Shown: positions 1-43,144 of the stretch, in pieces | How the letters are laid out: each line of letters opens with the position of its first letter | Numbering within the stretch: the first letter of the stretch is position 1 | Virus record (IMG/VR): IMGVR_UViG_3300043446_002229 | Location: 1-43,144 of that record | Source of the DNA: a virus | DNA length: 43,144 nucleotides | Strand: one strand, 5' to 3' | Program-made: the position numbers and the translations under genes | Notes under the pieces: generated by a model | Database searches by the model: none | Told to the model about the DNA's origin: nothing | Seen by the model: only the letters and a program-made list of their open reading frames with translations

Positions 1-124
1 CCCCCCCCCTCTGCCACGTCTCGAAATCGTCCGGGTTCATCGCCCGTTTCGCTTTCACCCACCACGACCAGCTGCCCGGTGTAGGCGTCCTGTCCATTGA
101 AACCTCCCGGATGAGCACCGCCGC
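1..124. repeat. Left copy of the 124-bp terminal direct repeat (circular contig overlap)
   Basis: These 124 bases recur exactly at 43021-43144. The methyltransferase reading frame runs from 994 down through this segment and continues at 43020, so the repeat is best read as the overlap of a circular assembly, or of a circularly permuted phage genome, and not as a biological terminal repeat. Read on the minus strand the segment encodes the middle of the methyltransferase, in a frame different from the part upstream of base 150. The repeat starts in a run of C. Confidence 0.95.
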
Positions 125-994
125 TCAACGTTCCGACCTTGTCTGCGATAGCACGACTAGCGACTCCGTGTCCGGGTCGTACCTGACCCCGGTCCCGGTC
201 GTCACCGTGCTGGCTACGTCCTGCATGCTGCTGCTGTTGGCGAGAGAGAGAGAGAGAGAGAGAGAGTCCACGTACTGATCCCATGATTCCGCGGTGGCGG
301 GGTCATCAAATGGATCGGGCTTGCGCTCAACTGGCACGAATGTCATTCGGTCGGTGTCGCAAGCCCAACCACGGCTTCCAGAGCCACCGCCAAGGGTTCC
401 GGCAACGTCTTCCCGCGACGCTGCGCCCTTCGCAGAATCCCCGCACACGCCTTCGCGCTCAACAAGTACCGCTCCGGAACGTGGGGTTCGAGTATGTCCG
501 ACAACGAACACTCGACGACGACGTTGGGCGACTCCGAGGAACTGCGAATCCAGAACCCGCCACTCGATGTGGCGATACCCTGCGTCGGCCATCGCAGAGA
601 GGACGACTCCGAAATCGCGTCCGCCGTTGCTTGATAGAAGTCCTGGCACATTCTCCAAGACGAGCCATCCCGCTTGGACATGGGTCGCGAAAGAGAGTGC
701 ATCCCAGAACAGACCTGTTCGCTCTCCGGCAAGCCCAGCTCGCTTACCTGCGACGGAAACGTCTTGACAAGGGAATCCTCCACAAACAAGGTCAACGTTT
801 CCCACGAGGCCACACTCATCAGCCCACTCCTTCGCTGTCACCACGTCGTCATGCTTCGGCACGTCAGGCCAATGCTGGTCAAGGACGGCCCGTGCGTTCT
901 TGTCGATCTCCACTTGGCCGACACACGTCCAGCCGACGTTCTCAAACCCCAGATCGAAACCGCCGACCCCGGCGAACAGGGACACAAACCTCAT
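125..994 (-). CDS. DNA cytosine-5 methyltransferase, N-terminal and central part (frame-interrupted)
   Basis: This is a Dcm/HhaI-type C5-cytosine methyltransferase that transfers a methyl group from S-adenosylmethionine to cytosine in phage DNA. Residues 1-15 hold the SAM-binding motif I (LFAGVGGFDLGF), GGFPCQ around residue 75 carries the catalytic Cys, LENVPG around 113 is motif VI and AQRRRRVF around 155 is motif VIII. After that come repeated target-recognition-like units that begin with a TL or TV and end in LVV/FVP. The frame stops at TGA 125-127, but the minus-strand sequence carries on in another frame with the same kind of repeat (VGTLSGGAHPGG) and reaches motifs IX and X at 42781-43020. 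The ATG at 994 overlaps the stop of the upstream ATPase gene (ATGA). It is either a real inactivated or phase-variable gene, or it contains assembly indels. Confidence 0.9.
   Translation of the reverse strand: MRFVSLFAGVGGFDLGFENVGWTCVGQVEIDKNARAVLDQHWPDVPKHDDVVTAKEWADECGLVGNVDLVCGGFPCQDVSVAGKRAGLAGERTGLFWDALSFATHVQAGWLVLENVPGLLSSNGGRDFGVVLSAMADAGYRHIEWRVLDSQFLGVAQRRRRVFVVGHTRTPRSGAVLVEREGVCGDSAKGAASREDVAGTLGGGSGSRGWACDTDRMTFVPVERKPDPFDDPATAESWDQYVDSLSLSLSLANSSSMQDVASTVTTGTGVRYDPDTESLVVLSQTRSER
242..266. repeat. (GA)12 dinucleotide microsatellite inside the methyltransferase
   Basis: There are twenty-five bases of alternating G and A. On the coding (minus) strand they give alternating Ser-Leu codons in the target-recognition region. 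A change of one unit (2 nt) would shift the frame. At the present length the frame stays open across the tract and reaches the next TRD-like repeat (QDVASTVTTGTG). Confidence 0.95.
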
Positions 995-1773
995 CGCTCA
1001 ATGTCCTGAATCGTCATCGTCGCCGGGTGATAGTCCATCCAAATCGCCGTCTGACCCGTCGCATCCGCAGGCCCGTACCGGTTCTTCACCGCAGCCACAG
1101 CCATCAACCCCGGCTGATCCGACGACAACGTCAACACGGCACTAGGAATCTGCGCGATCTTGCCGTGCAAAGCCGACCGTGGCGGGCACGGATTACCCGA
1201 ATACCCTTCCGACGTGTGATGCAGGATCAGGAACGCCGCATTCGTGTCCCGAGCCCACCACTTCACCTCACGCATCAGCGACCGCAGTGAGCTGAACTCG
1301 TCACCGGACTCATGCGTGACATCAACCGCGTTGTCGATCACGATCAGGTGCGGGTTGTCACCGACCACCATGCGGTACACGTTGATCTCCTCCTCCAGAT
1401 CACCGAGCGTGGGGGAGGCGTCGAACACCCACTTGATGTGGTCGGCGTGGTCACGGATCACACCACTAGCCCACTCAGGGTTAGACAGGATGTGCTGCTC
1501 GACCTCTGACTGTGCTGTGCGGGTGAGCATGGCGATGGTGCGCAGCGCCATCGTGGACTCATGGGAGTCACACGACACGTACAGCGTGGGCACTCGCGCC
1601 ATGACCGCTATCGCAAGAGCAACACTGGACTTTCCCGCTCCTGGCGGGCCGGCGATCATGGACACTTCACCCCGCCGGATGCTGATGCCGCGGTCAGACC
1701 ATGAGGGGAACGGCACCGGGATAGCGGTGCCGCCCCTCTCGATGGTCCGCACGGTGCGGTGAAGATTCCTCAT
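991..1773 (-). CDS. DnaB/RecA-like replicative helicase ATPase
   Basis: This 260-residue P-loop ATPase is of the RecA/DnaB fold. Walker A is AGPPGAGKSS at residues 41-50, Walker B is HLIVIDN near 142-148, and a LILHHTSEG segment near 182-190 resembles the motif that follows Walker B in DnaB-like and RepA-like helicases. It lacks the N-terminal primase-interacting domain of full-length DnaB, so it is a compact core helicase. It lies in the minus-strand replication operon with primase and resolvase genes and overlaps both neighbours by 4 nt, which suggests translational coupling. A RadA/Sak4-like recombination ATPase is the main alternative. Confidence 0.75.
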   Translation of the reverse strand: MRNLHRTVRTIERGGTAIPVPFPSWSDRGISIRRGEVSMIAGPPGAGKSSVALAIAVMARVPTLYVSCDSHESTMALRTIAMLTRTAQSEVEQHILSNPEWASGVIRDHADHIKWVFDASPTLGDLEEEINVYRMVVGDNPHLIVIDNAVDVTHESGDEFSSLRSLMREVKWWARDTNAAFLILHHTSEGYSGNPCPPRSALHGKIAQIPSAVLTLSSDQPGLMAVAAVKNRYGPADATGQTAIWMDYHPATMTIQDIER

Positions 1774-2399
1774 GGGGTCACCCCGAACAAGGACGGTTGC
1801 TGGCGGTACTCCTCAACCCAACCCAATAGTTTGGGAAGGTTTGCCTGCGGGCCAAAGCCGAGAAACGTCCCGTCTGAACTGGCGCACCCCAAGTGGGCAA
1901 AGGCAAGAAACCGTTTCTTGCTGTTGACGCGGCCAACATGTATGGGAATGCGCCGCGTTTGCGCTTCCCTAATTAGGTTCTTGACTTCGCTCCCCAGTTT
2001 GAAGTCCGTGCTTCCTCCTATAAACAGGACATCAAAATCCCAGTCGGTGTTGTCTGCGGTCATCCCGTCCTGCGCAACAAACGCGGCCCGGTAGCCCAGC
2101 GACCGGATCCTTGGAATCCAAGGGCTTGATCTCTTGACCGTGGCAGCGTGATCCCCGACCACGTCAGGAGCCGTAGCAAACAGGCAGGTTTGCTTCTGCC
2201 GTTCTGTGTACTTGCCCAACCAGGCAAACCACTTGTCGTCACCGACGTACGTTTTATCGTTGAAGCAACCGTTATCTGCGGCCCACACCCACCCGTCGCG
2301 GATGATGTAGTTGTTCTTCGGCGTGTTCAACAACCCGATCACCCCATCCGTGAGTAGTTGTTCGGTTCCTGCGACGCGGTTACCGACGAGATAGATCAC
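1770..2399 (-). CDS. dpdA: DpdA-like 7-deazaguanine DNA transglycosylase (TGT superfamily)
   Basis: The protein resembles phage DpdA/queuine tRNA-ribosyltransferase-like proteins, which swap guanine in DNA for a 7-deazaguanine such as preQ0 or preQ1. From the GTG at 2399, recognisable family segments are ADNGCF (41-46), APDVVGD (77-83), FIGGSTD (126-132), HVGRVNS (154-160) and SSDGTFLGFGP (174-184), in the order expected for a TIM-barrel transglycosylase. The open frame extends up to an ATG at 2486, but that part overlaps the transporter gene and looks out of frame, so I prefer the GTG start, which leaves a 20-nt overlap. It lies directly downstream of a VUT-type transporter. No folE, queD, queE or queC gene is in the window. 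Exact base and sequence specificity are unknown. Confidence 0.82.
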   Translation of the reverse strand: MIYLVGNRVAGTEQLLTDGVIGLLNTPKNNYIIRDGWVWAADNGCFNDKTYVGDDKWFAWLGKYTERQKQTCLFATAPDVVGDHAATVKRSSPWIPRIRSLGYRAAFVAQDGMTADNTDWDFDVLFIGGSTDFKLGSEVKNLIREAQTRRIPIHVGRVNSKKRFLAFAHLGCASSDGTFLGFGPQANLPKLLGWVEEYRQQPSLFGVTP

Positions 2400-2886
2400 G
2401 TCGACAGGTGATGACTGCGGAAACCGCCAAAGCAATTGCGGTCTTGACAAGGAACTGACCGACGACGGCCTGCCATGTGACGCCAAATCCGGCGATGGAA
2501 AGGAAGAGCACGGTGTCTACGGGTGCAGATACGACCGACGACGCCAACACGGCAAGCGCAAGTGACCGTTTCCGCAGGGGTGTGAACACCCCCATGTCCA
2601 CCAGCTCAGATACGGCAAATGCGATACCGGAAGCGACCGCAATGGCGGGGGTGGATGTGACCACAGACACAACCGCGCCGATGCCGATGGCCGCTAGTGC
2701 CCACCAGCGTCCCGCCGACTGCTGCACCCCGTCCCTGAGGAGGAGTGCAGCACCAGCGGCGAACGTTCCGGCTGTGACCATTAGGCCGAAACCGATTGGT
2801 ACTAGGCCCAGTGTTGCGGTCATCCAGTTTGCCACAACGATGCTGAGGATGTAGGCGGTCAGCCATGCCGCGCTTCGGGCGCTCAT
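2380..2886 (-). CDS. VUT/YhhQ-family queuosine-precursor transporter (preQ0/preQ1 uptake)
   Basis: This 168-residue integral membrane protein has about five or six hydrophobic segments. Hallmarks of the VUT_1/YhhQ family are visible: IVVANWMTATLG near 16-27, the RDGVQQ motif at 51-56 after a helix, SELVDMGVFTPLRKR at 93-107, and APVDTVLF at 121-128. In E. coli YhhQ imports preQ0 and preQ1. The ATG at 2886 overlaps the stop of the upstream gene (ATGA); the frame is open to 2928, but the 14 extra residues lie inside the neighbour. Placed immediately before the DpdA gene with overlapping ends, it probably supplies that enzyme with base from the host or medium. It acts in the host inner membrane. 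Confidence 0.83.
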   Translation of the reverse strand: MSARSAAWLTAYILSIVVANWMTATLGLVPIGFGLMVTAGTFAAGAALLLRDGVQQSAGRWWALAAIGIGAVVSVVTSTPAIAVASGIAFAVSELVDMGVFTPLRKRSLALAVLASSVVSAPVDTVLFLSIAGFGVTWQAVVGQFLVKTAIALAVSAVITCRRDLSRR

Positions 2887-3326
2887 GCGGGGAAGTTGTC
2901 CCAGTCCGAGGTGCCGCGCGTAACCCACTGCGCGTCACACTGCTGCGCACCCTTCGGCTGCGGGCAGAACCATGCACGCCACGGACCCTTAGCCGACGAT
3001 CCGGAGCGGGCGGTGCGGGGACCGTGAGCGCACTGCGGGACAGTGGCCTGCTGGAACGACGGGGCAGGCGGTGGGGGAGTGCCCCAGTCGGCTGTCGGTG
3101 TCGGAACGGCGGGAGGCTGCTGCGCTGGGGCAGCCAGCGGCATCGCCTTCGCTACCTGACCAGCGCCCTGCAGCTGCTGCTCCAGTGCTGCCAGACGTGC
3201 GACGCGATCCTCAAGGATCGCCAGTGCCAGGTCGTACGACTGCTCGTCGTGACCGTACGCGTTGTGCAGTGCACCGAGCGGTGACTTGAAGTTGGACTGC
3301 ACCAGAACGTTATCGGGAGCACCCAT
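2883..3326 (-). CDS. Hypothetical protein with Pro/Gln-rich linker and C-terminal Cys/His cluster
   Basis: It has 147 residues and no recognised family. An N-terminal part with a helical segment (ILEDRVARLAALEQQLQ near 37-53) leads into a Pro/Ala/Gln-rich linker (about 60-95) and a C-terminal region with Cys and His residues (CAHG, WFCPQPKGAQQCDAQW) that could bind zinc. A GAGAGGTAG ribosome site precedes the ATG. Its place between a nuclease and the transporter, in the replication operon, suggests a DNA-metabolism accessory, but that is inference only. Confidence 0.7.
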   Translation of the reverse strand: MGAPDNVLVQSNFKSPLGALHNAYGHDEQSYDLALAILEDRVARLAALEQQLQGAGQVAKAMPLAAPAQQPPAVPTPTADWGTPPPPAPSFQQATVPQCAHGPRTARSGSSAKGPWRAWFCPQPKGAQQCDAQWVTRGTSDWDNFPA

Positions 3327-3331
3327 GTTAA

Positions 3332-4135
3332 CTACCTCTCTGTAGTGTTAGTTTGATTGCGGTTGAAGTTTGTGTACGCGGAGCAGTGCTCCTTCACCCC
3401 GCACGATGAGCACAGGAATGACAGGTGCGGGATGAACAGCTCGTTGTCGATGAGGATGCGGGCCTTGCGGAGCATGTCCTCGATCTGCTCGTCGGTCCGC
3501 CACAGCGAGTGGACCGCATCGAACGTGCCCTTGCGGGCCATCCAGAACGCCCCGTAGTGGGCGGTGATGTTCAACGTGGACGTGAGCGCATACCGGTAGA
3601 AGTCCATCTGCAGGCTGGAGCCGGGATTGTTCTTGCCGGTCTTCAAGTCCACGATGAGCAGATCCCCGGTGTCCTGATCAGCGAACACCCGGTCGATGAA
3701 GCCCTTGAGGGCGACACCGTCGGGGGTGACCGCACCGACCTGTACCTCGACCGCGGGCACGTCCGCTGGCAGTGGTGCGAGGATCAGGTTCGGGTTCTGC
3801 TTCCGCCAGTCCATCCAGTTCTGCACAAAGATAGGCCCGTGGTGCGCCCACCAGGCGTCGTCTTCCCCGCCTGTCCACTCTTTTGATGGTCGGCCCGACG
3901 CCCGGATAGGCGCACCCACGGGAGCTTCTTCAAGTTGCTCGCGCATCGCCTGCGCGAACAGTTCCTCAGCGGTGCGGTCATCGCCAAGGTCGTGCCATTC
4001 GGTGGCGGCGTGCACGGCGGAGCCGCCGAACAGCCACCACGCGGGATCTTCTTGGATGCCCTCAATACGGGTGATTCGGTACTTCTCACCGCACGACAAG
4101 AGGGTATCTACCTGCGAGTACGATAGGTGTGTCAC
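3332..4135 (-). CDS. Cas4/RecB-like PD-(D/E)XK exonuclease
   Basis: This 267-residue PDDEXK_1 nuclease opens with the family-typical LSYSQVDTLLSCGEKY (first Cys at residue 15), followed by GGSAVHAATEWHD (His of the nuclease core near 42), a DQDTGDLLIVDLKTGK core (D and the DLK of motif II/III around 158-168) and the Q-x3-Y pair (LQMDFYRYAL). The C-terminal cluster CSSCGVKEHC with the N-terminal Cys gives four cysteines in the Cas4/AddB arrangement that holds a 4Fe-4S cluster. It starts with a GTG that overlaps the upstream stop (GTGA). It probably acts as a 5'-3' exonuclease in phage recombination or replication. There is no CRISPR array in the window. Confidence 0.82.
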   Translation of the reverse strand: MTHLSYSQVDTLLSCGEKYRITRIEGIQEDPAWWLFGGSAVHAATEWHDLGDDRTAEELFAQAMREQLEEAPVGAPIRASGRPSKEWTGGEDDAWWAHHGPIFVQNWMDWRKQNPNLILAPLPADVPAVEVQVGAVTPDGVALKGFIDRVFADQDTGDLLIVDLKTGKNNPGSSLQMDFYRYALTSTLNITAHYGAFWMARKGTFDAVHSLWRTDEQIEDMLRKARILIDNELFIPHLSFLCSSCGVKEHCSAYTNFNRNQTNTTER

Positions 4136-4356
4136 TGTGCGACTCGCAACGTCGTGTCCGCAGTTTCAACCTGCATCAGCCACTGGTGCACGACGGTGTC
4201 GCCGCTGGCGAAGTCGGACATTTGGTAGTCCAGGACTCGCATGGGCCGACCGTGGAGGTCGTACTGGATCAGCAGATCCACCCATTCGTCTTGTGTGATG
4301 TCACCTTCGGCAACAAGCCGGATGGTGTTGCCGGTGATGGTGATCTGCGTTGCCAC
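4132..4356 (-). CDS. Small hypothetical protein, first gene of the replication operon
   Basis: I start this 74-residue protein at the GTG at 4356, because a good ribosome site (AGAGGGGGAG) sits just upstream. The frame is open further upstream but that part overlaps the promoter region. The N-terminus is beta-rich (ATQITITGNTIRLVAEG) and the rest is acidic and mixed. I recognise no family. It is coupled to the nuclease gene by a 4-nt overlap. Confidence 0.65.
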   Translation of the reverse strand: MATQITITGNTIRLVAEGDITQDEWVDLLIQYDLHGRPMRVLDYQMSDFASGDTVVHQWLMQVETADTTLRVAQ

Positions 4357-4383
4357 GGGGCTCCCCCTCTGCGTGATGACGGG

Positions 4384-4412
4384 ATATTGACAGGTCATTG
4401 ACCGTTTATCAA
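4384..4412 (-). promoter_or_regulatory. Candidate promoter with internal palindromic operator
   Basis: On the minus strand TTGATA (4412-4407) and CAATAT (4389-4384) are separated by exactly 17 nt. A perfect 11-base palindrome GGTCATTGACC (4393-4403) lies between the two boxes, the classic position for a repressor site. The promoter is about 30 nt upstream of the first replication-operon gene. Neither binding nor activity can be shown from sequence alone. Confidence 0.5.
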
Positions 4413-4464
4413 CACATTGCATCGGCGTGTCGTGAGGAAACCCAGGCCGAGCACGATCAGCACA

Positions 4465-4472
4465 GCCTAGGC
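4465..4472. repeat. GCCTAGGC palindrome shared with the divergent late/early region
   Basis: This is an 8-base self-complementary palindrome. The same octamer occurs twice at 31336-31343 and 31355-31362, beside the other hairpin array. At both loci it lies on the same (lower-coordinate) side of the array. Confidence 0.6.
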
Positions 4473-4519
4473 ACAAGTGTGATGTGCGCCACTTGAGATT
4501 TGGAACAGAAAGTACAAAA

Positions 4520-4541
4520 GCCCCGGCCTCATGGCCGGGGC
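4520..4541 (-). terminator. Intrinsic terminator / attenuator-like hairpin
   Basis: A perfect 9-bp stem GCCCCGGCC / GGCCGGGGC closes a TCAT loop. Read on the minus strand it is followed by TTTTGTACTTTC, a U-rich tail. It lies downstream of a strong minus-strand promoter and upstream of the replication operon, so it may act as a leader attenuator. Alternatively it may simply end transcripts from the HTH gene. Confidence 0.75.
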
Positions 4542-4563
4542 TAGTAACTCTAGTAACTGTAGT

Positions 4564-4619
4564 GTCCCGGCCCTTAGGGGCCGGGACCGATGCTCCGGCC
4601 CTTTCAGGGGGGCCGGAGC
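4564..4619. other. Two further tandem GC hairpins in the same leader
   Basis: The first stem is GTCCCGGCCC (4564-4573) with GGGCCGGGAC (4578-4587). The second is GCTCCGGCCC (4592-4601) with GGGCCGGAGC (4610-4619). The stems share a core but differ in flanking bases, so each folds on itself. Together with 4520-4541 they make a three-hairpin array. Spacers contain CTAGTAACTCTAGTAACTG-type TAGTA motifs like those at 31420-31560. Confidence 0.8.
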
Positions 4620-4648
4620 TTTACCGCAAAGAACTTTTTATTACAGAT

Positions 4649-4677
4649 ATTGTAAACACTAGTAGACTTGCTGTCAA
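4649..4677 (-). promoter_or_regulatory. Strong sigma-70-type promoter for the replication operon leader
   Basis: On the minus strand the -35 box is a perfect TTGACA (4677-4672). Exactly 17 nt later comes TACAAT (4654-4649), five of six matches to the -10 consensus. Transcription would start near 4642 and run through the three hairpins before reaching the first gene at 4356. It lies just after the stop of the HTH gene, so it also separates that gene from the operon. Confidence 0.7.
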
Positions 4678-4703
4678 GAACGACACGCCGATGAGGCGTG
4701 GAA

Positions 4704-5156
4704 CTACTTCGCCGCCATGCGAAGCATCTTGCGCCTCACGGGAACATCCGTATCGTGGTCTTTGTACGCCTCAGAAATGTAGTGGAATCCAGCCATATCG
4801 TCGTAGTCGTACCCCACGATCCACTGCTTCACGGTCAGCTCGTGCAGCCACGTGTCGAGCGCAATCCGCTCCCGGTCATTCAGGGTCTTGCCGGCACGCC
4901 TGCGGCCCAGCAGCCGCAGGTTCCGTAGCGGTGTCGCCGTGGCATGGATCGGGTTGATCTGCCACGGCACCTCCTCCTCGTACCTGGCACCGTCAGCTGC
5001 GATCCCATACCGCACCATCGCGTTGGCGATAGCAGACCGCGTCACTACCTCACCGGTCTCCTCGAAGGTACGATCAACCATCTGCTGCTGAGTGAGTCCC
5101 TCGTCAAGCCAACGCGTCAATGTGACCTTGTCAGGGACTCGTGTCCTTGGTGGCAT
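4704..5156 (-). CDS. Helix-turn-helix protein, candidate immunity repressor or regulator
   Basis: This basic 150-residue protein has an N-terminal HTH-like segment: TLTRWLDEGLTQQQMVDRTF followed by EVVTRSAIANAMVRYGI (about 12-52), which looks like helix-turn-recognition helix. The middle (RNLRLLGRRRAGKTLNDRERIALDTWL) is basic and helical, and the tail contains a Tyr/Asp-rich stretch (VGYDYDDMAGFHY). It is transcribed away from the integrase, across a shared 316-bp control region that contains the candidate attP. That placement fits a lysogeny regulator, but the family is not certain, and other HTH genes of this type are annotated only as DNA-binding proteins. Confidence 0.7.
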   Translation of the reverse strand: MPPRTRVPDKVTLTRWLDEGLTQQQMVDRTFEETGEVVTRSAIANAMVRYGIAADGARYEEEVPWQINPIHATATPLRNLRLLGRRRAGKTLNDRERIALDTWLHELTVKQWIVGYDYDDMAGFHYISEAYKDHDTDVPVRRKMLRMAAK

Positions 5157-5472
5157 AGCTTTTCCCCTAACTGCACGCTTGTGTGCGTGTCAGTCAGGAT
5201 AGCAGACAAGTAAACACACGTGACAGTATGGGTCTACGGCAAGTCAGTCACCATCAAAAAGCTGAAAACTGTGGATAACTAGGGGACTTAATTCAGGATT
5301 CAACTACCGCATTTCCCTCACAAAATTGTCCATGTGGGGACTGCAAATCAAGGCGTTGTGTCCGAGGGGGGACTTGAACCCTACCCACTGTGTCAGTCGC
5401 AAAATGGTGTTGATTACTGCCAGATCCTACTGTTACCATCCGATGTAGTCCCACAACGGTAGGAGTGTCACC
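5157..5472. other. Divergent control and attachment region between HTH gene and integrase
   Basis: No gene is visible here. The segment holds a partial tRNA sequence (5358-5381, candidate attP core) and three related octamers: GTCAGTCA at 5189-5196, GTCAGTCA at 5243-5250 and GTCAGTCG at 5392-5399. These could be integrase arm sites or operators. An AT-richer stretch (5250-5300, CATCAAAAAGCTGAAAACTG) lies in the middle. I could not assign a convincing promoter for either flanking gene. Confidence 0.6.
5358..5381 (-). other. attP: Candidate attP core: 3' end of a tRNA gene
   Basis: Read on the minus strand this segment is GGGTTCAAGTCCCCCC followed by TCGGACAC. That matches a T-loop (TTCAAGT), the 3' half of a T-stem and an acceptor-stem 3' strand. 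The 5' half of the T-stem does not pair (mismatches), and no acceptor 5' strand, D-arm or anticodon arm is found next to it. So it is a tRNA tail and not a gene, as expected for an attP core that recreates the host tRNA upon integration. It sits 91 bp upstream of the integrase start. Confidence 0.72.
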
Positions 5473-6510
5473 ATGACAAGGAAGCCCACAGTAAGCGAAG
5501 CTCGCACCTCGTTCCGCTACCACCTGGTCTCGCGGGGCCTGAGCGAGCAGACGGTCAAAAACCATATGCAAACATTGAACAGATGGCTTGCACTGGTCGG
5601 TGATACGCGCATCGACCAGATCACCAGCAACCATGTGGACAGGTTCTTCGGGGAGGGCAACTGGTCCCCGAAGACCCAGAACCTGTACTTGTCCCTGCTG
5701 CGAGGTGTCTTTTTCCCGTGGTGCCGGAGGCAAGGATTCATGCCTCGTGATAGTGACCCTACGGAGGGATGGCGCAACGCTAAGTCAGAAAGGTCCGAGC
5801 AGCTGTGGCTGCCGGTGGACGAGTTCCCGTCGCTGCTGGAGGCAGCGGACAACCCCCGTGACCGGGCGGTCATCGCTCTGGGCCTGTACACGTTCGCCCG
5901 CGGATCAGAGCTGTCCACGCTGCGGATTCAGGACGTGGATCTGGACAAGAACCTGCTCACGTTCTACCGGTGGAAGACCAAGGACGCGGACCTGATGCCG
6001 ATCAGTGCCGAACTGTGGGAGGAGATGGACCGCTACCTGGCGTACTACAAGGTCAATCAGGGGTTTGAGATCAAGCCGGAGTGGTTCCTGGTGCCGGTCC
6101 GGTCCAAGACCGTCCCGGTGTGGGATTACGAGAACAAGGTCATCGTTCCCGGCCTGCGCCGGGAAGCCGATCTGCTGCCGACGCAGCGCCTGTACCGGCC
6201 CTATGAGCCGGTGAAGCGTGCCCTGCGGAAGCTGGGCTACGACCCGAAGGGCAGCGGTGCCCACACCCTCCGTAGGTCTGGCGCTAGGGCGCTCTTCGAC
6301 AGGCTCCGGTCCGAAGGCTACGACGGTTCCCTGCGCCGGGTGTCCAGCATGCTTGGTCACAAGGACACGAAGACGACGGAGATCTATCTGGGCCTGTCGC
6401 TGGAGCGGGAGCAGCGCAACGAACTGATCGCCGGCCAAGTGATGTTCCCGAGCGTGCGGAACGCTACGGTGATCCCGTTGAGGGAGGTCAATGGTGGCTA
6501 CCGTGGCTAA
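5473..6510 (+). CDS. int: Tyrosine recombinase integrase
   Basis: This 345-residue phage integrase has an N-terminal SAM-like core-binding domain (about 8-105). The catalytic domain shows all active-site residues: Arg143 in FARGSELSTL, Lys168 in RWKTKD, His264 and Arg267 in HTLRRSG, His296 in LGHKDT and the nucleophile Tyr305 in TTEIYLGL. There is no obvious arm-binding N-terminal zinc domain, so it is a short XerC-like integrase. The ATG at 5473 follows TAGGAG. It is expected to recombine the candidate attP at 5358-5381 with a host tRNA gene. It faces the HTH gene divergently and converges on the lysis genes. Confidence 0.93.
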   Translation: MTRKPTVSEARTSFRYHLVSRGLSEQTVKNHMQTLNRWLALVGDTRIDQITSNHVDRFFGEGNWSPKTQNLYLSLLRGVFFPWCRRQGFMPRDSDPTEGWRNAKSERSEQLWLPVDEFPSLLEAADNPRDRAVIALGLYTFARGSELSTLRIQDVDLDKNLLTFYRWKTKDADLMPISAELWEEMDRYLAYYKVNQGFEIKPEWFLVPVRSKTVPVWDYENKVIVPGLRREADLLPTQRLYRPYEPVKRALRKLGYDPKGSGAHTLRRSGARALFDRLRSEGYDGSLRRVSSMLGHKDTKTTEIYLGLSLEREQRNELIAGQVMFPSVRNATVIPLREVNGGYRG

Positions 6511-6733
6511 GAGAGTCTGCGACCAGTGCCGCACCGATGAGGGCGTGGACGAGGTGGTGATCGTCAAGAAGTGGGGCAAGACCGTCCCGTATGGGGTTGA
6601 CCTGTGCGGGGACTGCTACACGACGATCTTCGCCCTGCTGGAGAAGAAGTCCCACCCGGTGAAGCAGTCCAATGTGCGTCCCCCGACGCGGTTGAAGGAG
6701 ACGATTCTGACTCCCGCCCAACTGGGAGACTGA
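6491..6733 (+). CDS. Small zinc-ribbon-like protein coupled to integrase
   Basis: This 80-residue protein has two CxxC pairs, CDQC (10-13) and CGDC (39-42), around a beta hairpin (EVVIVKKWGKTVPYGVDL), which looks like a zinc ribbon. It overlaps the integrase end by 20 nt and has a strong ribosome site (GAGGGAGGTC). Its position suggests a recombination directionality factor or regulator, but I recognise no excisionase family, so the function is open. Confidence 0.75.
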   Translation: MVATVAKRVCDQCRTDEGVDEVVIVKKWGKTVPYGVDLCGDCYTTIFALLEKKSHPVKQSNVRPPTRLKETILTPAQLGD

Positions 6734-6751
6734 ACCGCTGTCAGCCCCGTA

Positions 6752-6806
6752 GAGACGACGAAAATCCCCCCGGTCCGGATACACCAGACTGGGGGGATAT
6801 CGTCTC
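6752..6806. terminator. Bidirectional terminator between integrase operon and lysis genes
   Basis: A long interrupted stem pairs GAGACGA (6752-6758) with TCGTCTC (6800-6806), and ATCCCCCC (6764-6771) with GGGGGGAT (6791-6798). It lies between convergent genes (6733 plus, 6858 minus), where a two-way terminator is expected. It lacks a long U tract on either side. Confidence 0.7.
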
Positions 6807-6857
6807 AGAGGGGCCTTCTAGGCCCGTATAGGGGCATGTGGTAGCGTAGTGTCACTA

Positions 6858-7358
6858 TCAGGGTTTGATGGTTCCGTCCGGGCGGATACCCAGACGCTTC
6901 ATTTCCGCCTTCACCGCCGTCACCGACGGCGTGTCAATCACAAAATGCATCGGGTCATAGAACGTCCGGTAGTCCCCACCCCACTCCAGGAGGTGGTACT
7001 TGCGCAGCATCTTGCGCAACGTCAGCAGCTTCACCGGGTTCAACTTCCACCACGTGTTTGACTTGGACTGGGAGCCCTCTGCTGTCGCATTCAAGTCGAT
7101 GGCTACGGCCCCACAATGATCCGAAATCTTGGACGACGCGTTGCCCTTCCGGTACGGCGACCAGGCCCAATCATCAAACGTGCCCCGGTCAATCGGGCGG
7201 ATCTTCTCGTGGTACTCCGCCGCAAACGCCACCAGATACGGACCCACATCCTTCCGCAGACGCAGCTTCCGGTCCGTCCCCGGAACCGTGAACAACGCCA
7301 GCTGCGGGCTGTTCCCGTCCTTGATCACCGGCCACCCGTGAATCGTCTTCTCAGCCAT
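6858..7358 (-). CDS. Endolysin, M15-family peptidoglycan peptidase
   Basis: This VanY/L-Ala-D-Glu-type peptidase has 166 residues. Zinc-ligand motifs of the M15 family are present: SDHCGAVAIDLN with His81 and Asp88, and YDPMHFV with His138. It would cleave peptide cross-links of the host wall at lysis. It has no signal peptide, so it needs the holin. ATG 7358 is preferred over the TTG three bases upstream. The coding ends overlap the holin gene by 8 nt. A separate cell-wall-binding domain is not evident, so it is a compact single-domain enzyme. Confidence 0.85.
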   Translation of the reverse strand: MAEKTIHGWPVIKDGNSPQLALFTVPGTDRKLRLRKDVGPYLVAFAAEYHEKIRPIDRGTFDDWAWSPYRKGNASSKISDHCGAVAIDLNATAEGSQSKSNTWWKLNPVKLLTLRKMLRKYHLLEWGGDYRTFYDPMHFVIDTPSVTAVKAEMKRLGIRPDGTIKP

Positions 7359-7590
7359 CAACTACATCCCCGTCCCACACGAGCGAAGGTGAGCCCGCAG
7401 GACCGAATGGCGCAGAGGCAAGCGAGGTGAGAACACTCGCAACAGCAGCCACAACAGCCACCCCGCCAACAGTCGCCCAATCCACATCCGCAACACCCGT
7501 CTCCCCAACAATGAAAAACGCCAACCCCGCCTGAGCCGCCGTCTTCACCGCACGCTCAACCGCGCCCTTCCAAAACCCGACCGTCCACAT
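7351..7590 (-). CDS. Holin (r1t-like)
   Basis: This 79-residue protein opens with MWTVGFWKGAVERAVKTAAQAGLAFF, a pattern typical of r1t-type holins of actinophages. It has two hydrophobic segments: about 17-30 and the Ala/Val-rich AVVAAVASVLTSLASA near 46-62. The ATG at 7590 has a good ribosome site (GAGGTGA, 9 nt away); a GTG at 7602 is in frame. It should form membrane pores that release the endolysin encoded next. Confidence 0.82.
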   Translation of the reverse strand: MWTVGFWKGAVERAVKTAAQAGLAFFIVGETGVADVDWATVGGVAVVAAVASVLTSLASAPFGPAGSPSLVWDGDVVDG

Positions 7591-7598
7591 GTGACCGT

Positions 7599-7874
7599 TC
7601 ACCTCATGTCCTCAATGTCGTCCTCAATCTGGATCACAGCCCGCTTCAAAATCAGCACGTCGTCAGCCAGTTGATCCACCTTCATGTGCAAATCCGACAA
7701 CGACTTCCCACCATTGGAGTTCGGCTGAATCTGATACGTCGCGGCACGGATCTCCTCCACGATGCGCTTCTCAAACGCACGGTTCGCCCACCGCAACACA
7801 CCCAGAACCACCGCCAAAACAGCCACCACTGCCAGCACGAGGTCAAACCAGGCATTCGCATCCGACACGTTCAT
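7599..7874 (-). CDS. Single-pass membrane protein of the lysis cassette (DUF2746-like)
   Basis: This 91-residue protein has one N-terminal transmembrane helix (VLAVVAVLAVVLGVL, about 13-27), a basic step and a C-terminal coiled-coil-like segment (LHMKVDQLADDVLILKRAV). The signature IQPNSNGGKSLSDLHMKV matches the DUF2746-type proteins found beside holins in mycobacteriophages. It could be a second holin, an antiholin or a pinholin partner. It overlaps both the tail gene and the holin gene by about 4 nt. Confidence 0.75.
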   Translation of the reverse strand: MNVSDANAWFDLVLAVVAVLAVVLGVLRWANRAFEKRIVEEIRAATYQIQPNSNGGKSLSDLHMKVDQLADDVLILKRAVIQIEDDIEDMR

Positions 7875-9787
7875 ACGAGCCTCAACAGCACCGTCACCAG
7901 CCCACCGTTACCCGACACCTGACGTGTCGGGGGAGTGGACCGGGCATACGAGACACGCTCGATGTACGCCTGAACCTGCTCACCGGTCGTGAAATCCCGG
8001 AAGTTAATCAACGCCGTCGCCTGCTCAAGAGCCTTCAACAGCTTGAACCGGGCATACGCCCCACCGGTCTTGCCGTACCGCACACCCTGACGGTCAACCT
8101 CAAAGTCGTAGCACATCACCGGCACGGAGATCAGCTCCGTGCGCGACGGTGACGGGATCGCCCGAACCTGGTAGCCCTTCACCAGCGTCGACGTGGCGTT
8201 GTCGTTACTCGGTCGCAGGCGGACCGCCAGATAGATGTCGGACTGTGGCGTAGACGCCACCGACCCGAGCGTTCCCACATCGTCATAGTTCGCGGAGTTC
8301 ACCGTGATCGTCTGCGTCCACGTAGACGGGGCACCAGACCCGGACGACGACGCGAACAGCGTCGCACTGCCCGCCATGCCGGCGGCACCAATCAGGCGCA
8401 CATCCACCCACGACTTGGACTCCACCGTCCCAAGACGGATCCGGCCCGACTCCAGCCAACCCTCCGGCACGAACGCATCCGACTGCCGGTACACGCCCTG
8501 ACCGGACACCGCGAAGAACAACCGTCCCTGAGCAATCGTCACCTGTTGCGCCGAACCAGTGACCCCTGCCGGGACCGTCAGGTCCGAAGCGGAAGCGAAC
8601 TGCAGATTGGATTGGTTGATCGTGCGACCCAGATCAATCCGCCACAACCCGGCACGCTTCACCCGGTCACCAGCATCCGCCTGGTCAGCGACCGTCACAT
8701 ACACGTAGTTGTCCACCGCGACGGCGTCCGTCACTGCGGCAGCCGTCACCACCAGCGGGCCAAGAGCCAGCGACCCGTCCGACTGGATGGACGCCACCCG
8801 GCACCCCTTAGAGGTGCCGACAATCAGATACGTACCCACATACGAGTACAGCGACCGGACCGTCTCACTGCGGGGAAGATCCGCCACCACCACCGGAACG
8901 TCCAAAGTCACCGCGGACGTGGTCGCCGACACGGCGACCTTCTCAATCACCGACGTGTCACCGACATACCCGGACAGGTAGATCGCTGCCGGTCCCTCCG
9001 CGATATCGGTCCACGTCCACCCGGACGGTCGAGCCGTCCCCGGATCCAGCGGTGTCGGCAGTGTCGGACCCGTACCGGTCAGCTCGTACACCGCTGTCCC
9101 GACAGTCGCCATCAGGCGGGACTTCACCCACCTGACCACTGTCGCCGACCCGGTATCCCAAATCTTGCTACCCGTACCTGTCGGCAGTGACCCCTTGTAG
9201 ATACCGGTCGCATTAGCGACGTAATAGTTCGACCCGTCACTGGTCATTGAGGTGATCGCACCCGACCCACCCCAGCTGATCGCTGACGCCGTCCCACCGG
9301 ACGCCGGCACGTACTGCAGGCTCGTGCCGAACCCGTGCAGCACACCGGTATCCACACCGAGCAGGAACTGAGTCGCCGCACTGGCGGACGCGACAGACGC
9401 GGACGCGTTCAGCAGGCTCAGCTCACCCGGCGTCCACACGTCAATACCGCCACCGGAGGCGTACCGGAACCGGGCCTCCTCCGCCGGAACCTCCAACGGT
9501 TCCGCCGTCGTCAACCCCGACCCGTAATGCCACGTCGACTGCGACCGGATCCAATACCCCGAATCCAGTGACTGCTCACCGGGATCCCGCTCATTGTCGA
9601 TGCGCTGGCGTCGGAACTCTGACGTTTCCCGACGCATCGGCACCTGGTCGGAGATGCCGAGCAGGAACGGCAGACCACCGATCTCCACGTCCCAGCGGAT
9701 GCTCGACGGCACGAGGGCACCGCTAGACCCGGTCAATGTCAGACCGAGCTCTGAGAGGGTTTCCTCTGTGATGTCGTAGTACGGCAA
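7871..9787 (-). CDS. Large virion protein, beta-propeller-like tail/host-contact protein
   Basis: It has 638 residues. I place the start at TTG 9787 because a GGAG ribosome site lies next to it, whereas the GTG further upstream (9814) sits inside a terminator hairpin. The protein is dominated by repeated short beta strands (for example SNYYVANATGIYKG, SYVGTYLIVGTSKG, NYVYVTVADQAD, GRLFFAVSGQGVYR) spaced about 45-60 residues apart, like a beta-propeller. The C-terminal 120 residues (SVPVMCYDFEVDRQGVRYG) look like a separate globular domain. It is the last structural gene before lysis, so it is likely part of the tail tip or stopper. There is no firm family match. Confidence 0.72.
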   Translation of the reverse strand: MPYYDITEETLSELGLTLTGSSGALVPSSIRWDVEIGGLPFLLGISDQVPMRRETSEFRRQRIDNERDPGEQSLDSGYWIRSQSTWHYGSGLTTAEPLEVPAEEARFRYASGGGIDVWTPGELSLLNASASVASASAATQFLLGVDTGVLHGFGTSLQYVPASGGTASAISWGGSGAITSMTSDGSNYYVANATGIYKGSLPTGTGSKIWDTGSATVVRWVKSRLMATVGTAVYELTGTGPTLPTPLDPGTARPSGWTWTDIAEGPAAIYLSGYVGDTSVIEKVAVSATTSAVTLDVPVVVADLPRSETVRSLYSYVGTYLIVGTSKGCRVASIQSDGSLALGPLVVTAAAVTDAVAVDNYVYVTVADQADAGDRVKRAGLWRIDLGRTINQSNLQFASASDLTVPAGVTGSAQQVTIAQGRLFFAVSGQGVYRQSDAFVPEGWLESGRIRLGTVESKSWVDVRLIGAAGMAGSATLFASSSGSGAPSTWTQTITVNSANYDDVGTLGSVASTPQSDIYLAVRLRPSNDNATSTLVKGYQVRAIPSPSRTELISVPVMCYDFEVDRQGVRYGKTGGAYARFKLLKALEQATALINFRDFTTGEQVQAYIERVSYARSTPPTRQVSGNGGLVTVLLRLV

Positions 9788-9804
9788 GGCAGCTCCAATA
9801 GAAA

Positions 9805-9825
9805 AGCCCCGCACCAGGCGGGGCT
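9805..9825 (-). terminator. Intrinsic terminator inside the late operon
   Basis: An 8-bp stem AGCCCCGC / GCGGGGCT has a 5-base loop, followed on the minus strand by TTTTC. It lies between the 84-residue gene and the 638-residue tail gene and would reduce read-through into the tail and lysis genes. Confidence 0.78.
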
Positions 9826-9842
9826 AGGGAAGCGGTGGATTG

Positions 9843-10097
9843 CTATTCGGCTGGAGCGGGCTCCGGGTCGGCGACGACCGGGGACTTGAACTCAACCCCG
9901 TCCCACAGGTCACCGATCCCCGCATACTTACCGCGACGGCTACCGGTGTACGACGTGTCAACATACGTCCCATCCAGACCGATGCTGTTGCAGTACGCCG
10001 TCACCTTCGCATCATCGTCGTCCATGAATGGGATGACGATGACCTGAGTGACGACACCGTTCTCAATCTTCGCTGCGTGAGCGTTCTCGTAAGGCAT
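9843..10097 (-). CDS. Small fibre-associated protein
   Basis: This 84-residue protein contains AAKIENGVVTQVIVIPF, a motif common to small proteins encoded next to phage tail-fibre genes. A Gly/Tyr/Thr-rich middle (YVDTSYTGSRRGKYAGIGD) describes a product-like pocket, and the tail is acidic and proline-rich (PEPAPAE). The function of the family is unknown; fibre assembly or a minor virion role are guesses based on position. Confidence 0.7.
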   Translation of the reverse strand: MPYENAHAAKIENGVVTQVIVIPFMDDDDAKVTAYCNSIGLDGTYVDTSYTGSRRGKYAGIGDLWDGVEFKSPVVADPEPAPAE

Positions 10098-10109
10098 GAT
10101 TCTCTCTTC

Positions 10110-11780
10110 CTAGATTGGGTACCTGATGATGACGATGCCGGAACCGCCAGCGCCGCCAGAACCATTGGCAGCACCGCCACCGCCACCGCCACTATTGACG
10201 GTGCCTGCCGCACCACTGCCATTTACGCTGCCTGCACCGCCACCACTACTTGCCGTTCCAGCCGCAGGAGTGCCACCGCCTCCCCCGCCACCAGCACGAC
10301 TAGTTGCTGCCCCAGATATTGATGTTGAAATACCTAGGCCACCAGTTCCACCGTTAGTTGCGCCACCAGAGTTGCCGCCAGCGCCGCCTGCGCCACCACC
10401 ACCACCACCGTAACTTGCGGCCCCAGCATTGTTTCCACCGTTATTACCTTGGCCTGAAATTGAACCACCACCGGAAATTGTTGATGCGGCCCCGCCTGAA
10501 CCGCCACCTGACCCTCCTACAGCACCGTTGCCGCCAGAAGTGCCGCCGAATCCGCCCCAAGTCGCATATAGGTTTCCGCAGCGCGAGAAATTTCCATTTG
10601 CAAACGATGCTCCGCCCGCACCAACCGTGACAGTAATGGAGCCGACGGGAAGATAAGTGTCGGACACATGGAGATGACCCCCACCCCCGCCGCCACCTGC
10701 CCAGTAGGTACCGGAATTTCCGCCACCCCCACCTCCACCGACCACCAGCACATCCACGAACCCCGGAGCATTAACAGTCAACGTGCCGCTGCTAGTGAAT
10801 GAATGAACCTTGTACGCCTGACCACTCACACCATTCGACCCGTCACCCGTGTACGTCGTCTCCGTACCACCACTAGCCGCTACACCAGCCGCTGTACCGC
10901 TGATGATCGTGCGGACAATCACGATGCCGCTACCACCAGTACCGGACTCGTTCGTCTGACGACTATCGCCACCGCCGCCGCCACCACCGCCCGTGTTTGC
11001 AGTTCCGTTCGTAGCGTTAGTGCCGTTCTTCCCCCCGGCACCACCGCCACCGGAACCCCCGGTTCCAGCCGTCCCCGAATAGGCTCCGCCACCGCCGCCA
11101 CCGCCATAGGTCTGTGCGGAGTTCGTTTGCAAGGAGTTAGAGGCACCTGCTCCACCATTGCCGCCTGTAGAGCCCGAACCAGCCGAACCAACAGCACCCG
11201 CGCCACCGCCACCGCCAGCACCGTCAGCGTTGCTGCCAGCGCCAGCGCCTCCATTGTTGCCCAGTCCGCTGATTCCGATCCCACCAGAAGATGCAGTTCC
11301 CGTTTGAGAAACCCCACCTCCTCCAGAACCACCGTCAAATCCGTTTCCAGCGACAATGATGTTTGTAATTGACGCATTGTTTATTCCACCTCGGCCACCA
11401 CCGGGAGCAAAAATCCCCGAAATGCTGCTGGCGACGCCGCTGGAATATAGAGAGCCCCCCGCGCCGACTGTAACCGTGTAAGAACCACTTGCAAGAAATA
11501 CGGAAGTTTGAAAGTTGACTGCGCCACCGCCGCCACCACCGCAGCCATATGTAGATACCCCGCGAGGACCGCCCGAGCCACCACCACCGACGACCAGCAC
11601 ATCAACAACACCACTGGAGTTCACCGTCAGCGTGCCGCTAGCGGTGAACGTTTGCACCTGATACGTCACACCACCACTGGTGTAAGTCGTGATCGTGCCA
11701 CCCGAAGTCTGCGCGAAACGGCCAGCGGAAGGAGCGGTACTACCAGCGCCCGTAGTAGTGGAGAGTTTCTGGATACTCAT
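10110..11780 (-). CDS. Glycine-rich tail fibre/adhesin with two modules
   Basis: This protein of 556 residues has a short N-terminal segment (1-45) followed by two copies of a glycine-rich module. Each begins with a strand such as QVQTFTASGTLTVNSSG and VDVLVVGGGGSGG and ends with GGSGIVIVR. The inside is polyglycine runs broken by Asn, Ser and Thr, a design known from phage fibres in which glycine strands pack as polyglycine-II bundles. The host-binding site is likely in the variable loops. Its ATG overlaps the stop of the preceding gene by one base. The same module recurs in the next gene upstream (11780-12625). Confidence 0.85.
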   Translation of the reverse strand: MSIQKLSTTTGAGSTAPSAGRFAQTSGGTITTYTSGGVTYQVQTFTASGTLTVNSSGVVDVLVVGGGGSGGPRGVSTYGCGGGGGGAVNFQTSVFLASGSYTVTVGAGGSLYSSGVASSISGIFAPGGGRGGINNASITNIIVAGNGFDGGSGGGGVSQTGTASSGGIGISGLGNNGGAGAGSNADGAGGGGGAGAVGSAGSGSTGGNGGAGASNSLQTNSAQTYGGGGGGGAYSGTAGTGGSGGGGAGGKNGTNATNGTANTGGGGGGGGDSRQTNESGTGGSGIVIVRTIISGTAAGVAASGGTETTYTGDGSNGVSGQAYKVHSFTSSGTLTVNAPGFVDVLVVGGGGGGGNSGTYWAGGGGGGGHLHVSDTYLPVGSITVTVGAGGASFANGNFSRCGNLYATWGGFGGTSGGNGAVGGSGGGSGGAASTISGGGSISGQGNNGGNNAGAASYGGGGGGAGGAGGNSGGATNGGTGGLGISTSISGAATSRAGGGGGGGTPAAGTASSGGGAGSVNGSGAAGTVNSGGGGGGAANGSGGAGGSGIVIIRYPI

Positions 11781-12625
11781 TATGCAACCGTCCTAACGAT
11801 GACAATGCCGCTGCCGCCCGCCCCGCCATTTTGCCCAGCGCCACCACCGCCGCCACCGCCGCCACGATTGGCAGTTCCAGCAGTGCCAGCATTGGGTGCA
11901 ATAGCCCCTGCACCGCCGCCGTCTGTGGCCGTACCGGCAGTGTTCCCTGAACTACACGCGCCTCCACCACCGCCGCTGTAACCGAGAGCGGAGGAGCCAG
12001 TGATGGATGAACTCAAACCGGATCCGCCATTACCGCCATTCTTATTAGAGGTTGCGTTTGCGCCAGCAGCCGTGGCCCCTCCACCACCGCCACCAGAACG
12101 GTAAGTAGCGTTGTCCGTAAACCCTGTTCCACCCGAGTTGCCCTCAGCGGTCCAAATTGCCGAACCCGCCGTTCCGACCGATGCACCAGATGTTCCAGAA
12201 CCGCCACCAGAACCACCACTCACACCGTTAGGCACGGTTGCTCCACAACCGCCACCTCCACCACCCACGGTTTTGACCGAAGTAGACAAGCCAGATGCAT
12301 TACCCGTACCGCCCACCGTTGCGGGACTGGACAAACCAGCGGCACCTCCCGCGCCGACGACTACTGCGTAGGAACCAGCGGCCAGATAGACACTCTGCTG
12401 AAAAACACCACCACCGCCGCCACCTGCTCCGTGGTCACCACCGCCACCGCCACCACCGCCAACGACCAGCACAGTGAACAGTCCGGGCACATCAACAGTC
12501 AACGTCCCCGATGCCGTGAACGACACATACTTGTAGCCGCTACCGGAACCAGTCTCCGTGTTCGTGAAGTTACCCGGATACAGGCCGTTGACGTTACTGC
12601 TCGCCTTGATACGCGAGATCGTCAT
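11780..12625 (-). CDS. Glycine-rich tail fibre/adhesin with one module
   Basis: This 281-residue paralogue of the following gene has an N-terminal 40 residues (MTISRIKASSNVNGLYPGN) that probably attach it to the virion. A single glycine-rich module follows, starting YVSFTASGTLTVDVPG and ending GGSGIVIVRTVA. It presumably arose by duplication. Having two fibre genes could widen the set of receptors. Confidence 0.84.
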   Translation of the reverse strand: MTISRIKASSNVNGLYPGNFTNTETGSGSGYKYVSFTASGTLTVDVPGLFTVLVVGGGGGGGGDHGAGGGGGGVFQQSVYLAAGSYAVVVGAGGAAGLSSPATVGGTGNASGLSTSVKTVGGGGGGCGATVPNGVSGGSGGGSGTSGASVGTAGSAIWTAEGNSGGTGFTDNATYRSGGGGGGATAAGANATSNKNGGNGGSGLSSSITGSSALGYSGGGGGACSSGNTAGTATDGGGAGAIAPNAGTAGTANRGGGGGGGGAGQNGGAGGSGIVIVRTVA

Positions 12626-12969
12626 TAGGAGTTCTCCACTCCGTACACCGAGAAGTTCACCGTGTTCGCTGACGACGACACATTCAGGTAACGGTTCGTC
12701 GGATCCATCACCAGCCCCAGCGTCAACGCCACCGTGTCATTCCCAGCAATCGTCGCCTGACTTACCACATAGCGGCCCGCAGCATACGTAGCGGAAGCCG
12801 TGTTGATAGCAATCGTGTACGTCGCTGAAGACGACGACGTATTACAAATCACGATGCTGGAGATGATCGTGGACGTGCTAGCCGTACCGCTAGCGGAATA
12901 CAGATTAGCGGCAGTACCGATGGTGCCGTTACCGGCAGCAGCCGCGAGCTGCTTGTACGTTGCAGGCAT
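12625..12969 (-). CDS. Small beta-rich virion protein
   Basis: This 114-residue protein is rich in Ser, Thr and Ala, with alternating hydrophobic strands (STSTIISSIVICNTSSSS, YAAGRYVVSQATIAG, RYLNVSSSANTVNFSVYG). This composition is typical of small fibre or decoration proteins. It overlaps the fibre gene by one base. I recognise the type of protein, not a specific family. Confidence 0.72.
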   Translation of the reverse strand: MPATYKQLAAAAGNGTIGTAANLYSASGTASTSTIISSIVICNTSSSSATYTIAINTASATYAAGRYVVSQATIAGNDTVALTLGLVMDPTNRYLNVSSSANTVNFSVYGVENS

Positions 12970-12972
12970 GAA

Positions 12973-13458
12973 TCAAGCTCCCATCAGAAGGAAAATATCG
13001 GGGTAGCCCCCGCCAGAAGAAGCAGCAGCACCCCAGGTGGCACCGCCAGAACCATTAGCAACCAGCGTCTGCCCATTCGTTGCAGAAGCTGAATTGATCT
13101 TTGCCGCAGTCACAGAAGCATCAGCAAGCAGCGTCGTCGTCACAACACCCGTACCGTTGATGAACGCGTTAGGCTCATCAAAATCCCGAGCCGACACGCC
13201 ATGATTCACCGCAGCACCCGCCGAATGAGCCACCGCAGTAGACCCATCAACGCCACGAGTCACCGTCAACGTCGTCCCCGAACGGGACGTGACCGTCACC
13301 ACTTCCTCATTGATCGTGTCCTGGTCAACGATCATCGTGTACGGGGTAGATGCCGGGAACCCGACAGCAGCATTCACCACCATCGTCGTCGCCACATCAG
13401 ACACCGACGACGCAAGCGTCGTCCGCTGAGCAACACTGGAATAGTACCTACGAGCCAT
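12973..13458 (-). CDS. Virion structural protein near the fibres
   Basis: The protein has 161 residues. MARRYYSSVAQRTTLASSV at the N-terminus, then strand-rich TTMVVNAAVGFP and the segment INEEVVTVTSRSGTTLTVTRG, a motif found in many phage baseplate or fibre-attachment proteins. The C-terminus has NGQTLVANGSGGATWGAA, a common fibre-shaft sequence. ATG 13458 is preferred over a TTG three bases upstream. Confidence 0.75.
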   Translation of the reverse strand: MARRYYSSVAQRTTLASSVSDVATTMVVNAAVGFPASTPYTMIVDQDTINEEVVTVTSRSGTTLTVTRGVDGSTAVAHSAGAAVNHGVSARDFDEPNAFINGTGVVTTTLLADASVTAAKINSASATNGQTLVANGSGGATWGAAASSGGGYPDIFLLMGA

Positions 13459-13468
13459 CAAGAATCAC

Positions 13469-14362
13469 CTAACGCGAGTAGTGGCTACGGATCGGGTAAA
13501 TGGACTGCAGGCGGCGAGCCTCCTCCGTCAACCGGACTTGGTACTGCTGCAGCAAGAACCGCCCAAGCTGGGCAGACGCACCCACCGGGCGCTGATTCGC
13601 GGCAAAGTCCGCCTCAGCGGACATGCCCGACAAGTGCGGGGAATCAAAGAACGGAACCATCCGGTACGCCGCACCGAGCCGGATCACATCCTCACTCGAT
13701 GCCGGCAAACCCGTCACCGTGGAGAACTCATCCGAGGCGTTCACCAGCTGCGACGGCTGCTTCGTATACACCACCTGAACGGTGCGACCAGGCACAATCT
13801 GGTCATACACACTGATCGTCGCACCGGACGCGAACGCCGTCGTGTTCGCATGCTTATCCACCCGCCAGCGCCGGATCGGGAACCACTCCCGAGACGGGCC
13901 AATCGACTGCCACGACACCTGAATCACATCCAGTGCACCCGCAGGCAGGGCGAACGTGGACACCGTCGGGGAGTACGTGAACGTCGTCGTGCCCAACGCC
14001 ATCAGGTCCGGGAACACCGCCGTGATCGCCTGATTCAGAGCCTGCTTCACCAGCGTCCGAGGGAACAGCGGAGACGACACCACCCGCGTCCCAGACGCGT
14101 GAGTAGTAGCCGTCGTGCCACGGTAGCCGCGACCATACGGTGGCACGGTCGCCGTCAACGCCGTCGTATCCACCGTGTCCGCCCAAATCAGCTCATCACC
14201 GATCTCCAGCACACCACGGCTAATCGTCGTCGCATCGGCCACCGGAAGCGTCGTCGCCGACGCGGACACGTTCGATGTCAAATACGTGGCCTGATCCTGC
14301 AACGTCGTGAACCCATACAGGTACAGCATCGTCGCATCCGTCAACTGGTCAAACGTGCTCAC
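13469..14362 (-). CDS. Virion protein, possible head-tail adaptor
   Basis: This protein of 297 residues has the N-terminal helix FDQLTDATMLYLYGFTT, the DEVIW-like loop EIGDELIWADTV, and the helical segment LFPRTLVKQALNQAITAVFPDL. The C-terminal half contains SSEDVIRLGAAYRMVPFF and a long helix (LGRFLLQQYQVRLTEEARRL). The mix of a strand-rich N-terminus and helical C-terminus is seen in connector or neck proteins of short-tailed phages. The role is inferred from position between capsid and fibre genes. Confidence 0.65.
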   Translation of the reverse strand: MSTFDQLTDATMLYLYGFTTLQDQATYLTSNVSASATTLPVADATTISRGVLEIGDELIWADTVDTTALTATVPPYGRGYRGTTATTHASGTRVVSSPLFPRTLVKQALNQAITAVFPDLMALGTTTFTYSPTVSTFALPAGALDVIQVSWQSIGPSREWFPIRRWRVDKHANTTAFASGATISVYDQIVPGRTVQVVYTKQPSQLVNASDEFSTVTGLPASSEDVIRLGAAYRMVPFFDSPHLSGMSAEADFAANQRPVGASAQLGRFLLQQYQVRLTEEARRLQSIYPIRSHYSR

Positions 14363-14676
14363 GAATCACTCGCCTTCACAAAACGGGCCGTGGCCTTGTT
14401 CACGATCATGTTCGCCGGAGGCATCGTGTTCGCGTCATACGGGCGACCCAGAACACGGGACGCCTGCTCCGCCTCACGAACCTTCTCCCGGCTCGTACCC
14501 GCGGGCTGAATACCGTTCCTCCTGGCCGACTCATACGCGGACAGGTCAGACTTCGTCTTCTCCCACGCCGGCTGGGCAACCGACCCGATAGTCGCCGTCA
14601 CCCGCACATTCGCCGACCGCAAGCAATCCGAATACGACACGTGATCCTGCGTGACACAACCACTACGGCACGTCAT
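14359..14676 (-). CDS. Small Cys-containing conserved actinophage protein
   Basis: It has 105 residues. The N-terminal MTCRSGCVTQDHVSYSDCLRS has three Cys and a His that could bind a metal, and the middle (WEKTKSDLSAYESARRNGIQPAG) is helical. Proteins with this N-terminus occur in structural modules of other actinobacterial phages, with unknown function. It overlaps both neighbours by 4 nt. Confidence 0.72.
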   Translation of the reverse strand: MTCRSGCVTQDHVSYSDCLRSANVRVTATIGSVAQPAWEKTKSDLSAYESARRNGIQPAGTSREKVREAEQASRVLGRPYDANTMPPANMIVNKATARFVKASDS

Positions 14677-15341
14677 GCCACCTCCACCAGATACCCGAAA
14701 CCAGCGTCATCCACAGCCGTGTACTGAGACGGGGTCAACTGGTAGTTGCGGCCACCACCGAAGTAGTAGTCCGCTGTCAGAGTCGTGTTCTGATCCACGA
14801 ACTCCCGCAACTCACCGACCCCGTTGTCGATCACCAGCGACACACCGTTCGCAATCGGATACCGGGCCAGCAGAATGTTGGTTGAGTACGCGTACTCCAC
14901 CGTCGGCAAGATCAACCGGTAGATCGGCTCCGGAGTGACCGCTGGCATGTTCGACTCCGCGGACATGGACACGCTGGACGCGATCACCACATACGTGGCC
15001 GTAGCCGACAGTGCCGTCTCCGCGGTCATGTCCGATGCGCCACCGAACACGACCCCGCCAACCGGCGAGAAGTTCGACTCCGCCGACATTGCCGCCGCAC
15101 CCAGACCCACATAGATCCCGGTCGCCGTCAGTGACGACTGGGCGCTCGACATCGCGACCGCCTCAGTGATGCGGACCGCGTTGAACGCCAGCGACCCATC
15201 AGCCGACATCGCGACCGTGGACCGCAGAACGCCCGTCCCGGACGCCGACAACTCCGACTGGGCAGACATGTCCAGTGTCGCGTCAACACCCAGATTCGGT
15301 AACCCCAGCAGCCCGACAATCGGGTCAGCGATATCGAACAT
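14673..15341 (-). CDS. Virion protein with tandem ~22-residue MSAxSxL repeats
   Basis: It has 222 residues. Residues about 22-140 contain about six copies of a unit built around (V/A)AMSAxSxLxATGxxV, for example TLDMSAQSELSASGTGV, TVAMSADGSLAFNAVRI, AVAMSSAQSSLTATGIY, AAAMSAESNFSPVGGVV, SDMTAETALSATATYVV and SVSMSAESNMPAVTPE. The C-terminal 80 residues form an ordinary globular domain (YRLILPTVEYAYSTNILLA). The repeat is likely an elongated beta structure on the capsid or tail. No family was recognised. Confidence 0.75.
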   Translation of the reverse strand: MFDIADPIVGLLGLPNLGVDATLDMSAQSELSASGTGVLRSTVAMSADGSLAFNAVRITEAVAMSSAQSSLTATGIYVGLGAAAMSAESNFSPVGGVVFGGASDMTAETALSATATYVVIASSVSMSAESNMPAVTPEPIYRLILPTVEYAYSTNILLARYPIANGVSLVIDNGVGELREFVDQNTTLTADYYFGGGRNYQLTPSQYTAVDDAGFGYLVEVA

Positions 15342-15724
15342 TAGGCCAGCGAGAACGTGATAGCCCCGGCAGCGAACTGCAGCGTGTCACCAGACGTGAC
15401 CGACTTGCTGGTCGCCAGAGCCCCATACATGAGCCGCTTCGGCGTACCCGCAGAGTCGTACACCTCAACACCCACCACGGTGCACGTCGGCATGTCGGTG
15501 AAGTTGATCGTGGACGTGTTATCAATCACGCCAGACGCGGCAGCGTCCCACGCAATCGTCTGACGGGCATACGAGCCACCGGTCACCTCAGTGCCAGGAG
15601 TGGAATCGTTGCCGTTCGCCGTCATCAAAGCCAGCTTGATCGGAGTCGTCACACTGTAGGCAGCGGTACCGACAAGCGCATCAAGCAGCTGGTTCTCAAT
15701 AGTGTTCGGAAGATTGTCAGCCAC
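15341..15724 (-). CDS. Conserved small virion protein downstream of capsid
   Basis: This 127-residue protein starts MADNLPNTIENQLLDALVGT and contains PIKLALMTANGNDS and EVTGGSYARQTIAW, a well-conserved pattern in small proteins from many phages, usually called tail fibre or capsid-associated proteins. It is the first gene after the capsid terminator. A decoration role is possible but not proven. Confidence 0.75.
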   Translation of the reverse strand: MADNLPNTIENQLLDALVGTAAYSVTTPIKLALMTANGNDSTPGTEVTGGSYARQTIAWDAAASGVIDNTSTINFTDMPTCTVVGVEVYDSAGTPKRLMYGALATSKSVTSGDTLQFAAGAITFSLA

Positions 15725-15765
15725 GCTGATCCCTCACTGTGAAGTCAAGAATGTGGACAACCGCA

Positions 15766-15802
15766 GTGGGGACCGCCACCAGATTGTGGTGACGGCCCCC
15801 AC
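15766..15802 (-). terminator. Hairpin downstream of the capsid gene
   Basis: The stem pairs GTGGGG/CCCCAC and continues with CCGCCACCA/TGGTG-CGG with small bulges around an ATTG-containing loop. The sequence that follows on the minus strand is only weakly T-rich (ACATTCTTGACTTC), so it probably moderates expression downstream of the capsid gene or stabilises its message. Confidence 0.6.
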
Positions 15803-15818
15803 CGTAGTGTTGCTATCG

Positions 15819-16748
15819 CTAGGCGATAGACGAACCGGACTCGATCCGGTACAGAGCCGCCTGGCGGTAAATCTCCCAGCCCTGCAGGGAGTACCAGCCG
15901 ATAGGCCGGAACCTCATCAGCTTGTCCACAACGGGGCCGATGACGATGCCGGGCTCCACAGCGGTCGCCTCAGCGAGCGCCTGCTGGCCAGCAATGATGG
16001 TGCGGTAGTTCTTCGCAGAAGAAGCACCATCGGTTGCGACGTACGCACGCGGGGTCTCCACAATGTACGCGCCACCGAGAACACCGGTCACGGCGTTCAG
16101 GATGTTGCCCACGTTCGGGTCGGTGTACTTGCGGATGTCCTCGAAGGACAGCGAGCCGGTCTCCGAACGGAGATCAAACGCGGTCTCCGGGTGCGTGTAG
16201 CAGGCGTACAGCATGCCCTCACGCGGAACAGCGTTGCCAGCGCGCAGCTTCGACACGGCCTTGCGGATCTGGGCTCCGCCCAGAGTCATCGCGGCAGTGA
16301 CACCACTGGTGGCGGTAGCCGAACCGGAGTAGATCACGTTCGTGCCGGTGATCAGCTTGGCGACCACGATCTTGTCAATCGAGTCCGCCATGTTGTAGGC
16401 GACAATGTTCGCCACAGCCGGATCAACATCGCTGAACGCGAACTCACCCAGCTTGCGGGTGTTGAGCACAGTGTTGCCGTACTCGTTCAGAGTCACGGAC
16501 ACGGTGTTGACGTTGCTGATAGCAACCGCGTCAGGGTCGGTGGTCTCCGTCAGGGTGCTCGTCGCAGCGGCGAGATCCTGGTACAGGGAGAACACGACAC
16601 TGGAACCCGGCATGGCCTGCTGGACAGGACGGCGATCAGCCAGGTTCCTGAACAGGGGCTGAGAGCGCAGAGCGAACTCAACGTAACGGTCGTATGCGGC
16701 CTTAACAAGACCAGCAAGGGCCGACGTGTCGGTGTATGCGTTAGGCAT
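15819..16748 (-). CDS. Major capsid protein (N4-gp56-like, HK97 fold)
   Basis: It has 309 residues. The segments VEFALRSQPLFRNLADRRPVQ, GSSVVFSLYQDLAAATSTLTE and VTLNEYGNTVLNTRKLGEFAFSDVDPAVAN match the pattern of N4-gp56-family capsid proteins, in which a conserved strand is followed by EYG and a D-x-DP motif. There is no N-terminal scaffold domain or protease in cis; a separate scaffold lies upstream. The gene has an exceptionally strong ribosome site, as expected for the most abundant virion protein. Confidence 0.85.
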   Translation of the reverse strand: MPNAYTDTSALAGLVKAAYDRYVEFALRSQPLFRNLADRRPVQQAMPGSSVVFSLYQDLAAATSTLTETTDPDAVAISNVNTVSVTLNEYGNTVLNTRKLGEFAFSDVDPAVANIVAYNMADSIDKIVVAKLITGTNVIYSGSATATSGVTAAMTLGGAQIRKAVSKLRAGNAVPREGMLYACYTHPETAFDLRSETGSLSFEDIRKYTDPNVGNILNAVTGVLGGAYIVETPRAYVATDGASSAKNYRTIIAGQQALAEATAVEPGIVIGPVVDKLMRFRPIGWYSLQGWEIYRQAALYRIESGSSIA

Positions 16749-16757
16749 TAGTAGCGT

Positions 16758-16768
16758 TCACCTCCTTT
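16758..16768 (-). promoter_or_regulatory. Perfect Shine-Dalgarno of the capsid gene
   Basis: AAAGGAGGTGA on the minus strand is complementary to the full anti-Shine-Dalgarno sequence and lies about 10 nt before the capsid ATG at 16748. It is the strongest ribosome site I noticed in the window and supports the assignment of the gene as the major capsid protein. Confidence 0.85.
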
Positions 16769-16798
16769 GGTGAATGAGTTGTGTATGGAAACAAGGGA

Positions 16799-17290
16799 CT
16801 AGACGGCCTGCGGACCGGCAGTAGTGCCGAACAGGATCTTGTTCAGCTCCTCCGGATTGCTGGCCGAATTGATCAGCGCAGACAACTGATCGGGATCATT
16901 CGTAAACGGCTGACCCGACGACTGCGTCTGACTGATCCGCTGCCATGCGGCAAGATTCGGATCAACCGGTGCATCCTGCTGCGGCTGTCCCTGCGTCTCA
17001 GCAGTCACCGCACCGAAAACGTCACCATTCTCGGACAGCCACGCCTCGACCTCCTCCGCAGAGGTGGCATCGGAAGGAATAAACTTCGCGATCTTCTCGG
17101 GAAGCCCCTTCGATGCCAGAACGTCCTTCACCGACCTTTCACGAACCGAAGACTTCAGTGACTCGTTCTCCGCCACGGCATCCTTCAACTGCTTCTGCAG
17201 CGTCTTGTATGCCTTGCGAAGATCACGCAGAGCGCCAGAGTCACCTTGGACGTCTCCAAAGTCATCGTCGTCAAAGTCGAAATCGGACAT
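16799..17290 (-). CDS. Scaffolding protein
   Basis: It has 163 residues. It begins with an acidic stretch (MSDFDFDDDDFGD), then a coiled coil (LRDLRKAYKTLQKQLKDAVAENESLKSSV, quoted in part: LRKAYKTLQKQLKDAVAE), and ends Gln/Pro-rich with a C-terminal helix (PEELNKILFG) suited to touch the capsid shell. It lies directly upstream of the capsid gene. The ATG at 17290 has GGGAG in front; the open frame continues upstream but lacks a site. Confidence 0.82.
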   Translation of the reverse strand: MSDFDFDDDDFGDVQGDSGALRDLRKAYKTLQKQLKDAVAENESLKSSVRERSVKDVLASKGLPEKIAKFIPSDATSAEEVEAWLSENGDVFGAVTAETQGQPQQDAPVDPNLAAWQRISQTQSSGQPFTNDPDQLSALINSASNPEELNKILFGTTAGPQAV

Positions 17291-17423
17291 GTGTGTCTCC
17301 CAACTGTGTTCATCAATAGGTGAATCGCCACCCGCACCCACTACTCGGGGAAGTAGCAGTGGCTGTGGCTACCGGACTTGATACAACTGCCAGGGCCGGT
17401 CGGTCTGGCTAGGACTGTGGGGG

Positions 17424-18536
17424 CTAGACGCCCGTACCGCGGGACAGCGTGCCCGCTGTCACCGCAGAGCGACCCGAGAACCGGGCACGCTCACGCGACT
17501 GAAGACCCTTGATCTTCTTCTCCGCGTTCTGGTCAAGATCAAACTCCGACAGCAGGATCTCCGAATCCGTCAGATCCGTGGACTCGATGTTTGCCAGACG
17601 CTGGGTCGCATCCGCGACCTGGCGGGCCACGCCGAGCTGCGGTGTCAACGCCTGCAACTGGACATCGTTACCACCGGACAGGGACGCGATCCGCTCCGCA
17701 GCCGTAACGTCAGCATCCAAGCCGGCACGCTGCGCGTACCCGCCGATCACGGCAGCGTTAGCAATCTCGTTGATGCGGTTCTTCGCACGGGACGGATCCA
17801 GCGTGAACGCGACCAGATCCGATGCGGACACGTTGTAGAACCGCTGCAGGGCATCCCGGACCTCCGGAGCCGTATCAGCGACCACCCGCTGCGCGTCAGC
17901 AACACGGGTCCGGACCTCGTCCACGGACACGCTGTAATCACCGACAAGACGGGCAATAGCGTCCCGCTCCGCGGTCGATCCAGCGTCACCAATGTACGAC
18001 TGGATGTTCGCCTCACGGAACACCTTGCGGTAGTTGGACTCCAGTTCAAGATACTCGGCCTCGTTGCGGACATCGTTGATGCCCTTCACCTGAAGCGACA
18101 GCAGGCCCTTGAACCGGTCCTTGTACTGCTGGGTGTCCTTCAGCTTCATCGCGATCACGTCAGTGTTCGGACCCCACTGCTGCACCAGAGAATCCACCGA
18201 ACCGGTCAGATCACCCATGCCATACGACGTGAGCAGATTCTTCAACCAAGCACTAGCGGCCTCACGCTGCGAACGAGCCGCAGCATCAGCAGCCGCATTA
18301 ACGCTACCGCCACCACCCTGCGCCAGTGACGCCTGATAGTTCCTGTGCCACTGCTCGTTCGTCTGAGCCACGCTCCGGGCAGCAGCATCCCGCTCCGCGA
18401 CAACCTGCTGCATCTGCTGCTGAATCGCAGCAGCATTGCCAAGATTGACCACGCCCATTCCGCCACCGGACTGAGCCATCGCCAACTGCGCGGCAAGCGC
18501 GTTGTATTGAGCGTCATACTGGGAAAGATCAGCCAT
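17424..18536 (-). CDS. Internal virion protein (helical), 370 aa
   Basis: This mostly helical protein is Ala/Gln-rich. It has an N-terminal coiled coil (IQQQMQQVVAERDAAARSVAQ), the segment LLTSYGMGDLTGSVDSLVQQWG, and MKLKDTQQYKDRFKGLL, a motif seen in predicted ejection proteins of other phages. The gene overlaps the next one upstream by one base (ATGA). It is one of four consecutive large helical proteins placed between portal and scaffold genes, so I infer a role in the internal core or genome ejection. Confidence 0.65.
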   Translation of the reverse strand: MADLSQYDAQYNALAAQLAMAQSGGGMGVVNLGNAAAIQQQMQQVVAERDAAARSVAQTNEQWHRNYQASLAQGGGGSVNAAADAAARSQREAASAWLKNLLTSYGMGDLTGSVDSLVQQWGPNTDVIAMKLKDTQQYKDRFKGLLSLQVKGINDVRNEAEYLELESNYRKVFREANIQSYIGDAGSTAERDAIARLVGDYSVSVDEVRTRVADAQRVVADTAPEVRDALQRFYNVSASDLVAFTLDPSRAKNRINEIANAAVIGGYAQRAGLDADVTAAERIASLSGGNDVQLQALTPQLGVARQVADATQRLANIESTDLTDSEILLSEFDLDQNAEKKIKGLQSRERARFSGRSAVTAGTLSRGTGV

Positions 18537-19462
18537 CACGCAAACCCAAACGTCCGAAGAAGATTCTGCGCCACATTCGCATACGTCGCGTACGCGTTAT
18601 CCGTCGTCTGCCAGCGAGGATCCTGACGAGCCATCTGCTCAGCCTCATACAGAGGCACCGCGACCGGCTTACCGTCCGCACCGACCTTCTGAGTAATCCG
18701 CTGCATCAACGGGTCATTCAACCCAATATTGTCGTCCTCAAGCGTGCGGCGGAGCTTCTGGACGTAAGGAGAAAAAATTTCTGACGGGTCGTCTCCAGCA
18801 TTGATCTTGTCCGCCCACGCCGGGTACGCGCCCGCCAAGTACGTGCGGCGCAGATCCGCCTTCACATCGTCCAGCGTCTGCTCACCCATGGACATCTTCG
18901 CGATATACCGCGACAGCAACTCGTCCGATGCGTCAAGACCATTAGCCTCAGCCCAATTGCGGAGTTCGCTCTGATAAGACCCTGCGACGCCCGCTAGGTT
19001 CTGACCACCCGCGGCGGCCCTCTGGATCTGTGACCCAAGCGCCTCCTTTGTCTGAAGCGCATCCCAGCCGTTAAACCGCGACTGCTCCGCAAGGAAAGTC
19101 AAATCCTCGTCCGACAGGGCCAAACCGTACTGCCGGGAGTCGGCGGCAATCTGGCGCTTGGCCGCCTCAACACTCTCCTGATACAGGTTCGTGTTGTTCT
19201 GCTTGTCCTGAGCCTGGGCAATCGCAGCAGCCTGCTGCTTGGAGTCAAAGTTCGTGAACCAGGCGTAGTCACGCGTCAGAGCATTGAACTCATCCTGAGT
19301 AATCTGACCCGTCGCAGACGAATTGACTACCTGCTTGAGATCCTGAAAGAACCCCGCCAGTTCGGGGTAGGCGGCAGTCAGGGCGTTGAAGTACGCGTAC
19401 TTGGCAATAGTCGAGGCAGCCGTCTTCTTGCGGGCCTGCTCCGCCTCCGGACGCCTAGCCAT
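18536..19462 (-). CDS. Internal virion protein (helical), 308 aa
   Basis: A basic start (MARRPEAEQARKKTAAST) is followed by helical segments such as YPELAGFFQDLKQVV, KQQAAAIAQAQDKQNN and EDLTFLAEQSRFNGW. These short modules recall those in the neighbouring gene and suggest shared ancestry. No family was recognised. Position between the portal and scaffold genes points to the ejection machinery. Confidence 0.65.
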   Translation of the reverse strand: MARRPEAEQARKKTAASTIAKYAYFNALTAAYPELAGFFQDLKQVVNSSATGQITQDEFNALTRDYAWFTNFDSKQQAAAIAQAQDKQNNTNLYQESVEAAKRQIAADSRQYGLALSDEDLTFLAEQSRFNGWDALQTKEALGSQIQRAAAGGQNLAGVAGSYQSELRNWAEANGLDASDELLSRYIAKMSMGEQTLDDVKADLRRTYLAGAYPAWADKINAGDDPSEIFSPYVQKLRRTLEDDNIGLNDPLMQRITQKVGADGKPVAVPLYEAEQMARQDPRWQTTDNAYATYANVAQNLLRTFGFA

Positions 19463-20309
19463 TCTGACCACCAATCCGGTTGAAGAACATGTCCAGAACG
19501 TCCGTCTTCAGGACGTTGTCCGCGAACGCCGGGTTGTCCTGCAGAATCGTGCGAGCGATGTCCTCGTCGGCCATGCCCTGAACACTGGTCTGGGACGACT
19601 GCGTCGAGGTCGTCACCGTCGGGTTCTCCAGTTCCTGCTGACGGAACTGGGCTGTGTACTTCGCCAGCTCCTTCTTCGTCAGGTTCCGACCTAGCATGTC
19701 CGTCGCCAAGCCGTTCAGCAGCATCTCTGCGGACTGCTCATCCATGAGCGCGTTCGTCGTCACCGGACCGGAGTATCCACCCGAACCCCGACTGCCTCCA
19801 GATGAGCCGTCACCTAGGCCGGACTTCTCCATCATCATGTTGAGGAAGTAGTACGGGGTCTGCGGCTCACCGTCCCGCACGGATCGCTCCGACAGAGCCA
19901 CCGCGCGCTCCCACAGAGCGCTTCCCGACCGTCCACCGCGGGCCTTCGCAAGATCCGTGATCTGATCCTGAGAATCCCGGTCAAGGTCATCCCACGACAA
20001 AATCGCGTCTGATGCGGTGACTTCCTGATTCCAGAAACCAGACGAAGGATTCGCCAAGTTGGCGTTGTACAAGTCGCCGCTGCCGATGTAGGACATGTCC
20101 TTCATGCCACGCGGCATCCACGCATACTTACTCGTCTGGTTGCCCGACTTTGACACCTCAATCTGCGTCTTGTTGTCGGTAGCGTTCGGATCAAACAAGG
20201 AAGGGTCGTTCAGCGGTGCCCCAGCGTCAACACGAGGAGCGGGAGTTGACGCGCTTGGCTTCGGTGCCGGAGTCGCTTTTGGTGTCGGCTTTGGTGTCGG
20301 CTCAGTCAT
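19455..20309 (-). CDS. Internal virion protein with Pro/Lys N-terminus, 284 aa
   Basis: The first 30 residues are a Pro/Thr/Lys-rich low-complexity leader (MTEPTPKPTPKATPAPKPSA) that is probably disordered. After this comes a globular helical part (QDQITDLAKARGGRSGSALW, then MNMMMEKSGLG-like) and a Gly/Ser-rich hinge near 160-175. The ATG has AGGAG in front. The function is inferred only from gene order. Confidence 0.65.
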   Translation of the reverse strand: MTEPTPKPTPKATPAPKPSASTPAPRVDAGAPLNDPSLFDPNATDNKTQIEVSKSGNQTSKYAWMPRGMKDMSYIGSGDLYNANLANPSSGFWNQEVTASDAILSWDDLDRDSQDQITDLAKARGGRSGSALWERAVALSERSVRDGEPQTPYYFLNMMMEKSGLGDGSSGGSRGSGGYSGPVTTNALMDEQSAEMLLNGLATDMLGRNLTKKELAKYTAQFRQQELENPTVTTSTQSSQTSVQGMADEDIARTILQDNPAFADNVLKTDVLDMFFNRIGGQNG

Positions 20310-20317
20310 TAATGCTC

Positions 20318-23300
20318 CTAGTTCTTCGGTGAGCCGTCGGGCCGCACATCCAGCAGCGGGTAAATCACGCGGCGAATGAACGAGGCGGCATTGTCATCGT
20401 CTTCCGCAATTGACTGAAGGTTCGCCACTAGACGCGCCTTGTTCTCACGCTTAGTCGCATCCTCCGCGTTCGTGCTGCCCGTAATCTGACCCGAAGCGGA
20501 CGTGAAGGCGTCATACGTGGCGACTGCCTCCGCGATGTACCGAACAGAATCAGGAACCCTCTCGCCGTATTTGCCGTCGTAGAAGTCCTGAATCATGGAC
20601 CGAACGCCATCATTCGGAGAGTTCAGCATCTTGTCCGCCTCGTCCTGAGTGGACAGAGCGGACTCCAAGAACTCACCCTTCAGATCCGGGTAGGTGGCAT
20701 ACACCTTGACCTTGGTAAGGCGCTTAGCCTCCAGCGCCCGCTTACGCTCATCGTCCGTGCGGGCATTAGCGACATAGGCGTCCGCGTCCTCCATGGACAC
20801 CCCGTACACGTACCGAGCCTCCGCCATGCGAAGCCGATCCATGAAGTCCGTGATGCGCGGAGGGGTCTTGTATCCCTGATCCTGGAGCCATTGATAGGTG
20901 TCCTGAGAGAACGTGTCCCCGTCCTTGCGGACCGGGGCAAGCCACATTCCCGCGGTCGGATGATCGGCCAGCAGCTGCTCGTTGTCCTTGGCGAACTGGA
21001 CGGTCTTGCCCGAGTAGGAAAGCTCCAGCAGCTTCTTGCTGTCCTTGCCAGGACCGGACTTGCCCGTGCCGTACGCGGTGAACTTCAACCCGTAAATAGA
21101 CACGCCCATCATGAGGGCATCGGCGTACGGATCCTTAGATCCGTTCTCTAGGGCCTTCTCAACCAGACCGCGGTAGATCGTGGTCATGTTGGCGGCACCG
21201 TACTCGCGGGCCAGGGCGGACACGTCGTTGTCCATGATCTGCGGGGACGCGGTCGCGATGAACCCCATCCCAAAGCGGATCTTCACAATCTGATCAGCCA
21301 AGCCGGCAAGGCCGGCCTGCGCCTTACCCCACTCGGCTTCGGTTCCGGTTTCCGGATCCGGCAGCAGCCCCGCACCCTCGGCAATCTTGGCTGCCGACAT
21401 GTACGCACTTGCGTACGTTGAGCCCACCTCTTCGCGATTCAACGCCGCTAGGCCACGCGCAATAGCGGCAGGCGTGGCCGACTGGACGGCGTCCTGACCA
21501 GCCGCGTACGGGCCGAGAAGGTACTTCTCGTACTCTTGGAATTGTGGCACGAGAGCCACGACACTCTTCACGCTCAGCGACGCCAATGCTGACCCCAGCA
21601 CCGGCATGACGGCGTTCGGATCCCACGAGGGAGCGAGCATCGCCACCTTGCCGCCAAACACCAACGGCACGGTGCTGGTCAAGACACCATCAAACTGGCT
21701 ACCGCCCATAGACATGACACGGCCCATCAAATTGTTGATGGCGTCACTGCCAGGGTAGACGAAGTACATGCCCTTGAAGCGATTGACTTGGTAGCGGGCC
21801 CTCTCGTTCACGTCCGAGAGCAGGTTACCGCTGTTGGCGTTCGGGTCGGCGTCGTTGTAGGAGTCGTCCACAAAAACAAATCCGACGTCATCCAACAGGT
21901 TGAGCGCCAGCCAACCCTTGTAGTAGCCGATCGGGTCGTACTTTGCCATTCGGTACATGCGGCGGTAGAAGTCCTCGGTTGCGCGGTAGTAGCGGGCAAA
22001 GTTGCGCATCTTCCACGCCAGCAATGACTGATTCGCCGGATTGTCCGTGTACTGCAGAGACAGGGCCAGCGCTCGATCTTGGGCAATCTTGGACGCCGCA
22101 ACACCGGCAGCCTGCTCCCCGACGGACTCAGCCAAGTTCGCCTCGTACCGGGCCAAACCTTTACGGGCGCGCAGGTAGTTGGCAAAGTAGATCGGCTCCT
22201 TCGCAATACGCGCGAAGGCGTTGCCCATTGAGTTCCAGATCTTCTCCGAAACACCAGCAGGGATGACAATTGGCTCAGCGTCTACGCCCAGACCCAGCAC
22301 ATAGCGGGGCATGTTGTTCGTTCCAACGCCCTTCAGGGAGGCTGGCGTCAGGACGGTCTCTCCGTCCACCATCCACCGCACTTGGCGGTCCCTGCGGCTG
22401 CCGGTGACGACACGACTCCACAGATCAAGGTTGAGCGTGCCGTCTTTGCGGGAGAACATGTTGAGCACGTCCTGCACGTAGCGACGGGCGAACTCCTCCG
22501 TCGTGACGTTTGCCTCGTAGAATGCTGCAAGCTTTGCCCGATAGCCGTACCTCGCGTCCGCCTCAATGGCTTCCGCAACAGCGCGGATAGCGATCTCTGG
22601 ATTGTCAAGGTTGGCGACAGCGGCAGTGCCGATAGGGCCATCGCCGCGGAGCACGCCGTCAATCGCTCGATGCCAGAACTGGATGCTGGCCTGACTGCTG
22701 GCGGTGACCTCAACGGACTCAAATGCTCCACGCGGATACACCACATCACCGTCGGCCAGGCGCATGCCACGTGCGATACCGGCACCGGGCATGGTCCCAA
22801 GGTTCAGGTGCTGAGCCAGTTCCACGAGATCGTCCAACGCGATGAACGACTCATCGGAAGCCACGTACTCGGAGACGTAACGCAGTTCCGTTTCATCCAG
22901 CGTGCGGCCCAACTTCTGGCGCACCGCAGCGGTAGTCATCAACTGCCGCATAGCGGCCAAGTCACCGGCCTTCATCGCCTCATTTGCTGCGATGACTTCC
23001 TCGCGATTCAGCTGCGGCAGGATGACGTTCTGCCACACGCTGTACGTCTCACCGCCGGGACCGGCCTCACCGGACGCCTTGCGCATGCGCCGAGCGAAGA
23101 AGCCGATGTTCTGTCCGCGTGCCTCACGCGTAGCCGTGGACATGGCGCGACCCTGCACAACGTCCATGAGGTAGCCGCCCGTGAGGGCGTACATGGTGTA
23201 GTCCTCAATAGCGTTTCGTGCCGCATAGCGGAACCCGACAAGGTTCAGCAGGCTCCACCAGTTGACGAGGTTGTTGCCGAACGAGTCCGGCGTCAGCCCT

Positions 23301-26017
23301 AGAACCTGGTTGGTGATCTTAGCCCGCTTGGTAATGAGGGCCAGGTCGGACAGGTTGGGCACGTGAAGGTAGTCACTTGTCTGCCACAAGTGCAGGGCAA
23401 GCTGCTGCCCGTTGAAGTCCGACGGTGTGGACATGAGTGAGTCATCAATGACCGCGCGAGCCTCAGGGTTGTTGAGCAGCCCGGCCCGGTAAGCGGCGAT
23501 CTGCTCCGGTGTCGGGTCAAAACCAGCGAGGCGGGACTCGGCCACCCACGTGTCAGCCTGTGCCTGAACCCAATCATCAATCGGGTTGAGTGCTCCGTCA
23601 CCGTCGCGAATCATCGCGGAGGCGGGGGAGAACCGGTTCAGCGGGTTGGTCGCAAACTGCAGTGAATCCGCCAACTCGCCGACCGTGATCTGGGTCTTGT
23701 TGTTGATCATCCGGGAACCCAGATGAACCGTACGGTCAGCGATCTCCTCGTAGCCGCGCTTCTGCGCCGCGGACCGCACGATCCCGACCCACATGAGAAC
23801 ACGCTTCGCCTGATCGCCCGTTCGCCACTGCTCGGAAAGATACTGAGCGTGCGACTTACTCACAAACATGCGAGCAAACTTGTAGAACACCTTCGTGTCA
23901 CGGGCATCAGCCGTGTAGATCGCCTGAGCACCGGGCGTCACCGACAGCTGGCGGGTTAGCTTGTCCCACGCTCCGCTGACGCGGCGGTCAAACGCCACCA
24001 CGCGGGAGGGGTCGCCAAACAGCATCGCACCCGCGGTGATGTTGGGGTTGTTGGCGTCCTCGTAGAACGCACGAACGAGGTTGCGCGACGAAGAGTTCTC
24101 GCCCACCTTTGAGATCGCACGTGACAAGGCCCGACGGGCGGTCGTCACGCCTGCGACCGAGTTGCGGGGAACCAGTGGAGTGCCGCGCTTCGCGGCCTGC
24201 TGGCGAGCCATGCGACCAAACAGCGACGCATCCTCAGCCGACGCGACCGCGCGATCAATGGCCTTCATCGCCGCTGCCGCAGCCTCCGGAGTTGACGCAC
24301 CAGCCATCGCTGCACGCTGAGCCCGCTGAGTGACAGCAGCAATCTCCTCAGCAGTCGTAGCCTCAGCCAACTGGCGGTTCAGAAGACCGCGGACGCTCTC
24401 ATACGGAACCGCGTCAATAATTCCCTGGCCGCGCTCAATGCGCAGCATCCGGTTCGTGTCATCCACATACTGCACCAGCAGTTCCGGAGTCGTCACGCCC
24501 CGTGCCGCCATCTCAACCAGCACGTCTTCAGGGAAGTAGTTGGCGTACCGCTTCGTCACGGACGCCATCAACTTAGACGGGTCACCACCAGCGTCCTTGA
24601 TCTCGCGGTAGCGCCGCAGATCCTTGGTCAGGTCAGACAGGTACGCATACACGCGGGGCTTGGCAAGCACATTGATGGCGGTCTGCTCGCCAGCATCCAG
24701 CGCCAAGCGCTCCAGCCCGTACTTTGCCCCGAGGTAGATGCCACGAACCTTGTTGCCAACGATAAACGGGTCAAGGGCAAACGTCTGGATGACGTTAGTA
24801 GCAACGGACGCCGCCTGCTGAGCGGTTGATCCGCGCCACGAATTGTCAATCGAGATCGGCTTGCCGCTGAGCGGATTCGTAGTCGTCAGCATAGCGCCGA
24901 GATCGTCAAGCGACGCGGTCGCCAAATCGTCGGCCAGTCCGAGCATCTTCTTGGCGAAGGCTTCCTGCTCGGGATCATCAAACACGCGCTGCGTCAACGC
25001 ACGAATGATCGGCGCCCGCTCCGGGTCGTTGTAATATTTGGCCGACACCGTCGAGATCGGGAAAGGGTCACCCTCGTCCTTTAGCTGCTGCAACTCCAGC
25101 AGCAAGTCAACGGGCACGTCGCCAAACTTCTCTCGGGCCTCATTGATGACCCGATCGTCTTTCGCACCCTTGCCGACCTTGTCCCAGTTGAAGAACGGAT
25201 CCCACACGAGTGCATTGATCGGGTTGCCGGTCGTGTTGTTGTACGAGTAGTTCACAGCACGGGCGTACTGAGAAATGCCTTGGTAGGTGCCTGTGACGAT
25301 GTTCAGCAGACCTTCACCGATGGCTTCACCCGTGCCCTGCACCGCCATGCGGACAGGGCTCCACGTCTCGCGGTCACGCTGATCGGCCTCGATCTTGGCG
25401 CGCTCTCGCTCAGCAGCCTTGTTCAGTTCCGCATTCTGCTCATCAAGAATGTCAAGAACGATGGCGCGCTGGTTGGGCGGCAGTGCCAAGAGAATGTTTG
25501 CCTGAGCGGTGACATTCTGCGTATCGGCGATAGCGTCCGCTGCCGTCCATGCGGCAGCAAAGTTGACCACCCGCGCAACGTCCGCGTCGGTCAGTCCTGG
25601 GGCTTGCGCCATGGCCTTAGCCAGCGTCGGGTAGGAATCAAGCGGGCGCTGCATGCGGCTAGACCACGTAGCCACCCGGCTGTTGGCCTGTTCAAGGCGC
25701 TTGCGCGCCTCGTTGATCCGGATCTCATCTTCCTGCCAGGTGGAGCCCTGACCGGGGTAGTACATGCCGGTAGCTGGGTCAATGCGGGAACGCTTGTCGG
25801 CAATCCCCGCAGCAAGCTCATCAGCAGCCGCCCAGCGATCACGATTGGCCTGCACGTTGCCATAGTCAGAGAAGGGCAGGTTGCTGAACTTCGTCTCTTG
25901 TGGAGACGGGTCAACAAACTTCCCTATCACCTTGATCGTCTTGGCCCCGCGAGCCGCATCCGCGGCATTCTTCCGACGCAAGACTTCGCTATCGGGGCTC
26001 ATGGCCTCGTCAGCCAT
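20318..26017 (-). CDS. Giant internal virion/ejection protein, 1899 aa
   Basis: This is the largest gene, about 13% of the genome. The 1,899-residue product is largely helical and alanine-rich, with no visible signal peptide. Regions of note are the coiled coil around 185-215 (DEQNAELNKAAERERAKIEA), an amphipathic or membrane-like stretch around VGFRYAARNAIEDYTMYALTGG (about 930-950), and the segment SLLAWKMRNFARYYRATEDF near 1335. I see no lysozyme or transglycosylase motif. Such giant internal proteins form the ejection core of podoviruses and help DNA cross the envelope. Its place between portal and scaffold genes is consistent. The exact fold cannot be named. Confidence 0.8.
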   Translation of the reverse strand: MADEAMSPDSEVLRRKNAADAARGAKTIKVIGKFVDPSPQETKFSNLPFSDYGNVQANRDRWAAADELAAGIADKRSRIDPATGMYYPGQGSTWQEDEIRINEARKRLEQANSRVATWSSRMQRPLDSYPTLAKAMAQAPGLTDADVARVVNFAAAWTAADAIADTQNVTAQANILLALPPNQRAIVLDILDEQNAELNKAAERERAKIEADQRDRETWSPVRMAVQGTGEAIGEGLLNIVTGTYQGISQYARAVNYSYNNTTGNPINALVWDPFFNWDKVGKGAKDDRVINEAREKFGDVPVDLLLELQQLKDEGDPFPISTVSAKYYNDPERAPIIRALTQRVFDDPEQEAFAKKMLGLADDLATASLDDLGAMLTTTNPLSGKPISIDNSWRGSTAQQAASVATNVIQTFALDPFIVGNKVRGIYLGAKYGLERLALDAGEQTAINVLAKPRVYAYLSDLTKDLRRYREIKDAGGDPSKLMASVTKRYANYFPEDVLVEMAARGVTTPELLVQYVDDTNRMLRIERGQGIIDAVPYESVRGLLNRQLAEATTAEEIAAVTQRAQRAAMAGASTPEAAAAAMKAIDRAVASAEDASLFGRMARQQAAKRGTPLVPRNSVAGVTTARRALSRAISKVGENSSSRNLVRAFYEDANNPNITAGAMLFGDPSRVVAFDRRVSGAWDKLTRQLSVTPGAQAIYTADARDTKVFYKFARMFVSKSHAQYLSEQWRTGDQAKRVLMWVGIVRSAAQKRGYEEIADRTVHLGSRMINNKTQITVGELADSLQFATNPLNRFSPASAMIRDGDGALNPIDDWVQAQADTWVAESRLAGFDPTPEQIAAYRAGLLNNPEARAVIDDSLMSTPSDFNGQQLALHLWQTSDYLHVPNLSDLALITKRAKITNQVLGLTPDSFGNNLVNWWSLLNLVGFRYAARNAIEDYTMYALTGGYLMDVVQGRAMSTATREARGQNIGFFARRMRKASGEAGPGGETYSVWQNVILPQLNREEVIAANEAMKAGDLAAMRQLMTTAAVRQKLGRTLDETELRYVSEYVASDESFIALDDLVELAQHLNLGTMPGAGIARGMRLADGDVVYPRGAFESVEVTASSQASIQFWHRAIDGVLRGDGPIGTAAVANLDNPEIAIRAVAEAIEADARYGYRAKLAAFYEANVTTEEFARRYVQDVLNMFSRKDGTLNLDLWSRVVTGSRRDRQVRWMVDGETVLTPASLKGVGTNNMPRYVLGLGVDAEPIVIPAGVSEKIWNSMGNAFARIAKEPIYFANYLRARKGLARYEANLAESVGEQAAGVAASKIAQDRALALSLQYTDNPANQSLLAWKMRNFARYYRATEDFYRRMYRMAKYDPIGYYKGWLALNLLDDVGFVFVDDSYNDADPNANSGNLLSDVNERARYQVNRFKGMYFVYPGSDAINNLMGRVMSMGGSQFDGVLTSTVPLVFGGKVAMLAPSWDPNAVMPVLGSALASLSVKSVVALVPQFQEYEKYLLGPYAAGQDAVQSATPAAIARGLAALNREEVGSTYASAYMSAAKIAEGAGLLPDPETGTEAEWGKAQAGLAGLADQIVKIRFGMGFIATASPQIMDNDVSALAREYGAANMTTIYRGLVEKALENGSKDPYADALMMGVSIYGLKFTAYGTGKSGPGKDSKKLLELSYSGKTVQFAKDNEQLLADHPTAGMWLAPVRKDGDTFSQDTYQWLQDQGYKTPPRITDFMDRLRMAEARYVYGVSMEDADAYVANARTDDERKRALEAKRLTKVKVYATYPDLKGEFLESALSTQDEADKMLNSPNDGVRSMIQDFYDGKYGERVPDSVRYIAEAVATYDAFTSASGQITGSTNAEDATKRENKARLVANLQSIAEDDDNAASFIRRVIYPLLDVRPDGSPKN

Positions 26018-26020
26018 GAA

Positions 26021-26470
26021 TCACCATCCTCTGATAGCAGCAATCTCGTACATGCGGCGAATGTCGCCCGTCTCGTCGTAGTCAAGAAGCTTCTGCAGTG
26101 TTTCCGTCAGGCTCGCGGTTGGCTGCATCCCATTTGGCCGACCCGGCATCGGGCCAGGACCGGGACCGAACGGGGCACCCGCCGTCACCGGCTCATCAGG
26201 AAACCCAGTCGGAGCAAACAGGGGAGTAGCGGCAGCGCCTTGACCGGTGGGACTTGATTTCCGCGCTCGCGCATTGGACACCGTAGGCGCTGCCGCCATA
26301 GGGGCAGATGACTGAATATCGTTGTAATCCGCGTTCTCCCCATACGCCATCCCCGTCATGGGGACGGTGGTCTGAGACGGACCGCCATCAGTGCGACGCG
26401 ACAAGGCACCCGGCATCGCAACCGGAGCCGGGTTACTGGGAGTGCGAGGGCCACCATGACCGTTAGCCAT
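26021..26470 (-). CDS. Pro/Gly-rich hypothetical virion-module protein
   Basis: It has about 149 residues, mostly low-complexity Pro/Ala/Gly (for example AGAPFGPGPGPMPGRPNG), with a short helical C-terminus (LTETLQKLLDYDETGDIRRM). I choose the ATG at 26470, which has GGAGG nine bases upstream, over the ATG at 26479. It lies just before the giant internal protein and may be its partner or chaperone; this is a guess. Confidence 0.65.
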   Translation of the reverse strand: MANGHGGPRTPSNPAPVAMPGALSRRTDGGPSQTTVPMTGMAYGENADYNDIQSSAPMAAAPTVSNARARKSSPTGQGAAATPLFAPTGFPDEPVTAGAPFGPGPGPMPGRPNGMQPTASLTETLQKLLDYDETGDIRRMYEIAAIRGW

Positions 26471-26735
26471 CTTCGCCATCCTCCAGCGTCACAATGTGCG
26501 GTTCCTGCAGTTCACGCTCACGAGGCAAACCGTCCTCGTCAATGTCCTCATCCGGACCATTCGCCAGCATCCCGAAACGATGCAGCTCCAAAAGCGTGTC
26601 GTGCCACAACTCGTGCAAACGGTTCACCATGTCTGCCGCCACATCCGGCGACCACGACACGTCCTCCGCGGTGAGGGCGACACGCATGTCCTGCCACGCG
26701 ATCACCGCGTGCATGTTGCGGGAAATACCACGCAT
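26463..26735 (-). CDS. Small acidic hypothetical protein in the late operon
   Basis: It has 90 residues from ATG 26735, preceded by GTGGAGG. The helical first half contains HAVIAWQDMRVALTAEDVSW and DMVNRLHELWHDTLLELHRF, and the tail is very acidic (GPDEDIDEDG). The 3' end overlaps the next gene by 8 nt. No family was recognised. Confidence 0.7.
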   Translation of the reverse strand: MRGISRNMHAVIAWQDMRVALTAEDVSWSPDVAADMVNRLHELWHDTLLELHRFGMLANGPDEDIDEDGLPRERELQEPHIVTLEDGEDG

Positions 26736-26766
26736 GTCGCCCTCCACCTCGTGAGAATGTTTAGAA

Positions 26767-26907
26767 CTACTTAGTGCCCGTGCCCTTAACGCCCTTGACG
26801 TGAACGCCCGTCATAATGTGGGCGTCCGACTTGGCACCCGACTTGTCCATAATCGGCATGCTCGTCGGAGCGGACGGGGCAGGCTTGCCCTGGTTCGGCT
26901 GCGGCAT
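26767..26907 (-). CDS. Tiny late protein, 46 aa
   Basis: A short gene with a good ribosome site (AGGGAGAAAG) in front of ATG 26907. The product (MPQPNQGKPAPSAPTSMP, then KSDAHIMTGVHVKGVKG) is basic and proline-rich. I see no domain. It is kept because of its ribosome site and its tight spacing with neighbours. Confidence 0.55.
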   Translation of the reverse strand: MPQPNQGKPAPSAPTSMPIMDKSGAKSDAHIMTGVHVKGVKGTGTK

Positions 26908-26918
26908 CGACTTTCTCC

Positions 26919-27050
26919 CTACTTGTTCGTGCCGCTGAGCGGCGATTTGGTGGTGGGCACGTTCGGCATCACCGTGGAATCCTCCCGGTGAGCGCCGTCG
27001 CCGCCCTTGCTGCCAGCTGCATCCAGCCAGCATCCGCACGAAATGCACAT
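26919..27050 (-). CDS. Tiny Cys-rich late protein, 43 aa
   Basis: The frame encodes MCISCGCWLDAAGSKGG then a Pro/Thr-rich tail ending LSGTNK. The three cysteines (CISCGC) could bind a metal. The gene starts at ATG 27050 and ends with TAG 11 nt before the next start. It fills what would otherwise be a gap in a tightly packed operon. Confidence 0.55.
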   Translation of the reverse strand: MCISCGCWLDAAGSKGGDGAHREDSTVMPNVPTTKSPLSGTNK

Positions 27051-27059
27051 GGGGTTCCC

Positions 27060-27326
27060 CTACCACTTGACCCGGTCGGCCCAGTAGGCCGCTGACATCT
27101 TCCCTTTGGCAATGTTCTTCGCGTGACGAGCCTTAAACGCCTCGTTCCGCTTCGACCCATCCGGCGAGCCCTGCACACCCTGCTGCCCGAAACGGATCGT
27201 CTTCACCTGGTCGCCATCCTTAGCGACAACCACATGAGACTTCGTAGGGTGGTTCGGTGTCCGCTTCGGCTTGTTGTAGCCGTCAACACCGGCACGCTCC
27301 AGCCGGGGATCCTTCTTACTTGCCAC
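27060..27326 (-). CDS. Conserved basic phage protein, 88 aa
   Basis: This Lys/Arg-rich protein contains KSHVVVAKDGDQVKTIRFGQ followed by KARHAKNIAKGKMSAAYWAD. The pattern is strongly conserved in podoviruses from several environments, always near the portal, but its function is not known. It overlaps the upstream small gene by 11 nt. Confidence 0.78.
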   Translation of the reverse strand: MASKKDPRLERAGVDGYNKPKRTPNHPTKSHVVVAKDGDQVKTIRFGQQGVQGSPDGSKRNEAFKARHAKNIAKGKMSAAYWADRVKW

Positions 27327-27477
27327 GGGATGCCCGCATGTTGTCCACCAGATTCGGGTACGGGCGACCGGCCTTCTTCGCGGCAGCCTTAGCCTTGGAC
27401 TTCTGCTCCGGGGACAGCTTCTGGGAAGACTTCTTAGGATTCGGGCGATCCCACACCGGCTTCTTCTTCTCAGCCAT
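27316..27477 (-). CDS. Small Lys-rich phage protein, 53 aa
   Basis: MAEKKKPVWDRPNPKKSSQK at the start and AGRPYPNLVDNMRAS near the end. This pairing of basic small proteins next to the portal gene occurs in several marine and actinobacterial podoviruses. It starts at ATG 27477 and stops at TAA 27316-27318, inside the next gene. Function unknown. Confidence 0.68.
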   Translation of the reverse strand: MAEKKKPVWDRPNPKKSSQKLSPEQKSKAKAAAKKAGRPYPNLVDNMRASRGK

Positions 27478-27485
27478 GACTACTC

Positions 27486-29369
27486 CTAGATCGGCAGGCG
27501 ACGGGACACGTTCGCCTGCAGGTTCGCCTGACCACTGGACCCGATACCGGCCAGCAGCATCTGCAGATCCGGCCTGCCACCGGCAGCCATACCGGCCTGA
27601 CCCGGTGCGACACCACGCATCAGGCCAGAATCGGAAAGACCCGCACCTCCGCCGCCATCCCCGGCAGGGGGAGCGCCCTCGGGGGAGCCGACCATCCCAG
27701 CGGCGTCCGCACCCGGAACCTCAACCCCTGCCGGTTCAGGCATTTCCTCCGGCGCGAATGCCTCCTGCACCACCTCTTCAATGGAGCGGCCACGCTGGCG
27801 ACCGACAATGATGTCCGCCAGACGCTTGAGGATGTCACCGGGGTCTTGGCCGTTCTGGGCGAGAACGGGAATCGCCTGCGCGTAGCCGGCGACAGCCTGC
27901 TTCAGGGCGTCCCGCATCTCCTCAATGTCCACACGCTGCTCTTCTTCCGTCGCGTTCAACGCGAACGGCATCTGGCGGCGCAGGAAATCACGGGAAATCA
28001 GCCGGTCACCGCGGGCCTGCAGCCCGAACACCAGTGCACGGTTCGGATCCAGACCAGCCATCAGGCCGTACTGCACATCCACCGTGTAATCGGACTTGAT
28101 GTCGCGCTCCGGCTTGTACCGGATCTCGTACGGGGTGCCATCACTGTTGCCACGGACGCTCTTCGTGTCGGATCCGAACAGCTTCTCGTCCACCATGAGT
28201 GCCTTCTCCACGAGGCGCTCAAACGTCTTCGCGAACATGGCCTGACCGGTGCGGATCTGCGTGTCAAACCCCGACATGAGGGCCTGCACGCCACGACCGG
28301 TGACCACGGACGAGTCGATCTGCCCGTTACGGGCGTCCGGGTAGCGGGATCCCTGCCGCAGTTCCGCGTCCAGCATGCCCTGCTGGGCGAATGCGGCCTG
28401 CGGAACCTCAATCGGAACCCGGCGAACCTTCTCACCGTTAGCGGTGCGCAGCACCGCATCCGGTCCAAGGGCCAGTTCCTGCGCGTCAGGCGGCAGCACG
28501 ATAGGTGCCTGCACGGACTTCTGTGCCGCCTCAAGGCTCAACAGGGCGAAACGGGCCTTCGCGACCTGCACGGCGAGAACATCATCGAACTGGCCGTGCA
28601 TGTCGTCGTCCACACCGGGACGCTGCGTCCACTCCACCAGCACTTCACCGATGGGGTTGACCGCGGACTCCAGAACCACCGACTCCCGCGTCGGCAGGAA
28701 GATCGTGTCCACGAACCGGTCGTGGTAGCGGACCACCTCAACCAGGTCCGACCCGGATGTGGGGCGACCCAGCACCGACACGCGGTCCGGGTACATCGCT
28801 TCCAGCTCGTCGCGGGTCTTGTAGAACGAGAAGAACGCCCCACTGACCTGACCCCAGCGGTCCCGGATCGGGTACGCGCCAATGGAATCCATGAACCGGA
28901 TCCGCGGCATGCGCTCATCCAGATCAACCTCGATCATGGCGGGCACAAAACCGTACGTGAAATACCGGTCCGCTGCCGTGTACATCTGCCGCTGCACATC
29001 GGAATACGCCAAATAGCCGTTGACGATGCGGGTCCGCTTCTCCGCGAACTCCCGTGCCGTATCCGACACCATCTTCGCGCTGGCACAGTTGAACGCCGGC
29101 AGGGGAGCGAGGGTTTCCGCGAGGTCACGGGCCGCAACATCCACCATGTTCGCCACAATGCCCCGATTGAACGGGCCATCCGGGAACAGATCCGGGAACA
29201 CGTCCCGCATACGGCCCTGGCGGACCGCGAGAACGTTCTGCATGCGCTGATCGCGGTCACCGTACCGGGACTTCATCCGGTCATACAGGCCGCGCAGTTC
29301 CTTCAATGACTGCTTAGGGAGCCCATCGTCGTACCCGACACGCTCCGCGTTAGGCGGATACTCGTACAT
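27486..29369 (-). CDS. Portal protein
   Basis: It has 627 residues. It follows the terminase by one base of overlap. Typical portal features are the N-terminal helical segment SLKELRGLYDRMKSRYGDRD, the stretch VANMVDVAARDLAETLAPLP, a clip/stem region with YTAADRYFTYGFVPAMIEVD, and the C-terminal helical barrel (ERLVEKALMVDEKLFG, IEEMRDALKQAVAGYAQA). The tail is Gly/Ala/Pro-rich low complexity (about 555-610). Twelve copies would form the DNA gate at the capsid vertex. Confidence 0.88.
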   Translation of the reverse strand: MYEYPPNAERVGYDDGLPKQSLKELRGLYDRMKSRYGDRDQRMQNVLAVRQGRMRDVFPDLFPDGPFNRGIVANMVDVAARDLAETLAPLPAFNCASAKMVSDTAREFAEKRTRIVNGYLAYSDVQRQMYTAADRYFTYGFVPAMIEVDLDERMPRIRFMDSIGAYPIRDRWGQVSGAFFSFYKTRDELEAMYPDRVSVLGRPTSGSDLVEVVRYHDRFVDTIFLPTRESVVLESAVNPIGEVLVEWTQRPGVDDDMHGQFDDVLAVQVAKARFALLSLEAAQKSVQAPIVLPPDAQELALGPDAVLRTANGEKVRRVPIEVPQAAFAQQGMLDAELRQGSRYPDARNGQIDSSVVTGRGVQALMSGFDTQIRTGQAMFAKTFERLVEKALMVDEKLFGSDTKSVRGNSDGTPYEIRYKPERDIKSDYTVDVQYGLMAGLDPNRALVFGLQARGDRLISRDFLRRQMPFALNATEEEQRVDIEEMRDALKQAVAGYAQAIPVLAQNGQDPGDILKRLADIIVGRQRGRSIEEVVQEAFAPEEMPEPAGVEVPGADAAGMVGSPEGAPPAGDGGGGAGLSDSGLMRGVAPGQAGMAAGGRPDLQMLLAGIGSSGQANLQANVSRRLPI

Positions 29370-31246
29370 TAAGCCCCAATCGGTCTAAACGCCTGCATCG
29401 CCTCCGCGTCCAGCAGGTTCACGGTCATCTGGTTCTGCCGATCCCACGGCGTCAAGAACATTGAAAAGCCCGCATGGCTCCTGGCATACGTGCTGTGCAT
29501 CATCACCCGGTCCCGGCACGCCAGTTCCGCGAACCAGAACGCCATCACAAGGTCCGTCTTCGTGCCCTTCGGCAAGTTCGGGGCCCACGTCACCAGCTGC
29601 TCCACGAACGCTTTCGCCGCCTCGCTGATCGCTGTACTGGGCAGCTCCACCATCTGCTGCTTGTCCTGCCAGCCGTTAAACAACGTCGTCATTGAGGCGA
29701 CACCGAAATCCGTGTCATGCTTGTTGGAGCCCGTGAAATGAGGCCGGATCACCGTGCCGCGCGCGGCAGCGAACTGGTTGATCTCCCGATCATGGACAAG
29801 GAAACCCTGAAAGCCGTTCTTCTCAATGCGCCACTCGCAGATGCTGTACTTCTCCGACCATTCACGGATCAGTTCCCGCATCCCCTCCGGCGTCGTACCG
29901 GCCTTGTTGTACAAATCCAGCACGTAGCGTTTACCGGTGCGAATATCCAAACCGATAACGACCGCAGCCGTGTGCCCCGCGGTAGCGGGGTCAAGACCGG
30001 CCACGATGATCAGCCCATCCATGCCGTCCGGGCGGCAATTCACCATCCCGCGCGGCATCAAACCCGTCATCCGGTTGCCGTTAATGCTGGCCTTCACCGC
30101 TTCCGGCGAGAACACCGCATCGTCCGCAACCTGCTTCTGCATGTACACCATGCTCCAGGCGCGAGCCGACACCCTCGCACGCTTCTTATTCAGCCGCGGC
30201 CCATCCCACTTCGGGAACAACCCGTCCTGGTCCGGTTCCGCCTCCGAACCCTTCGTCCCCGGCTCCGGCTGGTTCGACCGCGGCCACAACGTCACCCAAT
30301 CCCGCGGCTCATCCGCGAAATCCAGCACCGCCGGCATCGCCAAATAAGACCACGGCGACTTCTCATCCGGATAGCGGTGATCATCCCGCAGCTCCGAATA
30401 CAAATCCTTGCTCGCCAGACGCGTCCCCACCACCAGCATCGAGCCGTTAGACGAGATACGCGAAATCACCTCGGACTGGATCCAGTCAATCTGCTTCTCA
30501 TACTCGTGGGCGTTCGACAGATCGACGCAGTCATCCAGCACAATCAGGTCCGCACGCGCGCCGTACACGTGACCGCGAATACCCAGCGCCTGAACCGTCG
30601 GATCCTTCTCACCGCTGTCACGGGCATTGTCCGACACGTAAATCATCGACTGATTCCACGCCTCAGAATTCTGATCAAAGCCACCCTGCGGCGCATACCT
30701 CGCAATCATGTCCGCATACGCCGGATGCGTCAGACGGGTCTTGATCGCGTACAGCATCTTCCGCGCCATATCCGCCGTCTTCGAAATCAGAATCACGCGA
30801 ATATTCGGATCCATACAAATCCGGTACGTCACATAGTTGATCGTGATCGAGGTGGTCTTCGCATGCTCCGGCGGCATGTTCACCATCACCAGGTCCTTGT
30901 CACCCGGCTGCCACGTCATCGCCGGATGCACCCAGGACGGATCCCGGCCCTCAATCAGATCCACCACGTTCTGCATATGCGGAAACACCCGCGCACCCAG
31001 AAACCGCTCCGAGAACTCCGGAAACTCCAGAAACTCGCCCCGAACCGACTCACCCCGAGACCGCATCAACCGGATCCGGTTCACCGCATCCCGGAACTCC
31101 TCCGACTCACGACGCCACTGCTCATACGTCGCCGACGAACGACCCGTCCGCTCCAGCGCCTCACGAACCGTCAAACCGGAATTCAGATGCTCCAGGAACC
31201 GCTGCTGAGCTTCCCGCTTACCCACCGAATCCACACGACCAGCCAT
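29369..31246 (-). CDS. terL: Terminase large subunit (ATPase and nuclease) with N-terminal HTH
   Basis: It has 625 residues, counted from ATG 31246, which has GGAGG in front. Residues 1-70 (RFLEHLNSGLTVREALERTG, then RSSATYEQWRRESEEF) resemble the helix-turn-helix of small terminases. A deviant Walker A is NMPPEHAKTT (123-132), Walker B is DLIVLDDC (233-240), and the RNase H-like nuclease begins at IIVAGLDPATAG (about 440), with a later PNLPKGTKTDLVMAFWFAEL segment holding its last acidic residue. No separate small terminase gene exists upstream or downstream, so the N-terminal HTH may replace it. It powers DNA packaging at the portal. Confidence 0.88.
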   Translation of the reverse strand: MAGRVDSVGKREAQQRFLEHLNSGLTVREALERTGRSSATYEQWRRESEEFRDAVNRIRLMRSRGESVRGEFLEFPEFSERFLGARVFPHMQNVVDLIEGRDPSWVHPAMTWQPGDKDLVMVNMPPEHAKTTSITINYVTYRICMDPNIRVILISKTADMARKMLYAIKTRLTHPAYADMIARYAPQGGFDQNSEAWNQSMIYVSDNARDSGEKDPTVQALGIRGHVYGARADLIVLDDCVDLSNAHEYEKQIDWIQSEVISRISSNGSMLVVGTRLASKDLYSELRDDHRYPDEKSPWSYLAMPAVLDFADEPRDWVTLWPRSNQPEPGTKGSEAEPDQDGLFPKWDGPRLNKKRARVSARAWSMVYMQKQVADDAVFSPEAVKASINGNRMTGLMPRGMVNCRPDGMDGLIIVAGLDPATAGHTAAVVIGLDIRTGKRYVLDLYNKAGTTPEGMRELIREWSEKYSICEWRIEKNGFQGFLVHDREINQFAAARGTVIRPHFTGSNKHDTDFGVASMTTLFNGWQDKQQMVELPSTAISEAAKAFVEQLVTWAPNLPKGTKTDLVMAFWFAELACRDRVMMHSTYARSHAGFSMFLTPWDRQNQMTVNLLDAEAMQAFRPIGA

Positions 31247-31288
31247 CGAGAAAACCTCCACAGCCAGACGATGAGGGGGAAACCATGA

Positions 31289-31362
31289 GCCAAGGCGAGC
31301 AACAGCGAGCCTTGGCGAAGGAAGGGGGAGAACCGGCCTAGGCGACCCCAAGGAGCCTAGGC
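31289..31362. repeat. Palindrome cluster upstream of terminase
   Basis: GCCAAGGC (31289-31296) pairs with GCCTTGGC (31309-31316) across 12 nt. Two copies of the self-complementary GCCTAGGC follow at 31336-31343 and 31355-31362. GCCTAGGC also occurs at 4465-4472 beside the other hairpin array. Confidence 0.75.
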
Positions 31363-31389
31363 AGATCAAGGTGCCAATACCGGGTACCC

Positions 31390-31536
31390 GCTGACCCCCC
31401 CAAGGGGTCAGCTTTAGAAAACACCGCTACTAGTAGTACTGAGCACCGCCCCTCAAGGGCGGTGCGAAGTACGGTGAGTATCTGTAGTAGGCAGCCCCTC
31501 AAGGGCTGCCACTGTGCGGCCCCCCAAGGGGGCCGC
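31390..31536. other. Array of four tandem GC-rich hairpins
   Basis: Stems: GCTGACCCC/GGGGTCAGC (31390-31412), GCACCGCCC/GGGCGGTGC (31443-31465), GGCAGCCC/GGGCTGCC (31490-31510), GCGGCCCCC/GGGGGCCGC (31516-31536). All loops end in CAA or TCAA just before the G run, while stems differ, so each is an independent hairpin of one design. TAGTA-rich spacers separate them. Read on the minus strand they would form the 5' leader of the late (terminase) transcript. Confidence 0.85.
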
Positions 31537-31604
31537 TTAATAAGTAGTATCTACTAATATACTTCCTCGAAAACTGGCAACCGCCAGGACACAATTTTTG
31601 AAAA

Positions 31605-31620
31605 TGTGACACACTTCACA
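31605..31620. promoter_or_regulatory. CRP/GlxR-like operator
   Basis: TGTGA-CACACT-TCACA matches exactly the 5-6-5 consensus TGTGA-N6-TCACA of CRP-family regulators such as GlxR of corynebacteria. It lies in the AT-rich patch beyond the hairpin array, where the late promoter should be. Binding by a host CRP is an inference. Confidence 0.45.
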
Positions 31621-32005
31621 CAAAATACCGCACTATACCGGGTCAAAACGGACACCGTAACCGGGCAAGGGAATACCAGGCGCATCCACGAGGGGATGAC
31701 GTATACATAGACGACGCCGGCGCAAACAACGTCCGGGTCAAGCTGGTAAGGGTAACCTAACCGGCAGGGGTACCCCCGTCACCGGTCCGAAACCGCGACA
31801 GCATCCATAGTCCCACGTTGGACCCCTGCCGATCGGGGCCGGTCCGCATCCGTATATAGGACATTCCATACCGATCCGGTAGGAAATAGGTGCATGTGCC
31901 CGAGATCTCTCGGGGCAGACTGTCCGTCCGTTGCGCGTTCCGTTGTGCGGAACGCCTGGAATTGTAACGGTTCGGTAAGGATGTGGACTGTTTGGGACGG
32001 TGTTG

Positions 32006-32036
32006 TTGACACGACGGTACGGCGTGTGCGCATCAT
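32006..32036 (+). promoter_or_regulatory. Candidate early promoter
   Basis: A perfect TTGACA (32006-32011) is followed 19 nt later by CATCAT (32031-32036), a weak -10 box. The first early gene starts at 32080 with GATAGGGGAAG as its ribosome site. The spacing is long, so activity may need an activator or the phage-encoded sigma-like factor. Confidence 0.35.
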
Positions 32037-32079
32037 GTGTGTGCGCGGCAGAGTGCTAGCGCAGATAGGGGAAGTGATC

Positions 32080-32277
32080 ATGGCCGTTAACGTTGTGTGT
32101 TCGGACCCGTTGGACGGGCGTGCGTGGACGATTGTGGACCCGATCATGGAGGGTATGGGTTGGCATGTTGTGCGTGTGGAGGAGGATTACTACACGTTGA
32201 CGACGATTGCGGTTGCGGATTCTGAGGGTGACGCGGTGGATTTTGTTCGCGCGGCATTGTTGGGCGGTGCGGAATGA
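32080..32277 (+). CDS. Small early protein, 65 aa
   Basis: Starts MAVNVVCSDPLDGRAWTIV and continues with MEGMGWHVVRVEEDYYTLTT and an acidic helix (GDAVDFVRAALLGG). The ATG at 32080 follows GGGGAAG. It is the first gene of the early plus-strand operon and overlaps the GP88-like gene (ATGA). I recognise no family; a small alpha-beta fold is likely. Confidence 0.7.
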   Translation: MAVNVVCSDPLDGRAWTIVDPIMEGMGWHVVRVEEDYYTLTTIAVADSEGDAVDFVRAALLGGAE

Positions 32278-33152
32278 CTGTGACCGCGGTGCGGCTTACC
32301 GGCGTGACGGCATTGGAGCGGGATCTAGCGCCGTTGGATGACGGTTTCGTCGCGTATTGGCATGCGGACGGTGCGGCGCGTAGGCGTATGGTCCGCGCGG
32401 CTTTCGCGACCATGCGCGAGCACCGCGCATCGTTCGGTTTCGCGCCGGATACGGCACGGATTCTGACGGCACCGGAGTCACAGCCGAAGCTCGACAAATC
32501 GTCTAAGCGCGACAAGGTGCGGACATTGTCTCTGATGCTCACGCCGTGGCGTGGCGCGTTCGGTAACGCGTGCCCCGCGGCATCTCCGGGATGCGCGGCA
32601 GGGTGCCTCAACACGGCCGGCAAGGGTGACATGCCGGCTGTCCAGCATGCGCGCATGGTGCGCATGGCTTTCATGGTGATGTGGCCTTGGGAGGCGGGCG
32701 TAATCCTGGCGCATGAATGGGTGCGCGAGCTCGCGTCCCATGGTGACACTAGGCTAGGGTTTCGTCCTAATTGCGTGTCGGATATCCGGTGGGAGCGTGT
32801 GACTCCCGGCATGCTCGGAGCGCTTATCGGGGCCGGCGTGACGGTCTATGACTATACGGCGTTTCGTCCGCAGCTGCGGGACGGTCGACCGGAGGGGTAC
32901 ACGCTCACGTTTTCGGCGAAAGAAACGCATGACGAGGCGTGGATTAGGGGCATGGTGTCGGCGGGTCACAATGTGGCGGTCCCAGTGCACGTGAAGTCGT
33001 CGGAGTCTATGCCGGACACGTGGCGTGGCTTGCCGGCGATTGATGGCGACGTGTCGGATTGGCGTCCTGGTGACCCGTCCGGCGTGGTGGTTCTGCTACG
33101 TGCTAAGGGTCGCGCGCGTCGGGACCGGTCCGGTTTCGTGCGGTCAATATAG
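32274..33152 (+). CDS. GP88-family actinophage protein with Cys cluster
   Basis: It has 292 residues. The segment SLMLTPWRGAFGNACPAASPGCAAGCLNTAGKG (about 86-118, quoted in part: FGNACPAASPGCAAGC) has cysteines at 100, 107 and 111 and is the hallmark of the phage Gene product 88 family, best known from mycobacteriophages, with no known function. Three Cys spaced 6 and 3 residues apart could hold a metal or iron-sulfur centre. The segments HARMVRMAFMVMWPWEA and LGFRPNCVSDIRWE follow the family order. It belongs to the early operon. Confidence 0.78.
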   Translation: MTVTAVRLTGVTALERDLAPLDDGFVAYWHADGAARRRMVRAAFATMREHRASFGFAPDTARILTAPESQPKLDKSSKRDKVRTLSLMLTPWRGAFGNACPAASPGCAAGCLNTAGKGDMPAVQHARMVRMAFMVMWPWEAGVILAHEWVRELASHGDTRLGFRPNCVSDIRWERVTPGMLGALIGAGVTVYDYTAFRPQLRDGRPEGYTLTFSAKETHDEAWIRGMVSAGHNVAVPVHVKSSESMPDTWRGLPAIDGDVSDWRPGDPSGVVVLLRAKGRARRDRSGFVRSI

Positions 33153-33184
33153 ACACATGGTTAAGCCTGTCGTGCTAGTGTCGT

Positions 33185-33229
33185 CCACGGGTTGCACCCG
33201 TGGGCGGTGCTAGTCGGATAGTCCGACTA
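33185..33229. other. Paired-hairpin leader before an early gene
   Basis: CCACGGGT/ACCCGTGG (33185-33203, 3-base loop) is followed by TAGTCGGA/TCCGACTA (33211-33229, 3-base loop), then AGATAGGGAAAGGGG before the start at 33250-33253. The octamer GTGCTAGT occurs on both sides of the first hairpin. The same arrangement recurs at 34006-34050. Confidence 0.75.
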
Positions 33230-33252
33230 CAGATAGGGAAAGGGGTCCGGTG

Positions 33253-33567
33253 ATGGACATCTATTGCAAGCGTTGCGGCGAGCCGTGGGATATGGACACG
33301 TTGCACGATGAGATTGATTACCGGTGCGACGGTAACGCGCCGGAGGGGGACGCGTACGGGGAGCTTTACCGGAAGGTCCGCAGCGATTTCTACGCCCGCG
33401 GGTGCCGCGCGTTCACGTACGCGGTGGGGGAGAATCCGTCATGGTGCGAGGCTACGGGGAGCGCACGGGCGTCGGTCGCGGGTGCGCTTTACGATGCGTT
33501 CGGGGATGATCTCGACGGTGTCGCGTCGGATTTGGCGGACGCCGAATACCTTGGACTATTCCAGTGA
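33253..33567 (+). CDS. Small actinophage zinc-binding protein
   Basis: It has 104 residues. MDIYCKRCGEPWDMDTLHDE is a very common N-terminus of small actinophage proteins, with a CxxC pair and a later Cys. The rest is acidic and helical (SVAGALYDAFGDDLDGVASD). The ATG at 33253 directly follows an in-frame GTG; either may be used. Function unknown. It follows the paired-hairpin leader. Confidence 0.8.
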   Translation: MDIYCKRCGEPWDMDTLHDEIDYRCDGNAPEGDAYGELYRKVRSDFYARGCRAFTYAVGENPSWCEATGSARASVAGALYDAFGDDLDGVASDLADAEYLGLFQ

Positions 33568-33797
33568 TTCTTGACGGGTGGCGGTCCATTGTGCGGGCGG
33601 AACGCATGGCGTGCACGTATGTGCTGGTTGGTCATGCGGGGCCGGTGGCGGGGCGTGACGCGGACGGCAGTCTCATGGTGGCGGGTTACGTGTGGACGTG
33701 TCCACGGTGCGGCAGTGTCGGTGATCCTGGTGCCGACGTGTCGGATCTCGGGCGGCGCATCGTGACGCATGTGGATGGATGCAGGGTGCGGCCATGA
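33564..33797 (+). CDS. Small zinc-finger-like protein, 77 aa
   Basis: It starts at GTG overlapping the preceding stop (GTGA). It has TCPRCGSVGDPGADVSD then VTHVDGCRVRP: a CxxC pair with a downstream His and Cys, so a single zinc knuckle is plausible. It is a member of the early mini-gene series. Function unknown. Confidence 0.65.
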   Translation: MILDGWRSIVRAERMACTYVLVGHAGPVAGRDADGSLMVAGYVWTCPRCGSVGDPGADVSDLGRRIVTHVDGCRVRP

Positions 33798-33982
33798 TCG
33801 GGGCACTGTTGTCCTATGGGGCACTGGTGGGGTTTTTCCTGGTGCCGACGGTGATCGTGTCGGTGGTGATGCGGTCGACGGTGGGGGATCGGGTGGATGC
33901 GTGGCTGGATGGGCCGTGCCCGGATTGTGGTGCGGGCAGGGGTGTGTCGTGCCATGTGGCGTGTTCCAGCTGGTGGGATTAG
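33794..33982 (+). CDS. Membrane-anchored zinc-knuckle protein, 62 aa
   Basis: MIGALLSYGALVGFFLVPTV is an N-terminal membrane helix, followed by a short basic step and PCPDCGAGRGVSCHVACSSW with four cysteines and a His. The combination of an anchor and a zinc knuckle facing the cytoplasm suggests interference with a host membrane process, but that is speculation. The ATG at 33794 overlaps the preceding stop. Confidence 0.62.
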   Translation: MIGALLSYGALVGFFLVPTVIVSVVMRSTVGDRVDAWLDGPCPDCGAGRGVSCHVACSSWWD

Positions 33983-34005
33983 TGACAGGACGTTAGGTGT
34001 GTCTG

Positions 34006-34050
34006 CCGTCCGGACGTGGTGCCGGACGGTGGGCAGGCGGAACGTCCGCC
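34006..34050. other. Paired-hairpin leader before an early gene (second copy of the design)
   Basis: CCGTCCGG/CCGGACGG (34006-34029, 8-base loop) is followed by GGCGGA/TCCGCC (34036-34050, 3-base loop), then GTAGGTAGGAAAGGGG before the ATG at 34073. Layout and trailing purine tract match 33185-33250, though stem sequences differ. Confidence 0.75.
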
Positions 34051-34072
34051 GTAGGTAGGAAAGGGGCACGAC

Positions 34073-34297
34073 ATGCGAACGATGACAGCGTTTAGTAACT
34101 ACGTTTCGGCGCACTACCGGGCAGAGGTGTGCGGGGGGCTGTCGGATCTCAGGATTACGGATCGGTATGGGGACGTGCACGCTACGGAGTATGTGCGGAT
34201 CGGGTTCACGCCGGACGATGAGCCGCTGATCTATTTGGACAATGGCGAGTATGTCTTTGCTTGCGACGTGGTTTCCGTTGACGGGGTGGGGCAGTGA
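34073..34297 (+). CDS. Small early protein, 74 aa
   Basis: Starts MRTMTAFSNYVSAHYRAEVC. Acidic, beta-rich second half (DEPLIYLDNGEYVFACDVVS). A ribosome site (AGGAAAGGGG) lies 7 nt from the ATG. The 3' end overlaps the next start. No family recognised. Confidence 0.68.
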   Translation: MRTMTAFSNYVSAHYRAEVCGGLSDLRITDRYGDVHATEYVRIGFTPDDEPLIYLDNGEYVFACDVVSVDGVGQ

Positions 34298-34455
34298 TGG
34301 GCGGCACGTTCACTGTCACCCTGTCAGAGCGGGAGCTATCCCTCATCCTTGACGCGGTCGAGGCGTGCATGGTGACGCCACCGGACGGCACGCCCTGGTC
34401 ATGGACCGATTACGCGACGGTGGCAGGGCAACTACAGGACCGGCTTGCGTGGTGA
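34297..34455 (+). CDS. Small early protein, 52 aa
   Basis: MGGTFTVTLSERELSLILDA, then EACMVTPPDGTPW and YATVAGQLQDRL. The fold looks helix-rich after a short strand. A GTG three bases earlier overlaps the previous stop and could be the start. No family recognised. Confidence 0.6.
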   Translation: MGGTFTVTLSERELSLILDAVEACMVTPPDGTPWSWTDYATVAGQLQDRLAW

Positions 34456-34459
34456 CGGC

Positions 34460-34499
34460 GTGTCACGATAGTGACACGGTGTTGCGAGGGGGATAATAA
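34460..34499 (+). promoter_or_regulatory. Operator-promoter for the second early operon
   Basis: A perfect palindrome GTGTCAC-GATA-GTGACAC spans 34460-34477. Its right arm contains the -35 box GTGACA (34471-34476), followed after exactly 17 nt by TAATAA (34494-34499). A repressor on the palindrome would cover the -35 box. The next gene starts at 34535 with an AAGGAAGGAT ribosome site. Confidence 0.6.
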
Positions 34500-34534
34500 C
34501 ACTTTGGTTTCTTTCCAGGGAAGGAAGGATAGGT

Positions 34535-34723
34535 ATGTCCGATCAGGATATTGACCGGGTGCGGGATGTGCTTGCGCACCGCATGTACCAAGCGTGGTGC
34601 CAGCACACTGGTAACCCGCCCCGTAGGGCCGGATACGTGCCCCCTCAGTTTCTTGACTACGCCGATGTGGCGGTCGATTTTCTTGGCGTCCCGGATGATC
34701 TCGTGGACGTGGTGACGGCATGA
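34535..34723 (+). CDS. Small early protein, 62 aa
   Basis: MSDQDIDRVRDVLAHRMYQA then PPRRAGYVPPQFLDYADVAV. The first helix is amphipathic. It is the first gene after the operator-promoter. The stop overlaps the next start (ATGA). Function unknown. Confidence 0.68.
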   Translation: MSDQDIDRVRDVLAHRMYQAWCQHTGNPPRRAGYVPPQFLDYADVAVDFLGVPDDLVDVVTA

Positions 34724-34866
34724 TTCTTGAACTTGTGACGTGCGATCAGTGTGATTGGACGGATCCGATGCGGGGCAGCATGGTGCCGGCGTCGTGGATC
34801 ACTGCCGATGGCAAGCATTACTGCAGCACGGAATGTTTGATGGCTGCTCGCGGGGTGATCGCATGA
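34720..34866 (+). CDS. Tiny zinc-finger protein, 48 aa
   Basis: The frame reads MILELVTCDQCDWTDPMRGS, then a loop, then GKHYCSTECLMAARG. The pairs CDQC and CSTEC form a treble-clef-like zinc knuckle. It overlaps both neighbours by 4 nt. Common in early regions of actinophages, role unknown. Confidence 0.7.
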   Translation: MILELVTCDQCDWTDPMRGSMVPASWITADGKHYCSTECLMAARGVIA

Positions 34867-35138
34867 GATACCCGAATTTCAGGGGTGATGAGCCGTGTGC
34901 GCAGCTCGGCCATGACCTGTATCAGGGTGACACGTACACGCCGGAGTCGCTGGCGGTCATGCGTGACTGTTGCGCAGCGTGCCACATGCTGGCCGAATGC
35001 CGTGCCTGGTCGCTGCACCATGAGGGGCACGCGAACGGGTTTTGGGCGGGGATGACGGGGGAGGAGCGACGCCGGGAGCGTCGCCGCCTGAACATTGTGC
35101 TCGTTGACCCGATGGTGGTGTTCCATGCGTCCGCGTAA
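34863..35138 (+). CDS. WhiB-family iron-sulfur transcription factor
   Basis: This 91-residue protein has the WhiB signature. Cys12, then DCCAACHMLAEC with Cys37, Cys40 and Cys46 in the C-x2-C-x5-C spacing that binds a 4Fe-4S cluster, then GFWAGMTGEERRRERRR, the equivalent of the G(V/I)WGG turn and basic DNA-contact tail. An extra Cys36 precedes the cluster. Phage WhiB proteins can displace host WhiB regulators at the sigma factor; phage TM4 WhiB blocks septation. WhiB proteins are restricted to actinobacteria and their phages. The true start is ATG 34863, which overlaps the preceding gene by 4 nt. Confidence 0.9.
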   Translation: MRYPNFRGDEPCAQLGHDLYQGDTYTPESLAVMRDCCAACHMLAECRAWSLHHEGHANGFWAGMTGEERRRERRRLNIVLVDPMVVFHASA

Positions 35139-35427
35139 GGGAGAGGTTGAGGCAATGGTGGCGCTGCTGGATGCGCCCGCTAGTGACATTGACCAACTGG
35201 CAAAGGATGCACTGGCTTTGGCGTGGGATGCGGCAGCAGACCGTGACCAGTACGGGGTGGTTGTGGATCAGCCTGGTGTCGGGGTGAGCCTGCATGGACC
35301 GTTCACGTCCACGAGTGAGGCTCGACGGTTCCTTGACCGGTTCCCGTTCGCGGGACCGCACCGTCCGCGTGTTCTGGTGCAGCGCATGACGGTGAATGTT
35401 GACACGACGGAAGGGGTGTTGACGTGA
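35125..35427 (+). CDS. Small early protein, 100 aa
   Basis: MRPRKGEVEAMVALLDAPAS, then DQLAKDALALAWDAAADRDQ, followed by a strand-rich part (GVGVSLHGPFTSTSEARRFL). It overlaps the WhiB gene end by 14 nt and the next gene by 4 nt. Possible alpha-beta fold, no family recognised. Confidence 0.66.
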   Translation: MRPRKGEVEAMVALLDAPASDIDQLAKDALALAWDAAADRDQYGVVVDQPGVGVSLHGPFTSTSEARRFLDRFPFAGPHRPRVLVQRMTVNVDTTEGVLT

Positions 35428-35858
35428 AGCGTTTCGCGATCAGTGTGTTGACGGCACTGCTGGTGCCGTCGGGTGTGGCGCACGCGGATGCGGGCGTGGT
35501 GCCGGACACCGCCTACACGGGCCACTACTACCGGGTGCACCCGGCGGAAGGGTTCCGTAAATGTGTGGCGTGGCGAGAGTCACGCAACGTTCGCACGGCG
35601 GTGTCTCGTGGCGGTCACCGTGGCCTGTATCAGATGACGCCAGCGTTGGGTGACGGTGCGGCGTGGATGATGCGAATGGATCCATCGGATCCGATCAGTA
35701 AGACGCAGCGGGTGCGCTTGCAGTCCATGCCGATCACGTCCTGGTCACGTTACTGGCAGGATCGCGCGTTCTACACGGTGTTTAACGCTCGTGGTGCCGC
35801 CTCCGGTTGGCGGCACTGGTACTTGTCGGGCAGTGGGTGCAACGGACTGGCCCGATGA
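35424..35858 (+). CDS. Secreted transglycosylase/lysozyme-like protein
   Basis: It has 144 residues. Residues 1-22 form a signal peptide (MKRFAISVLTALLVPSG, cleavage near AHA). The mature part contains FRKCVAWRESRNVRTAVS with a candidate catalytic Glu52, then GGHRGLYQMTP with the GLYQ turn typical of SLT/resuscitation-factor-like lysozyme folds. It would act on host peptidoglycan outside the membrane. It is encoded in the early operon, far from the lysis genes, so a role at entry, in superinfection exclusion or as a wall remodeler is more likely than lysis. Cys47 and Cys139 could form a disulfide. Confidence 0.75.
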   Translation: MKRFAISVLTALLVPSGVAHADAGVVPDTAYTGHYYRVHPAEGFRKCVAWRESRNVRTAVSRGGHRGLYQMTPALGDGAAWMMRMDPSDPISKTQRVRLQSMPITSWSRYWQDRAFYTVFNARGAASGWRHWYLSGSGCNGLAR

Positions 35859-36118
35859 AGTGGCGTCGCCGCAGATCCGAAAAAGTGTTGCTACGTAACG
35901 GTTTTTCGGCACCTTTCGACGGCCTTTCGGAGCCACCGTCAGCTGACTATCGGGGTGTGCCGACACTGCGTTGCCCGTGCGGCTGCGACTGGATCGTCAT
36001 CGTGACCCGCTTTGAGGCGGATGAACGCCTTCCGGGCATGTACCTGCTGGATGCGCGTTGCGCATCGTGCGGGTCGTGGTTGACGGCACCGACACCGATT
36101 GATGAGGAGGTGTCGTGA
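35855..36118 (+). CDS. Small zinc-ribbon protein, 87 aa
   Basis: MKWRRRRSEKVLLRNGFSAP, then LRCPCGCDWIVIV and LLDARCASCGSWLTAP. Two Cys pairs (CPCGC and CASC) form a zinc ribbon. It starts at ATG 35855 overlapping the previous stop. Basic N-terminus suggests nucleic-acid binding. Function unknown. Confidence 0.68.
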   Translation: MKWRRRRSEKVLLRNGFSAPFDGLSEPPSADYRGVPTLRCPCGCDWIVIVTRFEADERLPGMYLLDARCASCGSWLTAPTPIDEEVS

Positions 36119-36318
36119 TGGGTAGGCCACGTGCCCGGTTCTGTAAACGGGGCCACGACACGCATGTGACGGGCCGTGACTCTGGTGGCTCGTGCCGGCA
36201 GTGCCGTGTGCTGCTGCGGGAAAGGCCAGCGTCTTTGACGTTGGCGGAGGTGGAGCGTGACGTGCAAGCGATGCGTGCGCGTGTCGCACAACGGAGGAAG
36301 GTGATGAGGGTTGCGTAA
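36118..36318 (+). CDS. Small zinc-finger protein, 66 aa
   Basis: MGRPRARFCKRGHDTHVTGR then GGSCRQCRVLLRERP. The Cys/His arrangement C-x3-H and CRQC is the HNH-like treble-clef pattern often seen in small actinophage proteins. A helical tail follows (EVERDVQAMRARVAQRR). The AGGAGG ribosome site is upstream. There are no catalytic HNH residues, so it is probably a DNA-binding protein. Confidence 0.68.
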   Translation: MGRPRARFCKRGHDTHVTGRDSGGSCRQCRVLLRERPASLTLAEVERDVQAMRARVAQRRKVMRVA

Positions 36319-36469
36319 CCCGTACGAGGAGACGCATTACGAGGAGTGCCCTGCGGGTGGGGATTTTGATGGACCGCCTGGTGACTGCTGCTGTGAGCAA
36401 ATTTCACAGTTCTACGAGGACATGTGTGCGGAGTGGGCGTATGACGCGTCCCGTGAGGAGGGGTTGTGA
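36311..36469 (+). CDS. Tiny Cys-rich early protein, TTG start, 52 aa
   Basis: A frame from TTG 36311 to TGA 36467-36469 encodes an acidic protein (NPYEETHYEECPAGG, then GDCCCEQISQFYEDMC). It overlaps both neighbours by a few bases, has an AGGAAGG ribosome site, and fills the only gap in the operon. The cluster of Cys suggests metal binding. Confidence 0.55.
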   Translation: MRNPYEETHYEECPAGGDFDGPPGDCCCEQISQFYEDMCAEWAYDASREEGL

Positions 36470-36741
36470 AGGTTACAGGGTTTTGGTCTATGGAGTTCCC
36501 GGTTTCACGGTTTGAGGATCTGGTGAGGGCCGTGAACAAGGCCGTTGATGTTGGTGTACCTATCGATGCGGAAGTGGAGCTTGTGTGGAGCACGTCGCAG
36601 CGTGAATCGCTGCTTGTGCTGTCCCCGCGTGACGGTATTGAGGGTGATCTGATTGAGTGCGGGAACCACTACGCCGATGACCGTAAGTGGGATGTGATCT
36701 TTCCCGTGCATGAGTGCGAGGAGATGTCTGATGAAGTCTAA
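36466..36741 (+). CDS. Small early protein, 91 aa
   Basis: MKVTGFWSMEFPVSRFEDLV, then NKAVDVGVPIDAEVELVW and acidic HECEEMSDEV at the end. Starts at GTG 36466 inside the previous stop. Alternating strands and helices, no family recognised. Confidence 0.68.
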   Translation: MKVTGFWSMEFPVSRFEDLVRAVNKAVDVGVPIDAEVELVWSTSQRESLLVLSPRDGIEGDLIECGNHYADDRKWDVIFPVHECEEMSDEV

Positions 36742-36958
36742 GGACCGGCTGGATCCGTCACGGTTGCGTGTGGATGACGTGAGGATTGCAAAAGCTTGGG
36801 ATCCTGACGGTAATGAAGGTCGGCTAGAGGTCACTCTGACTTTGCTGTATGACACGTGGTGGGGTTCAACGCGGGACTGTGACATGCTGGCGGAGTATGC
36901 GGGTGCGTTGCAGTGTGTGCAGCGGGCACTGCGTGAGGGTGGCGTGGAAGATGACTGA
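36731..36958 (+). CDS. Small early protein, 75 aa
   Basis: MKSKDRLDPSRLRVDDVRIA then EGRLEVTLTLLYDTWWGSTR and LAEYAGALQCVQRALREGG. It overlaps the previous gene by 11 nt and the next by 8 nt. No family recognised. Confidence 0.66.
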   Translation: MKSKDRLDPSRLRVDDVRIAKAWDPDGNEGRLEVTLTLLYDTWWGSTRDCDMLAEYAGALQCVQRALREGGVEDD

Positions 36959-37310
36959 CCACCTACCCGAGTGCCCGTGGGCTGATCGCGGCTTCGCGTT
37001 CCCGTGCATCTGCGACCGGCTTCGTGCCTGCGAGCAGCGGGTGCGGGACGAGGATCAGCGCATCCTCATCAAGCACGGTGCTGAGCAGTTCGTGCGTGGC
37101 GAGCGGATCGGCAAGGCGATGGGTCATGCCGCTGGCGTGCAGGCTGCGCGTGACGCTGTGGCCAGAAAGGCCGAACGCGGCCCGCTCTACTCCGTAAGGA
37201 ACAGCGGTTCCGCGCAGTATGGCTTTGATGCCATGGCCCGCCACGCCCTCGCCGCTATCGACGCGCTGCGTGATACGCCAACGCGTATCAACATGGAGGA
37301 TCCCCTGTGA
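36951..37310 (+). CDS. Small early protein with N-terminal Cys pairs, 119 aa
   Basis: MTDHLPECPWADRGFAFPCI has Cys8, Cys19 and Cys21, followed by a long helix (LRACEQRVRDEDQRILIKHG) and a second helical half (MGHAAGVQAARDAVARKAER). It ends 4 nt into the glycosyltransferase gene. No family recognised. Confidence 0.68.
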   Translation: MTDHLPECPWADRGFAFPCICDRLRACEQRVRDEDQRILIKHGAEQFVRGERIGKAMGHAAGVQAARDAVARKAERGPLYSVRNSGSAQYGFDAMARHALAAIDALRDTPTRINMEDPL

Positions 37311-38401
37311 CACGGGTCGGGTTCTGCAGCGAGGACTACGCCGGTGTCGGCACCCTCGTGCCCGGTGGCTGCACCTACTACCGGTGCCTACTGCCAGCGA
37401 ACACGGTCGGTGGCAGCTCCGTCGTCGGCAAGATCGCCTTCACCCCCGCTGCAGGGTTCGGTGTCCGCACCTCCGGCACCACCGCCACATTCGGATTCGA
37501 CCAGGTCGTGTTCAAAATGATCATGCACAAGCAGATCCCGGCACAAATGCGGTTAGCGCAAGCGTTGGGTCAGCGAATCATCGTGGACATTGACGACCAC
37601 TTCGATGGACTGCATGACGCGAACAGGGCGAAAGCCCTCACCGACCCGGCCAAGAACCGTGGCTACAACAGGGACCATTTGCGGGCCATCGTCGAGCAGG
37701 CCGATGTTGTCACCGTGTCCACACCGTTCCTTGCCGACTACTACACCGGCAAAGCTAAGGATGTGCGGTTGATCCGTAACGGCATCAACCCGAACCAGTT
37801 CACGCCGATCAAGCACACGGATCGTAAGCCGGTGATCGGGTGGGCCGGTGCCACCAGCTGGCGCTCCAATGACCTTGACAAGTTGCAGCAGTGGCTTCCC
37901 GCATTCTTGGAGGAGCATGACCTTGAGTTTCTCCACGCCGGCCATGAGCCCGCTGACCCGGCATTCCATGACCTGACCGGTGTGCCGGTAGAGCGCATGC
38001 TGCACATGCGGATGCAGCCCATTCACCGGTACGCCGACATGCTGGCGTTTGATATCGGCATCGTGCCGCTGTCACACATTGACTTCAACCGGGCAAAGTC
38101 CTGCATCAAAGGGCTGGAGTATGCGGCGTCGGGGATCCCGTTCGTTGCTGACGCACTGCCGGAGTATGTGCGGTTGGCGGACATGGGTGTCGGTCGGGTC
38201 GCCCGCACCCCCGACGACTGGACCCGTCACATGACCGAGCTGCTGGATTGGAAGACCAGGAAGCGGGAAGCAGCCCGTCAAGAAACCTTGACACTGCGGG
38301 ATCACACGATCCTCAACACAGCCCACCAGTGGGTGGAGTTGTTCAACGAATGGGACCGGACCGTCCCCGTGCGCACCTCAACGGTGCCCTACACGCCATG
38401 A
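37307..38401 (+). CDS. GT-B fold glycosyltransferase
   Basis: It has 364 residues. It shows the two Rossmann halves of GT4-like enzymes: QRIIVDIDDHFDGL near 88-101, VVTVSTPFLADYY near 134-146, VRLIRNGINPNQF near 153-165, then VIGWAGATSWRSNDLDKL at the start of the C-terminal half and the donor-site region IGIVPLSHIDFNRAKSCIKG followed by LEYAASGIPFVAD, where Glu of the E-x7-E-type motif binds a sugar nucleotide. Base use shifts from the G-rich plus strand of the mini-genes to a C-rich one here, hinting at a different origin. The acceptor could be phage DNA, wall or capsid. Confidence 0.82.
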   Translation: MTRVGFCSEDYAGVGTLVPGGCTYYRCLLPANTVGGSSVVGKIAFTPAAGFGVRTSGTTATFGFDQVVFKMIMHKQIPAQMRLAQALGQRIIVDIDDHFDGLHDANRAKALTDPAKNRGYNRDHLRAIVEQADVVTVSTPFLADYYTGKAKDVRLIRNGINPNQFTPIKHTDRKPVIGWAGATSWRSNDLDKLQQWLPAFLEEHDLEFLHAGHEPADPAFHDLTGVPVERMLHMRMQPIHRYADMLAFDIGIVPLSHIDFNRAKSCIKGLEYAASGIPFVADALPEYVRLADMGVGRVARTPDDWTRHMTELLDWKTRKREAARQETLTLRDHTILNTAHQWVELFNEWDRTVPVRTSTVPYTP

Positions 38402-39027
38402 ACGACATCTACGTTCTCGGTTCAGGGCCAACGCTGACGTTCATTGACCCGGATTTCTTCACCGGCAAAACCGTCATCGCCACCAACACTGTTGGCGAAC
38501 GTCTCGGCCTGTACACCCGTGAAGTAAGGCTGTTCACTCACTCCCACTACCAGTGGGAGGACACCTACCCGCTCGCAGAAAAGTACCCAAATCACTTTTT
38601 CTGGGTGCCTGAAGGGCACCGAGGGTTCGCTGGGACACCGGGCCGCACCGATCTAGCAAACGTGTTCCACTACCCGCACCAGCCCACCGTGTATGACTTC
38701 ACCGTAGAGAAAGCATGGCCCCCCGAAGGGGGCTTGATCGTCGGCTCGACCAGCCTGCACGGCAGTATGCATCTAGCCTGCAAGTTGGGAGCCCGGAACT
38801 TGATCCTTGTCGGTGCGGACTGCGGCATGATTGACGGTGCCGCCAACCAAGCGGGCTACCAGTCGGGGAATTTGGTCAACGATGACACGATGATGTGGCT
38901 TGGGCGCTGGGAGCAGCATCTGCGGGAAGTGAAAGTGGCATTGACAGCACGGTACGGGGTGCGGATCTACTCGCTGAACCCGTTCCTGAATTTCAACCTT
39001 GAGGGCCACACGTGGACCGGTCCGTAA
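38398..39027 (+). CDS. DUF115/MptE-like protein (sugar or pterin transferase-like)
   Basis: It has 209 residues. MNDIYVLGSGPTLTFIDPDF at the start has the GSGPTL motif of the DUF115/6-hydroxymethylpterin pyrophosphokinase MptE-like family, with TVIATNTVGERLG, SLHGSMHLACKLGA and LILVGADCGMIDG later. In bacteria and phages this fold is usually linked to sugar transfer (Maf-like). The ATG at 38398 overlaps the glycosyltransferase stop, so the two are probably one functional unit. It ends 3 bp before the converging sigma-like gene. Confidence 0.72.
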   Translation: MNDIYVLGSGPTLTFIDPDFFTGKTVIATNTVGERLGLYTREVRLFTHSHYQWEDTYPLAEKYPNHFFWVPEGHRGFAGTPGRTDLANVFHYPHQPTVYDFTVEKAWPPEGGLIVGSTSLHGSMHLACKLGARNLILVGADCGMIDGAANQAGYQSGNLVNDDTMMWLGRWEQHLREVKVALTARYGVRIYSLNPFLNFNLEGHTWTGP

Positions 39028-39030
39028 CCA

Positions 39031-39627
39031 CTACTTCCACGGAGCCTCACCACCAAGACGCTCCACCATCTTCTCCAGCACCCGCTCCTCACGGCGACGC
39101 ACCGTCCGCTCCGACACCTCCAGCCACTCCGCAACCTGGTCATACGAAGCACCACCATCCTTGTGGATGAGCGTCAACAGATGACGGTCCTCCTCCGGTA
39201 GGCCGTAAAACACGCCCCGCACGTCCACAATCATTGCCAAACGATTGTTCCCTTCAGCTGGCCGTGACGGCGCATGACGCTCCTGCTGGGCGGCAGCACT
39301 AGACGACGTCCAATCATCCGGATCCCAAATGAATGGCAGAACTTCTGCCAGCATGCTGGGGGAGTAGTAGAACAAGTCACCGTCCCGCAAACGTGACACC
39401 CGCTTACGTTCCGCAGCCACAATCGTCAGACAGTATTGCTTGCATGCTCGACGGAGCTTGTTCTGACCATGCCGGCCCTGATCCCGCCACAACTCCACCT
39501 TGTCCATGTGCTGCAACAGCCACAAGTTCGCTTCACCGATCAGGTCACCGGTGGACACAAGTCCACGAGCGGACCGGGCTGCTGACATGGCACCCTGACG
39601 GGCGATACGGATCTCCGCATCGGTCAC
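39031..39627 (-). CDS. Sigma-70-like factor
   Basis: It has 198 residues starting at GTG 39627, which overlaps the phosphoesterase stop (GTGA). The N-terminal half has a region-2-like segment: VSTGDLIGEANLWLLQHMD then LRRACKQYCLTIVAAERKRV. The C-terminal part LPEEDRHLLTLIHKDGGASY, DQVAEWLEVSERTVRRREER is a clear region-4 helix-turn-helix. It resembles ECF-type sigma factors and could direct host RNA polymerase to phage promoters. It may instead be an HTH regulator with a sigma-like C-terminus. Confidence 0.72.
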   Translation of the reverse strand: MTDAEIRIARQGAMSAARSARGLVSTGDLIGEANLWLLQHMDKVELWRDQGRHGQNKLRRACKQYCLTIVAAERKRVSRLRDGDLFYYSPSMLAEVLPFIWDPDDWTSSSAAAQQERHAPSRPAEGNNRLAMIVDVRGVFYGLPEEDRHLLTLIHKDGGASYDQVAEWLEVSERTVRRREERVLEKMVERLGGEAPWK

Positions 39628-40364
39628 CACTTGTACGTTTCCCCTTCCACGGTGAAAGACCTGTTCTGGATCGGCACCGGGCACGGTGTGACGGTCTTCC
39701 CGTCCACGTACAGCAGCCCGAAACCGGCCTGCCAGTTGTGGGTCTTCGCGTACGTGGCCTTGCCCATGTCCATCAGGTTGCCGACCTCAAACCCCCACAG
39801 GGTTCGGGTGAGTTTGCCGTGCACGGATGCGGATGTGGGCTGCAGGCCGAGGCGGTGCGTGTGACCGCACGCCACCGACATGCCGACCTTCTGCGCCAGC
39901 TTGCCCGCCGTCTGGCCGGCAACCTGCGAAAGTCCCGACTCGTCACCGTGCAGCACGATCCAGTCCGTTCTCGGGATCCGGTACCCGTCGTGATGAAACG
40001 TCACACCCAGTTCGGGAAGCCGCCAGAAGTTCTCAATCTCCAACTCCGGCAAACCAAGCAGTCCTGGCAGCCGCTTCATCACCGAGTGATACAGCCGGTC
40101 CGTGTGATTGGACCGCACAATGTGCTGCACTTGCAGATCCGTAAGCACCTGCACCGTCGTGTCCCGATCCCTGCCGATGGACCGCTCAAACTCCATCGGG
40201 GTACCCTGCGACCAGCGGGAAATCGTCTGGAAGTCCTGCTCATCACCCACCGACACGACCAGGTCATCGGATGCCTTCATGTCCGCAATGCACTGGGCCA
40301 CCGCATCAACGGCACGAACGTCATGGAACGGCACTTGCAGGTCACTGATCAGCCACACTCTCAC
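39624..40364 (-). CDS. Calcineurin-like metallophosphoesterase
   Basis: It has 246 residues. All motif blocks of the family are visible: ISDLQVPFHD (Asp8, His14), VGDEQD (Asp41), RSNHTD (Asn86, His87), LHGDES (His139, Asp141) and CGHTHR (His168, His170), a dinuclear metal site. Substrate may be a phosphodiester in nucleic acid, nucleotides or a 2',3'-phosphate. It lies in the replication operon. The Q in place of the usual second H in motif I (SDLQ) is common in phage versions. Confidence 0.85.
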   Translation of the reverse strand: MRVWLISDLQVPFHDVRAVDAVAQCIADMKASDDLVVSVGDEQDFQTISRWSQGTPMEFERSIGRDRDTTVQVLTDLQVQHIVRSNHTDRLYHSVMKRLPGLLGLPELEIENFWRLPELGVTFHHDGYRIPRTDWIVLHGDESGLSQVAGQTAGKLAQKVGMSVACGHTHRLGLQPTSASVHGKLTRTLWGFEVGNLMDMGKATYAKTHNWQAGFGLLYVDGKTVTPCPVPIQNRSFTVEGETYKW

Positions 40365-40750
40365 CGGATGTCCCCATTCACTGAAAGATCAGCACCGATT
40401 TGCGCATACCCGACGATGTCCACCCACGAATCCGTGTGCTGCGGATTCTTAGACGCACGAACCAGCTTCACCGCAATCATCGCCAACGCCACATCCACAG
40501 GCCGGAACCGCGCACCCTGCGGAACAATCGCATTCCACATGTCCGCGATACGCCTATGCGTATCAGCCGCATCCCCATACTCGGCCTGCCGGTCACCGGC
40601 CAGCAGCCGCGACGCCTGCCCGACTAGGGTCGGATCTTCGGAACGCGCAAAGTTACCGTGCCCTCCCGGTAATCCACACCAACAATTTCCATCCCGGTCG
40701 AGCGCAGCATGTCCAGCAGGCGATCCCAATCCTGTCGATTCACCCACGAT
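40361..40750 (-). CDS. DUF6378-like protein (nucleotide pyrophosphohydrolase-like), start uncertain
   Basis: The core QASRLLAGDRQAEYGDAADT, then RRIADMWNAIVPQG, VALAMIAVKLVRAS and WVDIVGYAQIGADL matches the helical DUF6378 pattern found in many actinophages. No ATG, GTG or TTG lies close to the core; the best site is ATG 40750 with GGGG before it, giving a 39-residue leader (GESTGLGSPAGHAALDRDGN). This leader overlaps completely a second 39-codon frame (40624-40743). The domain is similar to MazG-like nucleotide pyrophosphohydrolases, which is my inference. Confidence 0.72.
   Translation of the reverse strand: MVGESTGLGSPAGHAALDRDGNCWCGLPGGHGNFARSEDPTLVGQASRLLAGDRQAEYGDAADTHRRIADMWNAIVPQGARFRPVDVALAMIAVKLVRASKNPQHTDSWVDIVGYAQIGADLSVNGDIR
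40624..40743 (-). CDS. Possible tiny gene, 39 aa, overlapping the DUF6378 leader
   Basis: A frame from GTG 40743, overlapping the stop of the membrane-protein gene (GTGA), to TAG 40624-40626 encodes NRQDWDRLLDMLRSTGMEIV then DYREGTVTLRVPKIRP, a sensible alpha-beta sequence. It covers the same bases as the leader of the DUF6378 gene in another frame. One of the two readings is probably not used, or the genes are joined by a frameshift. Confidence 0.4.
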   Translation of the reverse strand: MNRQDWDRLLDMLRSTGMEIVGVDYREGTVTLRVPKIRP

Positions 40751-40919
40751 CATCCCCATCATCGCGAACCAGACGGTACGTGAACATCGGACTGTCCAGC
40801 TCCTCATCAATCATGCGACGCCAACGCCGCTCATCAATCTCCGCACGAACCCACTGATACACGATGATCGCGATCATTGTTGACGCGAACGTGAGCAGCG
40901 CATACATCCACCACGTCAC
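40740..40919 (-). CDS. Small single-pass membrane protein, 59 aa
   Basis: A frame from GTG 40919, overlapping the primase stop (GTGA), encodes MTWWMYALLTFASTMIAIIV as a membrane helix, then a basic, acidic tail (RAEIDERRWRRMIDEELDSP). It starts and ends with 4-nt overlaps, which supports a real gene in the operon. Function unknown. Confidence 0.62.
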   Translation of the reverse strand: MTWWMYALLTFASTMIAIIVYQWVRAEIDERRWRRMIDEELDSPMFTYRLVRDDGDDRG

Positions 40920-41533
40920 AACCCCACCCTCTTCCGGATACCTTCCGTGCCCTCCTGCAGGAACACGGCATTCACATCCATGCCCTCTGGCATGTGAACG
41001 ACTGTCGCAACATCAATCTGCTGCGCTATCCGCTTACCCATTTCCTTACCCGCAGGATCCCCATCACACAGGACGATCACCTTCCGGTAGTCGGCGAACG
41101 CCCTCGACCACCAGTCCTTCCAGTTCTTCGCACCAGGCACACCCACCGCAGGCAGGCCGCACTCCGAATGGGTGATCATCGTGTCCATCTCGCCCTCACA
41201 CACGGCGATCACATCCGTGTCCACGGTGAACGCCGGCACGTTGAACAGGGTTGCCTCCGCACCGGGCCGTGACAGGTACTTCGGTGACCCGTCATCCACG
41301 AGTGCACGGAACCGCAGATCCACGACACCGGTCGGGGTGATGTACGGGATGGCGAGACGCTGCCCGTACTGTTCATGCCCGATCATCGGATCCGCGACGT
41401 AACCAAGCTTGAAGTCCCTAGCGGTCCGCTCGGAAATGCCCCTACCCGCAAGATACGAGCCGGCTGCATGAATCTGCGCCGCATACACATCCGTCGCGGC
41501 CTGAAGCGACTTCTTCACGTCAGCCGACAACAT
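40916..41533 (-). CDS. TOPRIM-type DNA primase (second subunit/catalytic half)
   Basis: It has 205 residues. MLSADVKKSLQAATDVYAAQ, then YLAGRGISERTARDFKLGYV leads into the RNA-polymerase/TOPRIM core: YGQRLAIPYITPTGVVDLRF, AVCEGEMDTMIT with the TOPRIM Glu113, and VIVLCDGDPAGKE with Asp157 and Asp159. This pairs with the CHC2 protein at 41932-42309, since many actinophages carry DnaG as two genes. The first 40 residues are repeated, in diverged form, at the start of the inserted HNH gene. The ATG at 41533 overlaps the HNH stop. Confidence 0.85.
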   Translation of the reverse strand: MLSADVKKSLQAATDVYAAQIHAAGSYLAGRGISERTARDFKLGYVADPMIGHEQYGQRLAIPYITPTGVVDLRFRALVDDGSPKYLSRPGAEATLFNVPAFTVDTDVIAVCEGEMDTMITHSECGLPAVGVPGAKNWKDWWSRAFADYRKVIVLCDGDPAGKEMGKRIAQQIDVATVVHMPEGMDVNAVFLQEGTEGIRKRVGL

Positions 41534-42086
41534 GCGCCCACCGCTTTCCCGAAACAATTGCGCTAATCTGCGAGCGGCTAAGGCCATACTCGCGCTCCAG
41601 TTCTTTCCGATTGCCTGGACGCCAGCGGCTCTCGCCGCGGACATACTTTGCTCGTATCTCCCGCACAATTGACTCGGTCACTTTGGCGCACCCGTGACGC
41701 TCACCCGCGCTATGCCGGTCACGGTCAATTGAATCCTGTACGTTGTCCATTTGTGATCCGAGGACCAAGTGGTACGGGTTGACGCAGTGGCCGTTGTCGC
41801 AAGTGTGGCGAACAACCAGTCCCGCGATGTCTTCCTGCTTTAGGCCGTAATGCTGGATGTATACCCAGCGGGCACCGGACATGCTCCCTCTGCCTATTGA
41901 CTTGCGTGGTCGACCGTTGCCGTAGCGGCCCTCACTCCACGTTTCGTCGCAGTCTGGGCGGAACATACTGGCGGTTTCGCGACTGATACCTCGACCGGCT
42001 AGGTACGCTGCGGCTGCGTCGATCTGAGCGTGATACGCCCGAGTCGCTTCCTCCAGTGAGTTCTTCACATCGGCTGACAGCTGCAC
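41520..42086 (-). CDS. HNH homing endonuclease fused to a primase fragment
   Basis: It has 188 residues from GTG 42086. Residues 1-43 (QLSADVKNSLEEATRAYHAQ, AYLAGRGISRETASMFR) are a diverged copy of the start of the TOPRIM primase that follows. Residues 44-188 form an HNH endonuclease: GARWVYIQHYGL, VVRHTCDNGHCVNPYHLVLG (His94, Asn103, His106), SQMDNVQDSIDRDRHSAGER, then a C-terminal HTH (ELEREYGLSRSQISAIVSGK) of the kind that binds target DNA. It is a mobile gene that has settled inside the primase region. The 5' end overlaps the CHC2 gene by 155 nt in another frame. Confidence 0.85.
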   Translation of the reverse strand: MQLSADVKNSLEEATRAYHAQIDAAAAYLAGRGISRETASMFRPDCDETWSEGRYGNGRPRKSIGRGSMSGARWVYIQHYGLKQEDIAGLVVRHTCDNGHCVNPYHLVLGSQMDNVQDSIDRDRHSAGERHGCAKVTESIVREIRAKYVRGESRWRPGNRKELEREYGLSRSQISAIVSGKRWAHVVG

Positions 42087-42309
42087 GGAAACCGATCCCT
42101 TCGTAGTGTCGGACAACATCTATGGCGTCGCCGTGGAAGTCACAGGCGAGGCATTTCACATAGCCTTCATCGGAGCTGACACGGCAGGAGGCGTGTGAGT
42201 CTTCGTGTGCACCGCATTTGATGGACTGCCATGTGCCACGGGGTGCCGGTAACTCCCACCCGTAGTGGGATAGAACCTCAAAGATGTCGAAGCGGGGAGT
42301 GTCGGTCAC
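41932..42309 (-). CDS. CHC2 zinc-binding primase domain protein (first half of DnaG)
   Basis: It has 125 residues. It starts MTDTPRFDIFEVLSHYGWEL, then CGAHEDSHASCRV and KCLACDFHGDAIDVV. Cys32, His35, Cys53 and Cys56 form the CHC2 zinc finger that reads template DNA. The tail (YVPPRLRRNVE) is the usual end of the small primase protein of actinophages, so it is complete and not truncated by the HNH gene. It starts at GTG overlapping the resolvase stop. Confidence 0.85.
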   Translation of the reverse strand: MTDTPRFDIFEVLSHYGWELPAPRGTWQSIKCGAHEDSHASCRVSSDEGYVKCLACDFHGDAIDVVRHYEGIGFRAAVSRCEELTGGSDSGVSRSDRRSRSVPSRSRYQSRNRQYVPPRLRRNVE

Positions 42310-42668
42310 TTCACTGCACCCGCCAACCGCAGCAAATCCAGCAGCGTGTCCACCGTCATCGTGACCCGACCCTCACCGGCACCCTTCTGCCTGGTCTTCG
42401 TGATCACCACCGGCACCGTCGGCACGCCGTACTTCTCCTCATAGTGGTCGGACTCCACGTCCGCCTGCCGCAGGAAGTCCGCCATGTTTGCGGCCTTCAC
42501 GTTCTTCGCCTCGATCACGATGACGAAATCACCGACCGTGACGGACACGTCACCGATGTCCTTGTTGCCGGCACGGGGGAGACGGCGGGCGTACATGCCG
42601 CATGCGTTCAGGTAGTCCTCCAGCTCCCGCTCCCAACGCGAACCTTTGGCCTTGTTCTGCGCGCTCAC
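42306..42668 (-). CDS. Holliday-junction resolvase-like nuclease
   Basis: It has 120 residues. The core NKAKGSRWERELEDYLNACG, ARRLPRAGNKDIGDVSVTVG and FVIVIEAKNVKAAN shows the PD-(D/E)XK resolvase pattern: Glu near 13-15, Asp37 or Asp40, and Glu53-x-Lys55. It probably resolves branched replication or recombination intermediates before packaging. It starts at GTG 42668 overlapping the membrane-protein stop. Confidence 0.85.
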   Translation of the reverse strand: MSAQNKAKGSRWERELEDYLNACGMYARRLPRAGNKDIGDVSVTVGDFVIVIEAKNVKAANMADFLRQADVESDHYEEKYGVPTVPVVITKTRQKGAGEGRVTMTVDTLLDLLRLAGAVK

Positions 42669-42784
42669 CGCTTCAACTCCTTCACCGCTAGCACGAGTGC
42701 GACACCGCAGGCAACCGTGAACACGGCGATGCCTGTCATCGCAGCCCGGTACAGGGCCGTCTCAAACGTCGGCTCACCCGTCAT
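42665..42784 (-). CDS. Tiny membrane protein, 39 aa
   Basis: A frame from ATG 42784, overlapping the methyltransferase stop (ATGA), encodes MTGEPTFETALYRAAMTGIA followed by VFTVACGVALVLAVKELKR, a single membrane helix. Both ends overlap neighbours by 4 nt, as in the rest of this operon. Function unknown. Confidence 0.6.
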   Translation of the reverse strand: MTGEPTFETALYRAAMTGIAVFTVACGVALVLAVKELKR

Positions 42785-43020
42785 GCTGGCTCCTGTACCG
42801 CAGTGTCAATAAGAGCGGCGACGTACTGTGCGGCGTTCACGGTGACGGCGTTGCCCATCTGCTTGTACCTAGCGGAGTCGGATCCGATAGCGGTCCAATC
42901 GTCGGGGAAGCCTTGCAGGCGCTCGCATTCACGCGGCGTCAGCCTGCGCACAGCAGGGCCAGTAGCGACGACGGTTGCCCTGCTGTCACCGGAATCAAAA
43001 CCGTTCAAAGTCGGACACAC
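42781..43020 (-). CDS. DNA cytosine-5 methyltransferase, C-terminal part
   Basis: The frame encodes the end of the methyltransferase whose start is at 994 on the circle. CPTLNGFDSGDSRATVVA is the last target-recognition unit, RRLTPRECERLQGFPDDW is motif IX and YKQMGNAVTVNAAQYVAALI is motif X with the GN dipeptide. It is in frame with the upstream part only if the homopolymer at 43020-43029 has 8 or 11 bases, not the 10 seen here. The GTG at 43020 is an artefact of that break and not a likely start. Confidence 0.88.
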   Translation of the reverse strand: MCPTLNGFDSGDSRATVVATGPAVRRLTPRECERLQGFPDDWTAIGSDSARYKQMGNAVTVNAAQYVAALIDTAVQEPA

Positions 43021-43029
43021 CCCCCCCCC
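43020..43029. repeat. Run of ten C (ten G on the coding strand) in the methyltransferase
   Basis: Ten consecutive C. On the minus strand GTGGCAGA is followed by ten G and then TGTGTCCG. The upstream repeat frame (RFRDVAE) reaches the CPTLNG frame only with 8 or 11 G. Nine of these C are also positions 1-9 of the window. Long homopolymers are prone to polymerase slippage and to assembly error. Confidence 0.95.
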
Positions 43030-43144
43030 TCTGCCACGTCTCGAAATCGTCCGGGTTCATCGCCCGTTTCGCTTTCACCCACCACGACCAGCTGCCCGGT
43101 GTAGGCGTCCTGTCCATTGAAACCTCCCGGATGAGCACCGCCGC
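43021..43144. repeat. Right copy of the 124-bp terminal direct repeat
   Basis: Identical to 1-124. It closes the genome as a circle of 43,020 bp. It contains the middle of the methyltransferase. Confidence 0.95.

Follow-up and report, generated by a model that had tools for sequence, protein, structure and literature searches.

The window analysed here is the whole of the IMG/VR virus record IMGVR_UViG_3300043446_002229, a stretch of 43,144 bp. Its ends share a direct repeat of 124 bp that is 100% identical, and given this terminal repeat the genome looks complete and either circular or terminally redundant. Family-model searches found an integrase gene, and the nearest relatives of the terminase TerL are those of Streptomyces phages such as Manuel (47.8% identity). 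Because an integrase is present and the terminase is closest to Streptomyces phages, a temperate actinophage is a fair reading of the record, in agreement with an earlier reading that was made from the sequence only (the sequence-only reading).

A tightly packed operon on the minus strand includes genes for an exonuclease, a gp49-like protein, a transporter of the VUT family, a small DpdA-like protein, a DnaB-like helicase and a C5-cytosine DNA methyltransferase (Table 1). ATGA overlaps are found at three of its joints, namely 2886/2883 between the gp49-like and transporter genes, 1773/1770 between the DpdA-like and helicase genes, and 994/991 between the helicase and methyltransferase genes. 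The transporter and DpdA-like genes overlap by 20 nt. Both lie on the minus strand within 1770-2886, where the sequence-only reading had placed an overlapping two-gene module for the salvage of 7-deazaguanine precursors.

The C5 methyltransferase that the same reading credited to the phage is not intact in the assembly. The part at 125-994 carries the N-terminal motifs and covers positions 1-162 of the 324 positions of the PF00145 model. Across the contig junction the gene reads in three frames, with a middle part at 90-137(-) and the C-terminal motifs at 42826-42948(-). A run of nine C opens the contig, at the methyltransferase junction. The split frames may stem from an error in sequencing, from a tract that is phase-variable or from true decay of the gene, and these causes are indistinguishable here.

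Table 1. Features of the window, with examples of the QueF-like gene from other loci
Feature	Position	Strand	Remarks
Direct terminal repeat, copy 1	1..124	(.)	exact identity
Direct terminal repeat, copy 2	43021-43144	(.)	exact identity
Integrase	5473-6510	(+)	family-model searches
Exonuclease	4135-3332	(-)	first listed gene of the operon
gp49-like gene	2883..3326	(-)	directly upstream of VUT; PF25690, 28.3 bits
VUT/QPTR queuosine-precursor transporter (COG1738, YhhQ-type), 168 aa	2380..2886	(-)	PF02592, phrog_4899
Small DpdA-like (TGT-fold) putative base-exchange enzyme, 209 aa	1770..2399	(-)	phrog_15826, E 8.2e-68
Asp42 (ADNG motif), putative equivalent of Asp102 in TGT	2274..2276	(-)	90% or more conserved; end of strand 39-41
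Asp79 (APDVVGD motif), putative equivalent of the base-recognizing Asp156 in TGT	2163..2165	(-)	invariant; after strand 72-76
Gln110 (AQDG motif), putative equivalent of the base-recognizing Gln203 in TGT	2070..2072	(-)	invariant; end of strand 105-109
Asp176 (SSDGT motif), putative equivalent of Asp280, the nucleophile in TGT (E. coli Asp264)	1872..1874	(-)	invariant; in strand 174-177
DnaB-like helicase/ATPase	991..1773	(-)	directly downstream of the DpdA-like gene; phrog_243, E 5.4e-71
C5-cytosine DNA methyltransferase, N-terminal part only	125..994	(-)	PF00145, E 2.2e-47
QueF-like gene (examples)	L003:5625-5951, L175:9006-9317, L104:4021-4350, L028:8163-8495, L034:9668-9985, ten more	-	three-gene module

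The transporter gene starts with ATG at 2886 and ends with TAA at 2382-2380. Its product matches PF02592 (E = 3.8e-14, 53.8 bits with a cut-off of 27.2), and it scores 45.4 bits with the TIGR00697 model "queuosine precursor transporter", just below the cut-off of 50.95. Since the latter score is under its cut-off, we base the family membership on PF02592 and regard the equivalog claim as weaker. The AF2 model of the protein (pLDDT 93.7) contains six long predicted membrane helices. A search of the PDB with this model gave no QPTR structure and only weak matches to ECF S-components, so the fold comparison adds little. The VUT/YhhQ-type assignment, which had been made by motif recognition, is thus borne out by the HMM search.

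The listed open reading frame of the DpdA-like gene begins with TTG at 2486. The most likely start is GTG at 2399, because relatives begin with MLYFANP or MLYLANP, which matches MIYLVGNR from 2399. The protein has no match in Pfam or NCBIfam, and its sole family match is phrog_15826, a family of unknown function to which we gave the working name family S. Neither the DpdA models PF23859 and NF041059 nor phrog_887 match it, and we therefore treat it as a separate subfamily. Profile and fold searches were needed, because a direct sequence search of the PDB gave no match, and neither did an hhalign comparison of the S profile with the single, too distant sequence of E. coli Tgt. With the profile of the phage 9g-group DpdA (phrog_887; A1 against A3) hhalign gave a probability of 91% and an E-value of 1e-6, and the alignment pairs ADNGCF with LDSGAF and APDVVGD with LDGIGD. 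The DpdA of phage 9g, a member of phrog_887, has been proven by experiment to modify DNA.

An AF2 model of the S protein was built on an alignment of 88 relatives (pLDDT 95.9, pTM 0.91). Its top PDB matches in Foldseek are tRNA-guanine transglycosylases, TGTs (E about 1e-4, probability 1.0). The TM-scores with TGT entries are 0.51-0.54 on the query, and other TIM barrels and Cap10 score nearby. The predicted structure, a TGT-type (beta/alpha)8 barrel, clearly belongs to the TGT fold family, although it is a distant match.

The presence of Cap10 (9ntn) among the structural matches is compatible with a protein target, namely that the enzyme attaches 7-deazaguanine to a protein, like Cap9/Cap10 of type IV CBASS, and thereby activates or disarms it. 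That proteins can be deazaguanylated has been established for systems of the QueC family (PMC13329287). We consider this explanation very improbable for the phage enzyme, as tRNA TGTs have Foldseek scores equal to or better than that of Cap10, the Cap10 match is at the fold level only, and no CD-NTase or partner gene is seen beside the pair.

The conserved residues agree with membership in the TGT/DpdA superfamily. In the alignment of 88 sequences D42, D79, Q110, G128/G129 and D176 are conserved, and they are located at the ends of successive predicted strands. The catalytic and base-recognition residues of Z. mobilis TGT are Asp102, Asp156, Gln203, Gly230 and Asp280. The S residues would be their respective counterparts according to a mapping based on the order of the motifs and the ends of the strands rather than on a residue-level structural alignment. 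About 30 residues remain after Asp176, and the 209-aa sequence has no CxCx2C...H zinc site and no C-terminal tRNA-binding part of the kind found in E. coli Tgt. The canonical tRNA TGT family, PF01702, has 0 matches across the whole record. On the basis of the fold, the conserved residues and the profile match with 9g DpdA we assign the S protein to the TGT/DpdA superfamily. The earlier DpdA-like assignment therefore stands, with no match to a DpdA HMM but with these three lines of evidence.

Family models run over the whole record gave 0 matches for each of QueC, QueD, FolE, radical SAM (QueE) and QueF. The same pathway-gene searches give matches in most control genomes. The absence of folE, queD, queE and queC, from which an imported or host-made precursor had been proposed, is thus confirmed.

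To analyse gene neighbourhoods, we scanned viral contigs four times with profiles of the S family and once with a VUT profile, and identified the neighbours with models made from phage proteins. At 80% clustering S is accompanied by VUT in 92 clusters, by queC or queD+queE in 14, by both in 2 and by neither in 29, the last being counted only where the flank sufficed for judgement. VUT and QueC rarely occur together beside S (Fisher p about 1e-6 at this clustering). The exclusion holds from 95% to 70% clustering and is lost at 60%, a level at which types are mixed within clusters. In 93 of the 94 VUT-bearing clusters VUT and S share a strand and lie no more than 500 nt apart, and in 82 VUT is upstream of S; overlap lengths in this survey are inflated by longest-ORF starts. 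When Pfam models were applied to whole records, QueC was found in 0 of 51 VUT records and in 14 of 15 pathway records. VUT was found in one of the 15 pathway records (phiG7, with a score under the cut-off), and there is one mixed case, L087.

Import and biosynthesis supply modules have repeatedly replaced each other, since the tree of 155 S proteins requires 11 changes of the VUT/QUE label; for the QUE label at least 5 are on well supported branches. A tree-based independent-pairs test of the exclusion had too few pairs (median p 0.4-0.6). Because this test is underpowered, we claim no phylogenetically corrected p, just the repeated switching and the co-occurrence. An example is given by two Arthrobacter phages, Aoka with VUT and Sonali with folE, queE, queD and queC, whose S proteins are 70.6% identical.

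The linkage is also visible from the side of the transporter. A scan by transporter sequence alone, whose pattern covers one VUT subfamily only, found 80 viral loci, and 77 of them adjoin a DpdA-type gene of one of three subfamilies. The neighbour is S in 37 loci, a second TGT-like family in phrog_887 in 35, and a PF23859 DpdA in 5 (two were tested directly, with E 1e-78 or better, and a model built on these two identified the other three). Of the remaining three loci, two lie at contig ends and the third has a remnant of S. Pairing in about 100 lineages, the make-or-import alternation and the association of one transporter with three DpdA subfamilies all speak for the salvage logic of the sequence-only reading.

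The same data bear on the possibility that the base-exchange enzyme fed by the transporter acts on host or phage tRNA and tunes translation instead of protecting DNA. The S fold matches tRNA TGTs best among PDB structures, and the cellular VUT adjoins a tRNA TGT, as in the Nocardia genomes examined. Nevertheless, we regard a tRNA target as unlikely: the S protein lacks the zinc site and the tRNA-binding part, its gene sits in a replication/recombination operon, and the same transporter pairs with DpdAs of PF23859 and phrog_887, whose 9g member modifies DNA.

In 15 records, including Aoka and a Nocardia farcinica prophage-like contig, a QueF-like gene of about 105 aa is located between VUT and S (Table 1); two of these records are cut by contig ends. 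The gene was found nowhere else in the surveyed loci, and the present record has none according to the QueF family model. Seven of the nine QueF-like proteins tested pass the PF14489 cut-off. The proteins have an invariant, catalytic-type Cys in a CP motif and no NADPH-type ESK motif, and the closest by sequence is the archaeosine synthase QueF-Like 5jyx (E 0.008). QueF enzymes act on the nitrile of preQ0, and for this reason preQ0 is probably the imported base in phages that carry the QueF-like gene. Weak QueF matches in phiG7, R29Z and G069 lie at or beside FolE and were rejected as cross-matches due to the shared T-fold.

Several other arrangements were observed during the survey. Mycobacterium phage Arib1 (L012) has a truncated VUT at 4965-5297 and no DpdA-like gene, and its sister phages carry both; this is an apparent decay of the module. 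Two TGT-type enzymes, S and a canonical DpdA, occur together with a preQ0 pathway in Sonali (L005), R29Z (L006), phiG7 (L007), L039 and L355, and the S gene of phiG7 is split. In phages that also carry the canonical DpdA, such as Sonali, R29Z and phiG7, S may have a different job. Radical-SAM-like genes, recognized by eye from their cysteine motif, are found at L059:2834-3733 and L094:11174-12217 near S genes without VUT or QueC, where they possibly serve further processing of the base.

We also compared the gene content of hosts with S loci. S and VUT occur together in lysogens of Microbacterium, Planomonospora and Micromonospora (three genomes of the last); these hosts lack TGT and full-length QueC, and the prophage VUT is the only one found in them. 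S alone occurs in genomes of Nocardia, which have a TGT-VUT pair of their own, and in Paenibacillus and Burkholderiales, where QueC and TGT are present. Hosts of the S-only loci of Sphaerisporangium, Actinomadura, Nonomuraea and one Streptomyces are without VUT, TGT and full-length QueC. In the first three of these (L184, L190 and L193) no evident precursor supplier adjoins S. TGT is absent in seven of eight hosts with S and VUT versus four of 22 hosts with S alone (by genus, 5/6 versus 4/13). However, many S-alone hosts are Burkholderiales, and ancestry confounds the TGT counts. Therefore it is only suggestive that the transporter goes with hosts lacking queuosine genes.

Short partial QueC matches near the cut-off, present in many actinobacterial genomes, were discounted as unrelated proteins of the PP-loop type. 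Burkholderiales genomes that have QueC and TGT commonly carry a divergent branch of S (about 30% identical), for example in L218 and other Caballeronia/Paraburkholderia loci. Apart from its S+VUT locus, Cellulomonas sp. KH9 (G001) has a second locus (C2:306113-312071) in which QueC, a further VUT and a weak match to TGT lie within 6 kb, and this second locus looks like a separate 7-deazaguanine element.

These host and survey data can be set against the explanation that the phage uses a precursor made by its host, VUT being incidental or carrying another metabolite. Such a scheme would suit the roughly 29 S clusters without VUT or QueC. The neighbourhoods of seven S genes without either showed no common alternative supplier. 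Pfam, for its part, continues to describe PF02592 just as a putative transporter for vitamin uptake. We nevertheless find this explanation improbable, because nearly all phage VUT loci adjoin a DpdA-type gene (77 of 80), VUT alternates with queC/E/D, and several VUT-bearing prophages reside in hosts without TGT or full-length QueC.

Import of a 7-deazaguanine precursor for DNA modification has precedents. Hutinet and co-authors defined in 2019 a group of DpdA-only phages (group 3, e.g., Orion and Salmonella phage 7-11), suggested uptake or host supply of the precursor, and found YhhQ uncorrelated with any phage group (PMC6884629). The present phage resembles group 3 in having a DpdA-type gene without preQ0 genes. 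It differs in that it encodes a transporter beside the enzyme, and the correlation with YhhQ is strong for the S subfamily. In Vid5 and EC151 a phage preQ0 transporter is located beside full pathways (PMC6266253, PMC8310023). These phages and Seuratvirus share with the present one a COG1738 transporter in a DNA-modification cluster with DpdA, but in them it supplements a full pathway, whereas here it replaces the pathway. About 9% of bacterial dpd islands carry YhhQ (PMC11888242) and thus combine a DpdA-type enzyme with a salvage transporter; unlike the two genes of the phage, the islands also have dpdB/dpdC and often a restriction operon.

A transporter beside a DpdA-type gene can already be seen in GenBank in phages of Mycobacterium (Bhagsy gp54-55), Rhodococcus (ReqiPine5 gp04-03), Arthrobacter (Aoka gp38-40), Pseudanabaena (Pam5) and Rhizobium (RHph_N3_2). 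In these entries the transporter is labelled as a membrane protein, VUT or DUF165, and not as part of a module. Aoka has the QueF-like gene between the two, and the DpdA of Pam5 and RHph_N3_2 belongs to a different subfamily. In a literature search that was not exhaustive we found no paper describing the two-gene module of VUT and S or naming S. The sequence-only reading had called the arrangement a distinct route to DNA protection. This is appropriate for the supply of the precursor, which differs, but not for the chemistry, which is the known 7-deazaguanine route, with uptake already proposed (PMC6884629). What appears to be new is the recurrent make-or-import module and a function for the unnamed family phrog_15826, the uptake idea itself dating from 2019.

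Taken together, the data make it probable that the two-gene module imports a 7-deazaguanine precursor and inserts it into phage DNA, which would make restriction harder. VUT in the host membrane would import the precursor, for which preQ0 is the best candidate and preQ1 a possible one. As a minimal barrel of the TGT fold, the DpdA-like protein would then remove guanine from phage DNA, rather than from tRNA or by acting on a protein, and insert the imported base. Host restriction enzymes would cut the modified DNA less readily. The transporter would stand in for queC/queE/queD, which are found next to the same enzyme in sister phages. Several observations count against this reading of the module. 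Approximately 29 S clusters have neither VUT nor QueC in the record, some S-only loci are in hosts that lack VUT, TGT and full-length QueC, and some phages have a canonical DpdA besides S. The exclusion of VUT and QueC is lost with coarse clustering, and its tree-based test is underpowered. The DNA of Orion, a mycobacteriophage of the DpdA-only group for which no source of precursor is reported, was found to be unmodified (PMC6884629).

A broader proposal is more tentative, and we hold it as possible rather than probable. Phages with S may repeatedly exchange queC/E/D for VUT, sometimes together with the QueF-like gene, and in hosts without a queuosine pathway the modification may depend on precursor from neighbours. 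If this is true, the modification of phage DNA would be environmentally conditioned, and resistance to restriction would be set by the precursor shed by neighbouring microbes. Isolated phages with the pair, such as the mycobacteriophages Bhagsy, Ksquared and GreaseLightnin, grow on M. smegmatis, for which a lack of queuosine genes is reported, and this makes the dependence on precursor directly testable. The module offers a possible answer to the question, open since 2019, of where DpdA-type phages without preQ0 genes obtain the base, and it gives the unlabelled phage family phrog_15826 a testable function. If confirmed, it would tie the restriction resistance of phages to a diffusible metabolite of the community.
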